DNA of 64,000 nt from Gammaproteobacteria bacterium. Its GTDB lineage: Bacteria; Pseudomonadota; Gammaproteobacteria; Steroidobacterales; Foliamicaceae. Location of the stretch: the NCBI GenBank assembly GCA_026708965.1, contig JAPOTY010000006.1, forward strand, positions 1-64,000, in the 5' to 3' direction. Shown here piece by piece: positions 1 through 64,000 of this stretch (its first letter is position 1; each line of letters begins with the position of its first letter). Under the pieces are notes generated by a model, which saw only the letters and a list, made by a program, of their open reading frames with translations, searched no databases and had not been told where the DNA came from. The position numbers were made by a program, and so were the translations under genes.

Positions 1-48
1 CATCTGTTCGCGAAATTCCGGCGAATACCGGGGTCTTGTTCTCTGCAT
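1..48 (-). mobile_element. N-terminus of IS3-type transposase OrfA, truncated by window edge
   Basis: Reverse complement reads MQRTRPRYSPEFREQM from ATG at 48, with a GGAAGGAGG ribosome-binding site upstream; RRYSPEFRE-type starts are typical of IS3 OrfA. Confidence 0.5.
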
Positions 49-471
49 CGTGGGGTCCTCCTTCCCAAAGGATCAGGTACCCACGAAAACGGGTCAACTC
101 CACTATAATGCTTGCGGCTATAGTGGTTACGTAAATAAGCCGATCTGTCGTTCCTCCTAGCTGCGGCAGAACCTGAAGGCATATCTATATTTTTTTGCCA
201 TTTTGAAAAAGATTACGCCACTTCCACTCCGAAGTGCAAGACCTGTGTTGGGAACTGTAGAGAGCACATGAAGTGTCCGGTTTGGGTGCGGCGCTGTAGA
301 GCGCTGAGCGGGCTGTCGCCCGCTACGCCGCAGTCGGCCATTCATCCTTCAACTCCTCGTTGAAGGCCGGGCGGTAGGCCTCTTCAAATCGCATCCGACG
401 TGTCTCCTGCAACCAAATAAGTCCGTCTCATCCACCAACACCTGACCGCCAAAAAGGCCAACAGCAAAACC

Positions 472-511
472 GGACAGTTCATTTGTTACAAGGGCGGACA
501 GTCTATTTGTT
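472..511. repeat. Direct repeat GGACAGTYYATTTGTT x2, 24-bp period, possible IS terminal repeats
   Basis: ggacagttcatttgtt (472-487) and ggacagtctatttgtt (496-511). Confidence 0.5.
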
Positions 512-597
512 CTTAACAACCACACACTTGACAAGACATAAAGAGATCGTAATCTACTTAGCTCATTGCGCCGTATTCATGCGAGGATAGCCAAACC

Positions 598-1020
598 ATG
601 TATGCGAAAACCCTCAGCACTCTTCTAATCGCGTTGGCGATGCTTGGGCTGGGCCAGCTGATGGTCCATGCGCAAGAGTCGGACAACTCTACGTTGTTTG
701 GATCAAACACTCCGGACACGCAAAACTCGGGTAAAGAATGGTCCGAGCCGTATGAAAATCTGGCACAAGAATGCTGGATCGCTTGGATGGGCAGTTCGGC
801 GGCTCAATCCTGCAACTTGAAGAGCGTGACCGAAATAGAGAACGAAATAGAGAATCCAGCGCAGTGCGAGATTCGAGCGGAGTGCAGAGCGAAATGCACA
901 GGCCCCGGGTGGCTCTGTTTTCTCAATCCAAGTGTCGCTACTCTCGAATACCAAGGCAGCGTGAACGAGATTCGTAGACTGCACAGCTGTGATGACGTTC
1001 TGAAGCTAGATGGATGCTGA
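598..1020 (+). CDS. Small secreted cysteine-rich hypothetical protein
   Basis: 140 aa, N-terminal signal peptide (MYAKTLSTLLIALAMLGLGQLMVHAQ), several Cys in the mature part. Confidence 0.55.
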   Translation: MYAKTLSTLLIALAMLGLGQLMVHAQESDNSTLFGSNTPDTQNSGKEWSEPYENLAQECWIAWMGSSAAQSCNLKSVTEIENEIENPAQCEIRAECRAKCTGPGWLCFLNPSVATLEYQGSVNEIRRLHSCDDVLKLDGC

Positions 1021-1386
1021 GCTAGTTGCGCTGTAGGACTCTCTGAGCGGATTCTCACATAGCACACAAAAAAGAGCTGCCGGACTGGAGAGGGGACCGA
1101 AGGCTCGCGTTGGCTCCATTGGTGCAGGCTCAAGGGGGAAACCCGCACTAGATTCAATCCGTAAAAGTCCGCGTTCCCCAGACAGCTTGAACCAAGGGGA
1201 GTTCGCTATGACGTGGAAAACTCCTGCGGCAATTGGGGCGAAACGGGCGACTTATGGGTTGCGCGCGCATTTGGGCCGAAACGCGCTGCAATTCTTTCCG
1301 CCGATGCGGTGGCCACCGGCGCAAGTGATGGCACAATAGTTTCAAATGTCGGCCAATTGGGCCGGAAGTGTTTGGAGAGTAGAGGA

Positions 1387-1836
1387 ATGCGCGGAGTTAA
1401 CAAGGTCATTCTGGTCGGCAACTTGGGCCATGATGTGGAAGTCCGGCAGATGAAGAATGGCAATCCGGTAGCGAATATCCGGATCGCCACTAACGAGCGG
1501 TGGACCCAAAAGGACACCGGCCAAGTGCAGGAGCATACGGAATGGCACAACGTGGTGCTGTTTGGCAGGCGGGCCGAGCTGGCGCAGCAGTACCTGCACA
1601 AGGGCTCGCGGATTTATGTGGAGGGCCGCTTGCGCACGCGCTCCTGGCAGGACCGCGAAGGGCAGGAGCGGCGCAGCACGGAGGTGGTGGCCGACGACAT
1701 GCAGTTTCTGGACCGCCGCGGCGGCGACGGCGACTTCGACCAGCAGCGCCGCGGGGGCGGAGGGTCGAATGCGCCGCAACGCGGCGGCCACGGCAACTTC
1801 GACAACGGTGATATGGACGACGAGGTTCCTTTCTGA
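1387..1836 (+). CDS. ssb: Single-stranded DNA-binding protein
   Basis: [20 protein letters not shown]...[38 protein letters not shown], Gly-rich linker, acidic tail DMDDEVPF. Confidence 0.96.
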
Positions 1837-1917
1837 AGCGGCTCCTGCCTTCGGGAATGGGCCTAGCATGAGCCCTTTGTTAACCCCTTTATTGGCTAGG
1901 GAAGGGGGGCGCGGCTT

Positions 1918-3258
1918 GTGAGCGGCAAGCTCTATATCCGCACCTTCGGCTGCCAGATGAACGAGTACGATTCCGCCCGCATGGCGGATGTGCTGCGCGA
2001 GGAGCGGGGATTCACGCTCACCGATGACCCCGAACAGGCCGATGTGGTGCTCATCAATACCTGCTCGGTGCGGGAAAAGCCCCAGGAGAAGCTGTTTTCC
2101 GAACTGGGCCGCTACAAGGCGCTGAAGCGCAAGCGCCCCGGCATGAAGATCGGCGTGGGCGGCTGCGTGGCCAGCCAGGAGGGCGCGGCCATTGGCAGGC
2201 GCGCGCCGTATGTCGATGTGATCTTCGGCCCGCAAACCCTTCACCGGCTTCCGGAGCTGCTTGGGCAGTCGGGCTCGGCGAGCGGCCCGGTGGTGGATTT
2301 GGCCTTTCCGGCGGAAGAGAAGTTCGCCTCGCTGCCGGCGCCGAAGGCCGCATCGCCGGTCGCCAACCTGTCGGTCATGGAGGGTTGCAGCAAATTCTGC
2401 TCGTTTTGCGTGGTGCCCTATACCCGCGGCGAGGAGATCAGCCGCCCGGTGGCGGACGTGCTCTCGGAAGCGATCCAACTGGAGCGTCAGGGCGTGAGGG
2501 AAATCAACCTGCTGGGCCAGAACGTGAACGGTTATCGGGGCGCGGCGCCCGCCGGCGGGCTGGAGGATCTGGCGGGACTGATCCGCTATATTTCAAAGCT
2601 TGAGGGCATCGGCAGGATCCGCTTCACCACCTCGCATCCGATGGAGTTCGACGACCGCCTGATCGAGGCTTACGCGCACACTGAGAAGCTTCCCTCTTAC
2701 CTGCATCTGCCGGTGCAAAGCGGTTCGGACACGGTGCTTCAACGCATGAAGCGCGGCTACACCGCAGCCGAGTACCGCGACAAGATCGAGCGGCTGCGCC
2801 GGACGCGGCCCGGAATCAGCATTGCCTCGGATTTTATTGTGGGATTTCCGGGCGAGACCGAGGCGGAATTCGCGCAGACCCTGGCTTTGGCGGAGGATAT
2901 CGGCTTCGATCAGTCTTTCAGCTTCATGTATAGCGCAAGGCCCGGCACGCCCGCCGGCGATATGGACGATCCGGTTCCGCAGCCGGTCAAGCTCGAGCGC
3001 CTGCAGCGCCTGCAGGCGCTGATCAATAGCCAGGCGCGGCGCATATCGCGCAACATGGTCCATTCTTCCCAGCGCGTTCTGGTGGAACGGCGGGCGCGCC
3101 GCGGCGAAGGGCTGATCGCCGGGCGCACCGGCAATAATCGATGGGTGAACTTTGACGGCCCGGTTTCCTTGATCGGGCAGTTCGTTGAGGTGGCCATTTC
3201 CGAAGCCCTTCCCAATTCGCTGCGCGGCCGGCTGCTGCCGGAATCCCTCGCCGCCTGA
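1918..3258 (+). CDS. miaB: tRNA-2-methylthio-N6-dimethylallyladenosine synthase MiaB
   Basis: GTG start; [16 protein letters not shown], radical-SAM [25 protein letters not shown]-terminal TRAM region. Confidence 0.96.
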
Positions 3259-3293
3259 GGCTATCCGCCGTCCTGAACAGCGAAACCCACACG

Positions 3294-4286
3294 ATGGACG
3301 TTGTGCTTCGGCCCGCCAATAACGGCGCGCTGGCCAACTTATGCGGCGAACTCGACCGGCATTTGCGCCAAATCGAGCAGGGGCTGGGCGTACGCATCTC
3401 CAACAAGGGCAACCGCTTCCGGGTGCGGGGCGCGGAGGCCGCGTCCCGGGCGGGCGCTGCGGCCTTGAACGAGCTGTACCGCATGGCCGCCGCCGATTCG
3501 CTGGACGCGCCGCGCATCCAGGCCGTTTTGAGCGAATGCGCCGAGGATGCAGCGGACAGCGCCGGAAAAGCGGCAACCGCTGGCGGGACCGGCCGGAGCG
3601 CGCCGGCGCCGGAGGATGACGACATGCGGCTGGTGGTGAACACGCCGCGCATCCATGTGCGTCCGCGAGGCGCCAACCAGCGCCGCTATGTGCAGGCCAT
3701 TCGTTCGAGCGACCTCACCTTCGGCGTGGGGCCGGCCGGCACCGGCAAGACCTGGCTGGCGGTGGCCTGCGCTCTGGAGGCCCACCGGGCGGGACAGATC
3801 CAGCGCATCGTGCTGGTGCGCCCCGCGGTTGAAGCCGGCGAGCGCTTGGGATTCCTGCCCGGAGACTTGGCCAGCAAGGTCGATCCGTACTTAAGGCCGG
3901 TTTACGATGCGCTGTATGCCATGCTGGGGCCGGAGCGCGTGGCGCAATGGACGGAGCGCGGCATCATCGAGGTGGCGCCGCTGGCCTATATGCGCGGCCG
4001 GTCGTTGAACGGCAGCTTCGTGATTCTGGACGAGGGCCAGAACACCACGCCGGAGCAAATGAAGATGTTCCTGACCCGTTTCGGCGCCGATTCCCGCGCG
4101 GTGGTGACCGGCGATATCACCCAAGTGGACCTGCCGCGGGATCGGGAGAGCGGCCTTCGGCATGCGCTGAGCATTCTCAAGTCCATTTCCGGGATCGCCA
4201 CGGTCTATTTTTCCTCGCGGGACGTGGTCCGGCATGCGCTGGTGCGCCGCATTCTCGATGCGTATCAGGCCCAGGAGCAGCCATGA
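3294..4286 (+). CDS. ybeZ: PhoH-like ATPase (YbeZ)
   Basis: FGVGPAGTGKTWLAVA Walker A, FVILDEGQNTTPEQMKMFLTR, GDITQVDLPR. Confidence 0.93.
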   Translation: MDVVLRPANNGALANLCGELDRHLRQIEQGLGVRISNKGNRFRVRGAEAASRAGAAALNELYRMAAADSLDAPRIQAVLSECAEDAADSAGKAATAGGTGRSAPAPEDDDMRLVVNTPRIHVRPRGANQRRYVQAIRSSDLTFGVGPAGTGKTWLAVACALEAHRAGQIQRIVLVRPAVEAGERLGFLPGDLASKVDPYLRPVYDALYAMLGPERVAQWTERGIIEVAPLAYMRGRSLNGSFVILDEGQNTTPEQMKMFLTRFGADSRAVVTGDITQVDLPRDRESGLRHALSILKSISGIATVYFSSRDVVRHALVRRILDAYQAQEQP

Positions 4287-4738
4287 TCCGGATTGCGCTG
4301 CAACATGCCGCCGACGGCGGGCGCCCGGCCCGGGAATTATCTGATTCGGCGATCCGCAAACTGGCCAGGTCCAGCCTCGCGGAATTCGCTTCCAGCGGCA
4401 CGGTCACCGTGCGCCTTGTGGGAGAGGCCGAGAGCCGCGAACTGAACCGCGCCTGGCGGGGTGCTAACCGGCCCACCAATGTGCTGGCGTTTCCCGCCGA
4501 CCGCGCCGTGGGCCAAATTGGCGATATAGTCATTTGCCTGCCGGTGGCGCGAAGCGAGGCCCGGCAACGCGGTTGCGATCCGGCCGCGCACCTGGCCCAC
4601 CTTGTTGTGCATGGCTGCCTTCACCTCGCCGGGCATGATCATAAGGAACCGGAACAGACTCAAGCCATGGAATCACAGGAATCGAAGCTGCTTGAGCAGG
4701 CCGGATGGCCGGACCCCTGGGCCGAGGAGCGCGCATGA
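4283..4738 (+). CDS. ybeY: rRNA maturation endoribonuclease YbeY
   Basis: ATG at 4283 overlaps the PhoH stop; HLVVHGCLHLAGHDH zinc motif. Confidence 0.93.
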   Translation: MIRIALQHAADGGRPARELSDSAIRKLARSSLAEFASSGTVTVRLVGEAESRELNRAWRGANRPTNVLAFPADRAVGQIGDIVICLPVARSEARQRGCDPAAHLAHLVVHGCLHLAGHDHKEPEQTQAMESQESKLLEQAGWPDPWAEERA

Positions 4739-5541
4739 GCGGCGCGCGTGGCTGGCTGGACCGCTTTGCAGGCCGCCGGGCGCCAAGCCGCGGCGGCCTG
4801 CTTGAACTGCTCGCCCGACTGCGCGACGAGCGCGAAGTGACAGCGGGCGAGAAAACGATGATCGAAGGGGTGCTGGAGGTGTCGCGCCGCGAAGTCCACG
4901 AGGTGATGGTGCAGCGCTCCAGCATGGTGGTTCTGCGCCTCGACGACAGCCGCGAGCGGATGCTCGAAACCATCATCCGTTCCGGCCATTCCCGTTTTCC
5001 CGTGATCGGCGAAAACCGGGACGAGGTGGCGGGCATATTGCTGGCCAAGGACGTGCTGCGCGCAATGACCGAATCGACCGGCGACCATTGGGAGATTGAG
5101 CCGTTGCTGCGCCCGGTCACGCTGATCCCGGAAACCAAGCGCCTTGACGCGCTGCTCGACGAATTCCGCCGCGGCCGCAATCACTTGGCGGTGGTGGTGG
5201 ACGAATACGGAGGCACGGCGGGGCTGCTGACCATCGAGGACGTGCTGGAGCAGATCGTTGGCGAGATTGGCGACGAGCACGACCTTCAGCAGGCTCCGGA
5301 ACTGGTTCGCCAAGAGGACGGCAGCTACTTGGTGAGCGCCAAGATGCGCATCGAGGACTTCGACGAGCAGGTTGGCACCAAACTGGACACCGGAGAATTC
5401 GATACCGTGGGCGGCCTGGTCATCCACCGGCTCGGACGCCTGCCGCGCAAGGGCGAGCGCGTCGAAGCGGGCGGATGGCGAATGGAGGTGATTGCGGCCG
5501 ACCGCCGCCGCGTCAACCGCCTGAAGGTAAGCCCTGCCTGA
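4735..5541 (+). CDS. ybeX: CBS-domain/CorC-HlyC family protein (YbeX)
   Basis: ATG overlaps the ybeY stop; VMVQRSSMVVLRLDDSRERMLETIIRSGHSRFPV, DEYGGTAGLLTIEDVLEQIVGEI, C-terminal CorC_HlyC domain. Confidence 0.92.
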   Translation: MSGARGWLDRFAGRRAPSRGGLLELLARLRDEREVTAGEKTMIEGVLEVSRREVHEVMVQRSSMVVLRLDDSRERMLETIIRSGHSRFPVIGENRDEVAGILLAKDVLRAMTESTGDHWEIEPLLRPVTLIPETKRLDALLDEFRRGRNHLAVVVDEYGGTAGLLTIEDVLEQIVGEIGDEHDLQQAPELVRQEDGSYLVSAKMRIEDFDEQVGTKLDTGEFDTVGGLVIHRLGRLPRKGERVEAGGWRMEVIAADRRRVNRLKVSPA

Positions 5542-5595
5542 ATGGCGGCGCTTCAGGCAAACTTGCGCCCGGTCGCTGCGCCACAGAGGTCCGCT

Positions 5596-6867
5596 ATGAA
5601 CCGCATGGGATCTATTCGACGACAGACCCGCTGCGGGCTGGTCATCCTAGGCCTGTTGGCGCTGGCCCGCTTGGATGCCGCCAATATTGAGGGCGCGCTC
5701 TCAATGGAGGAGGCGATCAATCGCACGCTGGCCCGCAATCCGGATCTGATGGCTTTAGGCCACCAGATCGAGGCCCAACAGGGGCGCGTTGCCCAATCGG
5801 GCATTGGCCCCGCTGCCGAGCTGGCGCTGGACGTGGAGAATGTGCTCGGCACGGCTGGCTTTCGCGGCATCGGCGCGGGAGAGGAGACGCTGAGCCTGAG
5901 CTGGGTGCTGGAGCGCGGCAAGCGGCAGAACCATGTCGCCGCCGCCCGGGCCGGGTTGTCGATTGTCGAAGCGGAGATGGAAATACGGCGGTTGGATGCC
6001 GCCACACTGTCGGCCCTCCTGTACTTGGATAATCTGGAATTGCAGGAGCGCTATGCGATTTCGCTACAGGCAATCGAGGCCGCCGAGGCCGCCGTCGCCA
6101 TGCTGGGCCAAGGCATGGAAACCGGCTTGGCCACGGCAGGGGACTTGGCCAGGGCCAGAGCGGACCTAGCCGCCGCCCGCTTGCATTCGGCGGACGCGAA
6201 ACATGATCTCAGCGCTGCCCGGCATGCGCTGGCGATGCAGTGGGGGCAGGTGAAACCAGATTTCCCGGGGGTCAGCGGGGATTGGCGGCGATTGCCGTTG
6301 CCGGGGACGATTGAAGCGCTGCTTGAACAGCTCGAGGCGGCGCCGGATATGGCCGCTTACGCCAACCGGCGGCGATTGAGGGAGGCTGAGATCCGGCTGG
6401 CCGAATCCGAGGCGCGGCCGGACTGGAGCATCAGCACCGGAATTCGTCGTTTGGAGGAAGACGACGATTACGCCTTCACGTTCGGCTTCGCGGCTCCGTT
6501 CGGGGGCGCGGGACGTAACCGGGGGCAAGTGCGGGAGGCGCGCGCCAACCTGGCGCAACTCGATGCCGAGCGGACCGCCGCGCGCGCCCGCATCGAAGCG
6601 CAATTGCTGGCGATTCATCAGGAGATGGAACACAGCCTGTTGCGCGCGGAAATGCTTCGCGACGAGCTGCTGCCGAGGTTGCGGGAAGCTGCCGAGCATG
6701 CCCGCAAAGGCCATGAGGCAGGCGATGACGGCATTCTCGATTTGCAGGCGCTGGAGCTTGAGAAATTATCGGTGCAATCGGAGCTGGTTCAGGCGGTGAT
6801 TGACGCCCGGCGCCAGCAGATCGAAATCGAACGGCTGATCGGCGCGGCCATGCCGCCCGCGGCTTAA
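5596..6867 (+). CDS. TolC/CzcC-like outer membrane efflux protein
   Basis: Signal peptide, SMEEAINRTLARNPDLMALGHQIEAQQGRV and long helical repeats. Confidence 0.8.
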   Translation: MNRMGSIRRQTRCGLVILGLLALARLDAANIEGALSMEEAINRTLARNPDLMALGHQIEAQQGRVAQSGIGPAAELALDVENVLGTAGFRGIGAGEETLSLSWVLERGKRQNHVAAARAGLSIVEAEMEIRRLDAATLSALLYLDNLELQERYAISLQAIEAAEAAVAMLGQGMETGLATAGDLARARADLAAARLHSADAKHDLSAARHALAMQWGQVKPDFPGVSGDWRRLPLPGTIEALLEQLEAAPDMAAYANRRRLREAEIRLAESEARPDWSISTGIRRLEEDDDYAFTFGFAAPFGGAGRNRGQVREARANLAQLDAERTAARARIEAQLLAIHQEMEHSLLRAEMLRDELLPRLREAAEHARKGHEAGDDGILDLQALELEKLSVQSELVQAVIDARRQQIEIERLIGAAMPPAA

Positions 6868-6880
6868 GCCTTTGCCCTCG

Positions 6881-6985
6881 CCCTTTTCTTGCCCCTGCCT
6901 CGCGGGAGCGTCTGGGGCAGGATGCCCCAGCCGAGCCCCATGGATGGGTTCATGCGTCTCCCGCGAGGCAGGGGCAAGAAAAGGG
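6881..6985. repeat. Structured intergenic element with perfect 28-bp inverted-repeat arms and the 30-bp dispersed core (copy 1)
   Basis: Arms cccttttcttgcccctgcctcgcgggag (6881-6908) and its exact reverse complement (6958-6985); inner hairpin ctggggca/tgccccag; core at 6934-6963. Confidence 0.9.
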
Positions 6986-7017
6986 CTTTAGCTGGTGCGG
7001 ATTGGCGCAATATGCCG

Positions 7018-8229
7018 CTAGTCAGGGGCCGAGGCGTCGGCCCATTTCATCGCGGCGAGCGCGCCCATTCCGAATAGCGCGTAGGACGCGATCAGGGCGT
7101 AGAAAGTGCCGTCGAAGATATAGCCCACGAACGCTCCGAGCGGCACCGCCACCAGGGTGGACAGCGACGCGACCACGGCCGCGCCCACGCCGGCGATATG
7201 GCCCAGCGGCTCCATGGCCATCGCGCCCAGGTTGCCGAACAGCAGCCCGAGGCACAAGAAGACGAACAGCAGGTAGGCCATCAATAGCCAAAAGGGAAGC
7301 ACCCCGTCGAAGATGAAGGTCAGCCCCAGGCCGATAAACGACCCGATCGTGGCCAGGAGCATGGCTCCCCGCGACAGCTTTCGCATCCCGTACTGCATGA
7401 CCAAGCGACCATTGAGGACCGACGCGCCCCCCACGGCCAGAGCCAGCGCCCCGAAATACAAGGGGAACAGCGTGCCGGTTCCGTACACATCCTGGAAAAT
7501 TTGCTGCGCCGTGCTCAGGTAGGCCAAAAACGGCGCGAATACGCAGCCGCTGGCCAGGGTGTACCCCAGCGCGGCGCGGATCTTCACCACTTCCACCACC
7601 GCGCGGCCGATGGCGCGCGGGGAAAGCGGCCGCCGGCGTTCGGAAGGAAGCGTCTCCGGCTGACGGATCGCGAACCATAGAAAGCTGACCGCGGCAACGG
7701 CGAAAAATACCGCGAATATGGCGCGCCAGCCCCCAAGCATTTGGATCCACTGCCCCAACGCCGGCGCGATCGTGGGAACGATGATGAACACGGCCATGGT
7801 GAACGACATCAGGCGCGCCATCTGGCGGCCCGCGTACTGGTCGCGCACCAGCGCCATCGAGACCACGCGCGGCGCCGACACGCCGATGCCTTGCAGCACG
7901 CGCCCGGCGATCATCAGCTCGAAGCTCTGCGCGTACAGGCTCATCAGGCAACCGGCCATGAATAGCACGAGGCCGGCATGAATGGCCGGCTTGCGTCCGA
8001 TCCGGTCGGAAAGCGGGCCGAAGACGATCTGCCCCATGCTCATCCCCAGGAACACCGCCGTAACCACGAACTGCACATTGTTGCGATGCGCCACCCCGAG
8101 GTCCTCGCCGATCGCCGGCAGCGCCGGCAGCATCGTGTCGATCGCCAGCGCGACCAGCGAAATCAGCAGTGCGATCAGCGGCACGAATTCGCCCGTACGC
8201 AGGGCAGGGGTGGCAACAGGCTGGCTCAT
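7018..8229 (-). CDS. MFS transporter, Bcr/CflA-type multidrug
   Basis: MSQPVATPALRTGEFVPLIALLISLVALAIDTMLPALPAIGEDLGV..., FGPLSDRIGRKP, 12 TM. Confidence 0.88.
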   Translation of the reverse strand: MSQPVATPALRTGEFVPLIALLISLVALAIDTMLPALPAIGEDLGVAHRNNVQFVVTAVFLGMSMGQIVFGPLSDRIGRKPAIHAGLVLFMAGCLMSLYAQSFELMIAGRVLQGIGVSAPRVVSMALVRDQYAGRQMARLMSFTMAVFIIVPTIAPALGQWIQMLGGWRAIFAVFFAVAAVSFLWFAIRQPETLPSERRRPLSPRAIGRAVVEVVKIRAALGYTLASGCVFAPFLAYLSTAQQIFQDVYGTGTLFPLYFGALALAVGGASVLNGRLVMQYGMRKLSRGAMLLATIGSFIGLGLTFIFDGVLPFWLLMAYLLFVFLCLGLLFGNLGAMAMEPLGHIAGVGAAVVASLSTLVAVPLGAFVGYIFDGTFYALIASYALFGMGALAAMKWADASAPD

Positions 8230-8346
8230 TCTTGCTCTTGGGATCGCTGCGCCGCGCGCGTTTCGGGGAACGTCCGCGCCCATCAGACAGCAAAGACTTG
8301 CCGAATTGTACGGCCACCCATGGACAGGCGGCCCGGCCGCGCTCAA

Positions 8347-9888
8347 CTATGGGGCAGAATGCCTTGCAAGCCCTGCTGGAAGGGCCACGCCCAGCAGCAG
8401 GCAGAGTATCACGATAGGCCAGTTGCCGAAGCGGGCGTAGAGGGTGGTGCCGGAAAGCCGGGGGGCGCGCACATCGAGGAAACCAGCCTCGTGTTTCGGC
8501 AGGCTGGCGATGATGCGGCCCGCCGGGTCCACTGCCGCGGTGATTCCGGTGCCCGTGGCCCGCAGCAGATAGCGCCCCGTTTCCATAGCGCGCATGCGCG
8601 CCATGTCCAGGTGCTGTTCGAGCGCCACCGTGTCGCCGAACCAGCCGTCGTTGCTGATATTCACAAGCAGTTCCGCGTCCGGCGCCCAGGCGCGCTGCTC
8701 GCTGCCGAACGCGGCCTCGTAGCAGATGCTGATGCCGAAAGCCGCGCCCGCCGCCCGCAGCAGGCCCTGGTCGGCAGGGCCTGCGAGCAGGTCGCTGGCC
8801 GGCAAGCCCATGCGCTGCAGCCAGTCGCGCATTGCTTCCGGGATCGGAAAGAACTCCCCGAACGGCACTAGGTGCGACTTGTGGTAAACGCCCTCGCCAT
8901 GGCCCAGAACCATTAGCGAGTTGAATCGGCCCGCGGCCGTGTCGGTTAGGATGCCGAGCGCCAGAGCCCCGCCGCGATTATTCATCAGGGCATCCATTTC
9001 AGCCAGGTAATTCGCGGCGAATTCCTGCGTGGCGGGAATCGCGACTTCCGGCCAGATAATCAGTTCCGGTCGCTGATCCGGCGTGTCCTGCCACGGGCGG
9101 CCGAAGCTGAGCGCCTCATAAGCCAGCAAGGTAGGCTCATACTCCTCCGGCAGCCATTTCCTTTCCTGCGGGATGCCGCCCTGAACCAGGCGGGCCCGCA
9201 GTTCCCCTACGAGATGCATGCCGCCATCGGGCAAGGGCAGTTGCCCCAGCGCGACCGCGCCGCCGAGCAGCACAGCCACGAGGGCCGCCCGCCGCGCGGC
9301 AGCCATCCGCGATCGCCAGATCAGCAGGCAGGCGCCGGCCAGCACGGCCATGATCCAGCCGACCAGATGCACGCCGCCTGCGGAGGCAAGAGCCACCGGC
9401 CATTTGCCCGCGAACACCGGCCCTGCGAGGTAGCCTGCGCTAAGCCACGGAAATCCTGTGAAGACCCAGCCGCGCAGCCACTCCGTGAGCACCAGAACCG
9501 CAGGCAGAACCACCACCGGCGCCAGCCAACTGCGATGCGGCGCCAGGCGGGCCGCCCAATAGCCGCCCAGCGCGTACCAGCAAGCCATGAACGCGGCCAG
9601 CAGTACCACCAGCGTCACGGCCAACGCCGCCGGCCCGCCGCTGACAATCCGAACGCTGTAGTAGATCCAGTGGCAGGCCGCGGAGAACGCAACCAGTCCA
9701 AACGCAAAGCTGCCGGCCGCTGCGGCGCGGGCGTTTCGCTTGGCCAGCGGGCCCGTCCACAGCGAAAGAAGCGTGGTAAGCGCGGCTAGGCCGATCAGCC
9801 AGCGGACCAGCGGATTGATCGCGTAGCCTGTAAACGCTGCCGCCCACAAAAGGCCCGCCGCCGAGCCGGCCAAAATCACTTTCTTCAT
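8347..9888 (-). CDS. lnt: Apolipoprotein N-acyltransferase
   Basis: Membrane N-terminus plus nitrilase domain: LIIWPEVAIP, YHKSHLVPFGEFFP, SICYEAAFG, VNISNDGWFGD. Confidence 0.93.
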   Translation of the reverse strand: MKKVILAGSAAGLLWAAAFTGYAINPLVRWLIGLAALTTLLSLWTGPLAKRNARAAAAGSFAFGLVAFSAACHWIYYSVRIVSGGPAALAVTLVVLLAAFMACWYALGGYWAARLAPHRSWLAPVVVLPAVLVLTEWLRGWVFTGFPWLSAGYLAGPVFAGKWPVALASAGGVHLVGWIMAVLAGACLLIWRSRMAAARRAALVAVLLGGAVALGQLPLPDGGMHLVGELRARLVQGGIPQERKWLPEEYEPTLLAYEALSFGRPWQDTPDQRPELIIWPEVAIPATQEFAANYLAEMDALMNNRGGALALGILTDTAAGRFNSLMVLGHGEGVYHKSHLVPFGEFFPIPEAMRDWLQRMGLPASDLLAGPADQGLLRAAGAAFGISICYEAAFGSEQRAWAPDAELLVNISNDGWFGDTVALEQHLDMARMRAMETGRYLLRATGTGITAAVDPAGRIIASLPKHEAGFLDVRAPRLSGTTLYARFGNWPIVILCLLLGVALPAGLARHSAP

Positions 9889-9996
9889 CGCCTGTCCAGC
9901 TGTGTGCGCAGGAGGCTTGTGGCGCGCGGCACCGTGCTATGCTGCAATGCGCGGGCGGCAGTGCGTGCCCGATGCAAACGGGGAAATAGCGGATTG

Positions 9997-10131
9997 ATGG
10001 CACCTGTCATTGCATTGGGGATGATATTCTCCGTTGGCGCTCTCGCCGAAGATCCGCGCTATTCGATCTTTGGTTTCCGCGTGGCCCGCTCACTGGATGA
10101 ATCAGACCTACAGGACCCACAGCAGCCATGA
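9997..10131 (+). pseudogene. Short ORF with leader-like N-terminus joined to an FGE/SUMF1-like C-terminal fragment
   Basis: MAPVIALGMIFSVGALAEDPRYSIFGFRVARSLDESDLQDPQQP; resembles YSFFGFRVARSL at the end of the downstream gene. Confidence 0.5.
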
Positions 10132-11081
10132 AACGATCCGCACTACTCCCCGCCCTTTGCTTTGGTCTTGCAGCGCAATGGGCCTGGGCTGGCGACGACT
10201 CGGCGCCCGAGACCTTGACTTTCCGCGATTGCGAGCACTGCCCGGAAATGGTGGTGGTTCCGCGCGGCCTATTTATCATGGGCAGCGAGGATTCGGTGGC
10301 TGAAGGCTCGGAAAGCTCGCGCCCCATGGGGCCGCCTCGCGAGGTGAGCATTTCGCAGGGCTTTGCGCTTGGGAAACACGAAGTCACCAACGCCCAGTAC
10401 CAAGCCTTCGTGAAGGCTACCGGCTACGAGATGGCGCCGGGCTGCCGCGGCCGCATCGACGGTCAATGGGCCAACGACCCGCAGGCGGACTGGACCGATT
10501 TGCGCCTGGGCCAGCAGGCGCAGCCGGATCATCCCGTGGCCTGCGTCAGCTGGTTGGACGCGCGCGCCTACGTTGAATGGCTTGCCGAAACCAGCGGCCA
10601 GCCCTATCGGCTGCCGAGCGAGGCGGAATGGGAATATGCGGCGCGCGCGGGTGCGGGCGACTGGTACTACTGGGGCGAAAACCCCCACGAAGGCTGCGCC
10701 TACGCCAATATGTACGACTTAAGCGCCGATGCCGCGCATGACTTCGGCTGGCCGCGCATTGAGTGCGACGACGGCTATCACACGCTGGCGCCCGTGGGCT
10801 CGTTCCAGCCCAACGGCTTCGGGCTCCATGACATGACCGGCAATCTCTGGGAGTGGGTGGAGGATTGCTACCAGCGGCTGTATCCGGAGGACGCTCCCGC
10901 CGACGGCTCGGCTTATGGCCCGCCGCCGGGTCAGTGCGAGAACCGCAGCGTGCGCGGCGGAAGCTGGATCACCAACCCGGATTGGCAGCGCACCACCTTC
11001 CGCGGCCGCGACCCCGAGGAAGTGCGCTACAGCTTCTTCGGCTTTCGCGTCGCCCGTTCCCTCGCCGTGTCCTCAAACTAA
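10128..11081 (+). CDS. Formylglycine-generating enzyme (SUMF1) family secreted protein
   Basis: EMVVVPRGLFIMGSE, HEVTNAQYQAFV, YRLPSEAEWEYAARAG, NGFGLHDMTGNLWEWVEDCY, SVRGGSW, FGFRVAR. Confidence 0.9.
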   Translation: MKRSALLPALCFGLAAQWAWAGDDSAPETLTFRDCEHCPEMVVVPRGLFIMGSEDSVAEGSESSRPMGPPREVSISQGFALGKHEVTNAQYQAFVKATGYEMAPGCRGRIDGQWANDPQADWTDLRLGQQAQPDHPVACVSWLDARAYVEWLAETSGQPYRLPSEAEWEYAARAGAGDWYYWGENPHEGCAYANMYDLSADAAHDFGWPRIECDDGYHTLAPVGSFQPNGFGLHDMTGNLWEWVEDCYQRLYPEDAPADGSAYGPPPGQCENRSVRGGSWITNPDWQRTTFRGRDPEEVRYSFFGFRVARSLAVSSN

Positions 11082-11153
11082 AGCGCGCGCTGCTCAGCAC
11101 AGGTTCGTGATTTTCCCTATGGAAGGCTGAACGTTAACGGGTCCTGACAGGCA

Positions 11154-12008
11154 ATGGGCGCGGATTTCCTAGTGTTGCTGGGCTACTGCGCGGCGATATT
11201 CGCCGCGTCCATGCTCGGCGGGCGAATATCCGCCCTGGGCGCGCTCACGCATACGCGCACACAGGTTGTGATGAGCCTGGTCGCCGGCCTGATTCTGGGA
11301 ATTGCCCTCTATCACCTGCTGCCGCATGGACTGGAGCGAATTCCCGGACCAGGAAATATCGAAAAAGGAGCGCTGGGGTGCCTGCTCGGCGTTGTTCTGA
11401 TGGTGGGCTTGCAGCGACTGTTTCAGTTTCACCAGCATGACTTCAGTAGCGAAGCAAAGGCCCTGCGCACCGATCCTCCGCATTCCGGAAAGACCCTTGG
11501 CGCCGGGGGCGTTGCGGGGATCATTTTCGGCCTTGCCGTGCATACCATCATCGAAGGCGTCGTTCTCGGCGCCAGCGCCCAGGCAATGATTCAGCACGGC
11601 GGAGAAATCGAGGCGCTGCCGGGGCTCGCCGCGTTTTTAGCCATTCTGCTGCACAAGCCGCTGGATGCCTATTCAATTGTGTTTGTGGTGCGGCTGGCGG
11701 GCATGAGCCGCAGCGTGTGCAATTGGGTCAATCTGGGGCATGCGCTGCTGTGCCCGCTGGCGGTCCTCGCCAGCTTCTGGATCGGCTCGCAGCTTGACGC
11801 GGCCGTGGCAGGCGAGCTGGCCGGCTATGTGCTGTGTTTCGCCGCCGGCACCTTTTTGTGCGTGGCGCTCAGCGACCTGTTGCCCGAAATCCACTTCCAC
11901 ACCCACGACCGCCTCAAGCTCATCGTCGCTTTCCTCATTGGCATCGCCCTCGCCTACGCCCTGCATCTGGTGGAAGCGGGCGCAGCCCACCACCATCACC
12001 ACCACTAG
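11154..12008 (+). CDS. ZIP-family metal transporter with natural His6 C-terminus
   Basis: Multi-TM with HTIIEGVVLGAS and HKPLDAYSIV motifs; protein ends AAHHHHHH. Confidence 0.78.
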   Translation: MGADFLVLLGYCAAIFAASMLGGRISALGALTHTRTQVVMSLVAGLILGIALYHLLPHGLERIPGPGNIEKGALGCLLGVVLMVGLQRLFQFHQHDFSSEAKALRTDPPHSGKTLGAGGVAGIIFGLAVHTIIEGVVLGASAQAMIQHGGEIEALPGLAAFLAILLHKPLDAYSIVFVVRLAGMSRSVCNWVNLGHALLCPLAVLASFWIGSQLDAAVAGELAGYVLCFAAGTFLCVALSDLLPEIHFHTHDRLKLIVAFLIGIALAYALHLVEAGAAHHHHHH

Positions 12009-12088
12009 CGCTAACAGGCCCAAACGTCGCCGCCCAGCACTTTCCAACAGCGCCTGCTATGGAGGGTGTCGCGGCTGCCGGCGCGATA

Positions 12089-13528
12089 TCAAGCGGCTTC
12101 CTCGTAGCCGAGGATTGCCTTGGTTTCGAGGAACTCCTCCAAGCCTTCGGGGCCCGATTCACGACCGTTGCCCGATTGCTTGTAGCCACCGAAGGGCGCT
12201 GCGGCATCGTATGAATTGCCGTTGAGGGAAACCTGCCCTGCCCGCAAGCGCGCCGCCACTTCCCGCGCTTGATCAAGATCGCTGCTCCAGACATAGGCCG
12301 CCAAGCCGTACTCCGTGTCGTTGGCGATCGCCAGCGCGTTTTCGAGGTCGCGGTACGGAATCACGCACAGCACCGGGCCGAAAATTTCCTCGCGCGCAAC
12401 CGCCATGTCGTTGCTAACCTTGGCAAACACCGTTGGCTTCACGTAATAACCCCGCTCCAGCCCCTCCGGTCGGCCGGCTCCGCCCGCAGCCAGCTCGGCA
12501 TCATCATCAATCCCCTGCTGAATCAGATGCTGCACCTTGTTGAACTGCGCCTCGCTCACCAGCGGCCCCATGGTGGTGTGTTCGGACTCGGGATCGCCGA
12601 TGCGCGCCCGCGCCGCCGATGCCGCGGCCACCTCCACCGCCTTGTCGTGCAGCGCTTCGGGAACCAGAAGCCGAGTGGGCGCATTGCAGGATTGCCCCGT
12701 GTTCGAGCACACGCTGCGCATGCTGCTGGCCACGCCGCGCTCGAGTATGGCTTCGTCCAGGATGATGCTGGGCGATTTGCCGCCCAACTCCTGGCTCACG
12801 CGCTTGACCGTGCCCGCCGCCGTTGCGGCCACGGCAATGCCGCCGCGGGTGGAGCCGGTGAACGACACCATGTCGATATCCGGGTGCGCCGCGATCGCCT
12901 GGCCCACTTCCGGGCCATCGCCGTTGACTAGGTTGAATACGCCGGCGGGAACTCCGGCGGCTTCCATGACTTCAGCGAAGATGATGCCGCTGAAAGGCGC
13001 GATTTCGCTGGGTTTCAAGACCATCGTGCAGCCGGAGGCCAGCGCCGGCAGCACCTTGAGCGCGATCTGATTGACCGGCCAGTTCCAGGGCGTGATGAAT
13101 CCGCACACGCCGATCGGCTCCCGGCGGATGAGCGTGGCGCCGCGCTGCTCCTCGAAATCGAAGTCCTCCAACAGCCGCCGCGCGGTTTTTGCAATGACTA
13201 GGCCCACGGCGACCTGTGCGTTGGTGGACAGCTGCTTCGGCGCTCCCATCTCGGCGGTGATGGCGGCGGCCATGTCGTTGTAGCGGACCTTGTATGCGGC
13301 GATGAACGCATCGATCAGCTCCAGGCGCTCCTGCTTCCCGGACCGGGACCAGGCGGCGAATGCTTGCCGTGCAGCCGCCGCCGCCCGGTCCACATCGCGG
13401 GCGTTGCCCAGCGATATAACGCCGGCCGGCTGTTCCGTGGCCGGATTGATCACGGCCAGTTCGCGCGGCTCGTCCGGTTCGGTCCACTCGCCATTGATGA
13501 AGAATTTGCGATACTCGTACTGGCCCAT
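12089..13528 (-). CDS. Aldehyde dehydrogenase family protein
   Basis: TPWNWPVNQIALKVLPALASGCTMVLKPSE, FTGSTRGG, QELGGKSPSIILD, NTGQSCNAPTRL. Confidence 0.93.
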   Translation of the reverse strand: MGQYEYRKFFINGEWTEPDEPRELAVINPATEQPAGVISLGNARDVDRAAAAARQAFAAWSRSGKQERLELIDAFIAAYKVRYNDMAAAITAEMGAPKQLSTNAQVAVGLVIAKTARRLLEDFDFEEQRGATLIRREPIGVCGFITPWNWPVNQIALKVLPALASGCTMVLKPSEIAPFSGIIFAEVMEAAGVPAGVFNLVNGDGPEVGQAIAAHPDIDMVSFTGSTRGGIAVAATAAGTVKRVSQELGGKSPSIILDEAILERGVASSMRSVCSNTGQSCNAPTRLLVPEALHDKAVEVAAASAARARIGDPESEHTTMGPLVSEAQFNKVQHLIQQGIDDDAELAAGGAGRPEGLERGYYVKPTVFAKVSNDMAVAREEIFGPVLCVIPYRDLENALAIANDTEYGLAAYVWSSDLDQAREVAARLRAGQVSLNGNSYDAAAPFGGYKQSGNGRESGPEGLEEFLETKAILGYEEAA

Positions 13529-13629
13529 CGCTGCGGCGCTCCTTAAAGGGGGTTCAGAAAGAATGGCGAGCATACACCGCGGTCGCGCCCCGTGCTATCC
13601 TGCCTCGCCATTCACGGGAGGGACTTGAT

Positions 13630-15009
13630 GTGAGCAGCACTGCAAAGGCGGCAGGGCCTGCCGATAATGTTGATCTTTCCTTGCGCGCCGGATGGGGCGT
13701 TGGCGCTTTGGGCGTGGCGCTGCTGTTCAACACCTACTCCACGCTGCTGCTGTTCTATCTCACCAATATCGCGGGCGTGGCCGCCGGCGTTGCGGGAACG
13801 CTGCTGGCGATCGCGAAGGCCTACGACTGGGCGACCGATGTGCCCATGGGCATTTTGAGCGATCGCACCCGCAGCCGCTTCGGGCGCCGCCGTCCGTGGC
13901 TGTTGCTTGGCGCTTTTGTGTGCGGCGGCGCGTTCGTGATGCTGTTCTCCACCCCGGCGGAGGCGACCGACACGCTCAAGGCCGCCTATGTGCTCGGCGC
14001 TCTGATTCTGTTCAACACCGGCTACACGCTGTTCAACGTTCCGCATTTATCGATGCCGGCGGAGATGTCCGCAAGCTACGACGAGCGCACCGCCATCATG
14101 TCGTTTCGCGCCGTGGCCATCGTGCTCGGCACATTCATCGTGGGCGGCTTCGCCCCCCGGCTGGCGGTGGCCTTCGGCGGCGGCGTTGACGGCTACTCGG
14201 TGGTCGGATGGACTTTGGGCATTGCCGCCACGGCCGCGATGCTGGGCTGTTTTGCCGCCACGGCCCGCGCCCGCGCCACGCAGCACGTCAAGACGCGCCA
14301 GAGCGTGCGCGGGCAGTTCGCCACCGCTATTCGCAATGTCCATTTTCTCAAGCTGGCGGCCTTCAAGCTGCTGACGCTGGTCGCCACCGGCGTGGCGCAG
14401 GGCAGCGTGCTGTTTTTCGTTACCAATATTCTCGGCCACTCCCAGGGAGTGATGCTGTGGTACGGGCTTGGCTACGCCTCGGTATCGCTCGTGGCCGCGC
14501 CCGTGTGGACGCGCATTTCACGCAGGCTGGGCAAGCATAACGCGCTGATCCTGGCCACCTTCGGGTTCATGCTGTTTGTGATGTGGTGGTGGATTGCGCC
14601 GCCAAGCGAGCCGGTGGCGCTTTTGATTGCCCGCTCCATGGTGTTGTCGTTCTTCGCCATGGGCAAGCTGCTTTTGGGCATGTCGCTGCTGCCGGATGTG
14701 CAGGAATACGATTATCTCAAGACCGGGCTGCGCCGCGAGGGCGTGTTCGCCGGGGCCTACAACATGGTTGAGAAAACCGCTTTTATCGCCGCCCCGCTGG
14801 TGGTGGGCTTCATTCTCCAGATTCTGGGATATGAATCCACGGTCAACAACCAGGCGGTGGAGCAGGATGCCCGGGCGCTTACCGGCATTCGCGTGTCCAT
14901 CGCGGCCCTTCCGGCCGTCTGCAACCTGCTTGCCGGCGTGATCCTCCTGCGCTGGACGCTCACGCGGGAGTACTTGGCGGAACTGCGCGAGCAGCGCGCG
15001 TCCCCGTAG
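13630..15009 (+). CDS. MFS transporter, GPH/MelB-like cation symporter
   Basis: GTG start; YDWATDVPMGILSDRTRSRFGRRRPWLLLGA and 12 TM pattern. Confidence 0.87.
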   Translation: MSSTAKAAGPADNVDLSLRAGWGVGALGVALLFNTYSTLLLFYLTNIAGVAAGVAGTLLAIAKAYDWATDVPMGILSDRTRSRFGRRRPWLLLGAFVCGGAFVMLFSTPAEATDTLKAAYVLGALILFNTGYTLFNVPHLSMPAEMSASYDERTAIMSFRAVAIVLGTFIVGGFAPRLAVAFGGGVDGYSVVGWTLGIAATAAMLGCFAATARARATQHVKTRQSVRGQFATAIRNVHFLKLAAFKLLTLVATGVAQGSVLFFVTNILGHSQGVMLWYGLGYASVSLVAAPVWTRISRRLGKHNALILATFGFMLFVMWWWIAPPSEPVALLIARSMVLSFFAMGKLLLGMSLLPDVQEYDYLKTGLRREGVFAGAYNMVEKTAFIAAPLVVGFILQILGYESTVNNQAVEQDARALTGIRVSIAALPAVCNLLAGVILLRWTLTREYLAELREQRASP

Positions 15010-15039
15010 CGTTCTCGTAGCGTTCCCGTAAGGCCGAAG

Positions 15040-15053
15040 CGGAGGCGCCTCCG
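15040..15053. terminator. Perfect palindrome cggaggcgcctccg between convergent genes
   Basis: 14-bp palindrome between stop codons of + (15009) and - (15083) genes; no T tract, so terminator role is inferred. Confidence 0.4.
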
Positions 15054-15082
15054 TTCCCGGCGACGCCTTGTTGGCTGCGGGA

Positions 15083-16228
15083 TCAGGCCGCTTCGTCGGC
15101 CTCCACGGCGCGCGCCGGCGTGGACGGCATCAGCGGGATGGGATCGATCACCCAGCCTTTCTTTTTGCGCCGTTCCGGGCTCGGTATGGCGAACGCCGTG
15201 TGCTTTTCCTGCTCGCGAGCCTTGTCCAGATCGATCCGCCAGCCGCGCGCCTCCCATTCCTTGAGCCGTTCCCGGTAGCGCCCTATGGGGTAGTCCGAGG
15301 GCGTGAACAGCTCCTTGGTATTGACCCGCGGGGTCACCGTGGGGTGCAGGGTCAGGAGCACGTCGCGGTCCTGGAACGCCACGTACTGGTTCCGCTCTTT
15401 CATGGTTTCGTCGAACATCTCCTCCAGCATGAAATTCCGCATGTTGACCAGGAACAGCCGCGTGTTCTCCTCGTCGATCGGCGTTTCGTAGAGGTACTGG
15501 TAGATATGCATAACCGGCGTGGGGTTGATGAAGGTCCACACCGAAGAGGGGCCGTGGTGGCCGGTTCCCACTCTTACCACGCGGTTTTCCTCCACCCCGG
15601 AAGTTTCGCGCATCTTCTTCTCGCTCAACGGCGGCGCTTTCATTTCGTTGAAGAAGCCGGTTCCCCAGTCGGTTTCGCGCATATCCAGCTCGCCCACGCG
15701 GTAGTTCTCGTCCAGGCCCTTCATGCCGTGGGTGTCATGGACGAATTCGTTATGGGCCGGGTCGATGCCGTTTTCGATCGAGCGCTTGTAGTTGATATTC
15801 CATTCAAACTCCTGGAGGGTGGAGGTCCATCTCTCCTGCTCCCACTCGTTGACCTTAAGAATAGGCGGCCGCTCCGATTCGTCGAGATCGCCCAAAAAGC
15901 AGAAAACCAGGCCGTAGCGCTCCATGACCGGGTAGGAATCCACCCGCGCCCGCGCCGGCGGCTTGGTTTTCATGCCGATGGACGGCACCCGCACACACTG
16001 CCCGTCGCCATTGAATCGCCAGCCGTGGTAGGGGCATTGCACGCAGCTGTCTTCGACTAAGCCATCGCCAAGCGAACCGCCGCGGTGGCAGCAGGTATTG
16101 CTGAGGCAATGGGCTTGCCCGTCCTGGTCCCGCCAGAGCACGAAGTCCTGGCCCAGCATGCGTTGCTTAAGGGGCTTGTCTTCGAGTTTTTCCGACTGCA
16201 CCGCCGGATACCAGAAATTGATGAACAT
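15083..16228 (-). CDS. Rieske non-heme iron oxygenase, alpha subunit-like
   Basis: CCHRGGSLGDGLVEDSCVQCPYHGWRF Rieske ligands, DPAHNEFVHDTH mononuclear iron region. Confidence 0.9.
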   Translation of the reverse strand: MFINFWYPAVQSEKLEDKPLKQRMLGQDFVLWRDQDGQAHCLSNTCCHRGGSLGDGLVEDSCVQCPYHGWRFNGDGQCVRVPSIGMKTKPPARARVDSYPVMERYGLVFCFLGDLDESERPPILKVNEWEQERWTSTLQEFEWNINYKRSIENGIDPAHNEFVHDTHGMKGLDENYRVGELDMRETDWGTGFFNEMKAPPLSEKKMRETSGVEENRVVRVGTGHHGPSSVWTFINPTPVMHIYQYLYETPIDEENTRLFLVNMRNFMLEEMFDETMKERNQYVAFQDRDVLLTLHPTVTPRVNTKELFTPSDYPIGRYRERLKEWEARGWRIDLDKAREQEKHTAFAIPSPERRKKKGWVIDPIPLMPSTPARAVEADEAA

Positions 16229-16256
16229 AGCGATATTCCTCCAAAGACGGCTAAGT

Positions 16257-17426
16257 TTATATCGGTACTTTCCATGCGTCGTAACCGAAAAGCCCCAGCG
16301 TTTCCTCGTTGCGGTTGTTGCCCTCGGCGAAGCGGTCCGTGTCGGGCGCGAAGAAGCGGTGGATGATCTCTCCCGATTCCGCCATCACCATCGTGGTGCG
16401 CTCCACGCGGGCGGCTTCGTAGCGGCGCAGCGCTTCGGCTACGCTGCCCGACGCGGCGAGGCAGCGGGCCAGCACGATGCCGTCCTCGATCGCCATCACC
16501 GCCCCCTGGCCCATGAAGGGCAGCGTGGGATGCGCGGCGTCGCCCAGCAGCGAAACCCGGCCCGTGCTCCACGATTCCAGCGGTTGGCGGGAGAAAAGCC
16601 CCCACTTGTAGCAGAGCTCCGGCGGCGTGGCGGAGATGATGGAGCGGACCAGCGGGTGGAATTCAGCGAATTCGTCGAGCACCTCCGATACTTCGGAATG
16701 CTGCGACCAGCTCTCGGTTTGCCAGTCCTCCCGCCTCACGAAAGCCACGTAGTTGACCGTTTTTTCTTCGCGGATCAGATAGCGCACGAACAGGTGGCCG
16801 GGGCCGATGTATATGCCCGAAGGCGGATCCACGGCCTCGGGCGGAACCTGCGCGGCCGGCGCCAGGCCGCGCCAAGCCACGTAGCCGGTGAATACGGGCC
16901 GCTCGCTTTGGTGCCATTGCGAGCGAACCGGCGATTTCACGCCGTCGCAGCCCACCAGCAATCGGCCTGCGGCGCTGCGGCCGTTGCGGAAAAAGGCCCG
17001 CGCTTCGCTTTCGCTCTGTGTGCAGCGTTCGAACTCGTGGTCCAGGCGAATGCAGCGCGGGTCGTTTTTGCGCACCGCCTCGGCCAGCATTCCGTGCAGA
17101 TCGGCCCGATGGATCTGGTAGTAGGGCGAGCCGTACTGCTTGCGAGGCAGGTCGCCGCGCTCGATCCGCACCAGCACTTTCCCTGTCTTGTAGTGATGCA
17201 CCGCCTGGTAGCCGGGTATATCGGCGGCCTCCGCCAACTCGTCCCCTAGGCCCAGGCCAATGATCCCGGCTGATCCGTTGGGACTGAGCGTGAGCCCCGC
17301 GCCCACTTCGCCCAGCGCCGGCGCCTGCTCGTACACCTGCACCGGGATGCCCGCCCGCTGCAGCGCCAGAGCGCAGGTCAACCCGCCAATCCCGGCCCCA
17401 ATCAAAATAACCGGACGCTCACTCAT
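16257..17426 (-). CDS. FAD-dependent monooxygenase, salicylate hydroxylase-like
   Basis: VILIGAGIGGLTCALALQRAGIPVQVYEQ Rossmann, LVGCDGVKS, GRVSLLGDAAHPTLPFMGQGAVMAIEDG. Confidence 0.92.
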   Translation of the reverse strand: MSERPVILIGAGIGGLTCALALQRAGIPVQVYEQAPALGEVGAGLTLSPNGSAGIIGLGLGDELAEAADIPGYQAVHHYKTGKVLVRIERGDLPRKQYGSPYYQIHRADLHGMLAEAVRKNDPRCIRLDHEFERCTQSESEARAFFRNGRSAAGRLLVGCDGVKSPVRSQWHQSERPVFTGYVAWRGLAPAAQVPPEAVDPPSGIYIGPGHLFVRYLIREEKTVNYVAFVRREDWQTESWSQHSEVSEVLDEFAEFHPLVRSIISATPPELCYKWGLFSRQPLESWSTGRVSLLGDAAHPTLPFMGQGAVMAIEDGIVLARCLAASGSVAEALRRYEAARVERTTMVMAESGEIIHRFFAPDTDRFAEGNNRNEETLGLFGYDAWKVPI

Positions 17427-17448
17427 TCGCGGCTGTGCCGGGAGATTG

Positions 17449-18651
17449 TTAACTCCATTTACGGATACCTAAGTTACTGCCAAGGTGAAAAGTAACTCGA
17501 ACGAACATATCGCGCTTATCTTCTACCAACTCAGGTTCCGTGCCATTGAACTCGCGCATCTCGCTGCGCATGATCAGCCAACCTCTGCCGCGTTGCTCGA
17601 CAAAACCCATCGCGGACATGAAATGGGCCATGTATTCGTTTCTTGAGCGCGGGTTGGCGCCGGCCCGCACCCGCTCCACTGTGACATGATTGGGCAGGGC
17701 GCCTGGGCTGGTAACGTCCACGCGGTTGTCAAACACCTCCAGAAGAATCTTGGAGCCTGTTATTGCGTAGTCGCGATGCGTCACCGCATTGGCGAGCGCT
17801 TCGCGAATGGCTCGATGCGGCAAAAGATAACGATCCTCCCGGATCAGGTTCTCGTACGATTCAAAATGTCCAAGCCCCATGAACCATCCGACGGCCCTAT
17901 CAACTTGCTCGTTGATGCGCCCTGACGCATTTGCCACTTGGAGAGCTTTGCTGGCGCGGTCCGATCCCGCGTAAGCCACGCACTCGATCCTGAAGTTGCT
18001 TGTTCGCCGGTAGCGCTGCGGGTCTCTGCCGAAAGCCATCACGCCGTATAGTGTCGCGCAGAGCTTGCCGTCGATTTCGACGACGACCGCCCGGTTTATC
18101 AGGTCGTCTTCGGTGTCGAGCTGAGGATCGTTCGCGGTGTCGATACGCATCCGCTTCAAGTAAGCCCGGAACGCCTCAAGATCAATATGCGCCGCCCCCG
18201 CATCCAGTATCGCACGTTCCTCGGTGAGGATATAGCCAAATACGTTATAAAGTTCTTGGAGTTCTGTCGCGGACGGTTCCACGCTGCTACGGTCTCGACG
18301 AACCCACACGCGACCGCCGTGCCGCATTGGTTCGAATCCCCGTTGGCGCGGCACTTCGATCCAGAAAACCCAGCCTTCCGGCAATTCGCGCCGTCCGATT
18401 TGAGCATGCACCGGTGCGCTGCAGCCGGTTTGTAGGAATGAAGCCAAACGCTCATGGAGCGTGTCCGGATTCCCCCGCACGCCAATCACTTCGCGCGAAT
18501 CCGTGACGCCAAGCACAAGCAAGCCACCGACAGTATTGGCGAAAGCGCAAATCGCTTGCCCCGCAGCGGAGAGATCGCCAGCACCCCGCTTGAATTCCGT
18601 CTGCGGGCCTTCGCCCTGTTTGATTCGTCTATTGACCGCTGTCCAATCCAT
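17449..18651 (-). CDS. AlbA_2/Schlafen-like DNA-binding, divergent ATPase protein
   Basis: EGPQTEFKRGAGDLSAAGQAICAFANTVGGLLVLGVTD and HRAIREALANAVTHRDY. Confidence 0.82.
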   Translation of the reverse strand: MDWTAVNRRIKQGEGPQTEFKRGAGDLSAAGQAICAFANTVGGLLVLGVTDSREVIGVRGNPDTLHERLASFLQTGCSAPVHAQIGRRELPEGWVFWIEVPRQRGFEPMRHGGRVWVRRDRSSVEPSATELQELYNVFGYILTEERAILDAGAAHIDLEAFRAYLKRMRIDTANDPQLDTEDDLINRAVVVEIDGKLCATLYGVMAFGRDPQRYRRTSNFRIECVAYAGSDRASKALQVANASGRINEQVDRAVGWFMGLGHFESYENLIREDRYLLPHRAIREALANAVTHRDYAITGSKILLEVFDNRVDVTSPGALPNHVTVERVRAGANPRSRNEYMAHFMSAMGFVEQRGRGWLIMRSEMREFNGTEPELVEDKRDMFVRVTFHLGSNLGIRKWS

Positions 18652-18719
18652 TGCTTATAGCCTAGCGCAATTGGTGGCGGGATAGAATGCGGTGATTCAT
18701 GTTTATGCGGGAAGTTCTT

Positions 18720-19514
18720 ATGCGCAACGCTTTATGTATCTTCGGTTTTCTGGCGGCGTTTTTGCTGATATCGGCTGCCGGGGCGCAGACTGTGCTGATT
18801 ACCGGGTCTAATCGGGGGATTGGGTTGGAGTTTGCGAAGCAGTATGCGGACAAGGGCTGGACGGTCATCGCCACCCACCGCCGCGATATCACGCCCGGCA
18901 CACTTGCGGCGCTTGAGTCGCAGCATGGGAAGGTGCGGGCGGAAAAGCTGGATGTGACCGACCATGCCAGCATCGACGCGCTGGCCGAAAAATTGGCCGG
19001 AATGCCCATTGACGTGCTTATCAACAATGCCGGAATCACCGGCGATTTCACCCAGCCCAAGCCGCAAACCCTAGGCACGCTGGACTACGATATGGCGGTG
19101 CATTTTTTCCGCACCAACGCGCTGGGCGCGCTTAAGGTCAGCGAGGCCTTCCTCGACAACGTGGCGGCCAGCGACCAGAAGAAGATCGTGGCGGTCACTT
19201 CGCTGGCCGGCTCCTTTGAAGGCGAGTCGGGCGGCAAGGGCGGCATCTACTGGTACCGGTCGAGCAAGACTGCGCTCAATATGATGATGGTGGGCTTGGC
19301 GGCCGACACCAAACGCCAAGGCATTACGGTGGCGCTGCTTTCGCCCGGAGTGGTGAAGGTGGAGAAGGTGGCGGAAATGGTGGATCGAATGGGCCTTAAG
19401 GGCTTTCTTGAGCCGCCCGAAAGCATTGCCGGAATGATTTCCGTGATCGAGAACCTCGCGCCCGAGGATTCCGGCGCATTGATCCGCTACAACGGCGAGC
19501 CGCAACCCTTTTAG
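18720..19514 (+). CDS. SDR family oxidoreductase with N-terminal signal-like sequence
   Basis: MRNALCIFGFLAAFLLISAAGAQTVLITGSNRGIGLEF; NNAG and YxxxK (YRSSKTALN) motifs. Confidence 0.88.
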   Translation: MRNALCIFGFLAAFLLISAAGAQTVLITGSNRGIGLEFAKQYADKGWTVIATHRRDITPGTLAALESQHGKVRAEKLDVTDHASIDALAEKLAGMPIDVLINNAGITGDFTQPKPQTLGTLDYDMAVHFFRTNALGALKVSEAFLDNVAASDQKKIVAVTSLAGSFEGESGGKGGIYWYRSSKTALNMMMVGLAADTKRQGITVALLSPGVVKVEKVAEMVDRMGLKGFLEPPESIAGMISVIENLAPEDSGALIRYNGEPQPF

Positions 19515-19606
19515 TCGTTGTTCCCGCGCGATTTCCGCCGCCACTTGCCTCTGCGGCCTGCTAGAATCATGGCTTAAGCCATGGGCCACGCCCACGGAGG
19601 AAGGCA

Positions 19607-19888
19607 ATGAACTTCGAGAATTACGTTCCGGCTGCGATTATCGCCGCAGCCATTCTCGGCACTTGGATTGACGTTCGCCAGGAGATCGGCGACGTTCGCC
19701 GGGAGGTTGGCGACCTGCGTGGCGAACTGTTTGCGCTAAATGGCCGGGTAAGCCATATTGAGGGCCTGCTATCGCAAGTGCTGACGGCGGCATCGCAGCA
19801 GGAGAACTCTGGCAATGCGACCCGGCCCTGCGCATGCCCTGCGGGCCGAAGCGCCGCCGGTATGCCGGCAACACAGGAGCCGGGCTAG
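19607..19888 (+). CDS. Small protein with one TM helix and short coiled coil
   Basis: GGAGGAAGG RBS before ATG; YVPAAIIAAAILGTWIDVRQEIGDVRREVGDLRGELFALNGRVSHIEGLL. Confidence 0.55.
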   Translation: MNFENYVPAAIIAAAILGTWIDVRQEIGDVRREVGDLRGELFALNGRVSHIEGLLSQVLTAASQQENSGNATRPCACPAGRSAAGMPATQEPG

Positions 19889-19892
19889 CCTC

Positions 19893-20651
19893 TCAGAGGA
19901 AGGTGACGCCGCCATCCACCATCAGGGTCTGGCCGGTGGTCATTCCGCTTAGGTCGCTGGCCAGCCACAGCACGGCGCCCACCACGTCGGAAGGGTGCAG
20001 CGGCTTGCGAATGGCCTGCTGCGATATCGTTGCGCCAACCGCCCTGTCGAGCTTGTCGCCGAAGAAATTCGCGGACGCCTGCGTGGAAACGATATTGGGC
20101 GCCACTGCGTTCACGCGCACCTTGTAGCGGCCCAGCTCCCTGGCCAGCCCCCGCGTGAGGCCAATCACGGCTGCCTTGGAAGTGGTGTAGTGGATCACGT
20201 TGGCCATGCCGTAGGTCGCGGCTAGCGAGGCGATATTGATGATCGAGCCGCCCTCGCCGGATTTCATGTGCCTTGCCGCCGCCCGGCAGGCCAGCCACAC
20301 GCCCTTCACGTTCACCGCCATGGTGGCGTCCCATATCGATTCCTCGATTTCGTCAAAGCGCTGTAGCTTGAGATTGCCCCACCACGCGGCGTTGTTCACC
20401 AGCGCGTCGATGCGCCCGTAGGCCTCGGCGGCGCGGTCGGTCATGGCCTCGAGGTCGGAAAGCGAAGTGATGTCCGCCTTCGCGGTGAGAACCTCCGCGC
20501 CTTGTTCGCGCGCCAGCGCTTCGCTTTCGCCGCAATCCTTGAGGTCGCAAAGCATCAGGCGCGCGCCCAGGCGGGCGAATTCCACCGCGTAGGCCTGTCC
20601 AAGCCCGCCGGCCGCTCCGGTAATGACTACCGACCGCTCGTCGAATCGCAT
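19893..20651 (-). CDS. SDR family oxidoreductase
   Basis: VITGAAGGLGQAYAVEFARLGARLMLCDL, NNAAWWG, YTTSKAAVIGLTRGLARELG, C-terminal VDGGVTFL. Confidence 0.9.
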   Translation of the reverse strand: MRFDERSVVITGAAGGLGQAYAVEFARLGARLMLCDLKDCGESEALAREQGAEVLTAKADITSLSDLEAMTDRAAEAYGRIDALVNNAAWWGNLKLQRFDEIEESIWDATMAVNVKGVWLACRAAARHMKSGEGGSIINIASLAATYGMANVIHYTTSKAAVIGLTRGLARELGRYKVRVNAVAPNIVSTQASANFFGDKLDRAVGATISQQAIRKPLHPSDVVGAVLWLASDLSGMTTGQTLMVDGGVTFL

Positions 20652-20695
20652 CCGCTTACCCTCAAACTCCGCAAGGATGCTAGCATTTTGCCGCC

Positions 20696-21493
20696 ATGCC
20701 TGCTGCGCCGATTCCCCGCCCCGCGCTGCCTTCCGCGACGCTCATGCTGCTTCGCCGCGCTCGCGCCGGACTGGAGGTGCTGATGCTCCGGCGCAGAAGC
20801 AAAGCGGCTTTCGGCGGGGCGTGGGTTTTCCCGGGCGGTGTGCTGGATGAGCAGGACCGCGACCGGCGGCTTTACCGCCGCTGCGTCGGGCTCAACGATC
20901 ATCGCGCCAGCCGTTTGCTGGCGCTTCGGCGGGACGGGCTGGCCTACTGGATGGCGGCCATTCGCGAGACATTCGAAGAGGCCGGGTTGCTGCTGGCGGT
21001 GAGCGGCTGCGGGCAATCGCGCCGCGCCACGCTTGGCGAGCGCAACGCGCTGATTGGCGGTCGGGTCCGGTTTGGCGAGATCTGCCGCAGGAGAAACTGG
21101 AAACTGCCGGTTGGGCGCATCCACTACGTCTCTCACTGGATAACGCCCAGCGCGGCGCCGAGGCGATTCTCCACGCGCTTTTTCGTGGCGGAGTCGTCGT
21201 CCGGCCTGAAAGCGCAGGCGGACGGCAGGGAGGTCTTGCAGGCCCGGTGGTTCGAGCCGGACCAAGCGTTGCGCCGGGATATCCCGCTGGCTCATCCGAC
21301 CCGGCATTTTCTGCGAAAATTGCGCGAGATGGGAAGCATTGGCCAAGCGATGGCGTGGGCGGTTTCCGCAGGCTGCCGTTCCGTTCCGGCCACCCGGCCG
21401 CAGGTGCGGCGGATTGACGGGCAACTGATGTCCTGCCTGCCGACCGGCGAAGTGCTTGGGCCTTTCAGGATGAAGGATTACCCGGTGGCCTGA
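20696..21493 (+). CDS. NUDIX hydrolase
   Basis: FGGAWVFPGGVLD...AAIRETFEEAGLLL Nudix box. Confidence 0.86.
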   Translation: MPAAPIPRPALPSATLMLLRRARAGLEVLMLRRRSKAAFGGAWVFPGGVLDEQDRDRRLYRRCVGLNDHRASRLLALRRDGLAYWMAAIRETFEEAGLLLAVSGCGQSRRATLGERNALIGGRVRFGEICRRRNWKLPVGRIHYVSHWITPSAAPRRFSTRFFVAESSSGLKAQADGREVLQARWFEPDQALRRDIPLAHPTRHFLRKLREMGSIGQAMAWAVSAGCRSVPATRPQVRRIDGQLMSCLPTGEVLGPFRMKDYPVA

Positions 21494-22344
21494 TGCCGGC
21501 CGATGCCATCAAGCCCGGGGAGCTGGCCAGCCTTGCGCCTTCGATCCGGCGCCTCACCGCGTTCAATGCCGGAACCATGACCGGCCCCGGCACCAACACT
21601 TGGATTCTCGGGGAAAAAGAGCTCGCGGTGCTCGATCCGGGGCCCGCCTCGCCCCGGCACGTCAGGAATATCGTGGACCAGGCCCCGGGAGAGGTGCGCT
21701 GGATACTGGCCACACATACCCATCTCGACCACTCGCCGGGCGCCGCGCTGCTGGCCGAACTGACCGGCGCGCCGTTGATCGGCCCGCCGCCGCCGCCGGA
21801 TGTCCGCCAGGATCCGAGTTTTCGCCCCGCCGTGCAACCGGAAGACGGCCAGGAGTTCGACTTGGGAGGCTTTGCTCTTCGGGCCGTGCATACGCCGGGC
21901 CATGCATCCAACCACTTCTGCTGGTGGCACGCGCCGCAGGGCGTGCTGTTCACCGGCGATCACATCATGCAGGGCTCGACCGTGGTCATTGCGCCGCCCG
22001 ACGGCGATATGAGCGCTTATATGGCCTCCCTCACCCGCCTGCTCGACCTGCCCATTCGCGCCATGGCGCCCGGGCATGGCCGCTGGATCGATCGGCCCGA
22101 GCAGGAAATCAGAGGTCTGATCGCGCACCGTGAAAAGCGCGAGGAAAAGGTGGTCTCGGCCATGAATGCGTTGGGTCCCGCTGTGCTAGAGGCTATTCTT
22201 GCACGGGTGTACGACGATGTGCCCGAACGCCTGCATCCGGTAGCGGCCTTATCTCTCGAGGCCCATCTCCTGAAGCTGGAGCGGGAAGGCCGCGCCAGAC
22301 GCGACGGGACCTCCTGGCGGCTTGCGGACGGCGCGCCGCAATGA
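21493..22344 (+). CDS. Metallo-beta-lactamase fold hydrolase (LACTB2-like)
   Basis: Overlaps the NUDIX stop; THTHLDHSPGAA, HTPGHASNHFCW, FTGDHIMQGSTVV. Confidence 0.9.
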   Translation: MPADAIKPGELASLAPSIRRLTAFNAGTMTGPGTNTWILGEKELAVLDPGPASPRHVRNIVDQAPGEVRWILATHTHLDHSPGAALLAELTGAPLIGPPPPPDVRQDPSFRPAVQPEDGQEFDLGGFALRAVHTPGHASNHFCWWHAPQGVLFTGDHIMQGSTVVIAPPDGDMSAYMASLTRLLDLPIRAMAPGHGRWIDRPEQEIRGLIAHREKREEKVVSAMNALGPAVLEAILARVYDDVPERLHPVAALSLEAHLLKLEREGRARRDGTSWRLADGAPQ

Positions 22345-22799
22345 GCAGGATCATCATCCGCCCGGCCCGGCCTGCGGACACGCCAACGATCGTCCGGTCC
22401 AATATCGCGCTGGCCGACGAATCCGAGGCGTTGCGCCTTGATCCGAAGACGGTCGAGGCGGGCGTGCGGCGGATATTCTCCAATCCGGCACTGGGGCGCT
22501 ATTTCCTGGCCGTTTCCGCCAGCGGGGAACGATTGGGGCAGTTGATGGTCACAACCGAGTGGAGCGATTGGCGAAACTGCATGATCTGGTGGCTGCAGAG
22601 CGTATATACCATTCCGGAGCACCGGGGGCAGGGCGTGTTCCGAGCGCTTTGCGATCATGTCCTCGGTGAAGCCCGCGGGGCGGAGTGCCGGGTGCGCCTC
22701 TACGTGGAACGCGGCAACGCAAAAGCCATCGCGGCCTATCGCGCCTTGGGATTCCGACGCGGCGGCTATGATGTGATGGAGCATGAGGTAGCCGGATGA
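22341..22799 (+). CDS. GNAT family N-acetyltransferase
   Basis: VYTIPEHRGQGVFRALCDHV and YRALGFRRGGYDVMEHEV. Confidence 0.88.
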   Translation: MSRIIIRPARPADTPTIVRSNIALADESEALRLDPKTVEAGVRRIFSNPALGRYFLAVSASGERLGQLMVTTEWSDWRNCMIWWLQSVYTIPEHRGQGVFRALCDHVLGEARGAECRVRLYVERGNAKAIAAYRALGFRRGGYDVMEHEVAG

Positions 22800-23368
22800 A
22801 TCGACTTGCACTGAAGCGGATCGCAGCGCTTGCGCGAAGCGTGCTGGGCTTCAAGGCGGTGTGGCTATGCACCGTTTTGGGGGCCGCCAATGGCGCTGAC
22901 TGGCTGGGCTTGGCGGCTTTGCTGGCGTTTGCGGCGATGCAAACGTTCTTTTCCCGCACGCGCCGTTGCGAACTTCTGGTGCTGGCGGCAGGTCTGGCGC
23001 TAGGATTTGCGTTCGAGACCTTCGTGCATAGAGCCGGATGGATCGACTATGCGCCGGGCTGGCCCCACCCGGTGCTCGCTCCCTTATGGATCCTGGCGTT
23101 GTGGGGCAGCTTTTCGCTGATGAGCGTTGACGGGTTGGCTTGGTTGCGCGGCAGGCCTGCGTTTGCGGCAATGCTGGGCGCTGCGGGCGCGCCGTTCGCC
23201 TACTTCGGGGGAATCACCCTCGGCGCCGGATCGAATGCCTCTATCGGGTTCTATGTGGCAGTGGCCTTGTTCTACGCGGTTGCCACGCCGCTGCTGGTGG
23301 AATTGGGAGGCGTGCTGAAAGGCGGCGCGGCCGCCCCCGGGGGGAGGAAAAATCCGGGGGCGGCCTAA
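22796..23368 (+). CDS. DUF2878-like multi-TM membrane protein
   Basis: Hydrophobic multi-TM; FETFVHRAGWIDYAPGWPHPVLAPLWILALWGSFSLMSV. Confidence 0.65.
   Translation: MNRLALKRIAALARSVLGFKAVWLCTVLGAANGADWLGLAALLAFAAMQTFFSRTRRCELLVLAAGLALGFAFETFVHRAGWIDYAPGWPHPVLAPLWILALWGSFSLMSVDGLAWLRGRPAFAAMLGAAGAPFAYFGGITLGAGSNASIGFYVAVALFYAVATPLLVELGGVLKGGAAAPGGRKNPGAA
23329..23365. repeat. Perfect 12-bp inverted repeat at the end of the DUF2878-like ORF
   Basis: ggccgcccccgg (23329-23340), 13-nt loop, ccgggggcggcc (23354-23365); no T tract. Confidence 0.75.
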
Positions 23369-23447
23369 CCCTGTTCCCGGAGCTAGGGGGGTCTCTTGGG
23401 AGGGGAGAACCGGGATCAGGATTGCCGCTACTGCTCGAATCGGCCTT

Positions 23448-23564
23448 CTAGAGGCTCAGCATCGAGGAAAAGGCGGCTAGCGGGGCAACGAAGGCCACTG
23501 CGAACAGAACGGCCTCACCGATGACGCCCAAGTTACCGGCGCCAGCTTTCAAAATCAGTGTCAT
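23448..23564 (-). CDS. 38-aa hydrophobic (single-TM) protein divergent from two-component system
   Basis: MTLILKAGAGNLGVIGEAVLFAVAFVAPLAAFSSMLSL; strong AAGGAG Shine-Dalgarno upstream of ATG at 23564. Confidence 0.6.
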   Translation of the reverse strand: MTLILKAGAGNLGVIGEAVLFAVAFVAPLAAFSSMLSL

Positions 23565-23640
23565 GTCTCTTTCTCCTTTGCATTTCTTGTTGATGCAACA
23601 CACAAGATACGGACGAAACCGGTTTTTTCTTCTCGCGGGG

Positions 23641-23665
23641 GTAACGTTTCGTAACATTTTGTAAC
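23641..23665. promoter_or_regulatory. Three GTAAC repeats at 10-bp period, CpxR-box-like
   Basis: GTAACGTTTCGTAACATTTTGTAAC; compare CpxR consensus GTAAA-N5-GTAAA. Confidence 0.65.
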
Positions 23666-23718
23666 GAGCTTGGCTTTTGGCCCCAAATCGCGGAATTCGC
23701 CCATAAAATCCTTAACCC

Positions 23719-24492
23719 ATGCCGGCGCGCATTCTGCTAATCGACGACGATGCCAAGCTTGGAATGCTTCTGCGCGCCTACTTCAGCCGTTTCGATCTTG
23801 ATCTTGAGTCGGCCCTCGAAGGAGACAGCGGATTGCGCAAACTGGCCTCGTTCTCGCCGGATCTGGTCATACTCGACGTGATGCTTCCGGGACGCGACGG
23901 CTTTGAGTTATGCCGGGAAATACGCAGGTCCAGCAGTGTGCCCATCATCATGCTGACCGCGCGCGGCGACGTCACCGACCGCGTGGTGGGTTTGGAGGTG
24001 GGCGCGGACGACTACCTCGGCAAGCCTTTCGAGCCGCGCGAGCTGGTGGCCCGCATCCAGACCATTCTGCGCCGCGTGCAGGGCCCGGGAATCCGCGCCG
24101 GCGCCGCCGACCATGGTCCCCTGCGCCTCGATCCTGATCGTCGGGAAGCGCTTCTCGACGGCAGGCCGCTGGATCTGACCGCCATGGAGTTCAACTTGCT
24201 GCGGTTGCTTTCGGCTGAGCCTGGGCGGGTCTTTGCCCGCGACGAAATCCTAGCGGAGTTGCGCGGCATCGAGCCGAATATCTTTTCCCGCTCCGTCGAT
24301 ATCAATATCAGTCGGCTGCGCCAGAAGCTCAACGATGATCCCGCCAATCCCCGATTCATCAGAACGATTCGCGGCGCGGGCTATGTCTTTTTGCGCGCTG
24401 ATCCCGCCTCTGGCAGCGGCGGCTCCGCACCGGCGCGGAAGCAGAGCCCGGCCGCCGAAAGCGCTTCTGCCAAGGAGTCAAGCGCCCTATGA
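23719..24492 (+). CDS. OmpR/CpxR-type response regulator
   Basis: ILLIDDDAKLG, DLVILDVMLPGRDGFELC, PIIMLTARG, GADDYLGKPFEPRELVARI; winged helix SVDINISRLRQKLNDDPANPRFIRTIRGAGYVF. Confidence 0.93.
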   Translation: MPARILLIDDDAKLGMLLRAYFSRFDLDLESALEGDSGLRKLASFSPDLVILDVMLPGRDGFELCREIRRSSSVPIIMLTARGDVTDRVVGLEVGADDYLGKPFEPRELVARIQTILRRVQGPGIRAGAADHGPLRLDPDRREALLDGRPLDLTAMEFNLLRLLSAEPGRVFARDEILAELRGIEPNIFSRSVDINISRLRQKLNDDPANPRFIRTIRGAGYVFLRADPASGSGGSAPARKQSPAAESASAKESSAL

Positions 24493-25532
24493 ACTCCAAG
24501 CCGCTCAGCGCCCTAGGCCAGCTGTCGCGCAAGGCGCTCAACGCCCTGCGTTCCCTTCCCGTTCGCCTCATCGCGATTTTTGTGGCGAGCCTGGTGGTGA
24601 TGTCCTTGGGCGTGACCACGGCCGCCGAATTATTTCCCTACGAGCAGAACCCGGTTCGGTTTCGCATTTTCGTTTATGGCGTGTGCGCGGCAGCGGTCGG
24701 CGGCTGCTACCTTGCCGTGCGGCATTTATTTCGCCCGCTGGAGGATATTCGGTTTGGGACCCGCCAGATTGGAGACGGGCAACTGGACCATCGGCTTCCG
24801 ATACGCCGCCACGACGAGTTCGGCCGGCTGTCGGAGCGCATTAACCGCATGGCCGACGAAGTGCAGAGGATGCTGGCGGGCCAACGCCAGCTTCTGCTGG
24901 CTCTGAGCCACGAGCTTCGCACACCGCTGACGCGCGCCCGCCTGGCGCTGGAATTCATCAACGACAAGGAGGTGCGCGGGCATCTGGAATACGACCTGTC
25001 GAAAATGCAGCGCATGATTACCGAGTTGCTCGAGGGCGAGCGCCTGAATACCCGCAGCCGGGAGTTGTCCCGTTTGCGCGTGAACCTCGCTGATCTGGTC
25101 ATGGAGGTGATGCAAGGCGATTTTCCTGATGAGCAAGAGCGCATATCACTGAGTTTGCCGGCGGCGCCAGCGCATCTGGATGTGAACGCCGCGCGGCTGC
25201 GCATGCTGGTTCGCAACCTGGTGGAGAACGCGCTGCGCTACAACCCCGGCGATGGCCCCCCGGTGAAACTGGATCTGGAAATGGGCAATGGCCTCGCCAT
25301 CATACGGGTTCAGGACCACGGCCCGGGGATCGAGCCGGAGCACTTGGAGCAGGTCACCCACGCCTTTTTTCGCGCCGACTCGTCACGCGGCGCCGGCACC
25401 GGACGCCACGGCCTGGGGCTTTACCTGTGCCGCCTGATCGCCGAAGCCCACGGCGGCCGCATTGAGGTTGCGAGCCCTCCCGGCAGCGGCGCCTGCATTA
25501 CCGCCCGTATTCCAGGCGCTCCGCCTGCCTGA
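24489..25532 (+). CDS. Sensor histidine kinase with minimal periplasmic loop
   Basis: Two TM helices, HAMP, ALSHELRTPLTRARLAL H-box, NLVENALRYNPG N-box, DHGPGIEPEHLEQV. Confidence 0.92.
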   Translation: MNSKPLSALGQLSRKALNALRSLPVRLIAIFVASLVVMSLGVTTAAELFPYEQNPVRFRIFVYGVCAAAVGGCYLAVRHLFRPLEDIRFGTRQIGDGQLDHRLPIRRHDEFGRLSERINRMADEVQRMLAGQRQLLLALSHELRTPLTRARLALEFINDKEVRGHLEYDLSKMQRMITELLEGERLNTRSRELSRLRVNLADLVMEVMQGDFPDEQERISLSLPAAPAHLDVNAARLRMLVRNLVENALRYNPGDGPPVKLDLEMGNGLAIIRVQDHGPGIEPEHLEQVTHAFFRADSSRGAGTGRHGLGLYLCRLIAEAHGGRIEVASPPGSGACITARIPGAPPA

Positions 25533-25649
25533 CGCTTCCGCCACAAACGCCTCCGGTTGCAAGCAATGGAATGGGGTCGGCGGCGAATCGTGCATAATTG
25601 GGCCATATCTTGGGGAGCGGCGGCGCAGGCCGCTACGGAGGGGAACCGG

Positions 25650-28109
25650 ATGAAACTCAAATTCGCCTTATGGGCTGCGTTTGCCGCGGCCGTAGTGATT
25701 GCTCCGCGCCCTGTTGCCGCGCAGAGCGACGCGCTGGAGGAAATCGTGGTGACCGCGCGCAAACGCGAGGAGTCCATTCAGGATATCCCCATTGCGGTAA
25801 CCGCTTTCACCGCCGACGATATCCGCGAACTGGGCCTGACATCGGTGGACGATATCGCCCTCTTCACCCCCGGCTTTTCCTTCCAGTCCGGCTTTGGCCG
25901 CAATGCCGCTTTGGACCGCCCCGCGCTGCGCGGGCAAACCACCATACTTAATGGCATAGCGGGCGTGAAGGCTGTATCGACCTTTGTGGACGGCGTGTAT
26001 GTGGGCGGTCTCGTGTCCTCGGTTGACTTGGCCAATATCGAGCGCGTTGAAATTATCAAGGGGCCGCAGTCGGCCCAGTACGGCCGCGGCACCTACGCCG
26101 GCGCCATCAACTACGTCACGCGCCGCCCAACGGAAGAGCTGACAGGTGAAATCTCCTTGGAAGGCGCGCAGCACGAAAGCTATAACGTCAATGCCTGGGC
26201 CAGCGGCCCCCTGGTGTCGGACCGGGCCTGGTTCAGGGTTTCGGCGGGCTACTCGCAATACGGCGGGGAGCATGTCAACACAGTGACCGGCGAGGAAGTG
26301 GGCGACCAGGAAACCATGAACGTGGCGGCCAAGCTGTTTCTCACGCCCAGCGAAAATTTCGAGGCCACCTTGGGCATCGCCTATCAGGAAGTGGATGACG
26401 GCCATTTTGCCGTGGCGTTGCAGGGCCGCGAGCACAATAATTGCTGTTTCAGGGGGCCGCCTTCCGACAGTCCCGATATCACCGGAATGGTCGGCCCCCG
26501 GGCGCGCGAATACTACAGGGGCGAGGCGCTGCGCGATCTTCCCGTTGCGCTTTTAACCGAAGAGCTGGACTCGGCTGGCGGAGCCGGCAATCGCCTTGAG
26601 CGCCTGTCCATGTCGCTGGTCATGCACTACGACCTGAACAACGACTGGCGGCTGTCCAGCCTCACCGGCAATATCGACGACGAGGCCGACAACTTCCAAG
26701 ACGGCACTTATGGAGGTTATGACTTCGGCGTTGCCTTTGTGAACGGCCTTCCGCCATTTCTGCGTCCCACTCTTGGCCGTCGCTTCTGCCTGGTCTTCGG
26801 CTTTTGCGGGCAATTCCAGCGCATGCTGCGCTACGAGCAGACGGATTTCTCGCAGGAGTTGCGCCTTGCTTCGCCGCAGGACCGGTCGCTGCGGGCCACT
26901 ATCGGGCTTTATTATTACAAGGGCAAGCAGCACGAGTTGCTGGATTCCAAGGTCCACACCATGCAGTCCGAATCGCTCGGCTTTGGATTGGTTGGAGGGA
27001 CGGTGGCGCCCAACTCCACGTTTGATAACGACGACGTGACCAATACCGCGATATTCGGAGGATTGGAATGGGACCTCAACGATCAGTGGGCCGCCACCTT
27101 CGAAGCCCGCTGGGCCACGGACGATATTCAAGTGCGCGTCTATGACACGCGCGACAGCAGCCAGCTCAATACCGATAACTCCGCCGAATTCGATTCCTTC
27201 AACCCGCGCGCGACGCTCAGCTATCGCCCGGACGACAACACCAACCTCTATCTGAAAGTTTCCAAGGGCTCCAAGCCCGGCACCTTCAACGGCGAGGTGC
27301 CGCTGGGCCCCGACGGCCAGCCCGACGAATCCTTCCGCGCCGTGGAAGAGGAAGAAGCCTGGAACTACGAAGCGGGCTACAAGGGCCGACTGATGGACGG
27401 ACGCATGGTTCTCAACGTGGCCGCCTATCGCACGGAAGTAACCGATCAGCAACTCACCACGGTGATCGAGACCGCCAACGGCGGCAGCACATCGCTGGTT
27501 GACAACGTGGGCGAAACTTCAATCAATGGGCTGGAAGTGGAGCTGCAAACGCTGCTGACCGAACAGCTTTCGGTGAATCTGGGCTACGCTTGGACGAACG
27601 CCGAGATCACCCGCTACATCAACACCGACCAAGCGGATCTGATGGGCGCCAACGGTTCACTGGCCGACTTGGCGCGCCTCGGTTCGGCGGCGGGCAAGCA
27701 GGTTCCGCGCATTCCCGAGCATTCGGCCTCGGCGGTCGCAACCTATGAAGGCCCAATGATGGCTTCGGGTTTCTCCTGGTTCGCGGTGGGCAGCGTGACC
27801 CATGAAGGCTCGCGCTTCAGCCAGGTTCATAACCTGATCGAGACCGGTGCTATGACCCGGGTGGGCCTGCGGTTGGGCATCCGGCGCGATTCGCTGGAAA
27901 TCGTGGCTTGGGGCAAGAACCTGTTCGATGACGACGCGCCGCTGGATATCCTTCGCTACATCGACCGGCGCAGCGGCGGCTTGCCGCCCCATGACGGTTT
28001 TCCCGGCTACGTGGCGGAGCTGGGCAGTCCGTCCAGCACCCCGCGCGGATTTGCGGTGACGCTGCCCCGCGGCCGTCAGGTGGGCATCACCCTTAACTAC
28101 AGTTTCTGA
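25650..28109 (+). CDS. TonB-dependent receptor
   Basis: Signal peptide; EEIVVTARKREESIQDIPIAVTAFTADDI; VERVEIIKGPQSAQYGRGTYAGAINYVTR-like plug; C-terminal YSF. Confidence 0.94.
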   Translation: MKLKFALWAAFAAAVVIAPRPVAAQSDALEEIVVTARKREESIQDIPIAVTAFTADDIRELGLTSVDDIALFTPGFSFQSGFGRNAALDRPALRGQTTILNGIAGVKAVSTFVDGVYVGGLVSSVDLANIERVEIIKGPQSAQYGRGTYAGAINYVTRRPTEELTGEISLEGAQHESYNVNAWASGPLVSDRAWFRVSAGYSQYGGEHVNTVTGEEVGDQETMNVAAKLFLTPSENFEATLGIAYQEVDDGHFAVALQGREHNNCCFRGPPSDSPDITGMVGPRAREYYRGEALRDLPVALLTEELDSAGGAGNRLERLSMSLVMHYDLNNDWRLSSLTGNIDDEADNFQDGTYGGYDFGVAFVNGLPPFLRPTLGRRFCLVFGFCGQFQRMLRYEQTDFSQELRLASPQDRSLRATIGLYYYKGKQHELLDSKVHTMQSESLGFGLVGGTVAPNSTFDNDDVTNTAIFGGLEWDLNDQWAATFEARWATDDIQVRVYDTRDSSQLNTDNSAEFDSFNPRATLSYRPDDNTNLYLKVSKGSKPGTFNGEVPLGPDGQPDESFRAVEEEEAWNYEAGYKGRLMDGRMVLNVAAYRTEVTDQQLTTVIETANGGSTSLVDNVGETSINGLEVELQTLLTEQLSVNLGYAWTNAEITRYINTDQADLMGANGSLADLARLGSAAGKQVPRIPEHSASAVATYEGPMMASGFSWFAVGSVTHEGSRFSQVHNLIETGAMTRVGLRLGIRRDSLEIVAWGKNLFDDDAPLDILRYIDRRSGGLPPHDGFPGYVAELGSPSSTPRGFAVTLPRGRQVGITLNYSF

Positions 28110-28218
28110 TTCCCGGCACCGGAGCCGAGGAAACCTAGTCGTCCGCCGCTGCAACGGTGTGCGGCGAGTCGGCGGCCCGGGGGTCAGGTTCGGCGGAGGG
28201 TCCGCTTTGAAGCAGCGA

Positions 28219-29589
28219 TCAAGTGAATAAGCTTGCTTGCTTGCGGCGGCGATAGCGCACCTGGCATGGGGGCTTGGGGCCCGTCACCCAGCTGCCGAAG
28301 TTCGGCATCGGAAATTCCGAGGCGAGATCAAAATCGAAGCGGTCGAGCAGCACCGTCCATATCGCCTTGAGTTGCAGCACGGCGAATTTTTCCCCCATGC
28401 AGCGGTGCTTGCCGCCGCCAAAGCCGATCAGGGTGTAGAGGTGCTGCTTGGCCTCGCTGCGCGGAGGAGCGAATCGCTCCGGATCGAACTGGTGGGGGCC
28501 GGCAAACAAATGCGGCAAGCGGTGCGACAGCGCCGGGGACACCACAGCCAAGGTGCCTTCAGGCACGTTGTGGCCCGCATACCGAAGCGGCTTCAGCACT
28601 TTGCGAATGAGCAGTATCAGCGGCGGGTGCAGCCGCTCGCACTCGCGCACGCAGCGCTCCAGCGCCGGTTGCCGCTTGAGGCTGGCGAGGCTCATGGCGC
28701 CGTCGTTCTGGCACGCCTCGCGCATCTCGCCGCGCACCCGCTCTAAGCAGGCGGGATCGCGGAACATCTCAAGGCCGGTCCAGGTTGCGAGCACGGCGCT
28801 GGTGTGCTGTCCGGCGAATAGCGCGGTGAGCAATATCCCGGTTACCTCGCCATCGCTCAAAGCGCGGCCGTCCTTGTAGCGGGCCTGCATCAGCGCCTGC
28901 ATGAAATCCTCCGCCTCCGCGCCCGACCGTCGGCGGCTCTCGATCACCCGGGCAAGGATTCCGGCAACGCGGCGGCGCGCCCGGTCGCGGCGCCGATGCG
29001 CCGGGATCGGCAATTTGGGCAGGAAGAAGCCGATCAGATTAATCCCCTCTTCAAGGTCGTGGTACGCTTGGGCAAATCCCGAATCGACCTGATTCCGCAC
29101 TTCCTCGCCCAGCAGGCAGCGGCTGGCGATATTCACCGTCAGCTCGTTCATCCGAACCGGCAGATCGATGGTTCCCTCGTCGCCCAGCGAATCGGCAAAC
29201 TGGCTGGCCTCCTCGTACATGATTCGCGCGTACCGGCGCATGGACGCATCGCGCAGCGCCGGAAAAAGGAACCCCAGCTGCTCCGCCATGATCTCGGGCG
29301 CCACGTCGTAGGCCACGCCGCGCCCGAAAATGGGCACCGTGAACTGATAAACGGCCCGGGCATCGAGCTGATCCTCGGGCGCCCGGAAGTAGGCATCATG
29401 GGCTTCCGGCCCGGTGAACAGCACAAAATCACGGGTTCCCAGCCGAAAACGGACCAGCTCGCCATGCTCGCTCCAGCAGCGGTGGAGCATCCCCACCGGG
29501 TCCTTATAGAATTCCGGTAAATGACCGAGCAACGGCCAGCCGCCGGAGAGTGCGGGAATCGGCTTGTCGGACGGCGGCAACTCAGGCAT
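28219..29589 (-). CDS. Cytochrome P450, CYP51-like
   Basis: YQFTVPIFGRGVAYDVAPE, I-helix FAGQHTSAVLATWT, ExxR ECERLHPPLILLIR, heme FGGGKHRCMGEKFA. Confidence 0.88.
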   Translation of the reverse strand: MPELPPSDKPIPALSGGWPLLGHLPEFYKDPVGMLHRCWSEHGELVRFRLGTRDFVLFTGPEAHDAYFRAPEDQLDARAVYQFTVPIFGRGVAYDVAPEIMAEQLGFLFPALRDASMRRYARIMYEEASQFADSLGDEGTIDLPVRMNELTVNIASRCLLGEEVRNQVDSGFAQAYHDLEEGINLIGFFLPKLPIPAHRRRDRARRRVAGILARVIESRRRSGAEAEDFMQALMQARYKDGRALSDGEVTGILLTALFAGQHTSAVLATWTGLEMFRDPACLERVRGEMREACQNDGAMSLASLKRQPALERCVRECERLHPPLILLIRKVLKPLRYAGHNVPEGTLAVVSPALSHRLPHLFAGPHQFDPERFAPPRSEAKQHLYTLIGFGGGKHRCMGEKFAVLQLKAIWTVLLDRFDFDLASEFPMPNFGSWVTGPKPPCQVRYRRRKQASLFT

Positions 29590-29803
29590 CGACCGCTCCG
29601 GTTATGAATATGGAACGCGCAAAGACATGCGGCTACTTGCAGCTCAAGGAAAACAACCCCCGGTTTCCGAGCAAAACTTCGGAGGCGAATATTTTAGCAT
29701 TGCTGCCCCGCGCACGGCAGCTGCCAAGCACCTCAAACGCTCAATTCTCCAGGATCATATTGTTGGCGGCTGCTGTCGAAGGGCGCCGGGCGTTCGCGGC
29801 CAG

Positions 29804-30892
29804 CTATCCGGAACCTTGAGGCCGGGTCTTCACGCGCTCGCCTTCGGCGACCAGCTCCTGGCCCAAGGTAATCAGCGTCACGTTCTCCGGCAATCCCGAC
29901 ACCCAGAGGCTATCGCCCTCCTCCCTGATGATCTCGATGGGGAAAAAGCGCACACGGCTGCCATTGTCCACGGTCCGCACCCCCGTTTGGTTATTCGCGT
30001 CCAGCACCACATAGGACACGGACACCTTGTGGGCCGAATACGCGCTCAACGCGATCCGTACTTCCGCGCTCAGGCCGGAACTGATTGCGAAATCGCGATT
30101 GGGCACGGTGATCTCAATAGGGAAAGTGCGTGACTCGTTGCTGGACTGCCTCCCCACAAAGGTGACCTCGCCGGTCACGTTTCTGCCGTCAACCAGCAAA
30201 ACGTTCGCGGCCGCCCCCACTTCAAGGGCGGCGTATTGCTGTTCGGTCGCCGCAGCCTCAACATGGATAGGGTCAAGATCCAGGATGGTGGCGCAAGGGC
30301 TGCCCGCCTGAAGGTAGTCGCCCACTTCGGCATGCACTTCCTCAACGAAGCCTGCGATCGGGGCCGTGACCGCCGACTTTGCCAGCTCAATCCGGTCCGC
30401 GGCCAGACGGCGCTCTGCGGCGCTAAGGCGGGACTTGGCTTGCGCGATGCTCAATTCCCTTTGCAGGCCCTGCTCGCGCAGGCTGAGCAAGCCTTGGTGC
30501 TCAAGTGTGGCCAGCGCCACGGAATCCTGCGATTCGCGAACCCGCGCTTCCCGGTCCAGAGGCTCCAATTGGCACAACAGATCGCCCGCCGCCACCTGCG
30601 CCCCTCTCTCTACCGGTCGGGCGGCCACCTGGGCCGACGTTTCCGCGCGAACCGTTACCGTGCGTTTGCCGACCGTGCGCCCTCGCAGCGTCAGCTCGCG
30701 CGATTGAGAAGTGGCGAGGCTGGTCAGCACCCGAACTTCGGTCTCCCTCCCGGAGGGTGCAGGGGCGACCGGCTCGCTGCTGGCATCACTGCGCTCATTG
30801 TCGCCGCCCGCGCCGCCGGACAACAGCCATGTCGCGGCAAGAACGATAACCGCCGCCGGTCCGATCAGCTTTTTTCCCCACTGCTTCAGCAT
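29804..30892 (-). CDS. RND efflux periplasmic adaptor (HlyD/AcrA-like)
   Basis: VRAETSAQVAARPVERGAQVAAGDLLCQLEPLDREARV, KSAVTAPIAGFVEEVHAEVGDYLQAGSPCATI. Confidence 0.87.
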   Translation of the reverse strand: MLKQWGKKLIGPAAVIVLAATWLLSGGAGGDNERSDASSEPVAPAPSGRETEVRVLTSLATSQSRELTLRGRTVGKRTVTVRAETSAQVAARPVERGAQVAAGDLLCQLEPLDREARVRESQDSVALATLEHQGLLSLREQGLQRELSIAQAKSRLSAAERRLAADRIELAKSAVTAPIAGFVEEVHAEVGDYLQAGSPCATILDLDPIHVEAAATEQQYAALEVGAAANVLLVDGRNVTGEVTFVGRQSSNESRTFPIEITVPNRDFAISSGLSAEVRIALSAYSAHKVSVSYVVLDANNQTGVRTVDNGSRVRFFPIEIIREEGDSLWVSGLPENVTLITLGQELVAEGERVKTRPQGSG

Positions 30893-31026
30893 TTTGTGAT
30901 TATAATGTTGGCGGCATGCCGTTTGCCCTGCTGATCTTCAGTTTTGTTTGCATTTGACCCACTGTTTTCCTGCTCCCCGGCAGCGCGGTCGCTCCGGTTC
31001 CGCCTAGCGGCCCGCCCCAAAAGCCT

Positions 31027-33009
31027 ATGAAACTCGTTGAAGATCTTGTGCTTTCGCTGCTCAACGAGGAGAGCGGCTATATGGAACAGGTTGCCGGGTG
31101 GAACCTCGCCTGCGCCCTGTCCGGAGCCATCCTGGCCGACCTCGCGCTTCAGTACCGCATCGATATGGATATGGAATCGCTGACCTTGCTGGACGCGAAG
31201 CCTACCGGCGACAGCTTGCTCGATCCGGTTCTTGCGGATATCGCGACCGCTGAGGGTGGGCCGCACACCGTGCAGTACTGGGTGGAGAAGAAAGCGCCGG
31301 ATTCCGATGGCCTGCTGGAGAAAGTGCTGGAGGAGCTGACCGCCAAAGGCATTCTGACCCGAGCATCGGGCGGATTCTGGTCGCTGTCGCAGAAGGTATT
31401 GAGCGCTTCGAAGCAGCCAGCGCGGGAGGCGACCCGGCAGCGGATCATCCAGATCCTGATGACCGACGAGATCCCCGCTCCCAGGGAGGCAATCCTTATC
31501 GGCCTTATTAACGCCAGCGACGCCTTTCATTTTCTTTTTCCGCCGGAAGAGTACAAGGCGGCGCGCGAGCGAATCAAATTCATCAGCAATATGGATTTGG
31601 TGGGCCGGGCGGTGTGCGACGCGGCCATCCAGAGCCAACTGCAATTTTCGCTGGCCAGTCAGGCCACCAAGCCGATACCGCGATTGAAACTCCGGTCGCT
31701 GCTCACCAAACAGTCGTTTCGGCAGGGCAATAGCGCGAGAATATTTGCCGACTTGTATCAGGAATACGGCCCGGTTTTCGAGCTCAGGATGCCAGTGGGG
31801 AAACCACTCGTTGCCATGGCAGGCAATGCGGTCAACATGTGGGTGAATCGGCGCGGCCGCCTGCATTTGATCACCAAGAACTATATCTCCGGGCTTGAAC
31901 AGGTGTTCGGCGCTCAAAGAACCCTTCCCGGCATGGATGGCGCCGAGCATTTCCGGATGCGCAAGGCGCAGCGCTCGGCTATGTCCCGCAGCCGCTTGTG
32001 GGAGCGGATTGACGAGCTTTACGGGGCAGTCCGCGGCGCTTTGCGGGAATGGAAGCCCGGCGACACGTTTGAATCGCTGGCCGTGCTTCGGCGGCTTATG
32101 ACCGTGCAAACCTCGCAACTCTCGGTTGGCGTGGACGCTTCGCATTACATGGAGGAACTTCTGGAATTCAAGGATCTTGCCCTGCTGACGCACGTTCAGC
32201 GGGTTTTTCCTAAATTCATGCTCAAGACTCCGCGTATGCGCCGGATACGCAAGAAGATCGATCAGATTGTTGTGGAAATCAAGACCGCGCACACGGTTGC
32301 CCAGCGATCCGGCAAGCCCCGGGATCTGGCGGACAATCTGTTCAGCCTGCATAACACCGATCCCCAGTTCTTTCCTCAAAAGGACATGACTTTCGCTCTC
32401 ACCATGCCGCTGATTACGGCGATTTACATGGCCAACGGGTTGAGTTTCATGCTCTACAACCTGGTGACGCGCCCCGATATATACCGGCGGGTGCAGTCCG
32501 AAGCGGACGCGCTGTTCGCCAATGGGGATCCGCAACCCGGCCAATATTCGCAACAAGCCATCGACGTGACCTACCGGTTCATTATGGAAACATTGCGACT
32601 TTATCCGGCGGTTCCGCTACAGTTGCGCGATGTGATCAATAACTGCGTGGTGGAAGGCTATGAAATTCCCGTGGGCACCCGTGTGCTGATTGCCTCCACG
32701 GCCCCGCACTACCTAGCCGAAAATTATCCGGAACCGCTGCGATTTGATATAGACCGGCACTTGCCCGAGCGGGCCGAAACCGAGAAGCCCGGCGCCTGGG
32801 GCTCATTTGGCCTGGGCACGCACACCTGCCTGGGCAAGCGCTGGGCCGAAATGCAGATTGCGGTCAATCTGCTGATGATCGCTCATCATTTTGATCTCGA
32901 GGTGTCTCCGCCTGGCTACAGACTGCAGCTCAATCCCTTCCCCACCAACGCGCCACGCAAGAAGCTCAAGTTCCGTGTGCGGGCCGTGCGCCATCCAGTG
33001 GAAGGCTAG
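31027..33009 (+). CDS. GPP34 (GOLPH3/Vps74-like)-cytochrome P450 fusion protein
   Basis: N-terminus MKLVEDLVLSLLNEESGYMEQVAGWNLACALSGAILADLALQYRIDMDMESLTLLD is GPP34-like; C-terminal P450 with ETLRLYP (ExxR) and FGLGTHTCLGKRWAEMQI heme loop. Confidence 0.78.
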   Translation: MKLVEDLVLSLLNEESGYMEQVAGWNLACALSGAILADLALQYRIDMDMESLTLLDAKPTGDSLLDPVLADIATAEGGPHTVQYWVEKKAPDSDGLLEKVLEELTAKGILTRASGGFWSLSQKVLSASKQPAREATRQRIIQILMTDEIPAPREAILIGLINASDAFHFLFPPEEYKAARERIKFISNMDLVGRAVCDAAIQSQLQFSLASQATKPIPRLKLRSLLTKQSFRQGNSARIFADLYQEYGPVFELRMPVGKPLVAMAGNAVNMWVNRRGRLHLITKNYISGLEQVFGAQRTLPGMDGAEHFRMRKAQRSAMSRSRLWERIDELYGAVRGALREWKPGDTFESLAVLRRLMTVQTSQLSVGVDASHYMEELLEFKDLALLTHVQRVFPKFMLKTPRMRRIRKKIDQIVVEIKTAHTVAQRSGKPRDLADNLFSLHNTDPQFFPQKDMTFALTMPLITAIYMANGLSFMLYNLVTRPDIYRRVQSEADALFANGDPQPGQYSQQAIDVTYRFIMETLRLYPAVPLQLRDVINNCVVEGYEIPVGTRVLIASTAPHYLAENYPEPLRFDIDRHLPERAETEKPGAWGSFGLGTHTCLGKRWAEMQIAVNLLMIAHHFDLEVSPPGYRLQLNPFPTNAPRKKLKFRVRAVRHPVEG

Positions 33010-33032
33010 GGGGATAACAGGAGACGCCCGCT

Positions 33033-34049
33033 ATGGATGTGATTCTTACGCTGATTTTTTCAATCATTCTGTTCAACTATGCCCATGAATTCGGACATTT
33101 CATCGTTGCCCGGCTAACGGCCATGCCCATCCCCGCGATGTATGTGGGTGTTGGTCCGGCATTGGCCCGTAAGACCACCAAGAGCGGCACCCAAATGGTG
33201 TTCGGGTTGATACCCGTTGCTTCGATGCAGGCGGATGGCCGGGTGTTTAGGGAATTTCCGGCGTTTCGACGCCTGCTGGTGGCATCCGCAGGCCCCATGG
33301 CGAATTTTCTGTTTACCTTTGTGTTGCTCGCGGTGTCGTACATCGGCTTCAACGCGCCGTCAACGGCCGTGGTGAGCGCGGTGGATGTGGATGGTCGTGC
33401 CTACGAGGCGGGGATGCGCGACGGCGACCAGCTGGTGGCGGTTGATGGCAGCGCAACGGAAACCTGGTCGGATGCGGGCCTGCGCCTGCTGGATCGTGTG
33501 GGTGATACCGGCACCTTGGAGCTGGCGGTGCAGCGCGGCGAGGAGCGGCTCGAATACGGCTTTGAGATTTCCCGGTGGCAATCGGATGTGGCGCAGGTGG
33601 ATGTGTTTGGTGATCTGGGCATTGGCCCGGACACGTCAAGCGATGCCCGCGCCTCGCTGTTCGGCGGACTGTTCGGCGCCGTGCGGGATACCGTGAGAAT
33701 GTTCTGGTCCACAACGGTGAGCGGCTTCAAGATGCTTTTCGGGTCCATGAGCGTGCTCAACTTCGGCGGCGCCATGCAGTTGACCCAGCTCGGCCTGGAT
33801 GCGGGCAGTCTCGACGCGGGCGACTACCTCAAGCTGTTTGCGCTGTTTTCATTATGCTTCGGGCTTATCAACCTGCTTCCGGGTCCCATAGTGGACGGTC
33901 TCGCCATGATCGTCGCAGCGGTGGAATGGGTGGCCGGCAGGCCCCTTCCCTCGGTAGTGGACAAGCTGATGCAGATCGTGGGCTACGTGCTCGCGTTCGG
34001 GCCGATTCCGCTATGCATCATTCACGAACTGATCCGGGTGAATAGCTAG
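33033..34049 (+). CDS. M50 site-2-protease-like membrane metalloprotease with one PDZ
   Basis: NYAHEFGHFIVARL (HExxH), PDZ-like AYEAGMRDGDQLVAVDG, NLLPGPIVDGLAM. Confidence 0.85.
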   Translation: MDVILTLIFSIILFNYAHEFGHFIVARLTAMPIPAMYVGVGPALARKTTKSGTQMVFGLIPVASMQADGRVFREFPAFRRLLVASAGPMANFLFTFVLLAVSYIGFNAPSTAVVSAVDVDGRAYEAGMRDGDQLVAVDGSATETWSDAGLRLLDRVGDTGTLELAVQRGEERLEYGFEISRWQSDVAQVDVFGDLGIGPDTSSDARASLFGGLFGAVRDTVRMFWSTTVSGFKMLFGSMSVLNFGGAMQLTQLGLDAGSLDAGDYLKLFALFSLCFGLINLLPGPIVDGLAMIVAAVEWVAGRPLPSVVDKLMQIVGYVLAFGPIPLCIIHELIRVNS

Positions 34050-37000
34050 CCCGGTCTTCCGATCCTCCGGCGCCGGGGGAGGCTGGGCATTCTTAAGGAA
34101 AAGGACCGGCCCCGCATGTGTTCGGAGAGCTGGGCGCGCGCTTCGCGCAGCCGTTGGGGCAGGATCAGCAGCACCGGCGTGGCCACCAGCGTCAGCAAGG
34201 TGGCAAAACCCAAGCCGAATATGATTGCCTGAGCAAACGGCGCCCACATTGACGGCAATTGCCCGCCCGCGGTCCAAGTGCGGTTGATGAGGTCGATGGA
34301 TTGGTAGCTGGCAAGCGGCAGCAAGCCCACGATGGTTGTTACGGTGGTGAGCAAAACCGGTTGCAGGCGGTGCAATCCGGTCATCATGATGAGGGACCTC
34401 CGATCCATTTCAGGGCGTTCTTTGCGTCCAATGTTGTAGGTGTCGATCAGCACAATGTTGTCGTTCACCACGATCCCGGCGAGCGAAATCACGCCCACGC
34501 CGGTCAGAATCGCGCTGAAGGGCTGGCTGGTGATGAGCAGACCCAGAAACACGCCTGTTGTTGAAAGCACGATAGCGAGCATGATGAGAAGGCTCTGGTA
34601 CACGCTGTTGAACTGCATGATCAGCAGCACGAACATGAGCAGCAGGGCAAATGAAAAAGCCTTCGACAGGAACGCCAGCGACTCCTCCTGTTCCTCGTTG
34701 GCGCCCCTGAAACGTATGTCCACCAGCGGATCGAAGGTCTGGGAGTCGATCCAACTGCGGATTTCCCGCACTTTTGTGTCCGGCAGCACTCCCGGCCCCA
34801 CGCTGGCGCGAATCATGTGCATGTCGCGCTGATCGTTTCGCTGCAAAGCGTCAAGCCTGGGGCGGGCCTCCCGGGTCACGAAGTTGGACAGTGGTGCCAG
34901 CCCGCCGCCGGTGCCAACCCGCAAATCGTCAAGTTCGCCGATGCCGCGATCCTGCGCGGGATAACGAATGCGGATGTCCAGCGCATCATCGGCATCGTCG
35001 GGGCGGTACTCGCCCAGTTTCACGCCGTTTGTGACCAATTGCGCGGCCAGGCCAACGGTGGAAACGTCGGCCCCGTACATGGCGGCCTGGGCACGATCCA
35101 CTTCGAGCTCCCAGGCGATGCCCGGCACGGGCAGCGTATCTTCGATGTCCCTTATGCCCTCCACTTCGCTTTCCAGGTGCGCGCGCACCTGCTCGACCAC
35201 CGGCGCCAGCCGGTCCCGCTCGCTGGCAGAGAACTGGATCGCGATCGGTTTACCCGCCGTTATCTGAGACTCGAACGGTCGCACTTCTATGACTAGGCCC
35301 GCGAACACTTCGGCGCGGCGGCGAATGTCCTCAAGAATTTCGGTGCCCGAAAGCTCGCGCTCGTTGTTCTCCACTAGTTCGATGTACATGGAGCCGATCA
35401 GGTCGGTTGTTGATCCGCCCTCGTACTGCATCTGCTGGCCCTGCGCCTGGCGCACGCCCCGGGTCGCAAACGTGTTCAGATTCTTGATGCCCGGCGTTTC
35501 AATAACGGTCTGTTCAACTTCCGATACCAGCCGGTAGGCCTGCTCCACCCCGAGATTGCCGCGAGCGCGCACGGATACCTGGGCGAACATGGGGTCGTTC
35601 TCGTTGAAGAACAGAATTCCGAGATCGCGCGCGCCGTGAATCGAGAAAATCGACCAGACCGTGGCCAGAAGGATCACCACCGCCCAAACCGGGCTGCGCA
35701 AGGCAAGCCCCAGCAGCCTGCTGTATTGGCGGCGCAAGCCTGTTACATGAGCGAGGTTGGTGTCCCATACGTTCATCGGCTCGCCGGCGGCGGTTTTTCT
35801 CCTGCGAACGAAAGTGGCCCCCAGCACTGGCGCGAACACCAGCGCGTAGAGCAAGGATCCGCCCAGCACCATCATCAGGGTGATGGGCAGATAACTCATG
35901 AATTCCCCGGCCAGGCCGGGCCAGAACAGCAGCGGCACGAATGCGGCCAAGGTGGTGGCGGTTGCCGCAATGACCGGCTGAAACATCCGCTTGGCCGCTG
36001 CGGAGTAGGCATCGCGCGGGGGGGCGCCGGCATTGATTTGCCGGTCGGCCTCTTCAACGACCACGATGGCGCCATCAATCAGCAGGCCCAGTCCGAGCAG
36101 CATGCCGAACATGACCATGAAATTGAACGAATAGCCCAGCAGCCATAGAAGAATCAGCGAGAACAGCAAAGAAACCGGAATTCCGGCGGCCACGATCAGG
36201 CTGTTCCTGAGGCGCAGGATCGGCAGCAGGCAAACAAGCACCAATACCAGCGCGGTGACTAGGTTGCCCTGCAATTCAACGACCTGCTTTTCCGCGAAGA
36301 ATGATGAGTCCTGCGAAAAGAACAAGGTGACGCCGGCGGGCAGTTGCGGGCGAAACGCTTCAACGGCCTCGCGCACCATGCGCGATGTCTCGATGCTGTT
36401 TGCGTTGGCGCGCCGATAGATGAAAAGGGACATCGACAGCCGGCCATTGGCATGTGAATAACTGGTCCGGTCCTTGAAGCCGCGGCCAATCGATGCCACT
36501 TCGCTCAAGGTGACCACGGTGTCGCCGCTCACCTGCACCGGAATATCGAAAAGATCTTCGGGCGCCTTGACGACGCTGGGCACATTCACGGCCACGCTGG
36601 ACTGGCCCGAGTCGAGCGCGCCGACGGCGATCAGCCGGTTATTGCGCTGTAGCGACCCCAGCAATTCCTCAACCGACAGCTGGTAGGCTTCAAGCTGCTC
36701 GGGGTTGATCATGATTTCCAGCAATTCTTCGCGACCGCCTTGCAACTCGGCGGTATGAACCTCGGAAACCATTTCGATCCGCTGCTTGAGCTGGCGGGCG
36801 GCGGCATAAAGCGAGCGTTCCGAAATTTCTTCGCCAACAAGATTGACCTGCAGCACCGGATAGTCGGTTGTGGTCGATTCCTGCACGACGGGCTCTTCGG
36901 CGGTGGCCGGGAATTCCGGCCTGGCGCGACTCACCGCCTCGCGCACATCGGCCAGCGCCGCATCGAGATTCGTGCCGACCGTGAATTCAACCGAAACAAT

Positions 37001-37273
37001 CGCCATATGCTCGGCGGCGGTGGCGTTGATTTCCTTAACGCCCTGCATCGCCTTCAGGTGTGTTTCCAGTGGAAACACCAAAAGGCGCCTGGCATCATCG
37101 GGAGAAATTCCCTCGTGGGGCACAGTGATCACGAACAACGGGATTTCGATGCTGGGCTCGCTTTCAATCGGAATCGACATCCGCGCCACGATGCCGAACG
37201 CCACAACTCCCAGCATCACCAGAAGCATGGACCGGTTCTGGCGCACCGCCCAATCGACAAATTTGTCCTTCAT
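34046..37273 (-). CDS. RND efflux permease (HAE1/AcrB family)
   Basis: MKDKFVDWAVRQNRSMLLVMLGVVAFG, LLGLGLLIDGAIVVVEEADRQI, two-fold RND repeat, about 1075 aa. Confidence 0.93.
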   Translation of the reverse strand: MKDKFVDWAVRQNRSMLLVMLGVVAFGIVARMSIPIESEPSIEIPLFVITVPHEGISPDDARRLLVFPLETHLKAMQGVKEINATAAEHMAIVSVEFTVGTNLDAALADVREAVSRARPEFPATAEEPVVQESTTTDYPVLQVNLVGEEISERSLYAAARQLKQRIEMVSEVHTAELQGGREELLEIMINPEQLEAYQLSVEELLGSLQRNNRLIAVGALDSGQSSVAVNVPSVVKAPEDLFDIPVQVSGDTVVTLSEVASIGRGFKDRTSYSHANGRLSMSLFIYRRANANSIETSRMVREAVEAFRPQLPAGVTLFFSQDSSFFAEKQVVELQGNLVTALVLVLVCLLPILRLRNSLIVAAGIPVSLLFSLILLWLLGYSFNFMVMFGMLLGLGLLIDGAIVVVEEADRQINAGAPPRDAYSAAAKRMFQPVIAATATTLAAFVPLLFWPGLAGEFMSYLPITLMMVLGGSLLYALVFAPVLGATFVRRRKTAAGEPMNVWDTNLAHVTGLRRQYSRLLGLALRSPVWAVVILLATVWSIFSIHGARDLGILFFNENDPMFAQVSVRARGNLGVEQAYRLVSEVEQTVIETPGIKNLNTFATRGVRQAQGQQMQYEGGSTTDLIGSMYIELVENNERELSGTEILEDIRRRAEVFAGLVIEVRPFESQITAGKPIAIQFSASERDRLAPVVEQVRAHLESEVEGIRDIEDTLPVPGIAWELEVDRAQAAMYGADVSTVGLAAQLVTNGVKLGEYRPDDADDALDIRIRYPAQDRGIGELDDLRVGTGGGLAPLSNFVTREARPRLDALQRNDQRDMHMIRASVGPGVLPDTKVREIRSWIDSQTFDPLVDIRFRGANEEQEESLAFLSKAFSFALLLMFVLLIMQFNSVYQSLLIMLAIVLSTTGVFLGLLITSQPFSAILTGVGVISLAGIVVNDNIVLIDTYNIGRKERPEMDRRSLIMMTGLHRLQPVLLTTVTTIVGLLPLASYQSIDLINRTWTAGGQLPSMWAPFAQAIIFGLGFATLLTLVATPVLLILPQRLREARAQLSEHMRGRSFSLRMPSLPRRRRIGRPG

Positions 37274-37586
37274 GGACTTGCTCCGTCTTGTCCGCATATT
37301 GCATCGGTTTCCGGGATTCCGGAAAGCGCAAGCCACGAGCGAAGAATCATTCCAGGCAATTCAGCAAATCTCCATCGAATCAGCAGGCTCCGTCAACACG
37401 GCGCATACTGGCGCACTATGCGGCTGGTCTCCACCCTTCAGGAAAAATTCAAGCGCATCAGGGAGCGCTGCGGACACCCGCTGGAGGGTCCGGACCTTCT
37501 TGCGAAGCAATGCCGCTACCCCCGCTGACTTGTTATCTTAATTGAAGTATAACGAAAAGGCTCCAAATCTTCGATTTGGCGATTGA

Positions 37587-38801
37587 ATGAAGCTGATCTC
37601 CTATAGCGATGCATCCGCCGCCGTTGCCATGGCCTGCGCGCCGGGGCCGGAGGAGTTGGTGGCCGCCTGCCGGGTCCTCGGCGCGGTTGCGTCCCGGCCA
37701 GCGGTCGGCGCCGTCGCCTCGCCGGCCTTCAACAACGCGGCCATGGACGGCTTTGCGCTGAGCGCGGAGGACACGGCGGGCGCCACGGAAGATTCTCCGG
37801 TGCATCTGCCGGTTGCCGGGGAGCTGAAGGTCGGCGCGTTCGCGCAAGCCGCGCTGCCCGGCTCCGGGTGCGCCCTTCGGGTCGCCACGGGCGCCCTCAC
37901 GCCGTTTCCGCTGGACACGGTTATTCCCTTGGAGCGGGCGGATATCATCAAGCGGTCCGGCGCAATGATGTTGCGTATTGCGGAGCCTCTGGAGCAAGGG
38001 CGGAACCTGCGCGTCATGGGCGAGGAGTATCCCGCCGGCGCCGCGTTTGATTTCACCGGCATTCGCCTCCACGCCGGCCATGCCGCGCTCTTTGCCGCTG
38101 CCGGAATCAGCGAGTTGCGCGTTCGCATGCCGCCGCCGCTGGGTTTGCTGACCACGGGCAACGAAGTGCGCCCTCCCGGCGCCCCGCTCGCTCTTGGGGA
38201 AATAGCCAACGTTAACGCCGCTTGGATGACTGCCTGGTGCGCCGAACGGCGGGTTCCCGTAGCGCTTGCGCAGCACGTTCGGGACGATCCGGGCGATTTG
38301 GCGCGCGGGTTTCAGGCAGCCTGCGAGTCCGGCGCTCGGATCCTGGTTTCAAGCGGCTCCGCATCGGCAGGGCGGCACGATGTTCTGCGGCAGGCGCTTA
38401 AGAAACTGGGTGCCCGGATTATTTTCCACGGCGTGGCCATGCGCCCCGGCAAGCCGGCCCTGTTCGCCATTCTGAAGAACGACGTTCCAATCATTGGGCT
38501 TCCCGGCAACCCGCTCGCCACGGCCGCCGGGATGCGTTTTCTGGTCTGGCCGGCCATTCGCGCCATCCTCGCGATGGAGCGCGAAAAGCCCCGCCGCCAG
38601 CCGCTCGCGGATCCTTGCGATTTGCGCGAAGGCCACACGCATTTCCTGCTCGCCCGCCGCAGCGCCGAATCAGGAGCGCTCAAGCTGGTGCGCCCTCAGC
38701 GCCCCGGCCACCCCGGCGCCCTCGCCGCCGCCCACTGCTGGCTGCGCCTCGATGGCGGCCGCCACGAAGCCAACACCTTGGCAGCGTCCTACCCGCTATA
38801 G
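37587..38801 (+). CDS. moeA: Molybdopterin molybdenumtransferase MoeA
   Basis: AFNNAAMDGFAL, LLTTGNEV, GVAMRPGKPALFA, PIIGLPGNPLATA. Confidence 0.9.
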   Translation: MKLISYSDASAAVAMACAPGPEELVAACRVLGAVASRPAVGAVASPAFNNAAMDGFALSAEDTAGATEDSPVHLPVAGELKVGAFAQAALPGSGCALRVATGALTPFPLDTVIPLERADIIKRSGAMMLRIAEPLEQGRNLRVMGEEYPAGAAFDFTGIRLHAGHAALFAAAGISELRVRMPPPLGLLTTGNEVRPPGAPLALGEIANVNAAWMTAWCAERRVPVALAQHVRDDPGDLARGFQAACESGARILVSSGSASAGRHDVLRQALKKLGARIIFHGVAMRPGKPALFAILKNDVPIIGLPGNPLATAAGMRFLVWPAIRAILAMEREKPRRQPLADPCDLREGHTHFLLARRSAESGALKLVRPQRPGHPGALAAAHCWLRLDGGRHEANTLAASYPL

Positions 38802-38935
38802 GATCGCCCGCGCCTTATAGATAAGCGTGGAAATGTTCCGTGTTTGGAATGAGCTTCGGCAACCGCCATATCTGGGACAAGACAGGCCGTATAATCCGTT
38901 GTTGAGCGATAGGGACGCGCTGGTTGCGGGTTGTT

Positions 38936-40420
38936 ATGCCTTCTATGTCCGTGCTAATCGAAAAGGCCACTAAGGAGAGAGGCGGGTACTACACCCCTCG
39001 CGACGTTGCCGCATATTTGGTCCGGTGGGCTGTGCGCAGCGACACGGATCTTCTGCTGGATCCTTCCTGCGGCGACGGGCGTTTTATAGCCTGCCATCCA
39101 AATAGCATCGGTGTTGAGCGCAACCCGGAGGCGGCCAAAGCAGCGAAGCAACAAGCTCCCGGCGGCGCCGTGCATGAAGGCGATTTTTTTGAATGGGCCG
39201 ACCGAAACACGAAACATTTCGACTGCGCCGCAGGGAATCCTCCGTTCATCCGATACCAGACTTTCAACGGCGCTGCGCGCAAGCGCGCTCTGAAGCTTTG
39301 CTCGAGGGTCGGCGTTTCCTTCTCGGGCCTGACAACATCCTGGGCGCCTTTCCTGGTTGTGACGGCGAGTCTGCTTCGTCGCGGAGGTCGAATGGCGTTT
39401 GTCGTCCCGGCATCCATCGGCCATGCGCCCCACGCGGCCCCTTTGATGGAGTATCTCGTTTCCAATTTCGACACGGTCCAGGTGGTTCCCATTCGCCGCA
39501 AGCTCTTTCCGCACCTCTCGGAAGACTGCTGGCTTTTGTTCGCGGAGGGTTTCGGGGGTGCAACCAAGCATATCAAGTTCGTTCCGACCGATCGCTTCCG
39601 TCACTTGCCCATCGCCGAGGAACCTATCGAATCGGTGCCGGTTGGCGAGTGGCGCAGCCTGTGGAACCGCAGGCTGAGGCCCTATCTGCTGAGCAAGGCG
39701 GAACGCTCGATCTACCAAGAGATCGCGCAACGGCCAGATTCACAACGCCTTGGCGACGCGGCCTCGGTGGGTATTGGCTACGTGAGCGGCGCCAACGAGT
39801 TCTTCCATCTGCGCCCGTCGGAGGCCGATCGTTGGCGCATCCCTAAGAGCTTCTTGCATCCCGCTGTTCGAAATGGCCGTGCGCTTCCGGCCCGCAATCT
39901 TTCGGATCAAACCATTCGGGAGTGGTACCGGGCCGACAAGCCCGTGCTGTTATTGCGCATACCGAAAAACGCTGCATTGCCCCGGCCTGTCTTGAACTAT
40001 TTGGATTCGCCGCAGGGACGGCAAGCTCGCCGAAGCTACAAGTGCCGCAATCGCAAACCGTGGTACTCCGTGCCCGATGTCCGTGTGCCGGGTTTTTTCC
40101 TGACCTATATGTCAGGCATGACGCCTAGCTTGGTGAGGAATTCCGCCGGAGCAACATGCACAAACGCGCTCCATGCCATACATCTGCGCAACGGCCGCAG
40201 CGGCGAGCAGCTGCTTAAGTCTTGGGGCTCGATTTATGTGCAACTCAGTTGCGAGCTGGAGGGCCATGCGCTTGGGGGCGGCATGCTCAAGCTTGAACCC
40301 AAGGAGGCCGCGCGAGTGGTGCTGCCATCGGCCAGCGCGCTTTCCAGCCTGATTCCTGCCTATCTTCAAGACTCCCTCCGGACTTTGCGTAAGTGGAGAC
40401 ACTATGAAGACAGGCGCTGA
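38936..40420 (+). CDS. Type II N6-adenine DNA methyltransferase
   Basis: GGYYTPRDVAAYLVRWAV, LLLDPSCGDGRFI, catalytic AGNPPFIRYQTF. Confidence 0.85.
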   Translation: MPSMSVLIEKATKERGGYYTPRDVAAYLVRWAVRSDTDLLLDPSCGDGRFIACHPNSIGVERNPEAAKAAKQQAPGGAVHEGDFFEWADRNTKHFDCAAGNPPFIRYQTFNGAARKRALKLCSRVGVSFSGLTTSWAPFLVVTASLLRRGGRMAFVVPASIGHAPHAAPLMEYLVSNFDTVQVVPIRRKLFPHLSEDCWLLFAEGFGGATKHIKFVPTDRFRHLPIAEEPIESVPVGEWRSLWNRRLRPYLLSKAERSIYQEIAQRPDSQRLGDAASVGIGYVSGANEFFHLRPSEADRWRIPKSFLHPAVRNGRALPARNLSDQTIREWYRADKPVLLLRIPKNAALPRPVLNYLDSPQGRQARRSYKCRNRKPWYSVPDVRVPGFFLTYMSGMTPSLVRNSAGATCTNALHAIHLRNGRSGEQLLKSWGSIYVQLSCELEGHALGGGMLKLEPKEAARVVLPSASALSSLIPAYLQDSLRTLRKWRHYEDRR

Positions 40421-41270
40421 TCCGAACCCCGGCGTTGCCTTGGTGAACAAACTGGATGCCTTCCGGCACTTTGCGGAATTCCGCGGGGCAACGCAGAGCC
40501 AGTTGCATATCCGCCCCCTGCATGAGTACGTGACGTCACGCTTGGTTCTGGAAGGCGGTTTTCGGCCAAGCGAATTAAGCCCGCGACCGCCGTTGCGTAC
40601 TGAGGAGGCCGGGAATCTGCGTCGCGTCGCATATGCGCCACAAGAACGCACGCAAACTGAAGCTACTATCCTCGGCGGACTCAAGACCAAGAAAGTTGAC
40701 ATCGTGGTCAGCAAAGACGGGATCGGCCCCGTGCTGGCCATATCCTGCAAGGGGATGACAGGGGCGGTTCGCAACCTTACCAACCGCCTCGAGGAGACGA
40801 TTGGCGAATGCACAAACATCCACCTGAGCTATCCCACGCTGGTATTTGGCTATCTCTTTTTGATGCGTGCCAATCGGGAAGGAGAAAATGCTGCGCTGGC
40901 CGATGCGGCGTTTGACAGCCAAGGGCGACCGCTTGAGAGCATTGTTCGCTTTCATCAGGCATTGAGCGGCATGACCGGACGGCTAAATCCGAGAAATGAT
41001 TCCGGTCGCTACGAGGCGATCGCAATGGCGCTCGTGGAGGTGTCGCCACCGCATGCCGGCGCAATCAACGCGGACTACCCACCTCGTGATAGCGCTATCC
41101 ATTTCGACCAATTCTTTAAGACGATATACCGGCGCTATGACGAGCGGTATGTAGTGAGCGCACCTCGACTCGTGCGCAGAACCCGTCGGCTGGAATGGTC
41201 TTGCGATTCCCCTGCGCTTGACGCGGAAACTTTACAGCGGCTTGACTATCGTCCCAGAGTAGCGGGCTAG
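40404..41270 (+). CDS. Putative type II restriction endonuclease partner
   Basis: Overlaps the methyltransferase end; PD-(D/E)XK-like segment KKVDIVVSKDGIGPVLAISCKGM. Confidence 0.6.
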   Translation: MKTGADPNPGVALVNKLDAFRHFAEFRGATQSQLHIRPLHEYVTSRLVLEGGFRPSELSPRPPLRTEEAGNLRRVAYAPQERTQTEATILGGLKTKKVDIVVSKDGIGPVLAISCKGMTGAVRNLTNRLEETIGECTNIHLSYPTLVFGYLFLMRANREGENAALADAAFDSQGRPLESIVRFHQALSGMTGRLNPRNDSGRYEAIAMALVEVSPPHAGAINADYPPRDSAIHFDQFFKTIYRRYDERYVVSAPRLVRRTRRLEWSCDSPALDAETLQRLDYRPRVAG

Positions 41271-41298
41271 CCCCATGGATGGGTTCATGCGTCTCCCG
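41269..41298 (+). repeat. 30-bp dispersed repeat core, copy 2
   Basis: agccccatggatgggttcatgcgtctcccg, identical to core of copy 1; begins inside the upstream ORF stop codon. Confidence 0.9.
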
Positions 41299-41351
41299 GA
41301 AGCAGGGGGCAAAGAAAGGGCGGACCAAAGCTTCCTGTTCTTGCTTTGCGG

Positions 41352-42671
41352 TTACGCGGCGCGGGCGGCGGCGCGGAAGTGCTTGAGGCCGTAAAGGAGG
41401 AACAGGCCGGCTATGGGGGAAGCGATCGCGCCGACCACGGCGATCGAGCGGCCCACGGCCTCGTCGTAGCCGAAGACGCTGTCGATCACGAAGCCCACTG
41501 CGGTGGGGCCGGCGATAGCGGACAGGATATTCAGCGCCAGCATCCACACCGCCGACACCGTGGCCCGCAACTGGTTGGGCGCCACCAATTGCAGCGCCGC
41601 CGGGCCGCTGGCCACCGCGAAGCATCCGAAGAACGCGTACGGCACGAACAGCGCCAAGGTCCAGAACCCGCTTTGCAGCTGCGTGGTGATGAGGCACAGC
41701 GGAGTGAGCACGGCGGCGGCGATGATGCCGACAAGAAACGGCGCATCCACGCGCCCGCGACGCCTCATGAAATCGGTGAGCCAGCCCCCGGCGAACACCG
41801 CAGCCGGGGAACAGAAAAGAAGAATCCAGCCCAGCAGCCGGCCGGATTCCGAAGCGCTGTAGCCCAAGTTGCGGATCATGTGCGTGGGCCCCCACAGCAG
41901 CATATTGGCGATGGGCGCCGCGAGGATCGCGAATCCGCAGAAGTGCGCCAGGAACATGCGCCGGTGCGCGGAGAAAAACGCCAGCACCTTGGGCCACGGA
42001 ATCCGCTGCTCCACCCCTTCCATCAGGCCCTGCCGGACCGGTTCGCGAATCGTGAGGGCCAGCAGGGCCACTAGGATGCCGGGAAGCCCAACGATCATGA
42101 ACGCAAGCTGCCAAGGCTTGAACTGAGTAAGAAAGCCGGCCAGCCCTCCGGGAAGCCGCTCGAACGGAATCGCCGCCACTAGGTCGATGACCTGCGCGCC
42201 CACCAGAAAAGCGATGCCCGCCCCGATAAAGGCGGCGCACTGGAATACGCCCAGCGCAGTGCCGATCCGGTCCTTGGGAAAGTAGTCGCTGATCAGCGAG
42301 TAGGCGCAAGGCGATAGCGTTGCCTCTCCAACGCCCACGCCCACCCGAGCCAGCGCCAAGTGCCAGAAGTTGCGCGCCAGTCCGCACGCGGCCGTCATCA
42401 GGCTCCAGAGGAATATGCCGGCGGCCACGATCAGCCGCCGGCTGCCGCGGTCCGCCAGCCGCCCGATCGGCAGGCCCATCAGCGCGTAGAAGACCGCGAA
42501 GTACAGTCCGCCCAGCAGGCCGATCGCGAAGTTATCGATTTGCAGGTCCCGCATGATGGGCGGAACCAAAAGCGAAAGGATCAGCCGGTCCAGAAACGAG
42601 AAGATAAAGGCGATCATCAGCACGCCCACGGCGTACCAAGCCACCAAAGGAGAAGGTCGGCTACGACTCAT
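41352..42671 (-). CDS. MFS transporter
   Basis: GLLGGLYFAVFYALMGLPIGRLADRGSRRLIVAAGIFLWS, 12 TM pattern. Confidence 0.88.
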   Translation of the reverse strand: MSRSRPSPLVAWYAVGVLMIAFIFSFLDRLILSLLVPPIMRDLQIDNFAIGLLGGLYFAVFYALMGLPIGRLADRGSRRLIVAAGIFLWSLMTAACGLARNFWHLALARVGVGVGEATLSPCAYSLISDYFPKDRIGTALGVFQCAAFIGAGIAFLVGAQVIDLVAAIPFERLPGGLAGFLTQFKPWQLAFMIVGLPGILVALLALTIREPVRQGLMEGVEQRIPWPKVLAFFSAHRRMFLAHFCGFAILAAPIANMLLWGPTHMIRNLGYSASESGRLLGWILLFCSPAAVFAGGWLTDFMRRRGRVDAPFLVGIIAAAVLTPLCLITTQLQSGFWTLALFVPYAFFGCFAVASGPAALQLVAPNQLRATVSAVWMLALNILSAIAGPTAVGFVIDSVFGYDEAVGRSIAVVGAIASPIAGLFLLYGLKHFRAAARAA

Positions 42672-42684
42672 GCGCGCCAGCCTG

Positions 42685-43935
42685 CTAGGATTTTTCGATA
42701 CCCATGTCCGTTAGAGGGTCGCCGGTCGGCACCCCCAGCAACAGCTTGCCGGTGGGCGTCATCCCGGTGTCCCAGTTGAGGCCGCCATGGGTGGAGATCG
42801 TGCGCATGTCGCGGTAATGGCGCTGAACGGGATTGTTGCCGGTTTGCCCGGTCACGCCCATCATATTGGCCAGCCGGGTGATGGCGCTTAAGCAGAGCTT
42901 GGCCGCCATGGCCGGTTCCCGGCGGATTCTCAGGCGGTCGATTCCGCGAATTTTCTTGCCGGAACTGCCGGCCTCGTGCAGGAATCGCATCAGGCTGTCG
43001 ATCATCAGATCGGCCACCCGCAGCTCCTCGTAGGATTCCGCAACCCGAATCTGCACCGGAACCTGCTCGACGACGTTCTCGCCGAACATCTGCCCCGTGC
43101 GTTCGCGGGTTTGCTCCAAATAGTGCTCCAGACCGCCGCGGGTTGTCCCTAGCATCGGCCCGCAGAGCAGCGTATAGAAAAGCTGGCCCAGTTCGGTGCG
43201 ATAGATATAGCTCTTGTGCAGCTTTGCGCCCGGAGGTTCGGCGCCGGCCAGCTCCTCGGACAGCACGGTCCGGTATTCGGGCACGAACACATCCTTCACT
43301 AGGATATCCTTGCTGCCGGTGCCCTTGAGGCCTTCCGCGTGCCAAGTGTCAACGATCTCGTAATCCTCCGGCAGCAGCTGCGCCATGCGGAACTTCACCC
43401 GCGAACCCTCCGAGGACCGCCCCTGTATGTTGTAGCGTCCGCCCACCACCGCGCAGTCGGCATGGTCCACTCCGCTGGCGAAGCGCCACTGTCCGTTCAG
43501 AACAAAGCCGCCATCGACCGGCTCCATGGTTCCGCCGCCCGCAAAGGCGGTGGCGATGATGGTGTCCGGATGGCCCGGCCAGAATTCCTCCTGCGCGCGC
43601 GCCGGGAATCGCCCCAGCATCCAGGTATGGGACATCACCACGGATGACACCCAGGATGTGGAGCCGCAGCCGCGCCCGAGTTCGCGGGACACATCCACAT
43701 GCGCGCCCCAATCCATCTCGAAGCCGCCGTAGCGCCGAGGCGTGAAAATCTTGTGGATTCCAGCCGCCTTCAGGTCCGCCACCGTTTCCTCGGGCAGAGT
43801 GCGCCGCTCGTCGGTGGCTTGGGCGCGCTCGCGGAGCACGGGCACCAGTTTGCGCGCCTCGCGCACCAGTTCCTCACGCGTCGGAATATAGCTGGGCTGC
43901 GCGCCGTCCGCCCGTATTTTCTTGGTTTGCGCCAC
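42685..43935 (-). CDS. Acyl-CoA dehydrogenase-fold flavin monooxygenase (HsaA/HpaB-like)
   Basis: GTG start VAQTKKIRADG; LKAAGIHKIFTPRRYGGFEMDW, NGQWRFASGVDHAD, C-terminal DxxRxxxTHGG-like region. Confidence 0.8.
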   Translation of the reverse strand: MAQTKKIRADGAQPSYIPTREELVREARKLVPVLRERAQATDERRTLPEETVADLKAAGIHKIFTPRRYGGFEMDWGAHVDVSRELGRGCGSTSWVSSVVMSHTWMLGRFPARAQEEFWPGHPDTIIATAFAGGGTMEPVDGGFVLNGQWRFASGVDHADCAVVGGRYNIQGRSSEGSRVKFRMAQLLPEDYEIVDTWHAEGLKGTGSKDILVKDVFVPEYRTVLSEELAGAEPPGAKLHKSYIYRTELGQLFYTLLCGPMLGTTRGGLEHYLEQTRERTGQMFGENVVEQVPVQIRVAESYEELRVADLMIDSLMRFLHEAGSSGKKIRGIDRLRIRREPAMAAKLCLSAITRLANMMGVTGQTGNNPVQRHYRDMRTISTHGGLNWDTGMTPTGKLLLGVPTGDPLTDMGIEKS

Positions 43936-44056
43936 GCTTAGGCCTCCTTGATGGACGATGCGGCCACTACGATCTCGCGCAGCGGCGCGAGGCGGCCAGT
44001 TTAACCCGCCTGTTCCGTTTTCCGCTGTCATACAATCCTGGGCCGGAGGATCAAGC

Positions 44057-44908
44057 ATGAACACAAACAGCGAATCGATTGTTGCCCGGCGCCTTGCTGG
44101 CGCGCTTGCGGTGCTTTCCGCCGTCGTTGCCATGCAGTTCGCGGCTGCCGATGAGCACGCCGCCCAGGAAAGCGTGGCCGCCGCCGACAGCGCGAAGACG
44201 GTGCTGATCACCGGCTCCAACCGCGGCATAGGACTGGCCTTCGCGCGGCACTATGCCGGCGCCAGCGATGCCAACTGGCGGGTTATCGCCACCTGCCGCC
44301 GGCCCGGGCAGGCGGAGGCGCTGAAAGCCCTGGCCGCGGAGCGCGGGAATATTGAAATCGTGATGCTGGACGTGACCCGCGAGGATCACATACTCAGCCT
44401 GGTCGAGCGCTACGCCGGCCAGCCTATCGACCTGCTCATCAATAATGCGGCCATCCTCGGGCCTCCGCCCGACCAAAGCCTGGGCGGGTTGGATTATGGC
44501 CAGTTCGAGCAAACCATGGCGGTGAACGTTTACGCTCCGCTGCGGGTGTCGGAAGCGCTGGCGGACAATGTCGCCGCTGCGGGCGGCAAGATCGTGGCGC
44601 TCACCAGCGGGCTTGGATCGATGCAGCTGATGGGCCGGATGCGCGGCCTTTATTTCTATCGCATGAGCAAGTCCGCGCTCAACATGGGCTGGCGCGCCCT
44701 GCGCAGCGATTTGCAGCCGCGCGGCGTGACGGTTCTGCTGGTGGCGCCCGGGCAGGTCGATACCCGCATGCTGCGCGCATCCGGTTTTCGCGGCGAAGCG
44801 ATGACAACCGACGATAGCGCGGCCGGCATGGCGAAAATCATCGCCGATGCCACCATTGAGGATCCCGGCCTGCCCATCAATGTGGACGGCTGGATCATCC
44901 CTTGGTAA
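44057..44908 (+). CDS. SDR family oxidoreductase with N-terminal signal-like sequence
   Basis: RRLAGALAVLSAVVAMQFAAADEHAAQ then KTVLITGSNRGIGLAFARHYAG; NNAA; YRMSKSALN. Confidence 0.86.
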   Translation: MNTNSESIVARRLAGALAVLSAVVAMQFAAADEHAAQESVAAADSAKTVLITGSNRGIGLAFARHYAGASDANWRVIATCRRPGQAEALKALAAERGNIEIVMLDVTREDHILSLVERYAGQPIDLLINNAAILGPPPDQSLGGLDYGQFEQTMAVNVYAPLRVSEALADNVAAAGGKIVALTSGLGSMQLMGRMRGLYFYRMSKSALNMGWRALRSDLQPRGVTVLLVAPGQVDTRMLRASGFRGEAMTTDDSAAGMAKIIADATIEDPGLPINVDGWIIPW

Positions 44909-44941
44909 GGAGACCGGGACATGCTCGGGGTTCGCGTCCAA

Positions 44942-45430
44942 TCAAGGCGAGCGCGAGCAGGCATCTTCGTTGACCCGCAGGTATTCGTCGATGAACTTGT
45001 CTGTGTATTGCGACACAGCCGACAGAATAAATCCCGAATCTGAGCCGTGCGTTCCGGTGCCGTTCCAACCCCAAGTGATGGCGAACCCATGACGCTCTGA
45101 CGCAGGGTCGTAAAGTACTTTTTTGTATTCGAAACTGATGTTGAAAGCAAGCTCTGTCATAGTGACATTGACATAAAGATACTGGGACTTGCCAGCATCG
45201 AACAGGCGCGCCGCTCTCAGTCTGCTACGCACAGTGGTCTCGATTGCTTCCTTCTTCAGCCCGATTTCGATCGCGGCATCGGGCAAGTCCTCGATTATGA
45301 GGTCCATTGGCGCGCAGTCATTCCAGAGTTCGAATCGTTCTAAGTCTAAGCTGATTACTTCTTCGGTCTCTGCGGCGGCGGCGATAAACAGCGCCGCTGC
45401 ACCAATCAATAGACAGGCCAAGCGTTTCAT
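44942..45430 (-). CDS. Secreted hypothetical protein
   Basis: MKRLACLLIGAAALFIAAAAETEEV signal peptide; 162 aa. Confidence 0.6.
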   Translation of the reverse strand: MKRLACLLIGAAALFIAAAAETEEVISLDLERFELWNDCAPMDLIIEDLPDAAIEIGLKKEAIETTVRSRLRAARLFDAGKSQYLYVNVTMTELAFNISFEYKKVLYDPASERHGFAITWGWNGTGTHGSDSGFILSAVSQYTDKFIDEYLRVNEDACSRSP

Positions 45431-45509
45431 GGCGATACAATAATACCTGGTTGCAGTCGGGACTGTTGATGAATACCCCATGCGATCGTCAAGCGATGCT
45501 ATTCGCGAT

Positions 45510-45896
45510 TTAGAGGGGAAGGGTCGGCAGTTGCATTGATTGGGCGGCGGCCAGCATTCTGCGGTCATAACTGGCCAGCCGCACTTTTTGTCGCTGCTCA
45601 ATGAGATACTGGAGCGACGCAAGGTGCAATGCGTCCAGTGTGCGAATGGGATGCGGGAAAGGGTCCATGGCACGGGCCAGAATCGGCGGGGCAAGCTCCA
45701 GCAAGGCGATGCGGCCCACAAGATTGCGGGCGGCTTCCCCGTGGGAATCCGCCACCTTGCGCGCATGCAGGCGCGTCCATATCTCGTATTCAAGCAAGCG
45801 GCTGGACACCAGCGTTTCCCCCCAGAGTGAAGCGGGCGGTTGTCGGTCTTCCGCCAACAATTGCGCCAGCGCAACCGAGGTATCTACGTAAATCAA
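45510..45896 (-). CDS. PIN-domain toxin, VapC-like
   Basis: TTG start overlapping antitoxin stop; LIYVDTSVALAQLLAE, EYEIWTRLHA, TLDALHLASL, VRLASYDRRMLAAAQ. Confidence 0.85.
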   Translation of the reverse strand: MIYVDTSVALAQLLAEDRQPPASLWGETLVSSRLLEYEIWTRLHARKVADSHGEAARNLVGRIALLELAPPILARAMDPFPHPIRTLDALHLASLQYLIEQRQKVRLASYDRRMLAAAQSMQLPTLPL

Positions 45897-46189
45897 CGGT
45901 TGTCTCGGTCCGCGTCGAGTTCCTGGAGAATTTCGCTCAAAGGGGCCACCGGATTCGATTCCGGCAGAGCGCCATCCGAGGACAGCAGGGGGGCGCGCAG
46001 CCAACCTTTGCGGACCGCATCGGCAAGAAAGGCATCGGCGAGATCAGGGCTTCTGGTCGGTCGAGGCGCCTTAAGTTCGGCCACAACGCGGTTACGGTGC
46101 GTGACCAGAATGGTTTCACCGGAAGCCGCCAACCGCACGTATTCGCTCAAGCGGTTATTGAGTGTCTTAATGCCGACCGACAGCATCAT
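45893..46189 (-). CDS. Phd/YefM- or VapB-type antitoxin
   Basis: MMLSVGIKTLNNRLSEYVRLAASGETILVTHRNRVVAELK. Confidence 0.85.
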   Translation of the reverse strand: MMLSVGIKTLNNRLSEYVRLAASGETILVTHRNRVVAELKAPRPTRSPDLADAFLADAVRKGWLRAPLLSSDGALPESNPVAPLSEILQELDADRDNR

Positions 46190-46192
46190 TTG

Positions 46193-46216
46193 AAAGTAGC
46201 TTCCAGTAGCTACTTT
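46193..46216 (-). promoter_or_regulatory. Operator palindrome overlapping the vapBC-like promoter
   Basis: aaagtagct-tccagt-agctacttt perfect 9-bp arms; minus strand gives TTGACA-17 nt-TACTTT just upstream of ATGATG. Confidence 0.7.
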
Positions 46217-46556
46217 GTCAAGCGAAAATCACGTTGTGTCAACGCAAAGCACAAATGTCCCCTTTCTTGCAATGTCTGGAGGGGCGATGATCAGCCTTGC
46301 CAGCGATGTGATCACCCTTGGAAGGCAGAGCCAGCTAGGGCCAATTGACCCGCAACTTCTGGTTGGCAATCAATGGCGCTCGGCGAGAGCCATTCAAGAA
46401 GCGTTTATGCAGGCCAAGACGGACATTGAGAAGAACACCAATCTGGCCCACTTGTGGGCTCCGATGTGGGTGAGGGCAGTCGAACGCGACATGGCCGCCG
46501 GCGGCGCGCTTCCGGGCTTTTACGCTTCCTCTCCAAGCGCGATGGTTCCGAGATGA
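46215..46556 (+). pseudogene. Remnant of SDH_sah/ClpP-class serine protease
   Basis: VPFLAMSGGAMISLASDVITLGRQSQLGPIDPQLLVGNQWRSARAI; lacks N- and C-terminal parts of the domain. Confidence 0.6.
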
Positions 46557-47377
46557 AGGCTGTCCTCGCCCAGATCGAAGGCCGTCGCGGCGCTGCCGGA
46601 AGACTCCGAACTTACTGCCAGCTGGTACGGGCCGCTGTTTTTTTCCAGCTGGTCGATGCGGAAATCGCCGAACAGGTCGGTTTTGGCGCGCGCCACCTCA
46701 TTGCCGTTGCGGCTTAGGACCACTTCGGCGTTGGCGGCGCATTCCTCCACGCCGTCCACATGCTCCACAACCGAGCCGGCCACGAAGCAGTGCGTGATCA
46801 GGTGCATGTTCTTGTAATGCACACGCGGCTTTAAGCCGAGCTCCGGCTTGAGCGTTTGCAGGCCTTCCTCCTCGCTGATCCGCCGCATTTCGGCATCCTC
46901 CACCTTGAGCGAGCGGAACACATCAGTGGGGCAGGCCTGCTCAATGCGGGTTTTCTTCCAGCCCTCGTCGAGCAGGTGCGCGTCGAAGAACCAAGCCTGC
47001 GGCACCTGCTCCTCCTCGTTCCAGAAAATCGCGCCGTACGGGCAGGCATCCACAATATCCTTTTGGCCCTTCGATTTCTTCGGATCGATAATCACGATGC
47101 CGTCGGCGCGCTTTTTGATGGCGCCGTTGCTCGCAGCCTTCATGCAGGGCGCGTCGTCGCAATGGTTGCACATCACCGGCATGAAATGCGCCGCAACGAC
47201 CGGCCACTGGCCGCGCTCGTGGCGCTTCACATCGACCCAGCTATGCCCGCTTTCCGGCTGCGGGGCCGAATAGCCGGGAAACTCGTTGCCGATATGCTCG
47301 TCCTTGGTGGCCAAAAAGCAGTTGCGGCAGTTATCGCAGCGCGCGATATCCACCACCATGTTCCATTTCTTCGCCAT
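46520..47377 (-). CDS. 4Fe-4S ferredoxin subunit of molybdopterin oxidoreductase, transhydroxylase-like, with C-terminal Cna_B-like domain
   Basis: CDNCRNCF, CNHCDDAPC, ACPYGAIFW, ACPTDVF; C-terminal NAEVVLSRNGNEVARAKTDLFGDFRIDQL. Confidence 0.85.
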   Translation of the reverse strand: MAKKWNMVVDIARCDNCRNCFLATKDEHIGNEFPGYSAPQPESGHSWVDVKRHERGQWPVVAAHFMPVMCNHCDDAPCMKAASNGAIKKRADGIVIIDPKKSKGQKDIVDACPYGAIFWNEEEQVPQAWFFDAHLLDEGWKKTRIEQACPTDVFRSLKVEDAEMRRISEEEGLQTLKPELGLKPRVHYKNMHLITHCFVAGSVVEHVDGVEECAANAEVVLSRNGNEVARAKTDLFGDFRIDQLEKNSGPYQLAVSSESSGSAATAFDLGEDSLHLGTIALGEEA

Positions 47378-50334
47378 TACGCCGCCTCCGACCGCTGCCA
47401 AGTGTCCACGCCGGTCCATTTCTCGAACTGGATAAGCGACGTGTTGGGGGCCATGCCGCTGGCCTGCTCGGTAATGGTCTTCTTTGGATTGAGCATGTTC
47501 ACGCAGCCGCCCAGATCGGTGGAATTGCCGGGCTCGCCGGCCGGCCGGTACTGGGCGGATCCGGTGCAGGCGCTCACCACGCCGGACCGCAGCCGGTCGG
47601 TCAGCTGGGCCGCGCACACCACCGAGCCGCGGTGGTTCCAGAGGCGGATAAGGTCGTCGTCCTTCACCCCTCGCGCTTCCGCGTCCTTGCGATTGACGCG
47701 CGCCACCAGATAGGCGTGGCCGTTCACCCTCACCCGGTGCTCGCGGATATCCTGGAGCGTGCAGCCCTCGTCGTCGCCCATGATATGGAACGGGTAGCGC
47801 GTGTGCGGCGTGAGCAGTTGCAGCGGAAAGTCCGCCAGGTCCGGATCCGCCTCGGCGTTCTCGTAGCTCTTCTGGTAATGGTTGAGCGGCGGGCGCGCCG
47901 GATCGTCGATCTGGCTCAAGGTCTCGGGCAGGAACTCGAATTTGCCGGAAGTGGTTTGCAGCCCCTCGCCGAACTCGCCCACGTAGTCCGCCGGCAGCGG
48001 ATAGGGCTCGGGCGTGTCCTTTTTGCGGCCCTCGTAGTACCAGCGGCTAGCGGTGGGCGCGCGGGCGTTTTCCGGGTCGGCGGGCACCACGAAATAGCCC
48101 TTCTTGAGGAATTTCTTCCAAGTGGTGTGCTTGGCCAGGTCGGACGAATCGAACACCCGCTTGCACCAGTCCAGCTCGGTATTGCCGCCTTCGGAATACA
48201 TCGCGCCCAGCCCCAGCCGTTCGGCCACGGCCAGGAAGATATCGTAGTCGGATTTCGATTCGCCCAGCGGCTCGATGCACTTGTGCTGCAACGACACCAC
48301 GCGGTGGTTGACCATCGAGAACATGTGATGCACGTAGCCCGCGCCCACATTGTAGTACTCGCCGATATCCCAGCGCTCGAACACGGTGCAGGCGGGCAGG
48401 ATCACGTCCGCGAACGGCGTTTCGCCTTCCCACCAGATCGACTGGTTGACCACGAACGGCAGATTCTCCGACTGGTACATCTTCACCCAGCGGTTGGAAT
48501 CCACCATGGTGCCGAAATTGGGGCTGCCGTACTTGTACATCATCTGTATCTTCGCGTGGCCGGGCGCCGGGTAGCCGTAGCGCAGGAATTGGCCGCGCAC
48601 CGAGGAAACATCGGTGAGATAGCCTGCGGCGCGGCCCTCCATGATCGCCTCCGGCAGGCGGATCTTGGGAATATTCTGGCGCGACGAGTTCATCGTCACC
48701 ACATGCGGCATGCGCTGGTAGTTGTTGGCCGCGTTGGCGCTATAGGCAAGCTCGCCCGACATGCTGCCCTCGGCGTAGCCGGGAAAGTAGAAGGAGAAGT
48801 CCAGCGGGGCGCCGAACTGGAGGTTGCCGAAGTTCACGCCCGCCCGGCCGAAGCCCTGCATCGCGCCCAATATGGTCATCATCCGCGCCCACTGAACGCC
48901 CATGGGACCGCGGCCGGCGCCGCCTAAGCCGCAACCCCAGCCGCCGGCGCCCAGATAGGTTTTCTTGCGCCCCCATTGGCGCGCCAGCGCCCGCGCTTCG
49001 CGCGCCGGCACCCGCGTTTCTGCCTCCTGCCATTCGGGCGTCTTCGGCGTGCCGTCGGTTTCGCCGAGGATATAGGCCTTCCATTCGCCGAAGCCTGTGG
49101 TGCGCTTTTCAATAAATTCCTTGTCGTAGAGGTCTTCGGTGATCCACACGTAGCACAGCGCCTGGGCGAGGGCCGAATCGGTGCCGGGCTTGGGCGATAT
49201 CCACTTGCCGCCCAAATGCGCCGCGGTGTGATTGAGGAACGGGTCGATATGCACCATGGGGATGCCCAGCTCCTTGGCCCACTCGCGCCGTATGGTGCCC
49301 TCGTAGCCGTAGCTGGCATCCGGATCGCTCGACCAGAACACCATCAGCTCCGCATCCTTGAGGCAGTCCTCCACAGTGCCGTAGAACTCCGGCGTGCCCA
49401 GCCGCAGGCTGTTGCCCCAGTGGTGCATGGCGCCCCAGTACCAGCCCTCCCAGCTATCGGGATTATTGTGCAGCTTGGAGCAGCCGATGAGGTTCCAGAA
49501 GCGGTTGAAGGCGCTTAAGTAATGCCCTAGGTTGCCCCACTGGTGGTGCGAGCCGTGCGTAACCAGCACCGCGCCCGGGCCATGCGCCTTGGAGCGCTTG
49601 ATTTCGCTAACCACGATATCCAGCGCCTCGTCCCAGCTGATGCGCACGAATTCCGATTTGCCGCGGTTTTGGATATTGCGCTCGCCATTGGGATCGAAGT
49701 CAACGCGCTTCATGGGATGGAGGATCCGGTTCTTGGAATAGACCATGGATTTCTGGCACAGCCCGTGGGCGGCCAGGGTGGTGTGCCGCGGCGGCGTGAA
49801 TTCCTTGCCGCGCGCCTTGATGGTCCACGACGGCGCGTCCTCGTCGTCGAACTCCACGGGAGTGATCCGCAGGATCTTGCCGTCTTTCACGTAGACGAAA
49901 ACCGGCCCGCCGTTGGTGCCGTTGGTGTAGCGCACCACGCCGTTGCCCACCGGCGTGCCGCCCTTCCAGCGCACCCGCTGCATTTCGTTGAGCGTGGTCA
50001 TAAACCATACCGCCAGCTCGTCGGAGCCTTCCACCAGCAGCTTGAAGTTCTTGGCGGCATCGATCCTCACCAGCTGGTCGAAGGGCGGCGTGAGGAATTC
50101 CTCGGCAATGGCCTTGTTCTTGAAGATAACTGAGAAATCGGGCTTTTCGTGAATCCCTTTGCGGGAGCGGACCTTGCCGTTTTCGATCTGCACCCAGCGG
50201 CCTTCCGAGTTGTCCTGCAACTTGAACTGGGCAATGAGGTTCCTTTCCTTGAGCCGGTCTCTGAACTTGGGATACAAGCGCGCCACCAACCGCAACGCTT
50301 GCACCATGCCGAAGAGAATGATCGAAAATCGCAT
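47377..50334 (-). CDS. Molybdopterin oxidoreductase, pyrogallol-phloroglucinol transhydroxylase-like, with N-terminal SCP2-like extension
   Basis: HPMKRVDFDPNGERN...ISWDEALDIVVSEI, DPFLNHTAAHLGGKWISPKPGTDSALAQAL, C-terminal LWNHRGSVVCAAQLTDRLRSGVV. Confidence 0.85.
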   Translation of the reverse strand: MRFSIILFGMVQALRLVARLYPKFRDRLKERNLIAQFKLQDNSEGRWVQIENGKVRSRKGIHEKPDFSVIFKNKAIAEEFLTPPFDQLVRIDAAKNFKLLVEGSDELAVWFMTTLNEMQRVRWKGGTPVGNGVVRYTNGTNGGPVFVYVKDGKILRITPVEFDDEDAPSWTIKARGKEFTPPRHTTLAAHGLCQKSMVYSKNRILHPMKRVDFDPNGERNIQNRGKSEFVRISWDEALDIVVSEIKRSKAHGPGAVLVTHGSHHQWGNLGHYLSAFNRFWNLIGCSKLHNNPDSWEGWYWGAMHHWGNSLRLGTPEFYGTVEDCLKDAELMVFWSSDPDASYGYEGTIRREWAKELGIPMVHIDPFLNHTAAHLGGKWISPKPGTDSALAQALCYVWITEDLYDKEFIEKRTTGFGEWKAYILGETDGTPKTPEWQEAETRVPAREARALARQWGRKKTYLGAGGWGCGLGGAGRGPMGVQWARMMTILGAMQGFGRAGVNFGNLQFGAPLDFSFYFPGYAEGSMSGELAYSANAANNYQRMPHVVTMNSSRQNIPKIRLPEAIMEGRAAGYLTDVSSVRGQFLRYGYPAPGHAKIQMMYKYGSPNFGTMVDSNRWVKMYQSENLPFVVNQSIWWEGETPFADVILPACTVFERWDIGEYYNVGAGYVHHMFSMVNHRVVSLQHKCIEPLGESKSDYDIFLAVAERLGLGAMYSEGGNTELDWCKRVFDSSDLAKHTTWKKFLKKGYFVVPADPENARAPTASRWYYEGRKKDTPEPYPLPADYVGEFGEGLQTTSGKFEFLPETLSQIDDPARPPLNHYQKSYENAEADPDLADFPLQLLTPHTRYPFHIMGDDEGCTLQDIREHRVRVNGHAYLVARVNRKDAEARGVKDDDLIRLWNHRGSVVCAAQLTDRLRSGVVSACTGSAQYRPAGEPGNSTDLGGCVNMLNPKKTITEQASGMAPNTSLIQFEKWTGVDTWQRSEAA

Positions 50335-50510
50335 GTGGAACCCCCGGACGCGGAAACTTGGAAACAACGCAGCAAGTCACCGGATGATAGCAACCTTGAC
50401 CTTTGCCGTCACCTGAACGTCATGCCGGGTGGCTAGCGGCCGCCCAGTCAGATATGATGCTTGCCATTACCGAACGGGCTTGGGCGCTTTGCGTCCTTTA
50501 CACGCTTTTT

Positions 50511-51362
50511 ATGACCGCGCAACTGATTGATGGCAAGGCCATTGCGGCGGAAGTCCGCGAACAAATCCGGCTAACGGTTAAGGAGCGGCTAGCGGCGGGT
50601 TTGCGGGCGCCGGCGCTGGCCACCGTGCTGATCGGAGACGAGCCCGCCTCGCAGATTTACGTCCGCAACAAGCGGCGCGCCTGCGCGGTGGCGGGCATCC
50701 GGTCGATCGACCACAATCTGCCGGCGGCCACGACCGAGTCGGAGCTGCTGGCGCTCATTGATGCCTGCAACCGCAATGAAGCGATCGACGGGATCCTGGT
50801 TCAGCTTCCCCTGCCCGGCCATATCGATCCCGCAAAGATTGTTAGCGCCATCCATCCCGATAAGGATGTGGACGGCTTTCATCCGCTGACCTTCGGCCTG
50901 CTGGCGCTGCGCACCCCCCGTCTCAGGCCCTGCACGTCGGCGGGCGTTATGCGCATGCTGGAAAGCATAGGCGTGGATCCCAAGGGCAAGCACTGCGTGG
51001 TGCTGGGCGCCTCCAACTTGGTGGGGCGGCCGCTGGTGCTGGAATTCCTTCTGTGCGGAGCCACCGTGACCGTATGCCACCGCTTTACCGCCAATCTCGA
51101 AGAGCACGTGCGGCAGGCGGAGATCCTGACTAGCGCCGTGGGCCAGCCGGGGCTGGTGCGTGGCGAATGGATCCGGCCGGGGGCCGTGGTGCTGGACATC
51201 GGCATTACGCGCATGAGCGACGGCAAGCTCCGCGGCGACGTTGAATTCGATCAGGCCCGCCAGCGCGCCAGCTGGATCGCGCCCGTTCCGGGCGGCGTGG
51301 GCCCCATGACCGTGGCCATGCTGTTGCAGAATACGCTGGATGCCGCCCAGTCACAAACCTAA
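50511..51362 (+). CDS. folD: Bifunctional methylenetetrahydrofolate dehydrogenase/cyclohydrolase
   Basis: [57 protein letters not shown]. Confidence 0.95.
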
Positions 51363-51373
51363 GGAGTTCCCGA

Positions 51374-51982
51374 ATGAGGCGAGTTAATTCATTGGTTGCA
51401 AGCGCCGCCCTGTGTTTTGCGTCGCTTGCCGCATTTGGCGCCCTGGCTCAGGAGCCGGCCGGGAACGAGCAGGCGATGGAGCCTTTCCCCCGGGTTCGCA
51501 TTGAAACCACCGCAGGCGCCTTCACGCTGGAGTTGTTCGCCCTCGAGGCGCCGCTCACGGTCACGCAGTTCCTCCGGCTGGCGGCAAGCCGCTTCTACGA
51601 GGGCGCCATCTTCCATCGCGTGGTCAAGGATTTCGTTATTCAGGGCGGCGGTTTTTCCGTGGATTTCCAGGAACGCGCGGTGGAGCAGGCGCTGCCCAAT
51701 GAATCGGGCAACGGGCGTTCGAATGTGCGCGGCGCCATCGCCATGGCCCGCACCGGCGACCCGCATTCCGCCAAGAACCAGTTCTATATCAACCTCAGCG
51801 ATAACGTTGCGCTGGATCCCAGGCCCGGGCGCTGGGGATACGCGGTTTTCGGGCAGGTGGTTGGCGGCATGGATGTGGTGGACGATATCGGCAACCGCGC
51901 CACGGGGCCGGGGGGGCGCTTCGACCGCGACGTGCCCGCGGCGCCGGTGATCATCGAACGGGTGCTGCGCGTGAATCAATGA
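51374..51982 (+). CDS. Cyclophilin-type peptidyl-prolyl isomerase, exported
   Basis: Signal peptide; FYEGAIFHRVVKDFVIQGGGF, GAIAMARTGDPHSAKNQFYINLSDN, AVFGQVVGGMDVVD. Confidence 0.93.
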   Translation: MRRVNSLVASAALCFASLAAFGALAQEPAGNEQAMEPFPRVRIETTAGAFTLELFALEAPLTVTQFLRLAASRFYEGAIFHRVVKDFVIQGGGFSVDFQERAVEQALPNESGNGRSNVRGAIAMARTGDPHSAKNQFYINLSDNVALDPRPGRWGYAVFGQVVGGMDVVDDIGNRATGPGGRFDRDVPAAPVIIERVLRVNQ

Positions 51983-52701
51983 GCGTTCTGTTCATGTCCG
52001 ATCTGCATCTCGATGCGGATCGGCCCGAAGCAACCCGCGCCTTTCACCGCTTTCTCAAACAACGCGCCGCCGGCGCCGAGGCGCTCTATGTGCTGGGCGA
52101 CCTGTTCGAGGCCTGGGTGGGCGATGACGACGACAGCGCGCTGGCGCAGGAGGTCGTTGAGGCGCTGGCGCGGTTGACGGCGGGCGGCACGGCCGTCTTT
52201 TTCGCCCGCGGGAACCGGGATTTTCTCGCGGGCGACGATTTCGCCCGGCGCAGCGGGGCCGTGCTGCTGGAGGATGCCAGCGTTGTCGCGATCGGCGGCG
52301 AGCGGGTATTGCTGATGCATGGCGACAGTCTCTGCACCGACGACCACGATTACCAGCAATTCCGCGCCATGGTGCGCGATCCGAAGTGGCAGGCTCAGTT
52401 CCTGGCCCTGCCGCTGGCGGCGCGGCGCGCGCTGGCCGCGCAGGCGCGCGACGCCAGCCGCCTTTCAACCAGCGGCAAGCCCATGGAGATCATGGACGTG
52501 AACGCATCAGCCGTGGCCGAAGCCATGCGCTTTTACGGCGTGCGGCGCTTGATCCATGGACACACCCACCGCCCGGCGGTGCATGAATTCGAACTCGACG
52601 GCGCGCCCGCCGTGCGAACCGTCTTAGGCGACTGGTTCCGCCGCGGCTGGGCGCTGGAATGCGACAGCCAAGGCTCGCGCCTAACCGCCTTCGACCTCTA
52701 G
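51979..52701 (+). CDS. lpxH: UDP-2,3-diacylglucosamine diphosphatase
   Basis: VLFMSDLHLDADRPEATRAF, LGDLFEAWVGDDD, GNRDFLAG, HGDSLCTDD, IHGHTHRPAVH. Confidence 0.94.
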   Translation: MSVLFMSDLHLDADRPEATRAFHRFLKQRAAGAEALYVLGDLFEAWVGDDDDSALAQEVVEALARLTAGGTAVFFARGNRDFLAGDDFARRSGAVLLEDASVVAIGGERVLLMHGDSLCTDDHDYQQFRAMVRDPKWQAQFLALPLAARRALAAQARDASRLSTSGKPMEIMDVNASAVAEAMRFYGVRRLIHGHTHRPAVHEFELDGAPAVRTVLGDWFRRGWALECDSQGSRLTAFDL

Positions 52702-52717
52702 CCCGCGAGGGCGGCCC

Positions 52718-52765
52718 GCTCCAGCAAGGCGATACGGCCCGCTAAGGTTGCGGGCGGCTTTTCCC
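52718..52765 (-). pseudogene. Possible vapC fragment
   Basis: gctccagcaaggcgatacggcccgctaaggttgcgggcggcttttccc closely matches 45695-45740 inside the VapC-like gene, with two small indels. Confidence 0.5.
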
Positions 52766-52782
52766 GATAGCCTGCGTGTTTT

Positions 52783-55149
52783 TCAGAAAGGGCGGGATAC
52801 GGCTAGGAACAGCGTGTTTTCCGGGTGTGCGCCGGCGCGATGGCCGGGCTGGAGCGAGTGCCAGAACTCCGCTCGTAGATGCCATGCAGGCGCGCTGCTC
52901 GCGCCGGAGCGCGAAGCGGTTTCATAGCCCAGCGTCATATCGAGCTGGCGGCCTGAGGGCTCTGCGGCAAGCCATGCCGTTTCCCGCACCACAGCGCCCG
53001 CCCGGGTTCTGCCCGCAGGGTAGTCCAGCTCCACCGCTCCCGATTCATTCCTGAGCGGCTGCGATACCGTCAGCCAGAGGCGCCCGGCATGGTCGGGCGC
53101 TTTTCTTTTCCAGTGAATTCCCGCGCTGTAGGCGCTGCTCAGCACGTGCCGAGCTCTTCGCAGCAGGCCATGATTGACCTCGGCGGAGGTATATCCGCCT
53201 TGCGCCGCGGCCATGAGGCGCAGCCCGCCCCGGAGTTCCCGCTCCGCGACCAGGCGTGTAAACCAGGTGTTCCCCGCCAACCGGCCGTAAGCGCCGCTGG
53301 CGCCCGCTCCGAGGAGGCGCTCCGATTCCCGCAGCACACCTAATTCCGCTGAGACGCGACCGTGAGCGCCGCTCGCGTCTAGGTTCAGGAACGCGCCGTG
53401 GGTCCGTCCGGGCGCGGCCAGGCGCTCGCCTAGCGTGATGCCGGCATTCTGCACGAAGAAACCGCCTCGCAAGCGGCTGCGCCCGCCCGCCGGGAAAAAA
53501 TCTCGCGCCATGCCCACGCCGCGGGCGCCGAGCGCGATCCAGGCATTTTGAATGCCCGCCGACCGGTCGGGCGCCGACCGGGCGCTTCCGTTCGGAGAGA
53601 GCGCGGCGGTCAGGTTCCGCGCGGACGACAGGATCCATCCGCCGACCATCGCGATGGATTCCGGCGTGGTTTTCGAGGCACGATCGAGGAATCCGGCGAA
53701 GCGGCGGTCCGCGCGCGCGCCGCCGTCCATCGCCCAAGGCGCATGAAAAGCCTCCATCGGGATGAAGAAAGGCGCATTCAGGCGGTCGAATACCGCCAGT
53801 TCCCGTCCGGCGAGGCCTCGCTCAAGGGCATCGCCCCAGGCCGGTCCTGCCGCTATCGCCGTGCGTCGCAGAGCCACGGCCGGACCGTCCAGACTGCGGC
53901 CGAGCGAGGCGCGCGCAGGGCCGATGGGCCGCGTGGCCTTCTCCACATCCAACAAGCCCTGTCCGTAAATATCCCGATCCGCATAAATCCCGGATTTGTC
54001 CGCCGCCGCCAACAGCCGGCTGACCATTTCGGTGGAGCCCAGTTGCCCGCGGAAGGCCTCTTCCATCAGCGCCAGCGCGCCAGCCACTTGGGGCGCGGCT
54101 AGCGAGGTCCCTCTCCAGTTTCCGTAACCGTCGGTATTGGCGAACGGCCCGGAAATGCCGGAGCCCGGCGCCGCCATGCAGTAATCCGCCGCCACTCCGC
54201 ATCGATTGGAGTAATTCGCGATCATGCCGTCCCGGCCGGTGGCCGCCACCGAAATGAAGTGGCCTTCAAGCTCCGGGAAATAATGCGGGGTGGCTGCGGT
54301 CAGGTTCGGCGAAGAAGCGTCGGCCGGATTTCCCCGGGCATCCCTTCTGCCGTTGGAGTTGCCCGCCGCCCACACCATGATGATCTTGTCCGCGTCCGGC
54401 GTGCCGGCCTGGATCAGGCTGTTAACGGTGCGTCCGAAAGCCGCCCGGTACTGGGCCGCCGTGTAGGCGGTCACCACGCCTTCATAGCCGAAGCTGTGAT
54501 TGATGATTCGGGTTGCGCTGCCGATTCTGCGGTACAGCCCTTGGCTTTGCTCGTCCAAGCTGCGGAAGGAAGTCGGATTGCCGAGGTCCACGGGCCGGTA
54601 GTCGGGCGGCGCGGTTCCCAGCTGAATGCCTAGGGCCAGCAGTTCCGCCTCGTAGGCCACGCCATGCATGGGGCCGCCGTTCCTGGCGGCGGCGATGACG
54701 CCGCCCACTGCGGTTCCGTGCGAATCGGTGTCGCGAATGGCGCTGAAAGAGCAGGTTCCGTTGGGACAGCTCCGGGAAGCCACGCCGGAGCGGGGGTGGA
54801 GCTTCCCGGCCAGCGCGCGGTGGCCGGGATCGACGCCCGTGTCGATGATTCCCACCGTCACGCCTTGGCCGGTGTAGCCGCGGGCATAGGCATAGTCCGC
54901 TCCGATCTCGGCCAGGCTCCACTGGTTGGCGAATTCGGTTGAGCCGATGAAGGCGCTGCGTTCGCTTTCCTCGGCCGGAGTCAGGCCCGGATCGTTGGGG
55001 AAATTCAAGGGATCCTGCCCCTCGGGCCGGGGCGCGACAACGATCTGGGCGGGAGGAGGCGGGGTTGACTGGATTCCGCCGCTGCCGCCGCAAGCAGCCG
55101 CCACCATAGCCGGCAGCAGCACAAATACCGTTGAGATGTTGCGCCTCAT
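52783..55149 (-). CDS. S8 subtilase autotransporter lipoprotein (NalP-like architecture)
   Basis: Lipobox-like VAAAC; triad VGIIDTGVDPGH, SHGTAVGGVIAA, GTSLAAPQVAGALAL; C-terminal beta-barrel ending VSRPF. Confidence 0.88.
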   Translation of the reverse strand: MRRNISTVFVLLPAMVAAACGGSGGIQSTPPPPAQIVVAPRPEGQDPLNFPNDPGLTPAEESERSAFIGSTEFANQWSLAEIGADYAYARGYTGQGVTVGIIDTGVDPGHRALAGKLHPRSGVASRSCPNGTCSFSAIRDTDSHGTAVGGVIAAARNGGPMHGVAYEAELLALGIQLGTAPPDYRPVDLGNPTSFRSLDEQSQGLYRRIGSATRIINHSFGYEGVVTAYTAAQYRAAFGRTVNSLIQAGTPDADKIIMVWAAGNSNGRRDARGNPADASSPNLTAATPHYFPELEGHFISVAATGRDGMIANYSNRCGVAADYCMAAPGSGISGPFANTDGYGNWRGTSLAAPQVAGALALMEEAFRGQLGSTEMVSRLLAAADKSGIYADRDIYGQGLLDVEKATRPIGPARASLGRSLDGPAVALRRTAIAAGPAWGDALERGLAGRELAVFDRLNAPFFIPMEAFHAPWAMDGGARADRRFAGFLDRASKTTPESIAMVGGWILSSARNLTAALSPNGSARSAPDRSAGIQNAWIALGARGVGMARDFFPAGGRSRLRGGFFVQNAGITLGERLAAPGRTHGAFLNLDASGAHGRVSAELGVLRESERLLGAGASGAYGRLAGNTWFTRLVAERELRGGLRLMAAAQGGYTSAEVNHGLLRRARHVLSSAYSAGIHWKRKAPDHAGRLWLTVSQPLRNESGAVELDYPAGRTRAGAVVRETAWLAAEPSGRQLDMTLGYETASRSGASSAPAWHLRAEFWHSLQPGHRAGAHPENTLFLAVSRPF

Positions 55150-55190
55150 CTTGAGCCGTTTCCCGCACACACCCCTTCTACTCTCGGACT

Positions 55191-56300
55191 ATGATTAGCC
55201 GCCAAGTATATTCAATCGGCCTTGCGGGCCGGCCTGCGGGAGGCAACATGCTGATGCACAATCGGATCGATCAAATTGCCGCTTCGGCGTTCGGATTCAA
55301 GCGCCCAAGGCTTTGCTTGGCGCCGGCTGCCGCGCTGGCCTGCCTTGTTGCGCTGGCGGGCCCGGCTGATGCGGCGCCCGAGGCCTACAAGACGGAATGG
55401 GGCCCGCACGGCGTGCAGGTGATCGATAATCACCGGCTGCCCGCCGATCCCGGCCAGCGCCGCCTGCGCGCCCGCATCGCCTATCCCGATGGCGCCGGGC
55501 CGTTTCCGCTGGTGGTGTATTCGCATGGCTTCAATTGCTATCGGGAAAGCTATTCCGGGCTGACCGATCATTGGGCATCGCACGGCTACGTGGTGGTGCT
55601 GCCGGAACATCCCGATTGTCCAACCGCCGAGGCCAAAATGACGCCCGAGGATATCCGCAACCTGGTCTATATTCGTATTTCCGACGTGGGCCGCGTGCTT
55701 GATGCGTTGTTTGCGCCGGATCAGGAAATACCGGGCTTGAGCGACCGCATCGACTGGAAACGCAAGGCGGTGGCGGGGCATTCCTTCGGCGGAATGGTCG
55801 CGCAAATTACATGGGGGCAGCCGCTCAAGGATCTGCACAGCACCGACAATGTCAGCTATGCGCTTGGCTTCGACGCGGCCGTCGTGATGAGCGGGGTGGG
55901 CCAAATGCCGCAGATGGCCGATGGCTCATTCAACCAAATCCGCGGGCCGGTCATGGTGACGGGCGGCACCTTGGACCTAGGCAATATTGGCGGGCCGACC
56001 ATTTACCCGTGGGAGTGGCGCATGGCGCCCTACTTGCTAAGCCCTGCGGGCCGGAAGTACTCGGTCGTTCTGGAGGAGGGCGACCACTACTTGGGCGGGC
56101 TGATCTGCCGGGAAGACCGGGGCGGACCCGACAATAAGGGCGGCGCGCATGATGCCGAGGGCCTTGCGATTCTCGCCGGCGCAACGACCGCCTTCCTGGA
56201 CGCCTGGCTCAAGAAGGATGCCGCCGCCCGAAGTTTCCTCGACGCATTCGATCAGCATGCCGAACTGACCGCCGGCCGCGCCCGCTTCGCCCGGAAGTAG
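55191..56300 (+). CDS. Exported alpha/beta hydrolase (PAF-acetylhydrolase/dienelactone hydrolase-like)
   Basis: FPLVVYSHGFNCYRESYSGL, VAGHSFGGMVAQ nucleophile elbow; N-terminal hydrophobic segment. Confidence 0.8.
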   Translation: MISRQVYSIGLAGRPAGGNMLMHNRIDQIAASAFGFKRPRLCLAPAAALACLVALAGPADAAPEAYKTEWGPHGVQVIDNHRLPADPGQRRLRARIAYPDGAGPFPLVVYSHGFNCYRESYSGLTDHWASHGYVVVLPEHPDCPTAEAKMTPEDIRNLVYIRISDVGRVLDALFAPDQEIPGLSDRIDWKRKAVAGHSFGGMVAQITWGQPLKDLHSTDNVSYALGFDAAVVMSGVGQMPQMADGSFNQIRGPVMVTGGTLDLGNIGGPTIYPWEWRMAPYLLSPAGRKYSVVLEEGDHYLGGLICREDRGGPDNKGGAHDAEGLAILAGATTAFLDAWLKKDAAARSFLDAFDQHAELTAGRARFARK

Positions 56301-56380
56301 AGACTTGTTTGTGCTGCTCCCTGGTCTTGTTCTTATCTCCGCTTCGTGCTTATCCTCGCCCTGCGTCTATCCCCGCCTCG

Positions 56381-56410
56381 CGGGAGACGCATGAACCCAT
56401 CCATGGGGCT
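56381..56410 (-). repeat. 30-bp dispersed repeat core, copy 3 (inverted)
   Basis: cgggagacgcatgaacccatccatggggct is the exact reverse complement of copies 1 and 2. Confidence 0.9.
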
Positions 56411-56439
56411 TGTTGGCGGGAAAGCGTTATTGGTAGTGG

Positions 56440-57648
56440 TCAGGTGTGGCCGAGGGCTTGGCTGTCGCGCCAGGCTTGGATCATGCTGGTTTGCAGGAGG
56501 AAGGCGTGGGCGCGTTCCGGGTCGGCGGCGGTTCGCATGAATTCCGCTTGGCGCTTGCGTTGCGAGTCCGGGTCCAGCGCCTCCATGCGCTTCTTGTTAC
56601 GGATCGTCTGCTTCTGGATGAATTCGGTCGCGATGCTGCGCCGCTGCTGATCGTATAGGTCCAGCATATCCTCGCTGGCGCCCTCTTGCAGGATCGCGAT
56701 CAGTTTCTCCGCCAGCACGATGGCATCTTGGATCCCGCCGTTCATTCCCATGCCGCCCAGCGGATTATTGATATGCGCCGCATCGCCGGCAAGCGCGATA
56801 TTGCCCACGCGATAGGTTTCCGCCACGCGCTGATGCACCCAGTACAGCGTGCGGTGCGCCACCTCGTAGGGTTCGTCGCGCGGCACCAGCGCGTTGAGCC
56901 GCTGCTGGGCGTATTCCGGCGCTAGGAACTTTTCGTCCGGCTCGCCCGGAACCGTTGGCAGCAGCACCCGCCATAAATCGGTGGTGCGCAGCAGCACGCA
57001 CCATTCCTCGGAATCCGCCACGTAGTTGACATTGCTCAGGTTTTCCATGTGCGCCGCGAAATCGAAAGGCGTGCTCAGCACCAGGAATTTCTCGGGATAG
57101 GTAAAACCCACGTAGCGCATCGTCAGGCTCTTGCGCACGGTGCTGTTGGCGCCGTCGGCGCCGATCAGGTAGCGGCCCGTGTACAGCTCCTCCTTCTCGC
57201 CGGTGAAACAGAGCATCCGAACGCCGTCGCCGTCCTGGCGCGCGCCGATCACTTCCCGGCCGAAGAGCACTTTGGCGTTGGGGTAGTCATCGAGCATTTC
57301 GCACACCACCTGGGTGAGCTTGTACTGCTCGCATTGCAGGCGGTAAGGATGCCCGGTGTCGTTGGCCAGAATCCCCAGATCGAAAACCGCGGCCTCCCCG
57401 GTGGCGCGGTCGCGATACTGGTAATCCCGCGTGATCAGGCCCAGCGGGATCAGCCGGCGGGTCAGATCCAGCTCGTCCAGCAGGTCCAGGGTGGGAGGAT
57501 GAAAGGTGGAGGCGCGCAATTCCAGCGGCAGCGTGCCGCCGCCCTCCGCCAGGATCACGGAAACGCCGGCCCGCGCCAGCGCCAGCGCCGCCGTGCAGCC
57601 CACAGGCCCGGCCCCGGCGATCAGCACTTCCGCGTTTTGATCCGGCAT
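56440..57648 (-). CDS. FAD-dependent aromatic monooxygenase (MhpA/PheA-type)
   Basis: VLIAGAGPVGCTAALALARAGVSVILAE, LIGADGANSTVRKSL, GNIALAGDAAHINNPLGGMGMNGGIQDA. Confidence 0.92.
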   Translation of the reverse strand: MPDQNAEVLIAGAGPVGCTAALALARAGVSVILAEGGGTLPLELRASTFHPPTLDLLDELDLTRRLIPLGLITRDYQYRDRATGEAAVFDLGILANDTGHPYRLQCEQYKLTQVVCEMLDDYPNAKVLFGREVIGARQDGDGVRMLCFTGEKEELYTGRYLIGADGANSTVRKSLTMRYVGFTYPEKFLVLSTPFDFAAHMENLSNVNYVADSEEWCVLLRTTDLWRVLLPTVPGEPDEKFLAPEYAQQRLNALVPRDEPYEVAHRTLYWVHQRVAETYRVGNIALAGDAAHINNPLGGMGMNGGIQDAIVLAEKLIAILQEGASEDMLDLYDQQRRSIATEFIQKQTIRNKKRMEALDPDSQRKRQAEFMRTAADPERAHAFLLQTSMIQAWRDSQALGHT

Positions 57649-57717
57649 GGCGGGCGTATCTTAACCTTCGCGCCCTTGAAGGCATAATGCCCCCTGATTC
57701 TGGCCGGGTTCCGGTTT

Positions 57718-58995
57718 ATGTTCATTATTTTCGCGCTGGTGCTGCTGGGCGCCATGGGCTTCAGCATCGTGCTGCCGTCCATCATGTTCGTTGCCGAGGA
57801 TTTCGGCGGCGGGGCGGCGATGGCGGGATGGATCGTGGCCAGCTATGCGATCGGACAACTGATCGCCACGCCCATCTGGGGACGGCTCAGCGACCGTTAC
57901 GGACGCAGGCTGATTCTGGCCGTTTGCTCGGCCTTCAGCATGATCGCTTTTCTCGGCCTGGCCTTTGCCTACGATGCGCTCACGCTGTTTCTGTCGCGTC
58001 TGGTTGGCGGGTTGGCGGGCGGCCTGTTTTCGGTGAGCCAGGCGTGGGTGGCCGACAGCACCACGCCGAAGAACCGCGCCCGGGGCATGGGCATCATGGG
58101 CGCGGGCATCAGCCTCGGTTTCATTCTGGGGCCGTTTGTGGGAGGGATGCTGGGAGGAGGCAGCGTGGACACGGCCAGCCTCTTGCGGCCGGGCCTCTTA
58201 GGAGCGGCGCTGGCCGGTGTCCTGCTGGTTGTGATTCTCCTGTTCATGCGCGAGAGCCTGCCTCCGGAAAAGCGCATGGCGGCGCAGCCCTTCAGCTCGG
58301 ATTTGCGCCAGTGGGGCGAGGTGAGCAGGCGCCCGGAAGTATCGCGCCTGCTGGTGGTCGGGCTGCTGTGGATGACCGCCGCGGGGATGTTCGAGGTGAT
58401 GATGCCCTTATGGGTGGGCGACCAGCTCGGATGGGGGCCTCGTCATGTGGGCGCCCAGTTCCTCTATCTGGGCCTGCTGGTGGCCTTGGTGCAGGGCTTT
58501 CTTGTTGGGCGCGTGTCCGGTCGTTTCGGCGAAGTTCCCGTGGTTGCCGCCGGGATTATTCTCTACGCCGCGGGCCTTATGGTGCTGGCCAATTTAGGCA
58601 CGGTGCCGGCCAGCGGCTATATCTCCGGGGCTGCCCAGGGCGAGGCGGGCACGTTGCCGATGTCGGCGGTGCTGGCCGACCTGTTCGGCCATCCCTGGCT
58701 GCTTTTGGGCCTGGGCGTGCTGGCTGGCGGCAACGCCCTGCTGGTGCCGAGCATCAGCAGCCTGGTCTCGAAGTACGCATCCGTTTCCGAGCGCGGCACG
58801 GTGCTGGGACTGTTTCAGTCGTCGCAGTGGGGGGGCCGAACCATAGCCCCTCCGATCGGCGGCTTCCTGTTCCAGGAGCAGGGCGCCAACGCCCCCCTTT
58901 ATGGTTCCGTGCTGGTTCTGTTCCCATGCCTTTTGGGACTGCTGCTATGGTTTGGCGGCTCGCGCGCGCAGCCGCGCAAGGAGGTTGAGACATGA
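57718..58995 (+). CDS. MFS transporter
   Basis: IVASYAIGQLIATPIWGRLSDRYGRRLILAVCSAFS, 12 TM pattern. Confidence 0.9.
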   Translation: MFIIFALVLLGAMGFSIVLPSIMFVAEDFGGGAAMAGWIVASYAIGQLIATPIWGRLSDRYGRRLILAVCSAFSMIAFLGLAFAYDALTLFLSRLVGGLAGGLFSVSQAWVADSTTPKNRARGMGIMGAGISLGFILGPFVGGMLGGGSVDTASLLRPGLLGAALAGVLLVVILLFMRESLPPEKRMAAQPFSSDLRQWGEVSRRPEVSRLLVVGLLWMTAAGMFEVMMPLWVGDQLGWGPRHVGAQFLYLGLLVALVQGFLVGRVSGRFGEVPVVAAGIILYAAGLMVLANLGTVPASGYISGAAQGEAGTLPMSAVLADLFGHPWLLLGLGVLAGGNALLVPSISSLVSKYASVSERGTVLGLFQSSQWGGRTIAPPIGGFLFQEQGANAPLYGSVLVLFPCLLGLLLWFGGSRAQPRKEVET

Positions 58996-60692
58996 ATAAT
59001 GAACCGCTCATCGTAAGCCGGCATTTCGTGAGCATCCGGGGGAAATACGGCCACCGCCAGGTCCACTACCGCCGCGCCGGCGATGGTCCCTGCTTGGTGC
59101 TGCTGCATCAGTCGCCCCAGTCCTCGCTGGAATACGTGGGGTTGATGAGGGACTGGGGCCGGCATTTCACCGTTATCGCTCCCGACACGCCGGGCTACGG
59201 CTCCTCGGACCCGATCGGGGGAGACGGGCTCGCCATGGCCGATTTCGCCGACTGCGTGGCCGAGTTCATCCGCGCGCTGGGCATCAGAAAGACCGGCCTT
59301 TACGGTTTCCATACCGGCGCCGCCATGGCGGTGGAAACAGCCGCCCGCCACCCGGACCTGATCACCGCGGTGGCCGTGAACGGCTACGGCGCATTCAACG
59401 AGGAGGAGCAGGCCGAGCTTCTGAAGAACTATCTGCCCGCCTTCGTGCCCGCCTTCGACGGCTCGCATCTGGCTTGGCTGTGGACGCGGCTGCGCCAGCA
59501 ATTGATGTTCTTTCCCTGGTACGACCTGCGCGCCTCCACGCGCATGAAATACGACCTGCCCCCGCCCGAGGGCCTGCAAGAGCAAGTGCTGGAATTCCTC
59601 CGCGCCGGCGACCATTACAGGACGGCCTATGCCTGCGCCTTCACGCATGACGGCGGCGAGGCGGTTGCCCAGCTCGCCGTGCCGGGCCTCGTGACGGCCT
59701 GGGTGGGAGACGTGCTCGCCTCGCAGCTGGAGCGCCTGCCGCCGCCGCCGGAAGGCGTGGCGGTTTATTCCTGTCCCACGCGGCAGTCGGCGCTGGACAA
59801 CTGCTTCGAGCTGCTTTCCGCGAATCCGGCGCCGGTGCCGCCGGCATCGCCGCCGGCGCAAGCGCTGGAAGGGCGCTTGTGGAGCGAGATGGTTGCGATT
59901 GCCGGCGGACAGGTGCGCGTTTACCGCAACACGGACGCGGACGGGACCACGGTGGTGGTGCAGCACGATGCCGCGGGATCGGGCCGAACGGTGCAGGAGC
60001 TTGCCGAATCCCTGATCGGCAGCCATCCCGTGCTGGCCGTGGAGCTGCCGGGACACGGCGATTCCGACAACACTATCGGCGAAGGCGACGTGAGCGTGGC
60101 CGACTACCGCGAAGCCCTGTTGCAGGTGCTGGATGCCCTGGGCCTCGATTCAGTCGCCGGCTACGGCGTCTGGGGCGGCGGCTCGGTGCTGCTGGACCTG
60201 GCGATCGCCCATCCGGGGCGGGTGCGGCGCCTAGTGGTGACCGGGCTGATCGACCACCCGCCGGAGGAGCAGTCCGACCTGCTCGCCAATTACACGCCGG
60301 AAATCAAGCCGCTGTGGCATGGCGGACACCTGCTCGAGGCTTGGCACATGATGCGCGATCAGGGCGTTTATTTTCCTTGGTATTCGCGCAAGGCCGCCAC
60401 GCAACTGAAGGGCGAGCCGTACCTGGATGCGGACATGGTGCATCGCCGCGTGGTGGAAGTGCTTCGGGCGCCGGTCATGTGGCGCAAGGCCTACCACGCG
60501 CATTTCCGCTACCGCACCGGCCGGCGCCTGGCCGATACGGCGATTCCGGTGCTGCTGGCCACTGCCGAATGGGATATGGCCCGCGAATTGAGCGAGCGCC
60601 TGGCGGGCGAGCACGCGCACTGCGAGGCCCTGTTGCTGCCGGACAACCCGGCGCAGTGGGGCGCGGCTGTCACTCCATTCCTGAGAGGATGA
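58992..60692 (+). CDS. Tandem alpha/beta-hydrolase-fold protein lacking Ser nucleophiles
   Basis: Two fold repeats: HYRRAGDGPCLVLLHQSPQSS...YGFHTGAAM and VVVQHDAAGSGRTVQEL...YGVWGGGSVLLDLA. Confidence 0.85.
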   Translation: MNNEPLIVSRHFVSIRGKYGHRQVHYRRAGDGPCLVLLHQSPQSSLEYVGLMRDWGRHFTVIAPDTPGYGSSDPIGGDGLAMADFADCVAEFIRALGIRKTGLYGFHTGAAMAVETAARHPDLITAVAVNGYGAFNEEEQAELLKNYLPAFVPAFDGSHLAWLWTRLRQQLMFFPWYDLRASTRMKYDLPPPEGLQEQVLEFLRAGDHYRTAYACAFTHDGGEAVAQLAVPGLVTAWVGDVLASQLERLPPPPEGVAVYSCPTRQSALDNCFELLSANPAPVPPASPPAQALEGRLWSEMVAIAGGQVRVYRNTDADGTTVVVQHDAAGSGRTVQELAESLIGSHPVLAVELPGHGDSDNTIGEGDVSVADYREALLQVLDALGLDSVAGYGVWGGGSVLLDLAIAHPGRVRRLVVTGLIDHPPEEQSDLLANYTPEIKPLWHGGHLLEAWHMMRDQGVYFPWYSRKAATQLKGEPYLDADMVHRRVVEVLRAPVMWRKAYHAHFRYRTGRRLADTAIPVLLATAEWDMARELSERLAGEHAHCEALLLPDNPAQWGAAVTPFLRG

Positions 60693-60697
60693 AACCA

Positions 60698-61627
60698 ATG
60701 AATACCGAATCGACGCTTAAACCCTTCGCTCCCGGCGATGTGTTCGCGGGGGCCACGCTGCTCAACGACCCGGAAGACGATCATGCGGGCCGCGGCCGCA
60801 TCATCCAGTACGATGCCGGCCTGAAAGAGAAAGGGGTGCTGTGGATCGATGACAGCACCCACTTGGTGGGCGGCCTTAAGTTCGATTCCAGCGGGGTGCT
60901 TTGGGCCTTCGACAGCAACGCCCACCTAGTGATCCGGGTCGATTCCAACGGCCGGCGGCTGCCGCGCCGGGATTTCGCCGCGCGCTCCTTCTCCAACGTG
61001 AATTTCGGGCTGCAAGGGCAGGTGTACTTGGCCGAGCACATGGTGGGATCGGAAATCCGGCTGCCGCTTCAAACTGTTCTTAAGAAAATGCCGGGCAGCG
61101 ACAGGCTGGGCGACGGCCATGTGTTCGAGTACAACGCCAACGGCGATTTAGTGGCCGAGCACGCCACCGAAACCCACGGCGGGATGGGCGGCTTTTTGGG
61201 AGTTACGCATTCAACGCTGGCGCCCGACGGCAAAACCTTGGTTTACACCTCCGAGACGGGCAAGCGCATCATGCGCTTTGATCTCGCGGCCTCGCGGCAG
61301 GGGGAAGACGTGCTGGCCTTGCCCGAGGAAGATCGCCGCGCCATGTGCTTTGCGGTGGGATACGCCCGCGACGGCGCGCTGCTGCACCTTTGCGGAAACG
61401 CCATTGATATTTTGAGCGATCAAGGCGAGCTGCTTCGCAAGGTGCCGCTTCCGGGCTTCGGCTGGGCCACGCTGTGCGTGTCGGCGGATGGCGAGCATGT
61501 GCTGGCCGGCAATTTCTTTACCGGCGATTGTTCGCGCGTGAACCTTGAAACCGGCGCGGTCGCCGCAACCGTGAACGTGGGCGTGGAGCGCTCGCTGGCC
61601 GGCATCGCGGAATTCCCCGGCGATTAG
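60698..61627 (+). CDS. SMP-30/gluconolactonase-like beta-propeller protein
   Basis: GGLKFDSSGVLWAFDSNAHLVIRVDSNGR, THSTLAPDGKTLVYTSETGKRIMRFDL; alternative ATG at 60689. Confidence 0.75.
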   Translation: MNTESTLKPFAPGDVFAGATLLNDPEDDHAGRGRIIQYDAGLKEKGVLWIDDSTHLVGGLKFDSSGVLWAFDSNAHLVIRVDSNGRRLPRRDFAARSFSNVNFGLQGQVYLAEHMVGSEIRLPLQTVLKKMPGSDRLGDGHVFEYNANGDLVAEHATETHGGMGGFLGVTHSTLAPDGKTLVYTSETGKRIMRFDLAASRQGEDVLALPEEDRRAMCFAVGYARDGALLHLCGNAIDILSDQGELLRKVPLPGFGWATLCVSADGEHVLAGNFFTGDCSRVNLETGAVAATVNVGVERSLAGIAEFPGD

Positions 61628-61670
61628 AAACGGCGGCGCTTCGGGTTCCTAGGAGCCAGGGTGTTGTTTC

Positions 61671-63446
61671 GTGATTGGGGTTGATGACAGGCTGGTCACG
61701 GCGGCCACGATGAAGTGGGTGCGGGTGGGCCTGATTGCCGGCATCCTCACGATGCCCATGACCATCCTGCTCTATTACGTGCTGGGGCTGGCGGTGGATG
61801 CCGCCTGGGAGGGCGCCAACCTGGTGCGCCAGTGGTTCGCGTTGCTTGCGGGCCTGGCGCTGCTGAAAGCCGCGCTCGCCTGGGTGTTTCGCACGGGGCA
61901 GTTCCGGGCGTCCAGCGAGGCCAAGCTGAATGTGCGCGACCGCATCCACAGGAAAGTGGCGGAGCTGGGCCCGGGCCTGCTCGGAAAGCGCCGCACCGGG
62001 GAAATCACAAATATCGCCACCGATGGCGTTGAGTACCTCGACTACTACTTCAGCGTTTATTTCGTGCAGATATGGGTGGCGATCGCGATACCGTTCATGT
62101 TGTGCGCGGCGATTTTCTGGATCGACTGGGTGGTGGGCCTGTGGATGCTGGCCGGCGTTCCGCTCACGCCGCTGTTCGTGGGATCGTCGGCGCGCGGCTT
62201 TAGGCGCATCAGCGCCCGGAACGAGGAGGTGAAGAACCGCAACAGCTCGCAGTATCTGGACTCGATCCAGGGCATGGCCACGCTCAAGATGTTCAATCAG
62301 GACGGAGTGCGCGGCGAGGCGATGGAAGCCGGCAACGAGGCGCAGCGCCGCGCCACCATGAAGCTGCTGGCGGTTGCCCAGTCGCAGTTTATTTTTCTGG
62401 AGCTGGGGTTTGCGCTGTTCTCCACGGCGGTGGCCATGGCGGTGGCTTTGTACCGTTATTCCGGCGGCCATATCACGCCCGGCGAAGCGGTTGCGGTGGT
62501 GCTCATCAGCTTGGAGTTCAGCCGCACTCTGCTGCTGATCGGCGAGTTCTTCTTTGCCGGGGCGCTGGGCCGGGAGGTGGCGCGCAAGGTGCGGGAATTT
62601 CTGGACGAGGTTCCGCTGGCGCGCAACCCGGGCAAGCAGGCGCCGAGGCGCTTGTCAGGCAAGGCGCCGCGCGTGATTCTTAAGGACGTTGCCTTTACCT
62701 ATCCCGGCGCGGACCGGCCAGCGGTGCGCGATTTCACCATGGAACTGAATCCGGGAGAGACGGTGGCCCTGGTGGGCCGCAGCGGTTCCGGGAAAACCAC
62801 CGTCACGAACCTGTTGCTGCGAACCTTGGATCCGCAGTCCGGCGAAATCCTTTATGACGGCATCCCGCAGCGGAATCTGCCGGTGGATGACATCCGCAAG
62901 CAAATCGCGCTGGTGCCGCAGGATCCCTTCCTGTTCTTCGGCAGCATCGCGGAGAATCTTCGCGTTGCTAGGGAAAACGCGACCGACGAGGAACTTGCCC
63001 GGGCGCTCAAGGGCGCCGAACTTTACGACTTCGTGCGGTCCACGCCGAAGCGGCTGGAAACGCGCGTGGGCGATCAAGGCATGGCGCTCAGCGCCGGTCA
63101 GGCGCAGCGCCTGGCCATTGCCCGCGCTTTGCTCAAGGATGCCCCCATTGTGATTCTCGACGAACCCACCTCGCAGATCGACGTGGAAACGGAAACCGCG
63201 CTGAATCAGGCCTTAAGGCGCCTGACCGCCGGCAAGGCGGTCCTGCTGATCGCCCACCGCCTCAGCACCATCGAGCAGGCCGACCGCATCGTGGTGATGG
63301 AGGGCGGCGCGGTGGCCGAAAGCGGTGCCCGCGAGGAACTGCTCGCCCGCGGCGGCATCTACGCCGGCATGATCCGCGCCAAACGCGAACTGGAAGGCCG
63401 GACGGGTTTTGCGCCCGCATCCGCAATGCCGGGGGCGCCCGCATGA
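61671..63446 (+). CDS. ABC transporter, fused permease/ATPase (CydD-like)
   Basis: GTG start; VALVGRSGSGKTTVTNLLLR Walker A, LSAGQAQRLAIARALLKDAPIVILDEPTSQID. Confidence 0.92.
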   Translation: MIGVDDRLVTAATMKWVRVGLIAGILTMPMTILLYYVLGLAVDAAWEGANLVRQWFALLAGLALLKAALAWVFRTGQFRASSEAKLNVRDRIHRKVAELGPGLLGKRRTGEITNIATDGVEYLDYYFSVYFVQIWVAIAIPFMLCAAIFWIDWVVGLWMLAGVPLTPLFVGSSARGFRRISARNEEVKNRNSSQYLDSIQGMATLKMFNQDGVRGEAMEAGNEAQRRATMKLLAVAQSQFIFLELGFALFSTAVAMAVALYRYSGGHITPGEAVAVVLISLEFSRTLLLIGEFFFAGALGREVARKVREFLDEVPLARNPGKQAPRRLSGKAPRVILKDVAFTYPGADRPAVRDFTMELNPGETVALVGRSGSGKTTVTNLLLRTLDPQSGEILYDGIPQRNLPVDDIRKQIALVPQDPFLFFGSIAENLRVARENATDEELARALKGAELYDFVRSTPKRLETRVGDQGMALSAGQAQRLAIARALLKDAPIVILDEPTSQIDVETETALNQALRRLTAGKAVLLIAHRLSTIEQADRIVVMEGGAVAESGAREELLARGGIYAGMIRAKRELEGRTGFAPASAMPGAPA

Positions 63447-64000
63447 GCCGACCCAAGGAAAGCAACGTTCGGATTATTTGGCGGCTTTTGAGCCACATGA
63501 GGCCCTTCGCCTGGATCATGGGCATTTCGCTGGCGGCGCGTGTGGCCAGGATCGTTTCGCAGGCGGCCGTGCTCGGCATCGCCGCGGCCAGCGTGGGCAT
63601 CTATGTTGCCGCCCACCAGCCAGGCGCGGTGATATGGGAGGTGATCTTCAACCAGGTGAAATGGATCGCGATTGCCGGGGCAATCGTTGGCGTTGCGTCC
63701 TATGCCGAGCAGTACACGGGGCACTACGTTGCGTTCCGCATCCTCGCGGCGCTGCGCAACCGCTTCTATTACGGCATGTTGCCGCTGGCGCCCGCCCGCA
63801 CCTCGCAATTGCAATCGGGCGACGCGGTCAGCCGGGTGATGTCGGATTGCCAGCGGATCGAACCCTTCTACGCGCACACAATCGCTCCGGCGGTGGCGGC
63901 CATCGTGGTGCCCGGGGCGATTCTGGCCTGGTGCTACATGCTCGATGCTTCGCTGGCGGCGGTGCTGGCGCCGTTCTATCTGGCCACCACCTTCCTGCTG
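63443..64000 (+). CDS. ABC transporter permease domain, second half-transporter, truncated by window end
   Basis: MSRPKESNVRIIWRLLSHMRPFAWIMGISLAARVARIVSQAAVLG; overlaps the upstream stop. Confidence 0.85.
   Translation, partial: MSRPKESNVRIIWRLLSHMRPFAWIMGISLAARVARIVSQAAVLGIAAASVGIYVAAHQPGAVIWEVIFNQVKWIAIAGAIVGVASYAEQYTGHYVAFRILAALRNRFYYGMLPLAPARTSQLQSGDAVSRVMSDCQRIEPFYAHTIAPAVAAIVVPGAILAWCYMLDASLAAVLAPFYLATTFLL

Follow-up and report, generated by a model that had tools for sequence, protein, structure and literature searches.

A GPP34–cytochrome P450 fusion protein with sterol-related gene neighbors in bacteria that come largely from marine sponges

Eukaryotic sterol P450s carry an N-terminal membrane anchor. 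To our knowledge, no molecular function has been assigned to any bacterial GPP34 protein, and the COPI coat partners of GOLPH3 are absent from bacteria. Eukaryotic GOLPH3 is an adaptor that binds the tails of enzymes, and its PI4P-binding residues are R90, R171, N172, and R174 (PMC12494035). SCO4440 of Streptomyces coelicolor, which is GOLPH3-like, has been linked to peptidoglycan dimers and to wall-deficient cells (PMC12402492). In sponge symbionts, sterol operons and sterol C-methyltransferases (SMTs) are already known: the msb locus, which was proposed for sarasinosides (PMC7074536), the steroid gene clusters from Ircinia (PMC9531527), and the bacterial SMTs (PMC10070321). A term search of these last three papers did not find GPP34, or a P450 beyond CYP51.

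Here we describe a protein that joins a GPP34 domain to a P450. Its gene lies in the window, which is the 64,000-nucleotide stretch of DNA that we analyzed:

31027..33009, + strand: GPP34-P450 fusion protein, 660 aa, a single open frame without an internal stop
31033..31623, + strand: GPP34 domain, aa 3-199 (PF05719, 5e-37; the fold is that of GOLPH3/Vps74 only)
31354..31386, + strand: GPP34 beta-hairpin, aa 110-120, with F117 in 44/45 and W118 in 45/45 domains; counterpart of the membrane-inserting hairpin of GOLPH3 (hairpin role: PMC12494035)
31678..32991, + strand: P450 domain, about aa 218-655 (PF00067, 7.9e-42; CYP51/CYP184A1 by Foldseek)
32377..32466, + strand: I-helix of the P450, aa 451-480, which lacks the acid-alcohol pair; Y467 is invariant and is followed by L/M in 51/54
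32803..32835, + strand: heme-binding loop SFGLGTHTCLG, aa 593-603, which contains C601

Our preferred explanation, to which we give a probability of about 60%, is that the fusion is a membrane-docked, sterol-tailoring P450 of marine-sponge symbionts, which acts with a Rieske oxygenase, an SMT, an FAD enzyme, and export by RND/MMPL transporters. We infer the docking at the membrane, the sterol substrate, and the export of the product. The substrate is argued from the neighboring genes and the fold, because the P450 is only about 20–28% identical to any P450 of known function. The reading is supported by the presence of the fusion in at least 10 phyla, by its sterol-gene neighbors, by the CYP51 in the window, by a sterol operon on contig 37 of the same genome, by the CYP51/CYP184A1-like fold, and by the retention of Phe-Trp in the hairpin.

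An earlier note, made from the sequence alone, took the first ~200 amino acids to be GPP34 and saw a complete P450, with ExxR and heme loop, in the same frame. Both assignments held up. The fusion matches GPP34 (PF05719) with 128.3 bits (cut-off 29.1; 5e-37), covering positions 1–197 of the 201 in the profile, and it matches P450 (PF00067) with 144 bits (7.9e-42), with the best stretch at aa 350–629. An AlphaFold model of the whole protein, built on 54 related fusions, has a mean pLDDT of 83.4 (87.6 for aa 1–213). When compared to known structures by Foldseek, aa 1–213 match GOLPH3 (9qpq, TM 0.79; 3kn1, 0.74) and 2zih (0.73), and GOLPH3 and Vps74 are the sole matches at E ≤ 0.001. The profile search and the structure prediction, which the earlier note had proposed as checks, thus agree on a GPP34 domain with a GOLPH3-like fold. 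The sterol context and the spread among sponge symbionts were beyond what the note could show. For the whole model, P450s are on top, led by CYP184A1 and by the Methylococcus CYP51 with lanosterol bound, the latter having a TM of 0.85 by target length. C601, G595, G597, H599, E521, and R524, which form the heme-thiolate loop and ExxR, are invariant across 54 aligned fusions.

Could two genes have been joined by chance or by misassembly? This idea is already refuted, and we give it practically no weight: no point in its favor was found, and the full-length fusion is present in over 80 loci from many assemblies and sites. An assembly error, which would have undone the earlier note, is ruled out because the fusion recurs in 4 congeneric genomes (48–49% identity), in 3 genomes from another family of the order (about 43% identity), in 1 genome from another order (41% identity), and in 80 MAG loci. 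(All of the titles for these 80 loci say MAG, and a few of the loci are the same records as the 4 congeners.) These 80 loci came from a survey for the GPP34-P450 architecture, as the earlier note had suggested. We scanned 84,980 species genomes with an alignment of the fusion and obtained 216 candidate loci; the best 80 of the 216 are all full-length fusions, 43–69% identical, from at least 10 phyla. A scan of genome contigs with a single sequence found no fusion.

The fusion gene is rare in general and is common in some lineages. Among 399 Pseudomonadota genomes, only the window's own genome had a match at E ≤ 1e-60, whereas the class to which one Chloroflexota carrier belongs had matches at that threshold in 25 of 41 genomes, mostly full-length. 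The expectation that bacterial GPP34 proteins are mainly stand-alone and largely actinobacterial fits a published count (129 of 218 species; PMC12402492). In a tree of 81 fusions, with support taken from a quick search, the phyla are mostly clustered (13 label changes, where the minimum is 9). This pattern would fit a few transfers between phyla and then vertical descent, neither of which is proven, nor is the direction. Spread on plasmids was considered and rejected: no plasmid record covers 80% of the fusion, and the matches listed are separate P450s (about 26% identity).

The carrier genomes come largely from marine sponges, with hosts assigned partly via bin codes. Records other than those that follow are presumably from sponge studies as well. 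Six loci carry accessions of the form MPM*/MPN*, which is the series of the Aplysina aerophoba bins (PMC5649159); MPNJ matched exactly. The bin codes CAR, COS, RHO, IRC, and APA fit the demosponges of another study (PMC8163846), by our own reading of the codes.

The neighboring genes tell us more than the GPP34 domain does. To identify recurrent neighbors, we clustered the open frames around 86 fusions and checked the results with tblastn. (Gene calls in these loci are open frames resolved by cross-locus similarity, and the starts and the small genes are uncertain.) In the best 80 of the 216 loci, a KshA-type Rieske oxygenase lies within about 10 kb of the fusion in 60 loci, an SMT in 46, an FAD oxidoreductase in 43, and an MMPL transporter with a sterol-sensing domain in 30. 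RND-type pumps, adaptors, and outer-membrane channels were each found in 17–26 of these 80 loci. In 53 loci, the sequence extends 8 kb or more in both directions from the fusion; one or more of the Rieske, SMT, FAD, and MMPL genes were present in 49 of these, and two or more in 43. As a control, 20 arbitrary stretches (325 kb) from 20 carrier genomes gave zero matches to the neighbor queries. In 25 loci, the SMT is within 150 bp of the fusion. Near the fusion, SMTs were found in six named phyla and the Rieske gene in ten. A domain scan found Sterol_MT_C, along with a methyltransferase domain, in 46 of 47 SMT neighbors; among the Rieske neighbors, 61/61 have KshA_C and 60/61 have the Rieske domain. 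At locus L177 (6257-8871), an oxidosqualene cyclase is directly adjoined by an SMT and by what appears to be a relative of the cluster's FAD oxidoreductase, which supports a sterol role for the cluster's FAD enzyme.

KshA-type Rieske enzymes have a known role in steroid degradation, and RND-MFP-OEP sets adjoin the fusion, so the P450 might instead degrade or detoxify host steroids or xenobiotics, with the RND pumps removing the products. We consider this quite improbable. Among the neighbor clusters that we examined, we recognized no recurrent genes for ring degradation; also, SMT is a biosynthetic enzyme, and the window genome has genes for de novo sterol synthesis.

Members of the SMT, Rieske, and MMPL families have non-sterol substrates too. 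Another unlikely alternative is that the cluster acts on some other polycyclic terpenoid (a hopanoid, or a specialized triterpenoid such as a saponin aglycone) rather than on ordinary membrane sterols, so that the P450 would be a tailoring enzyme for natural products. The MMPL neighbors do resemble HpnN, the msb locus of sponge symbionts was proposed for sarasinosides (PMC7074536), and in 14 of 50 carriers, among the matches listed, the only cyclase match is hopene-cyclase-like (29–35% identity). However, the SMT neighbors have the sterol-specific C-terminal domain, the sterol-sensing domain of the MMPL neighbor scores above the cut-off, and 30 of the 50 carriers have neither kind of cyclase at E ≤ 1e-30 among the matches listed. 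Oxidosqualene cyclase itself was found in at least 6 of the 50 carriers (62–67% identity), so the idea that all carriers make their own sterols is not supported. Because this cyclase was not seen in most carriers among the matches listed, uptake of host sterols is likely in most of them, with the caveat that MAGs have gaps.

Returning to the sterol-tailoring reading, the window itself offers a second connection between the fusion and sterols. The genes around the fusion include:

23719..25532, + strand: response regulator and histidine kinase, which form a two-component pair; synteny is shared with congeners L040 and L041
25557..28109, + strand: TonB-dependent receptor (PF00593/PF07715); the true start may be downstream
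28219..29589, - strand: CYP51 (sterol 14alpha-demethylase), 81% identical to the sterol-operon CYP51 of a congener (L175) and 41% identical to CYP51 of M. capsulatus
29804..30892, - strand: RND periplasmic adaptor (MFP; TIGR01730, 123 bits), syntenic with the fusion in 4 congeners
33033..34049, + strand: M50 site-2-type protease (PF02163, 1.1e-34), 23 bp downstream of the fusion
34046..37336, - strand: RND pump (AcrB family; PF00873, 1.7e-151), syntenic in 4 congeners

It is the CYP51 next to the GPP34-P450 locus that makes this second link. On contig 37 of the window genome (L174), an SdmB-like gene, an SdmA-like gene, ERG24, and a squalene epoxidase-oxidosqualene cyclase gene lie one after another, and HpnE- and HpnD-type genes follow them. 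The epoxidase and the cyclase are fused (L174:8797-12159, 1120 aa), and the operon has no CYP51. This arrangement matches the published msb locus (PMC7074536) and steroid gene cluster (PMC9531527), minus the CYP51. The sterol row of the congener (L175) does include the CYP51 that is 81% identical to the window's gene. The window's CYP51 has moved out of the de novo sterol operon to a place beside the fusion. We did not find an SMT or a KshA-type Rieske gene in the window genome, which is 94% complete.

In the congeners, the RND, fusion, and MFP genes are on one strand with gaps of under 60 bp, and an SMT follows on the opposite one. The window has the same MFP and RND genes, and between them are the fusion and the M50 protease, in the opposite orientation. 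The protease also directly adjoins the fusion in L058, L059, and L068, which belong to the window's subclade, and it is nearby in L014 (G180). In eukaryotes, site-2 proteases take part in sterol regulation; this parallel may be due to chance. The TonB-dependent receptor, which has copies of 68–79% identity near the fusion in congeners, possibly takes up a hydrophobic compound. Farther away, at 38924-41270, are a gene for an Eco57I-type DNA methyltransferase and a 288-aa gene with no Pfam match, which is likely the restriction partner of the methyltransferase. These genes sit between moeA and an MFS gene, which adjoin each other in all four congeners, so this region looks like an inserted restriction-modification island.

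What might the GPP34 domain do? The earlier note proposed that it tethers the P450 to the inner leaflet. This is a reasonable inference: the hairpin's Trp is invariant and its Phe is nearly so, and we saw no N-terminal transmembrane helix in the fusion. (In the AlphaFold model, the hairpin strands are aa 110–113 and 117–120; across 45 aligned domains, F117 is found in 44 and W118 in all 45.) In contrast, PI4P was rejected as the ligand. With the residue correspondence taken from a profile alignment, R90, R171, and R174 of GOLPH3 are replaced in 45 of 45 domains: R90 by A/V/I/S, R171 by E/D in 44 and by P in one, and R174 by I/V/L/M. N172 is mostly replaced by S/E. The Trp at the position of GOLPH3 W81 is kept. 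Since the PI4P site is lost, another lipid, or none, must be assumed for the GPP34 domain of the fusion.

Tethering need not be the only role of GPP34. We also found GPP34 at the N-terminus of MFS transporters (L017:8462-10327, L018:7607-9514, and L051 from G369); the genomes are two of the class, with G017 from the same order and G369 from another family. In two orders, the C-terminal partner of GPP34 is a hydrophobic, multi-helix region of unknown family (L015:8986-10236 and L048:6312-7487), which looks membrane-embedded. Neither the transporters nor the multi-helix proteins need a tether. GPP34 might then be an adaptor or a sensor instead of an anchor: it could gather the pathway's enzymes or the pump into one complex, or it could sense the charge of membrane lipids and gate the fused enzyme. 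Eukaryotic GOLPH3 is itself an adaptor for enzyme tails (PMC12494035). We take this alternative seriously while rating it somewhat short of an even bet, as the fusions conserve the membrane-inserting hairpin and the model shows no further membrane segment for the P450. The two roles, adaptor or sensor and anchor, can also hold together.

The P450 domain differs in its I-helix from P450 monooxygenases of the usual O2-activating kind. The usual motif is AGx[DEH]T, whereas the 54 aligned fusions mostly have ASxY-[LM]G, with Y467 in 54/54 and L/M next in 51/54. When aligned with CYP51 and other P450s, none of the 54 has the acid-alcohol pair ([AG]Gx[DEH]T), so the route that normally delivers protons for O2 activation is missing. 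This points to one of several options: the proton may come from the substrate or from Tyr467, which is invariant; the chemistry may be driven by peroxide; or the reaction may be of the isomerase or dehydratase type. The conserved loss of the pair marks a P450 family whose chemistry is probably unusual. No ferredoxin or reductase gene was recognized among the recurrent neighbors, so the P450 may take its electrons from some other donor or may need no donor. The fusion P450 was rejected as a member of CYP51, as it is 21–26% identical over the P450 domain (the criterion is over 40%) and its I-helix differs. A P450 without GPP34 at L019:15873-17354 is 29% identical and has a normal I-helix (AGLDT); it adjoins a TonB receptor and many SDR genes, and it is possible that it represents a sister family.

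If the sterol-tailoring reading is correct, then GPP34 would stand in for the N-terminal membrane anchor of the eukaryotic sterol P450s. Its hydrophobic hairpin would dip into the cytoplasmic leaflet and would keep the opening of the P450 at the membrane, where sterols are. The P450 would modify a sterol or a sterol-like triterpenoid, which would probably be self-made in the window organism and probably be taken up from the host in most carriers. It would share one pathway with the KshA-type Rieske oxygenase, the SMT, and the FAD oxidoreductase, and the RND/MMPL pumps would export the product. In mycobacterial lipids, a methylene is reduced after methyl transfer; by analogy, the FAD enzyme might reduce a 24-methylene sterol. 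Some points count against this reading: the SMT and the KshA-type Rieske gene are missing from the window genome; most carriers show no oxidosqualene cyclase among the matches listed, so uptake is assumed or else the MAGs are incomplete; GPP34 is found on transporters that need no anchor; and the neighboring families have other substrates too.

Text searches across 5.4 million open-access papers turned up no report of a GPP34-P450 protein. As far as we searched, there was no earlier description of the fusion, of the cluster and its spread, or of the loss of the acid-alcohol pair and of the PI4P-binding residues. A conserved GPP34-enzyme fusion with readable gene context offers a route to testing a function of a bacterial GPP34. 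The origin of unusual sponge sterols, from the host or from symbionts, also bears on the oldest claimed animal biomarker. More tentatively, sponge symbionts from many phyla might share a pathway for sterol remodeling that has spread among them. The signature enzyme of this pathway would be a P450 that belongs to a new family and has non-standard chemistry, docked to the membrane by a GPP34 domain that has ceased to recognize PI4P, and the pathway would help to make unusual sponge sterols, including candidates in the debate about the 24-isopropylcholestane biomarker.

How does the fusion compare to known systems? It shares with GOLPH3/Vps74 the fold (TM 0.73–0.79), a membrane hairpin with an aromatic/hydrophobic tip, and the Trp at the W81 position, but it lacks R90, R171, and R174 (45/45) and is joined to an enzyme. 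SCO4440 is also a bacterial GPP34 protein, but it was not described as an enzyme fusion, and no link to sterols was made there (PMC12402492). CYP51, including the CYP51-ferredoxin of Methylococcus capsulatus, is the nearest P450 in the PDB by sequence and among the nearest by fold. CYP51-ferredoxin is a fusion protein too, and it is also found with sterol genes. However, identity to CYP51 is just 21–26%, the I-helix of CYP51 has AGxHT while GPP34-P450 has ASxY-LG, and the partner in CYP51-ferredoxin is a C-terminal ferredoxin instead of an N-terminal GPP34. Finally, the sterol operons of sponge symbionts come from the same type of host and from many of the same phyla; the window genome has such an operon on contig 37, and SMT recurs by the fusion. 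In contrast to those operons, the cluster around the fusion has a locus of its own, and the operon's cyclase was not seen in most of the carriers. Overall, the published SMTs and sterol operons of symbionts are now joined by a P450, a Rieske enzyme, an FAD enzyme, and exporters as further candidates for testing.
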